The notes beneath the pieces were generated by a model. The model was not told the origin of the DNA. It searched no databases and saw nothing but the letters and a program-made list of their open reading frames with translations. Shown piece by piece: positions 1 through 6,441 of a DNA stretch of 6,441 nucleotides. The stretch is taken from contig OMQY01000166.1 of assembly GCA_900313405.1 (NCBI GenBank), positions 1-6,441 of the forward strand. Reading direction: 5' to 3'. Position 1 is the stretch's first letter. Every line of letters begins with the position of its first letter. Source of the DNA: an uncultured Eubacteriales bacterium (GTDB taxonomy: Bacteria > Bacillota_A > Clostridia > Saccharofermentanales > Saccharofermentanaceae). The position numbers and the translations under genes are program-made.

Positions 1-782
1 CAAAGGCAGAATACACCGGCGGCAAGAGTAGGCCCGTCAGGCTGCTGGAACTCGGCAGCGGGTGCGGCGGAGCTGCGCTTCTGACGTTGGCAAGAACAGA
101 TGAGGCGGCTCTGATGACGTCGGCTAGAACAGATGAGGCGGCTCTGCTGACCTTGGCAAGGACAGAGGGGGCGGATCTGCACACTTGCGCCGGGACGGGC
201 GGGGCTCATATCGACTGTGTGGAGATCATGGAGCGTCCGTTTACTGTGCTGGAGAATAACATAAGAGACAACGGGCTCGAGAACAGGATGAGGGCGTTTA
301 GGGCTGATATCAGGCAGTTGCCGGATGAGGTCAGGCGGAATCAGTACGATGTGGTCTTTATGAACCCGCCCTTTTTTAAGAGAAGTCAGGGGCAGGCGGT
401 GCCGGAAGGGAAGAAAGAACGACTCGCAGGCAGGTTCGAGGAGAACGGGGGACTCGAGGATTTTGTGAGGACCGCGTCGGCGAGGCTGGTGCCGTCGGCG
501 GGATTTGCCGTTATGGTGATGAAGTGTGAGCGGATGGCCGAGACGATGGAGCTTTATCTGAGGCATGGCCTGAAGCCCGTGAGGCTTATGACCGTTCATG
601 ATGAGGCCAACAAGAATGCGTCGATGTTCCTGATCGCCGGGCTGAAGACGTCGGCTGAGGCGGAGCTTAAGGTGTTGCCGCCGCTTATCATGCATCGAAG
701 AGATGCGAACGGTGGTATAATCGATACGGAAAAACTGACAGAGATATACAACAAGGAGCATACGGATTGCTTTATCTGGTAG
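1..782 (+). CDS. trmN6: tRNA1(Val) A37 N6-methyltransferase, TrmN6/YabB-like (5' end outside window)
   Basis: The reading frame is open from the left edge (first full codon at 3) to TAG at 780-782, so the N-terminus is missing. It has a class I SAM methyltransferase fold: motif I LELGSGCGG (codons at 48-71), an acidic strand-2 motif CVEIMERP (216-239) and the N6-adenine catalytic motif NPPFF (codons 363-377). The C-terminal region follows the TrmN6 family pattern (MVMKCERM, then a strand ending MFLIAGLK). Family members methylate N6 of A37 in a tRNA in the cytoplasm, using SAM. The next gene is rsmI, matching the yabB-yabC neighbourhood of Firmicutes, but the small GIY-YIG gene (yazA) that often sits between them is absent. 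A TTG at 87 must not be taken as the start, because that would remove SAM motif I. The odd feature is an in-frame 11-residue tandem expansion just after motif I. Family assignment is firm; the exact tRNA substrate is inferred. Confidence 0.8.
   Translation, partial: KAEYTGGKSRPVRLLELGSGCGGAALLTLARTDEAALMTSARTDEAALLTLARTEGADLHTCAGTGGAHIDCVEIMERPFTVLENNIRDNGLENRMRAFRADIRQLPDEVRRNQYDVVFMNPPFFKRSQGQAVPEGKKERLAGRFEENGGLEDFVRTASARLVPSAGFAVMVMKCERMAETMELYLRHGLKPVRLMTVHDEANKNASMFLIAGLKTSAEAELKVLPPLIMHRRDANGGIIDTEKLTEIYNKEHTDCFIW
72..203 (+). repeat. Four tandem in-frame 33-bp units inside trmN6
   Basis: Four consecutive 33-bp units (72-104, 105-137, 138-170, 171-203) encode AALLTLARTDE, AALMTSARTDE, AALLTLARTEG and ADLHTCAGTGG. 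By hand comparison, units 1 and 2 match at 27 of 33 bases, units 1 and 3 at 26, and units 3 and 4 at about 22, so the last copy is the most diverged. Ordinary class I methyltransferases have one such stretch between motif I and the acidic end of strand 2. Three units (33 residues) therefore appear to be an insertion at the end of helix A. Most differences between units fall one per codon and the frame is kept, suggesting duplication followed by drift rather than a very recent slippage event. Confidence 0.9.
753..758 (+). promoter_or_regulatory. Ribosome binding site fixing the TTG start of rsmI
   Basis: AAGGAG lies inside the end of trmN6, 8 nt before TTG at 767. No in-frame ATG has comparable spacing, and starting at the TTG gives the conserved RsmI N-terminus (LYLVGTPIGN). 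The site supports translational coupling to trmN6. Confidence 0.8.
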
Positions 783-1594
783 GAACACCGATAGGAAATA
801 TGGGAGACATCAGCAGGCGTGCGGAAGAAGTACTGGCGCAGGCCGATATCATTGCGTGCGAGGATACAAGGCGCACGGGGCTGCTTCTGGCGCATATCGG
901 CGTCGAAGGTAAGCTCAGTGCTTATCACGAACACAACAAAGCATCAAAGGGCCCCATACTGATCGAAAAGATGAAGGCCGGTGCAACCGTGGCGCTCGTG
1001 TCCGATGCGGGTATGCCCTCGATAAATGATCCCGGTGAGGATCTGGTCAAGCTCTGTATCGAGAACGACATAGACATATCGGTCGTTCCCGGACCTGTCG
1101 CTGCCATCACGGCGCTCGTAATGAGCGGGCTCGATACCACTCATTTCCATTATGAGGGATTCTTGCCTTCTGAGCAGAGTGAACGTAAAAAGAGGATCGA
1201 AGAGATCAAGAAGATCAATGAGACGATAATAATCTACGAGGCGCCGCACAGGCTGACAAAGCTCCTGACGGAATTGGTCAGTGCCGGGTTCGGAGAGAGC
1301 CGCGCAGCACTCTGCAGAGAGATGACAAAGAAGTACGAGCAGGTCCTCAGGATGACGATATCCGAAGCCTCAGAGTACTATAATGCCAATACGCCCAAGG
1401 GCGAATTCGTTATCTGCCTGGAGCCGGTCAGGAGCGAAGACAAGCCCGACTATAGCGAAGAAGAGATAGACGCGATGATAAGAAGCCTCGCCGAGAGCGG
1501 AATGTCGACAAAAGAGATCGCGGCAGAAGTCGCTTCTGTTACAGGAAGACGCAAAAAAGAAATATACGAACATACAGTTGCCATGTTAAAATAA
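767..1594 (+). CDS. rsmI: 16S rRNA (cytidine-1402-2'-O)-methyltransferase RsmI
   Basis: This 275-residue protein has the usual length and motifs of RsmI (YraL/YabC), a tetrapyrrole-methylase-fold enzyme that uses SAM to 2'-O-methylate C1402 in the decoding centre of 16S rRNA. Visible motifs are LVGTPIGNMGD (residues 4-14), CEDTRRTG (31-38), HEHNK (54-58), ALVSDAG (76-82) followed by NDPG (87-90), VPGPVAAITAL (107-117), IIIYEAPHR (154-162) and CREMTKKYE. The C-terminal ~45 residues form the small helical RsmI tail domain. Two positions in the glycine loop differ from the usual SDAGTPxISDPG: Met83 replaces Thr and Asn87 replaces Ser. The start is TTG at 767, 16 nt inside trmN6, with AAGGAG 8 nt before it. 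The gene is therefore probably coupled to trmN6. The phosphodiesterase gene follows 41 nt downstream. Confidence 0.95.
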   Translation: MLYLVGTPIGNMGDISRRAEEVLAQADIIACEDTRRTGLLLAHIGVEGKLSAYHEHNKASKGPILIEKMKAGATVALVSDAGMPSINDPGEDLVKLCIENDIDISVVPGPVAAITALVMSGLDTTHFHYEGFLPSEQSERKKRIEEIKKINETIIIYEAPHRLTKLLTELVSAGFGESRAALCREMTKKYEQVLRMTISEASEYYNANTPKGEFVICLEPVRSEDKPDYSEEEIDAMIRSLAESGMSTKEIAAEVASVTGRRKKEIYEHTVAMLK

Positions 1595-1607
1595 AAGGCG
1601 ATACTAA

Positions 1608-1623
1608 CGCGGTCATTACCGCG
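1608..1623 (+). other. Perfect 6-bp stem-loop between rsmI and the phosphodiesterase gene
   Basis: CGCGGT (1608-1613) pairs exactly with ACCGCG (1618-1623) around a CATT loop. There is no T-run after it, so it is not a standard intrinsic terminator. It ends 3 nt before the GGAG (1627-1630) of the next gene and could influence that ribosome binding site or act as an mRNA processing/stability element. The structure is seen directly; its role is a guess. Confidence 0.5.
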
Positions 1624-1635
1624 CTCGGAGAGTGA

Positions 1636-4131
1636 ATGATGGACGGCATGGAAGGCTTAGAGGGCGATTTTCTCAATAACAGAGAAGAGATGCTCAATCA
1701 TATAGAGGGACTCGGATTCAGTGATATTAAGGATGTTATCACCGATTCGTTCCTGGGTTCCGTGGTCATTGACCCGCGCGAGGAGAGGATGTATTTCTCC
1801 GATGAGATGCAGAAGGTCCTCGGCAATGCCGCCAAGCAGGATATGCTCCTGTTGACCTTCCTTCAGTTCGTTCCCGAACATATAAGGACCGAGGTTTCCA
1901 ATCAGTATCATTCATTTATCAGGGATATGGCTCTCGGTGAGCGGGAGTATTTCACGATCGAGCACCCTATTATGAAGGGTGATATGACAGAGTACGATAT
2001 AGAGGTAAGGCTCAAGGTCTTAGGCGGCGATGTTACCACGAGAGTCATCGGCGGGCTTGTGGTCGATCATACCAGGAGCGTTGATGAGATCGCATATGAT
2101 CAGCTTACTTGTTCTTCCACGAATGCTTATCTTTTTACATATGACCTCCTCGAGGACCGTTGTTACCTGAGTAACAAGTTCGTCGAGGATTTTGATCTGA
2201 TGGGACCGGTGATCAACCGTTTCTCACAGGAGTGCAGTAATTATCTCCAGACCGATGACATCGTTATGCTAAGAAGAGCGCTCGGTACGTTCCTTGATAC
2301 GCACGAGCCTGTTCAGGACATGATCATAAGGCTCCTGACGCCGAGCCGCGGCGAACTCTATCTGAGGCTCGGAGGATTCTCGGATGCCGACAGATACGGC
2401 AATCTCGGCGGTGACAGACGGTACGTGTCCGGCGAATGCGTGGATGTAACGGAGTATATCCAGAGCGAGTCGCTGAGGGAGAACCTGATCGACGGATCTT
2501 CGGCTATCACTTTCTATGCGGATATTACTGAGGGAAGTATCTTCTTCTCTCAGAACATCAGGGACATCTACCCTGAGGCCAGAACGGAATTCAGCGGAGA
2601 TATCGTAGAGGAGCTCGCCTCACTTGTTATCCCCGAGGATAAGAAGAGATTCCGTAATGATATGCACAGAGTTGTAAATGAGCCGAACTCGAAGTTTGCC
2701 ATCGAGATAAGACTTGCGCTTAAGAACAACAGGACGGTGTGGATCGCGTGCCGCGGTAAGTCTTACTATGATACGGCTAAGCAGAGTGTGATAGTTGTCG
2801 GTACCGTTTTCGATCTGACACAGATGAATGAGGTCCGTGAGATAGTCGAAAAGAATGCGGCCTGTCATGAACTCACCGGACTGCCCTTAAGGGAGAAGCT
2901 CCTGCACGATGCGGGAAGGCTGCTCAGAGATCCGAACCTTCTGTCGGCTGCGCTCGTGCTCCTGGATCTTAATGACTTTAAGTCGTTTAACGACAGATAC
3001 GGCCGCTCGATCGGTAACGAACTGCTGATATCGATGGCGACTATGCTCGCGAAGGATCTGCCCAAGGGTGCGCTGCTGTATCATATCGGTACGGATACTT
3101 TCGCCATTTTGTGGCCGCATGCGTCGCAGATCAAGGTTACCGAGTTCATGAACAATCTCCAGGAGAGAGGAACACAGCCTATTGAGATCAACGGCGGTGA
3201 GTATTTTGTCAACTTCAGCGTATCGGCCGCGTTCTATCCGCTCAGCTCGAACGTGGATGAGCTCCTGATAAATGCCGAGATCGCGCTTCATAAGGTCAAG
3301 CAGAATAAGAAGATGAAGTATGCCATCTATTCTCCGGTCGACAAGAATGAGTTGAAGGAGAGGCTGGACTTCGAGCTTCAGATCACGCAGTGCATCCGTA
3401 ATAATATGGAGAATTTCCAGATGTACTATCAGCCCTTGATCGATGCCAAGACCGGACAGCTTAACGGCGCCGAGGCACTCCTGCGCTGGCAGTCGTCCAA
3501 GGGCGAGCTGGTCAATCCCGAGAAGGTCGTTACCGCTCTCGAGAATACGGATCAGATGGGTGCTGTAAGTGAGTGGATATTAGATCAGGCGATCTCCCAG
3601 TGTGCCGCTTGGATCGCTCAGGGTGCTCCGAGCGACTTCTATGTTCATATAAATGCGACAGCGGACGATCTTATCCGTAAGCATTATGCCGAGCATGTTA
3701 CCGAGGTCCTCAATAACTACCGCCTTAAGCCCGAGAATATCCTTATAGAGATCACTGAGACATCACTCGTTAAGAATATGGCGGTATGCCGTAAGAATCT
3801 CCACGAGCTCCAGGATGCGAATATCCGTACCGCGCTCGATGACTTCGGTTCGGGTTATTCGTCCTTCAACTATCTGAAGGAATTGCCTGTTGATGAGATC
3901 AAGATCGACAAGAGCTTTGTTGACGATATGGATACGGTCGAGTTCAACCGTTCGTTCATCTCGGCTATTACGATGCTGGCACACTCCATCGGCAAGAAGG
4001 TCGTCGTTGAGGGTATCGAGACGGAGAGTCAGGTCGAAGCCATACGTAACATGGGAGCCGATATCTTCCAGGGATATTATTTCGGCAAGCCTATGTCGGT
4101 ATTCTCATTCTCGAATAAGTATTTCTCCTGA
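1636..4131 (+). CDS. Cytosolic PAS-PAS-PAS-GGDEF-EAL protein, probable c-di-GMP phosphodiesterase
   Basis: The protein has 831 residues and no membrane segment or signal peptide. Three PAS-like sensory regions lie at about 36-146, 162-276 and 288-398; the third is the clearest (FYADITEGSIFFSQN, then a WIACRG strand). The GGDEF domain (about 412-565) keeps LTGLP and DLNDFKSFND (from D444), but its signature is GTDTF (485-489), the GxxxGD helix reads GRSIGN, and there is no RxxD inhibitory site. Diguanylate cyclase activity is therefore unlikely. The EAL domain (about 578-830) keeps E613-A-L, N673, E705-I-T-E708, DDFGSGYSS from D735, K756-I-D, E792-G-I-E-T and Q812-G-Y, so hydrolysis of c-di-GMP to pGpG is likely. 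GGAG at 1627-1630 serves ATG 1636 (5 nt) or ATG 1639 (8 nt), and the choice is open. It lies 41 nt after rsmI, so it could be co-transcribed. The signal sensed by the PAS domains is unknown. Confidence 0.9.
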   Translation: MMDGMEGLEGDFLNNREEMLNHIEGLGFSDIKDVITDSFLGSVVIDPREERMYFSDEMQKVLGNAAKQDMLLLTFLQFVPEHIRTEVSNQYHSFIRDMALGEREYFTIEHPIMKGDMTEYDIEVRLKVLGGDVTTRVIGGLVVDHTRSVDEIAYDQLTCSSTNAYLFTYDLLEDRCYLSNKFVEDFDLMGPVINRFSQECSNYLQTDDIVMLRRALGTFLDTHEPVQDMIIRLLTPSRGELYLRLGGFSDADRYGNLGGDRRYVSGECVDVTEYIQSESLRENLIDGSSAITFYADITEGSIFFSQNIRDIYPEARTEFSGDIVEELASLVIPEDKKRFRNDMHRVVNEPNSKFAIEIRLALKNNRTVWIACRGKSYYDTAKQSVIVVGTVFDLTQMNEVREIVEKNAACHELTGLPLREKLLHDAGRLLRDPNLLSAALVLLDLNDFKSFNDRYGRSIGNELLISMATMLAKDLPKGALLYHIGTDTFAILWPHASQIKVTEFMNNLQERGTQPIEINGGEYFVNFSVSAAFYPLSSNVDELLINAEIALHKVKQNKKMKYAIYSPVDKNELKERLDFELQITQCIRNNMENFQMYYQPLIDAKTGQLNGAEALLRWQSSKGELVNPEKVVTALENTDQMGAVSEWILDQAISQCAAWIAQGAPSDFYVHINATADDLIRKHYAEHVTEVLNNYRLKPENILIEITETSLVKNMAVCRKNLHELQDANIRTALDDFGSGYSSFNYLKELPVDEIKIDKSFVDDMDTVEFNRSFISAITMLAHSIGKKVVVEGIETESQVEAIRNMGADIFQGYYFGKPMSVFSFSNKYFS

Positions 4132-4137
4132 CAGAGA

Positions 4138-5004
4138 TCAAGCTTCTATAGTCTTACCGATCTCGATGCCGTGCTTACGGAATTCATCGATGATGAGTTC
4201 GGATTCTGTCTCGCTTCCGGCGAGAAAATGATGTTCTTTTCCTGCTTCAACGGTGGTTACCCAATAGCGTTTTACATGCGGATTTGACGAAGACATTTTG
4301 ATCTCGTGCTTCGTGATGTGAGCGTTGCTGACTTCCGAGAGTACTCCTACATAACAGGTCTTCTTGGCGTAGACGATGTAATAGCTCATCCCTATGACGA
4401 TCATGCCCTTGAAGAGCGCGTATGCACGACCTGACATAAAGTCGGTATTGACGCGTATGGGATCTTCCTGACGCTTGGCGATCTCGAGCTTAAGATCTTC
4501 GGGACGCTTAAAAGACATGTCTTCCTTGAACGCCGACCGTCCGAAGATGATCATCAGGATCGTGACTCCGACCGTAACAGGGAAGAAGGTCCACCAGGGT
4601 AAGTCGGATCTGACGTCGTGGGACTTGAGTGTGATCGCGGCAGAAGCCAAAAGGATGCAGACAGCCATTACGATCCAGACGTTTCTCTGACTTAGTAAGC
4701 GAAAAGACCTGCAGACTTCAAACATATCCCTGCCCTTCGCGATAGAAGAGACTGTTCGTATGGAGGCGTCTGTGTCGTCTGACTTGCTCTCGCGAAGCTT
4801 GCGCCGGTAATAGACATTACAATAGATCGCCAATATCGCGAAAAGAGCAGTAGTGACTATGCCCCCGATCAAGGCGGCATTTACCTTACGCTCAATGATA
4901 AATAATCCGATATTCACTGCGATCAATAAGAATACGCATATCAGAGACATACGTGCTGTATGTCGAAGCGAACTAAGTCTTTTGGCTTCAGTTTCCATGA
5001 TCAT
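4138..5004 (-). CDS. Uncharacterised four-helix membrane protein with soluble C-terminal domain
   Basis: I do not recognise this 288-residue protein. Two hydrophobic helices lie near the N-terminus (about 19-37 and 43-65), followed by a charged loop of about 40 residues with an RRK motif at the membrane edge. Two more helices follow (about 108-126 and 137-155). The pattern and positive charges suggest N- and C-termini in the cytoplasm. The C-terminal part (about 197-283) has alternating beta-type segments (IVIGMSYYIVYAK, RYWVTTVEAG) and a final helix ELIIDEFRKHG. This loosely resembles bacterial PH-like domains, which is inference only. The start is ATG at 5004-5002, with AAAGGA 6 nt before it; a second ATG two codons later is too far from that site. 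Its own extended -10 promoter lies about 33 bp upstream. The gene is divergent from the zinc-ribbon gene and its stop is 6 nt from the stop of the phosphodiesterase gene. Confidence 0.8.
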   Translation of the reverse strand: MIMETEAKRLSSLRHTARMSLICVFLLIAVNIGLFIIERKVNAALIGGIVTTALFAILAIYCNVYYRRKLRESKSDDTDASIRTVSSIAKGRDMFEVCRSFRLLSQRNVWIVMAVCILLASAAITLKSHDVRSDLPWWTFFPVTVGVTILMIIFGRSAFKEDMSFKRPEDLKLEIAKRQEDPIRVNTDFMSGRAYALFKGMIVIGMSYYIVYAKKTCYVGVLSEVSNAHITKHEIKMSSSNPHVKRYWVTTVEAGKEHHFLAGSETESELIIDEFRKHGIEIGKTIEA

Positions 5005-5036
5005 CCCCGATCCTTTTTTGTAAAAGTGTTTTGACG

Positions 5037-5045
5037 ATTATACCA
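5037..5045 (-). promoter_or_regulatory. Extended -10 promoter for the membrane-protein gene
   Basis: On the minus strand the sequence reads TGGTATAAT, a perfect TATAAT with the TGn extension. It lies 32 nt upstream of the ATG at 5004. The -35 region is poor (GTTCAT at 17-bp spacing, TTGTTC at 19), as is common for extended -10 promoters. Housekeeping sigma-factor use is inferred. Confidence 0.65.
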
Positions 5046-5076
5046 CAGAGTAAAGCAAGATGAACAAATCGACGTG

Positions 5077-5085
5077 TGCTATAAT
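5077..5085 (+). promoter_or_regulatory. Extended -10 promoter for the zinc-ribbon gene
   Basis: TGCTATAAT is a perfect TATAAT with TGn extension, 26 nt before the ATG at 5112. No good TTGACA lies at 16-18 bp upstream. The ten bases GTGCTATAAT (5076-5085) recur exactly in the promoter at 6281-6290. The -10 box is 37 bp from the opposing one on the minus strand, so the two polymerase sites are close enough to compete or be co-regulated. Confidence 0.65.
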
Positions 5086-5111
5086 ATGCTCGGATATAAG
5101 GGAGGATAGAA

Positions 5112-6041
5112 ATGGCATTCGTACAGGCAAAATGTGTTAACTGCGGCGGTATCCTGACCGTGGATCCTGACCTCAAGACAGCAGCTTGCCCGCACTGCGG
5201 CGTGACTTATGTTGTTGAGGATTCGATCAAATACTATAACTCGGTCACGAAGGTCGAACATCTTCATGCAGATGTTGTTAATATCGCAGACGAGAAATCG
5301 TCGGAGGGACTTCTTGCCGCTGCCGATGCTTACGTTAAGATCGGTAAGTTTAAGCTCGCCCGCGACAAATACGAGCAGGCGACCGCACTGGCGCCTCAGA
5401 ATTGGCGCGGCTGGTGCGGCCTGATCGTGGCAACTACTCATAACTTCGAGAAGAGGATACAGTCGAGAGGCACACTTATGATGCTGGAAGATTATGCCAG
5501 GTCGGCCGAAGCTTTCTCGACAGACGGGGAGTGTAACAGGCTCATCAAGCGGTACAAGGAATATGAGTCCGCTCAGAAGGATCTGAATAAAAAGGAGATA
5601 TCTGAGCTTCGCGATTCTGTCAGGGAGACTGAGAATAAGCTTCAAGCCCTCGGCGTGTCGGAAGGGAACTGTCGCTCTTCGATCGAACAGGCCCGTGTAG
5701 ACAAGGGGGTAATGGAAAATAAGATCAGCGATATCCGTCATGGTGCCATAAGACCGGTAAGCCGGGCCGTTATAAGTGCGGACATCATTGTCAGTATCTT
5801 TCTCAAGATCTTCATTAAAGGTCTGTTGGGCCTTAAGGCGCTTGTTCTGCTGCCGGCAGTATCGCTTGCCGGAGTTTTGATCCATTCACATGTCTCGGAG
5901 CATAAGCTCGTTCGCGACCTTCGGGAGATCGACGGCAATCTGCCACAGTGGTCAACGTCCGCCGATTCCATAAAGAAGGACAGGATCAGCCTCGAGCACG
6001 AGAAAGAATCTCTGCTGGAGACGCTTAAGGCGTATGAGTAA
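5112..6041 (+). CDS. Uncharacterised zinc-ribbon / TPR / coiled-coil membrane protein
   Basis: I do not recognise a specific family for this 309-residue protein, but its architecture is readable. An N-terminal zinc ribbon uses C8-x2-C11 and C26-x2-C29 (CVNC, CPHC). Residues about 62-105 form a TPR-like helical pair (AADAYVKIGKFKLARDKYEQATALAP), followed by an aromatic stretch. Residues about 145-208 are charged and heptad-like, probably a coiled coil. A hydrophobic segment at about 218-258 could be one or two membrane passes (LKALVLLPAVSLAGVLI is the strongest). A second charged helix runs from about 262 to the end. The ribosome binding site AGGGAGG (5099-5105) is 6 nt before ATG. The gene has its own promoter and is divergent from the membrane-protein gene, with which it may share a function; that link is inferred from position only. 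A scaffold or assembly role at the membrane is plausible but unproven. Confidence 0.85.
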   Translation: MAFVQAKCVNCGGILTVDPDLKTAACPHCGVTYVVEDSIKYYNSVTKVEHLHADVVNIADEKSSEGLLAAADAYVKIGKFKLARDKYEQATALAPQNWRGWCGLIVATTHNFEKRIQSRGTLMMLEDYARSAEAFSTDGECNRLIKRYKEYESAQKDLNKKEISELRDSVRETENKLQALGVSEGNCRSSIEQARVDKGVMENKISDIRHGAIRPVSRAVISADIIVSIFLKIFIKGLLGLKALVLLPAVSLAGVLIHSHVSEHKLVRDLREIDGNLPQWSTSADSIKKDRISLEHEKESLLETLKAYE

Positions 6042-6053
6042 GTTTTTCGAAAG

Positions 6054-6074
6054 GCAACCGTCCGGGCGGTCTGC
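6054..6074 (+). other. Imperfect stem-loop after the zinc-ribbon gene
   Basis: GCAACCGT (6054-6061) pairs with GCGGT-c-TGC (6066-6074) around a CCGG loop, with one G·U pair and one bulged C. It starts 12 nt after the stop codon, but the sequence after it (ATCCTTCTATAG) has only a weak T content. It may be a transcript end or an RNA stability element; as a canonical terminator it is weak. Confidence 0.35.
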
Positions 6075-6128
6075 ATCCTTCTATAGATGTTTTAGTATCT
6101 TGAGTTGTTGATGAAAAAAATATCCTTT

Positions 6129-6275
6129 GACAAACGACACGGAAACGACACTGTCAAGGAGGATTCTTATTGTCGTTTTTTTGTCGTTCGGGCTTTGAGA
6201 GGGTGTTTTCGGCCGAACGACACGGAAACGACAATGCCTGGCAGGGAATCCGTTGTCGTTTTGTTGTCGCTTGTC
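6129..6275. repeat. Symmetric array of TGTCGT/ACGACA half-sites upstream of a promoter
   Basis: Eight hexamers are present. ACGACA occurs at 6134, 6145, 6217 and 6228. TGTCGT occurs at 6171, 6182 and 6254, with TGTCGC at 6265. Each pair is 11 bp apart (6 + 5 spacer, one helical turn), and pairs alternate in orientation. The whole set is mirror-symmetric about 6202: every half-site on the left has a reverse-complement partner at the mirrored position. This includes outer GACA (6129-6132) and TGTC (6272-6275). Eighteen bases are identical between 6133-6150 and 6216-6233, 83 bp apart. The inner inverted repeat 6171-6191/6213-6233 matches at 18 of 21 positions. Hexamer direct repeats at 11-bp steps are typical operators of OmpR/PhoB-family response regulators (for example Bacillus PhoP), so an operator array is my preferred reading. 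A structured or mobile palindromic element is the alternative. Confidence 0.85.
6143..6182 (+). terminator. Weak terminator-like hairpin formed by the first two array units
   Basis: AAACGACA (6143-6150) pairs with TGTCGTTT (6171-6178) around a 20-nt loop, and the T-run continues to 6182. In RNA this could end transcripts coming from the zinc-ribbon gene about 100 nt upstream. The stem is mostly A/T rich and the loop is large, so termination would be weak at best. The same bases are more simply explained as part of the half-site array. Confidence 0.25.
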
Positions 6276-6290
6276 GTAAGGTGCTATAAT
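6261..6290 (+). promoter_or_regulatory. Promoter of the secreted-protein gene
   Basis: TATAAT at 6285-6290 has a TGn extension (TGC at 6282-6284) and a partial -35, TTGTTG (6261-6266), at 18-bp spacing. It is 34 nt before the ATG at 6325. The last array half-sites (6254, 6265, 6272) cover the -35 region, so a protein bound there would contact or block RNA polymerase. The ten bases GTGCTATAAT are shared with the promoter at 5076-5085. Confidence 0.75.
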
Positions 6291-6324
6291 AAAAGCAGCT
6301 AATCTATTACGAGGGGATACAAAA

Positions 6325-6441
6325 ATGAATAAGCGTTTCCGTAAGCTGATGGCAAGCTTAGTAGCTTTATTAATGACTTTCTCTTTTATCACAGCTTCGG
6401 CTGTTGCCGCAGATAAAGCTCCTGTAATCGATCGCTCACAG
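6325..6441 (+). CDS. Secreted protein, N-terminus only (3' end outside window)
   Basis: Only the first 39 codons are in the window. ATG at 6325 is preceded by GAGGGG (6311-6316) at 8-nt spacing. The product begins with a classical Sec signal peptide: a basic n-region (NKRFRK, 2-7), a hydrophobic core from about L8 to I22, and a signal peptidase I site around ASAVAA (24-29), giving a mature protein beginning near D30. The protein is therefore exported, and no lipobox cysteine is seen, so it is not a lipoprotein. The mature part visible (DKAPVIDRSQ) is too short to name a family. Leucine and valine codons here are A/T-ending (TTA, GTA), unlike the CTC/CTG preference of the upstream genes. The promoter and half-site array immediately upstream suggest regulated expression. 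Confidence 0.85.
   Translation, partial: MNKRFRKLMASLVALLMTFSFITASAVAADKAPVIDRSQ

Follow-up and report, generated by a model that had tools for sequence, protein, structure and literature searches.

The half-site array at 6135..6269 of the window (the whole 6,441-nucleotide stretch of DNA analysed here, from an uncultured Eubacteriales bacterium) probably consists of two tandem units of an extragenic palindromic repeat of the REP/BIME/NIME kind that is lineage-specific and dispersed, and we are fairly confident in reading it as a repeat element and not as a switch dedicated to the gene downstream. The pattern is genuine and greatly exceeds what chance would give, with eight exact TGTCGT/ACGACA hexamers between 6041 and 6330 compared with a mean of 0.22 and a maximum of three in 2,000 sequences drawn from the dinucleotide model of this region.

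Structure and surroundings of the array

The array consists of two 52-bp palindromes, CGACA-N6-CGACA-N20-TGTCG-N6-TGTCG, placed head to tail with 83-bp spacing, and the five-base core CGACA/TGTCG starts at 6135, 6146, 6171, 6182, 6218, 6229, 6254 and 6265. An earlier note on this DNA had described eight TGTCGT/ACGACA hexamers as four pairs, each at 11-bp spacing and in alternating orientation, symmetric about an axis near 6202. The pairs, their spacing, orientation and symmetry are all present, but the hexamer is exact at seven of the eight half-sites (6265 reads TGTCGC) and it is the five-base core that is common to all eight; a further exact TGTCGT lies beside the array at 6272. The mirror axis at 6202 arises because each unit is itself palindromic, with local axes near 6160 and 6243, and the two stand in tandem, so that what had been seen as a single mirrored array is two copies of one palindrome. 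Tandem Repeats Finder, a program tuned to closer copies, did not list 6135-6269 when run on the window. The features of the array and its surroundings are given below, where G001 is the closest relative examined (a draft MAG) and C-numbers refer to loci or contigs of G001.

5112..6041, + strand: upstream neighbour gene, 309 aa, with weak zinc-ribbon and TPR matches; 84% identical in G001
6067..6128, no strand: upstream shared stretch, like C9 (61/64) and C33 (58/65) and not like C17 (26/64)
6135..6186, no strand: palindromic unit 1, with half-sites 6135-6139, 6146-6150, 6171-6175 and 6182-6186 and a 20-base centre at 6151-6170; orthologous and paralogous copies in G001
6187..6217, no strand: 31-bp linker between the units, giving a unit-to-unit period of 83 bp
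6218..6269, no strand: palindromic unit 2, with half-sites 6218-6222, 6229-6233, 6254-6258 and 6265-6269 and a 20-base centre at 6234-6253; copies in G001
6282..6290, + strand: likely extended -10 promoter, TGC-TATAAT, read by eye, directly after the array
6325..6441, + strand: start of a gene truncated at the end of the window; residues 1-39 resemble a signal peptide by eye

Unit 1 starts 93 bp past the stop of the upstream gene, and 55 bp separate the end of the array from the next gene start at 6325. The TGn-TATAAT motif is conserved at C9, C17 and C33, although a consensus scan reported no promoter here. The product of the downstream gene is probably secreted; its first 39 residues, for which there was no match in Pfam, are 95% identical to gene starts at C17 and C33. 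The C33 gene with this start encodes a DUF4214 protein (with four DUF4214 stretches), and after it comes a gene with integrase-core domains that we read as an IS3-type transposase.

We also note two observations from elsewhere in the window. At 81-180, three 33-bp in-frame tandem repeats lie inside a methyltransferase-like gene at the window start, between what we read as the first two conserved motifs of the gene, and the methyltransferase-like protein of G001 is without this stretch. The segment at 6049-6108 has an 83% identical counterpart of 60 bp at an unrelated site of G001 (C18:36256-36315) and resembles, by eye, DNA beside a small holin-like toxin frame in G001 contig CAMNGC010000009.1 (L001). 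This 29-aa frame (L001 11572-11658) has a weak match to PF16935 (14.7 bits, where the cut-off is 23.3) and is, in our reading, some 330 bp before another DUF4214-type gene.

Copies of the unit and other word families in relatives

The window and G001 share 77% identity over approximately 6 kb of mostly coding DNA, and the 309-aa neighbour matches five loci in the genome contigs, one of them closely (84%) on CAMNGC010000009.1. The array region itself is 94% identical over 265 bp to C9, the orthologous intergenic region, 95.5% identical over 380 bp to C33 and 93% identical over 319 bp to C17; about 6129-6301 is common to the window and all three loci, with homology lost upstream at C17 and downstream at C9. 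The 94–95% identity of the array compared with 77% for its neighbourhood could also reflect strong local function or recent exchange. The C9 copy is without the downstream gene start of the window, and a start-less open piece after it (L001 11220-11440) may be the tail of a lost gene. These copies also bear on the outer GACA/TGTC pair which the earlier note had described as mirrored: the window has both members, but C17 lacks the left one, and the right one, kept at C33, is altered at C9 and C17; as the pair is not kept in all copies it looks like chance.

A strict scan of G001 for the window family (F1; up to two mismatches, with genes called by a simple finder of our own) identified 18 units at 11 loci, none of them in called genes, and the reversed-sequence control gave none; it should be noted that these dispersal counts come from the relative and not from the window's own genome. 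Neighbouring F1 units are spaced by 83 bp in 7/7 pairs. A four-unit array lies behind a H+-pyrophosphatase gene at C11, two units at C3:139182 are flanked by an L31 gene and the gene of a BrnT toxin, and one unit at C13 is some 62 bases behind tRNA-Cys, with the C17 array likewise coming after a tRNA. The other F1 loci are single units between genes, most with a TAGTAAA/TTTACTA inner palindrome, and it is because they share this palindrome that we accepted four loose matches (C1:59826, C12:50466, C2:134868 and C3:74805) having three to four mismatches, a level at which the control is equally rich. The BrnT toxin frame and a resolvase gene adjoin the two-unit array on C3 (C3:137613-139027, L036). 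Six solitary half-site pairs were also found in G001, three in genes and three intergenic; the possibility that they were the ends of a larger transposon was rejected, the three intergenic ones being units with one degenerate arm. The exact F1 pattern is absent from the other 58 of the 59 relatives' genomes, as it is from another 187 genomes.

At least four additional word families with inverted arms accompany F1 in G001. The TTCCC and TTAAGC families, at 12-bp spacing, came from a scan for five-base words of any sequence that occur as a direct repeat followed by its inversion, and two families with single arms, CGTCAACAGA and GACCACAGA, were added from word counts and reading. Their copies in G001 are as follows.

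F2, TTCCC: 23 units at 14 loci; neighbour spacing 54 bp in 8/9
F3, TTAAGC: 21 units at 19 loci; neighbour spacing 53 bp in 2/2
F4, CGTCAACAGA: 62 units at 19 loci, with 4 units in called genes (control 2); neighbour spacing 52-53 bp in 35/43
F9, GACCACAGA: 23 units at 11 loci; of 12 spacings, 53 bp in 6 and 64 bp in 4

The 74 loci of the five families amount to 58 sites, 12 of which hold two or more families. An unbiased tandem-repeat run on G001 gave 37 intergenic rows with a period of at least 30 bp, and 21 of these (19 without overlaps) had periods of 52-55 bp. The F2 and F4 patterns were not found in the other 58 relatives. When we sampled two distant relatives (five 20-kb stretches of G012 and G033, and L002-L005), one array of another word was found in G033 and one unit of a third word in G012. 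Genome-wide, the G033 word has 22 units (up to one mismatch) with 14/14 neighbour spacings at 74 bp, and the G012 word 14 units (up to two mismatches) with 6/6 at 74 bp, each word being confined to its own genome among the 59. As a control, the reversed G033 pattern gave between one and four matches in each of six other genomes and none in G033, and the reversed G012 pattern matched nowhere. The two G012 loci we read hardly differ in their linkers and centres, and the constant period of the G012 arrays may therefore be due to recent copying.

In a rival reading, which takes up the OmpR/PhoB suggestion of the earlier note, the array would be a dedicated operator at which a response regulator of that type binds Pho-box-like TGTCN tandem half-sites 11 bp apart and controls the gene for the secreted protein, with looping between the units. 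Direct repeats at 11 bp are indeed present, the half-sites are conserved, the last of them is close to the -10 box, and PhoB is described as reading TGTCA(T/C) and KdpE as using 6-bp direct repeats 5 bp apart (PMC3264566). The two-unit block, together with the gene start, is also found at C17 and C33, so that with the window there are three places where it stands before a gene of this type, as a promoter element would, and this counts against the repeat reading. However, units are also found after unrelated genes and where two genes converge, the downstream gene start is missing from the C9 copy, other words occupy similar positions in G001, and each pair faces an inverted pair, unlike the plain Pho box. 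Furthermore, of the 70 scored loci of the five G001 families (74 in total), 59 are closest to the 3' end of a gene, compared with 1,741 of 3,636 random intergenic points, and REPs are similarly reported to be predominantly downstream of genes (PMC3733652). F3 is convergent in 12/19 loci compared with 123/994 intergenic regions; F1 alone has no convergent lean, with seven co-directional, two divergent and one convergent amongst its 11 loci and one at a contig end. We consider the operator unlikely, and the control of the secreted protein by a response regulator is unsupported given that units occupy intergenic places away from this promoter. The earlier note had itself regarded recurrence of the block at many sites unrelated to promoters as the mark of a repeat element, and in substance this is what was found, as the unit recurs intergenically (at C11 and as single units), although the whole two-unit block recurs at high identity only at C9, C17 and C33.

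Conservation of the half-sites and candidate readers

Across the family the half-sites stay constant, whereas the spacers, centres and linkers have diverged, for the most part at unchanged length. Compared with the window, the C3 copy is identical at 40/40 half-site bases and 44/95 others (0/51 mismatches fall in half-sites), and three C11 frames at 40/40 and 62–64/95. The statement of the earlier note that half-sites are kept and spacers are not is thus borne out between loci but not within the window, where the spacers of the two copies are almost identical. Between loci, and considering only units and linkers of the commonest length, arms are 95–100% identical, other unit bases 60–76% (shuffled, about 30%) and linkers 45–69% (shuffled, 27–40%). 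As the copies were mostly found by half-site patterns there is ascertainment towards intact half-sites, but this does not explain all of the conservation because a scan allowing five mismatches gave 15, 2 and 1 units at zero, one and two mismatches (control 0) and nothing above the control beyond two; from three mismatches on, the reversed control was as rich as the F1 pattern in G001, and there are hardly any decayed copies above it. The C3 comparison and the scarcity of decayed copies support, at the level of sequence, the suggestion of the earlier note that the half-sites may be under selection for protein binding.

Symmetry could instead be selected as base pairing, with the units acting after transcription as hairpins (terminators or 3'-end stabilisers). 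The predicted RNA fold of the window array is strong (-67.7 kcal/mol, z -6.5), the loci are biased to 3' ends, and T runs follow some stems. We nevertheless regard this as improbable, as changed arm pairs are compensated in only 1/53 cases across the five families (a count in which the mismatch caps disfavour double changes), the 6-base spacers are often unpaired, and in the 22 G033 units the two sides vary independently of each other at arm position 9 (CA 6, TG 6, CG 5 and TA 5). The strand of the T runs also disagrees with co-directional gene orientation where single units were compared by eye. No intrinsic terminator was called at 5900-6441, with a loop limit of 3–8 bases that would miss the 20-base centres, and Rfam gave no match in the window and only a tRNA and a riboswitch, both away from the arrays, across seven loci. 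Since half-sites are fixed, spacers diverge and arm changes are rarely compensated, we infer that the half-sites are read as DNA by a protein and are not selected as RNA pairing, and that the strong fold of the window array is a by-product of its symmetry.

For the repeat element, we suggest that a sequence-specific DNA-binding protein, such as a transposase or recombinase or one of nucleoid type, would read the half-sites as DNA and so preserve them, with the two on each side, about one helical turn apart, being read together by this putative protein. New units would arise next to existing ones by tandem duplication and would reach other intergenic sites by spreading or being duplicated there. 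The array may affect the abutting promoter, but any such effect would be secondary. Searches for a mobiliser found no match to the Y1 transposase PF01797 (RAYT) in the draft MAG G001 (the control matched in 5/14 genomes), no gene framed by elements of the five G001 families within 700 bp, and no target-site duplication seen by eye in the listed flanks of F1 units. MITEs have such duplications and a parent transposon with matching ends.

TGTCG is also the core of the Spo0A 0A box, TGTCGAA, and a divergent Spo0A_C-like protein of the clade could bind the tandem half-sites. In G001, a protein of 185 aa (gene at C3:163315-163869) matches Spo0A_C weakly, at 20.1 bits where the cut-off is 25; its one PDB sequence match is the Spo0A chain 1lq1 (E 0.56), and its gene ends 27 bp from the single F1 unit at C3:163235. 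On the other side of this unit is an HU gene, and the stretch with both genes and the unit is C3:162636-163869. The link between this protein and the units is thin because the protein is present in 57/59 relatives, compared with one in 59 for the exact F1 pattern; the bases after TGTCG are T, C or A-rich with no fixed AA as in the 0A box, and the other word families are left unexplained. We therefore find this reading very unlikely.

Known systems and wider meaning

Among the closest known systems are the REP/BIME sequences (GTAG and CGTC superfamilies), which are described as short intergenic palindromes, single and grouped, with several families per genome and mostly downstream of genes (PMC3733652). 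F1 shares this dispersal as intergenic palindromes, at a copy number that is low for REP, and the CGTC REPs are likewise described there as lacking a dedicated transposase. The units differ in their doubled half-sites per side at 11 bp, unpaired spacers, 52-bp length and fixed array period, and in having no one-sided unpaired tag and, in draft G001, no Y1 transposase. REPs of the two superfamilies carry an unpaired GTAG or CGTC end tag, the CGTC families having 8–9 bp stems and 4–5 base loops (PMC3733652), whereas the units here start with CGACA and end with TGTCG inside the symmetry and have centres of 17–20 bases. The words Firmicutes and Clostrid do not appear in the main text of that paper.

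The neisserial dRS3/NIMEs are similar in that inverted-repeat elements are concentrated in intergenic mosaic arrays (PMC3898611), and the TTCCC-N8-GGGAA core of F2 resembles dRS3, given there as ATTCCC(N8)GGGAAT, a likeness which may be chance. The words of the window family differ from that of dRS3, which is reported as some 700 copies of 20-bp single palindromes (PMC3898611) compared with tens of copies here. The Leptospira interrogans satellites are also tandem non-coding repeats, of several 37–69 bp families transposed through the genome (PMC6749651), but in the five scanned G001 families the units have inverted arms, and a period of 53–54 bp is common to four of the families. The Pho box and KdpE sites resemble the units in having direct half-sites about one helical turn apart and a similar word (TGTCA compared with TGTCG; PMC3264566), and differ from them in the palindromic doubling, tandem units and dispersal behind unrelated genes seen here.

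Other origins were considered and rejected. A blastn search of phages and plasmids with 6110-6305 gave no match at E 1, and three exact pattern matches in viral contigs (L207, L208 and L209) were treated as chance or unrelated; the L207 match is inside a long open frame, and those in L208 and L209 lie between listed frames in TGTCG-rich sequence with no further likeness. These inter-frame stretches (L208 9450-9700 and L209 8000-8250) are rich in TGTCG words in both orientations. Integron attC sites have a box-spacer-box-loop layout similar to the units, and were set aside as there are no cassettes and the words differ by family.

REP/BIME/NIME elements are a known kind, and what is new here are the inverted half-sites (two per side in the window family), the preferred array period and the lineage-specific words; our literature search, with most subscription journals outside its scope, found no description of such arrays in this clade. 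A more speculative reading, which we consider less likely than not, is a clade-wide class of spacing-locked palindromic arrays, in which every species would have its own words but the geometry would be kept: inverted half-sites, doubled on each side at 11–12 bp in several families, and array periods of 53, 64, 74 and 83 bp, near whole helical turns. Phasing of the periods to the DNA helix is suggestive only (Rayleigh p 0.004–0.006, for 11 periods picked after being seen). The words would be read by a single, rapidly evolving family of DNA-binding proteins, which may be transposases of a type not yet described, and these would keep the units on the same side of the helix. If a single protein family does read the arrays, sequence alone would suffice to list its sites, and its specificity would be open to direct test.

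On this reading, what appeared to be a promoter switch is one copy of a dispersed element, and it would be wise, before calling a half-site array near a promoter an operator in genomes of this sort, to ask whether the array is dispersed. The genome of an uncultured member of the Clostridia can carry extragenic palindromic arrays of several families, whose words are lineage-specific and which favour certain periods.
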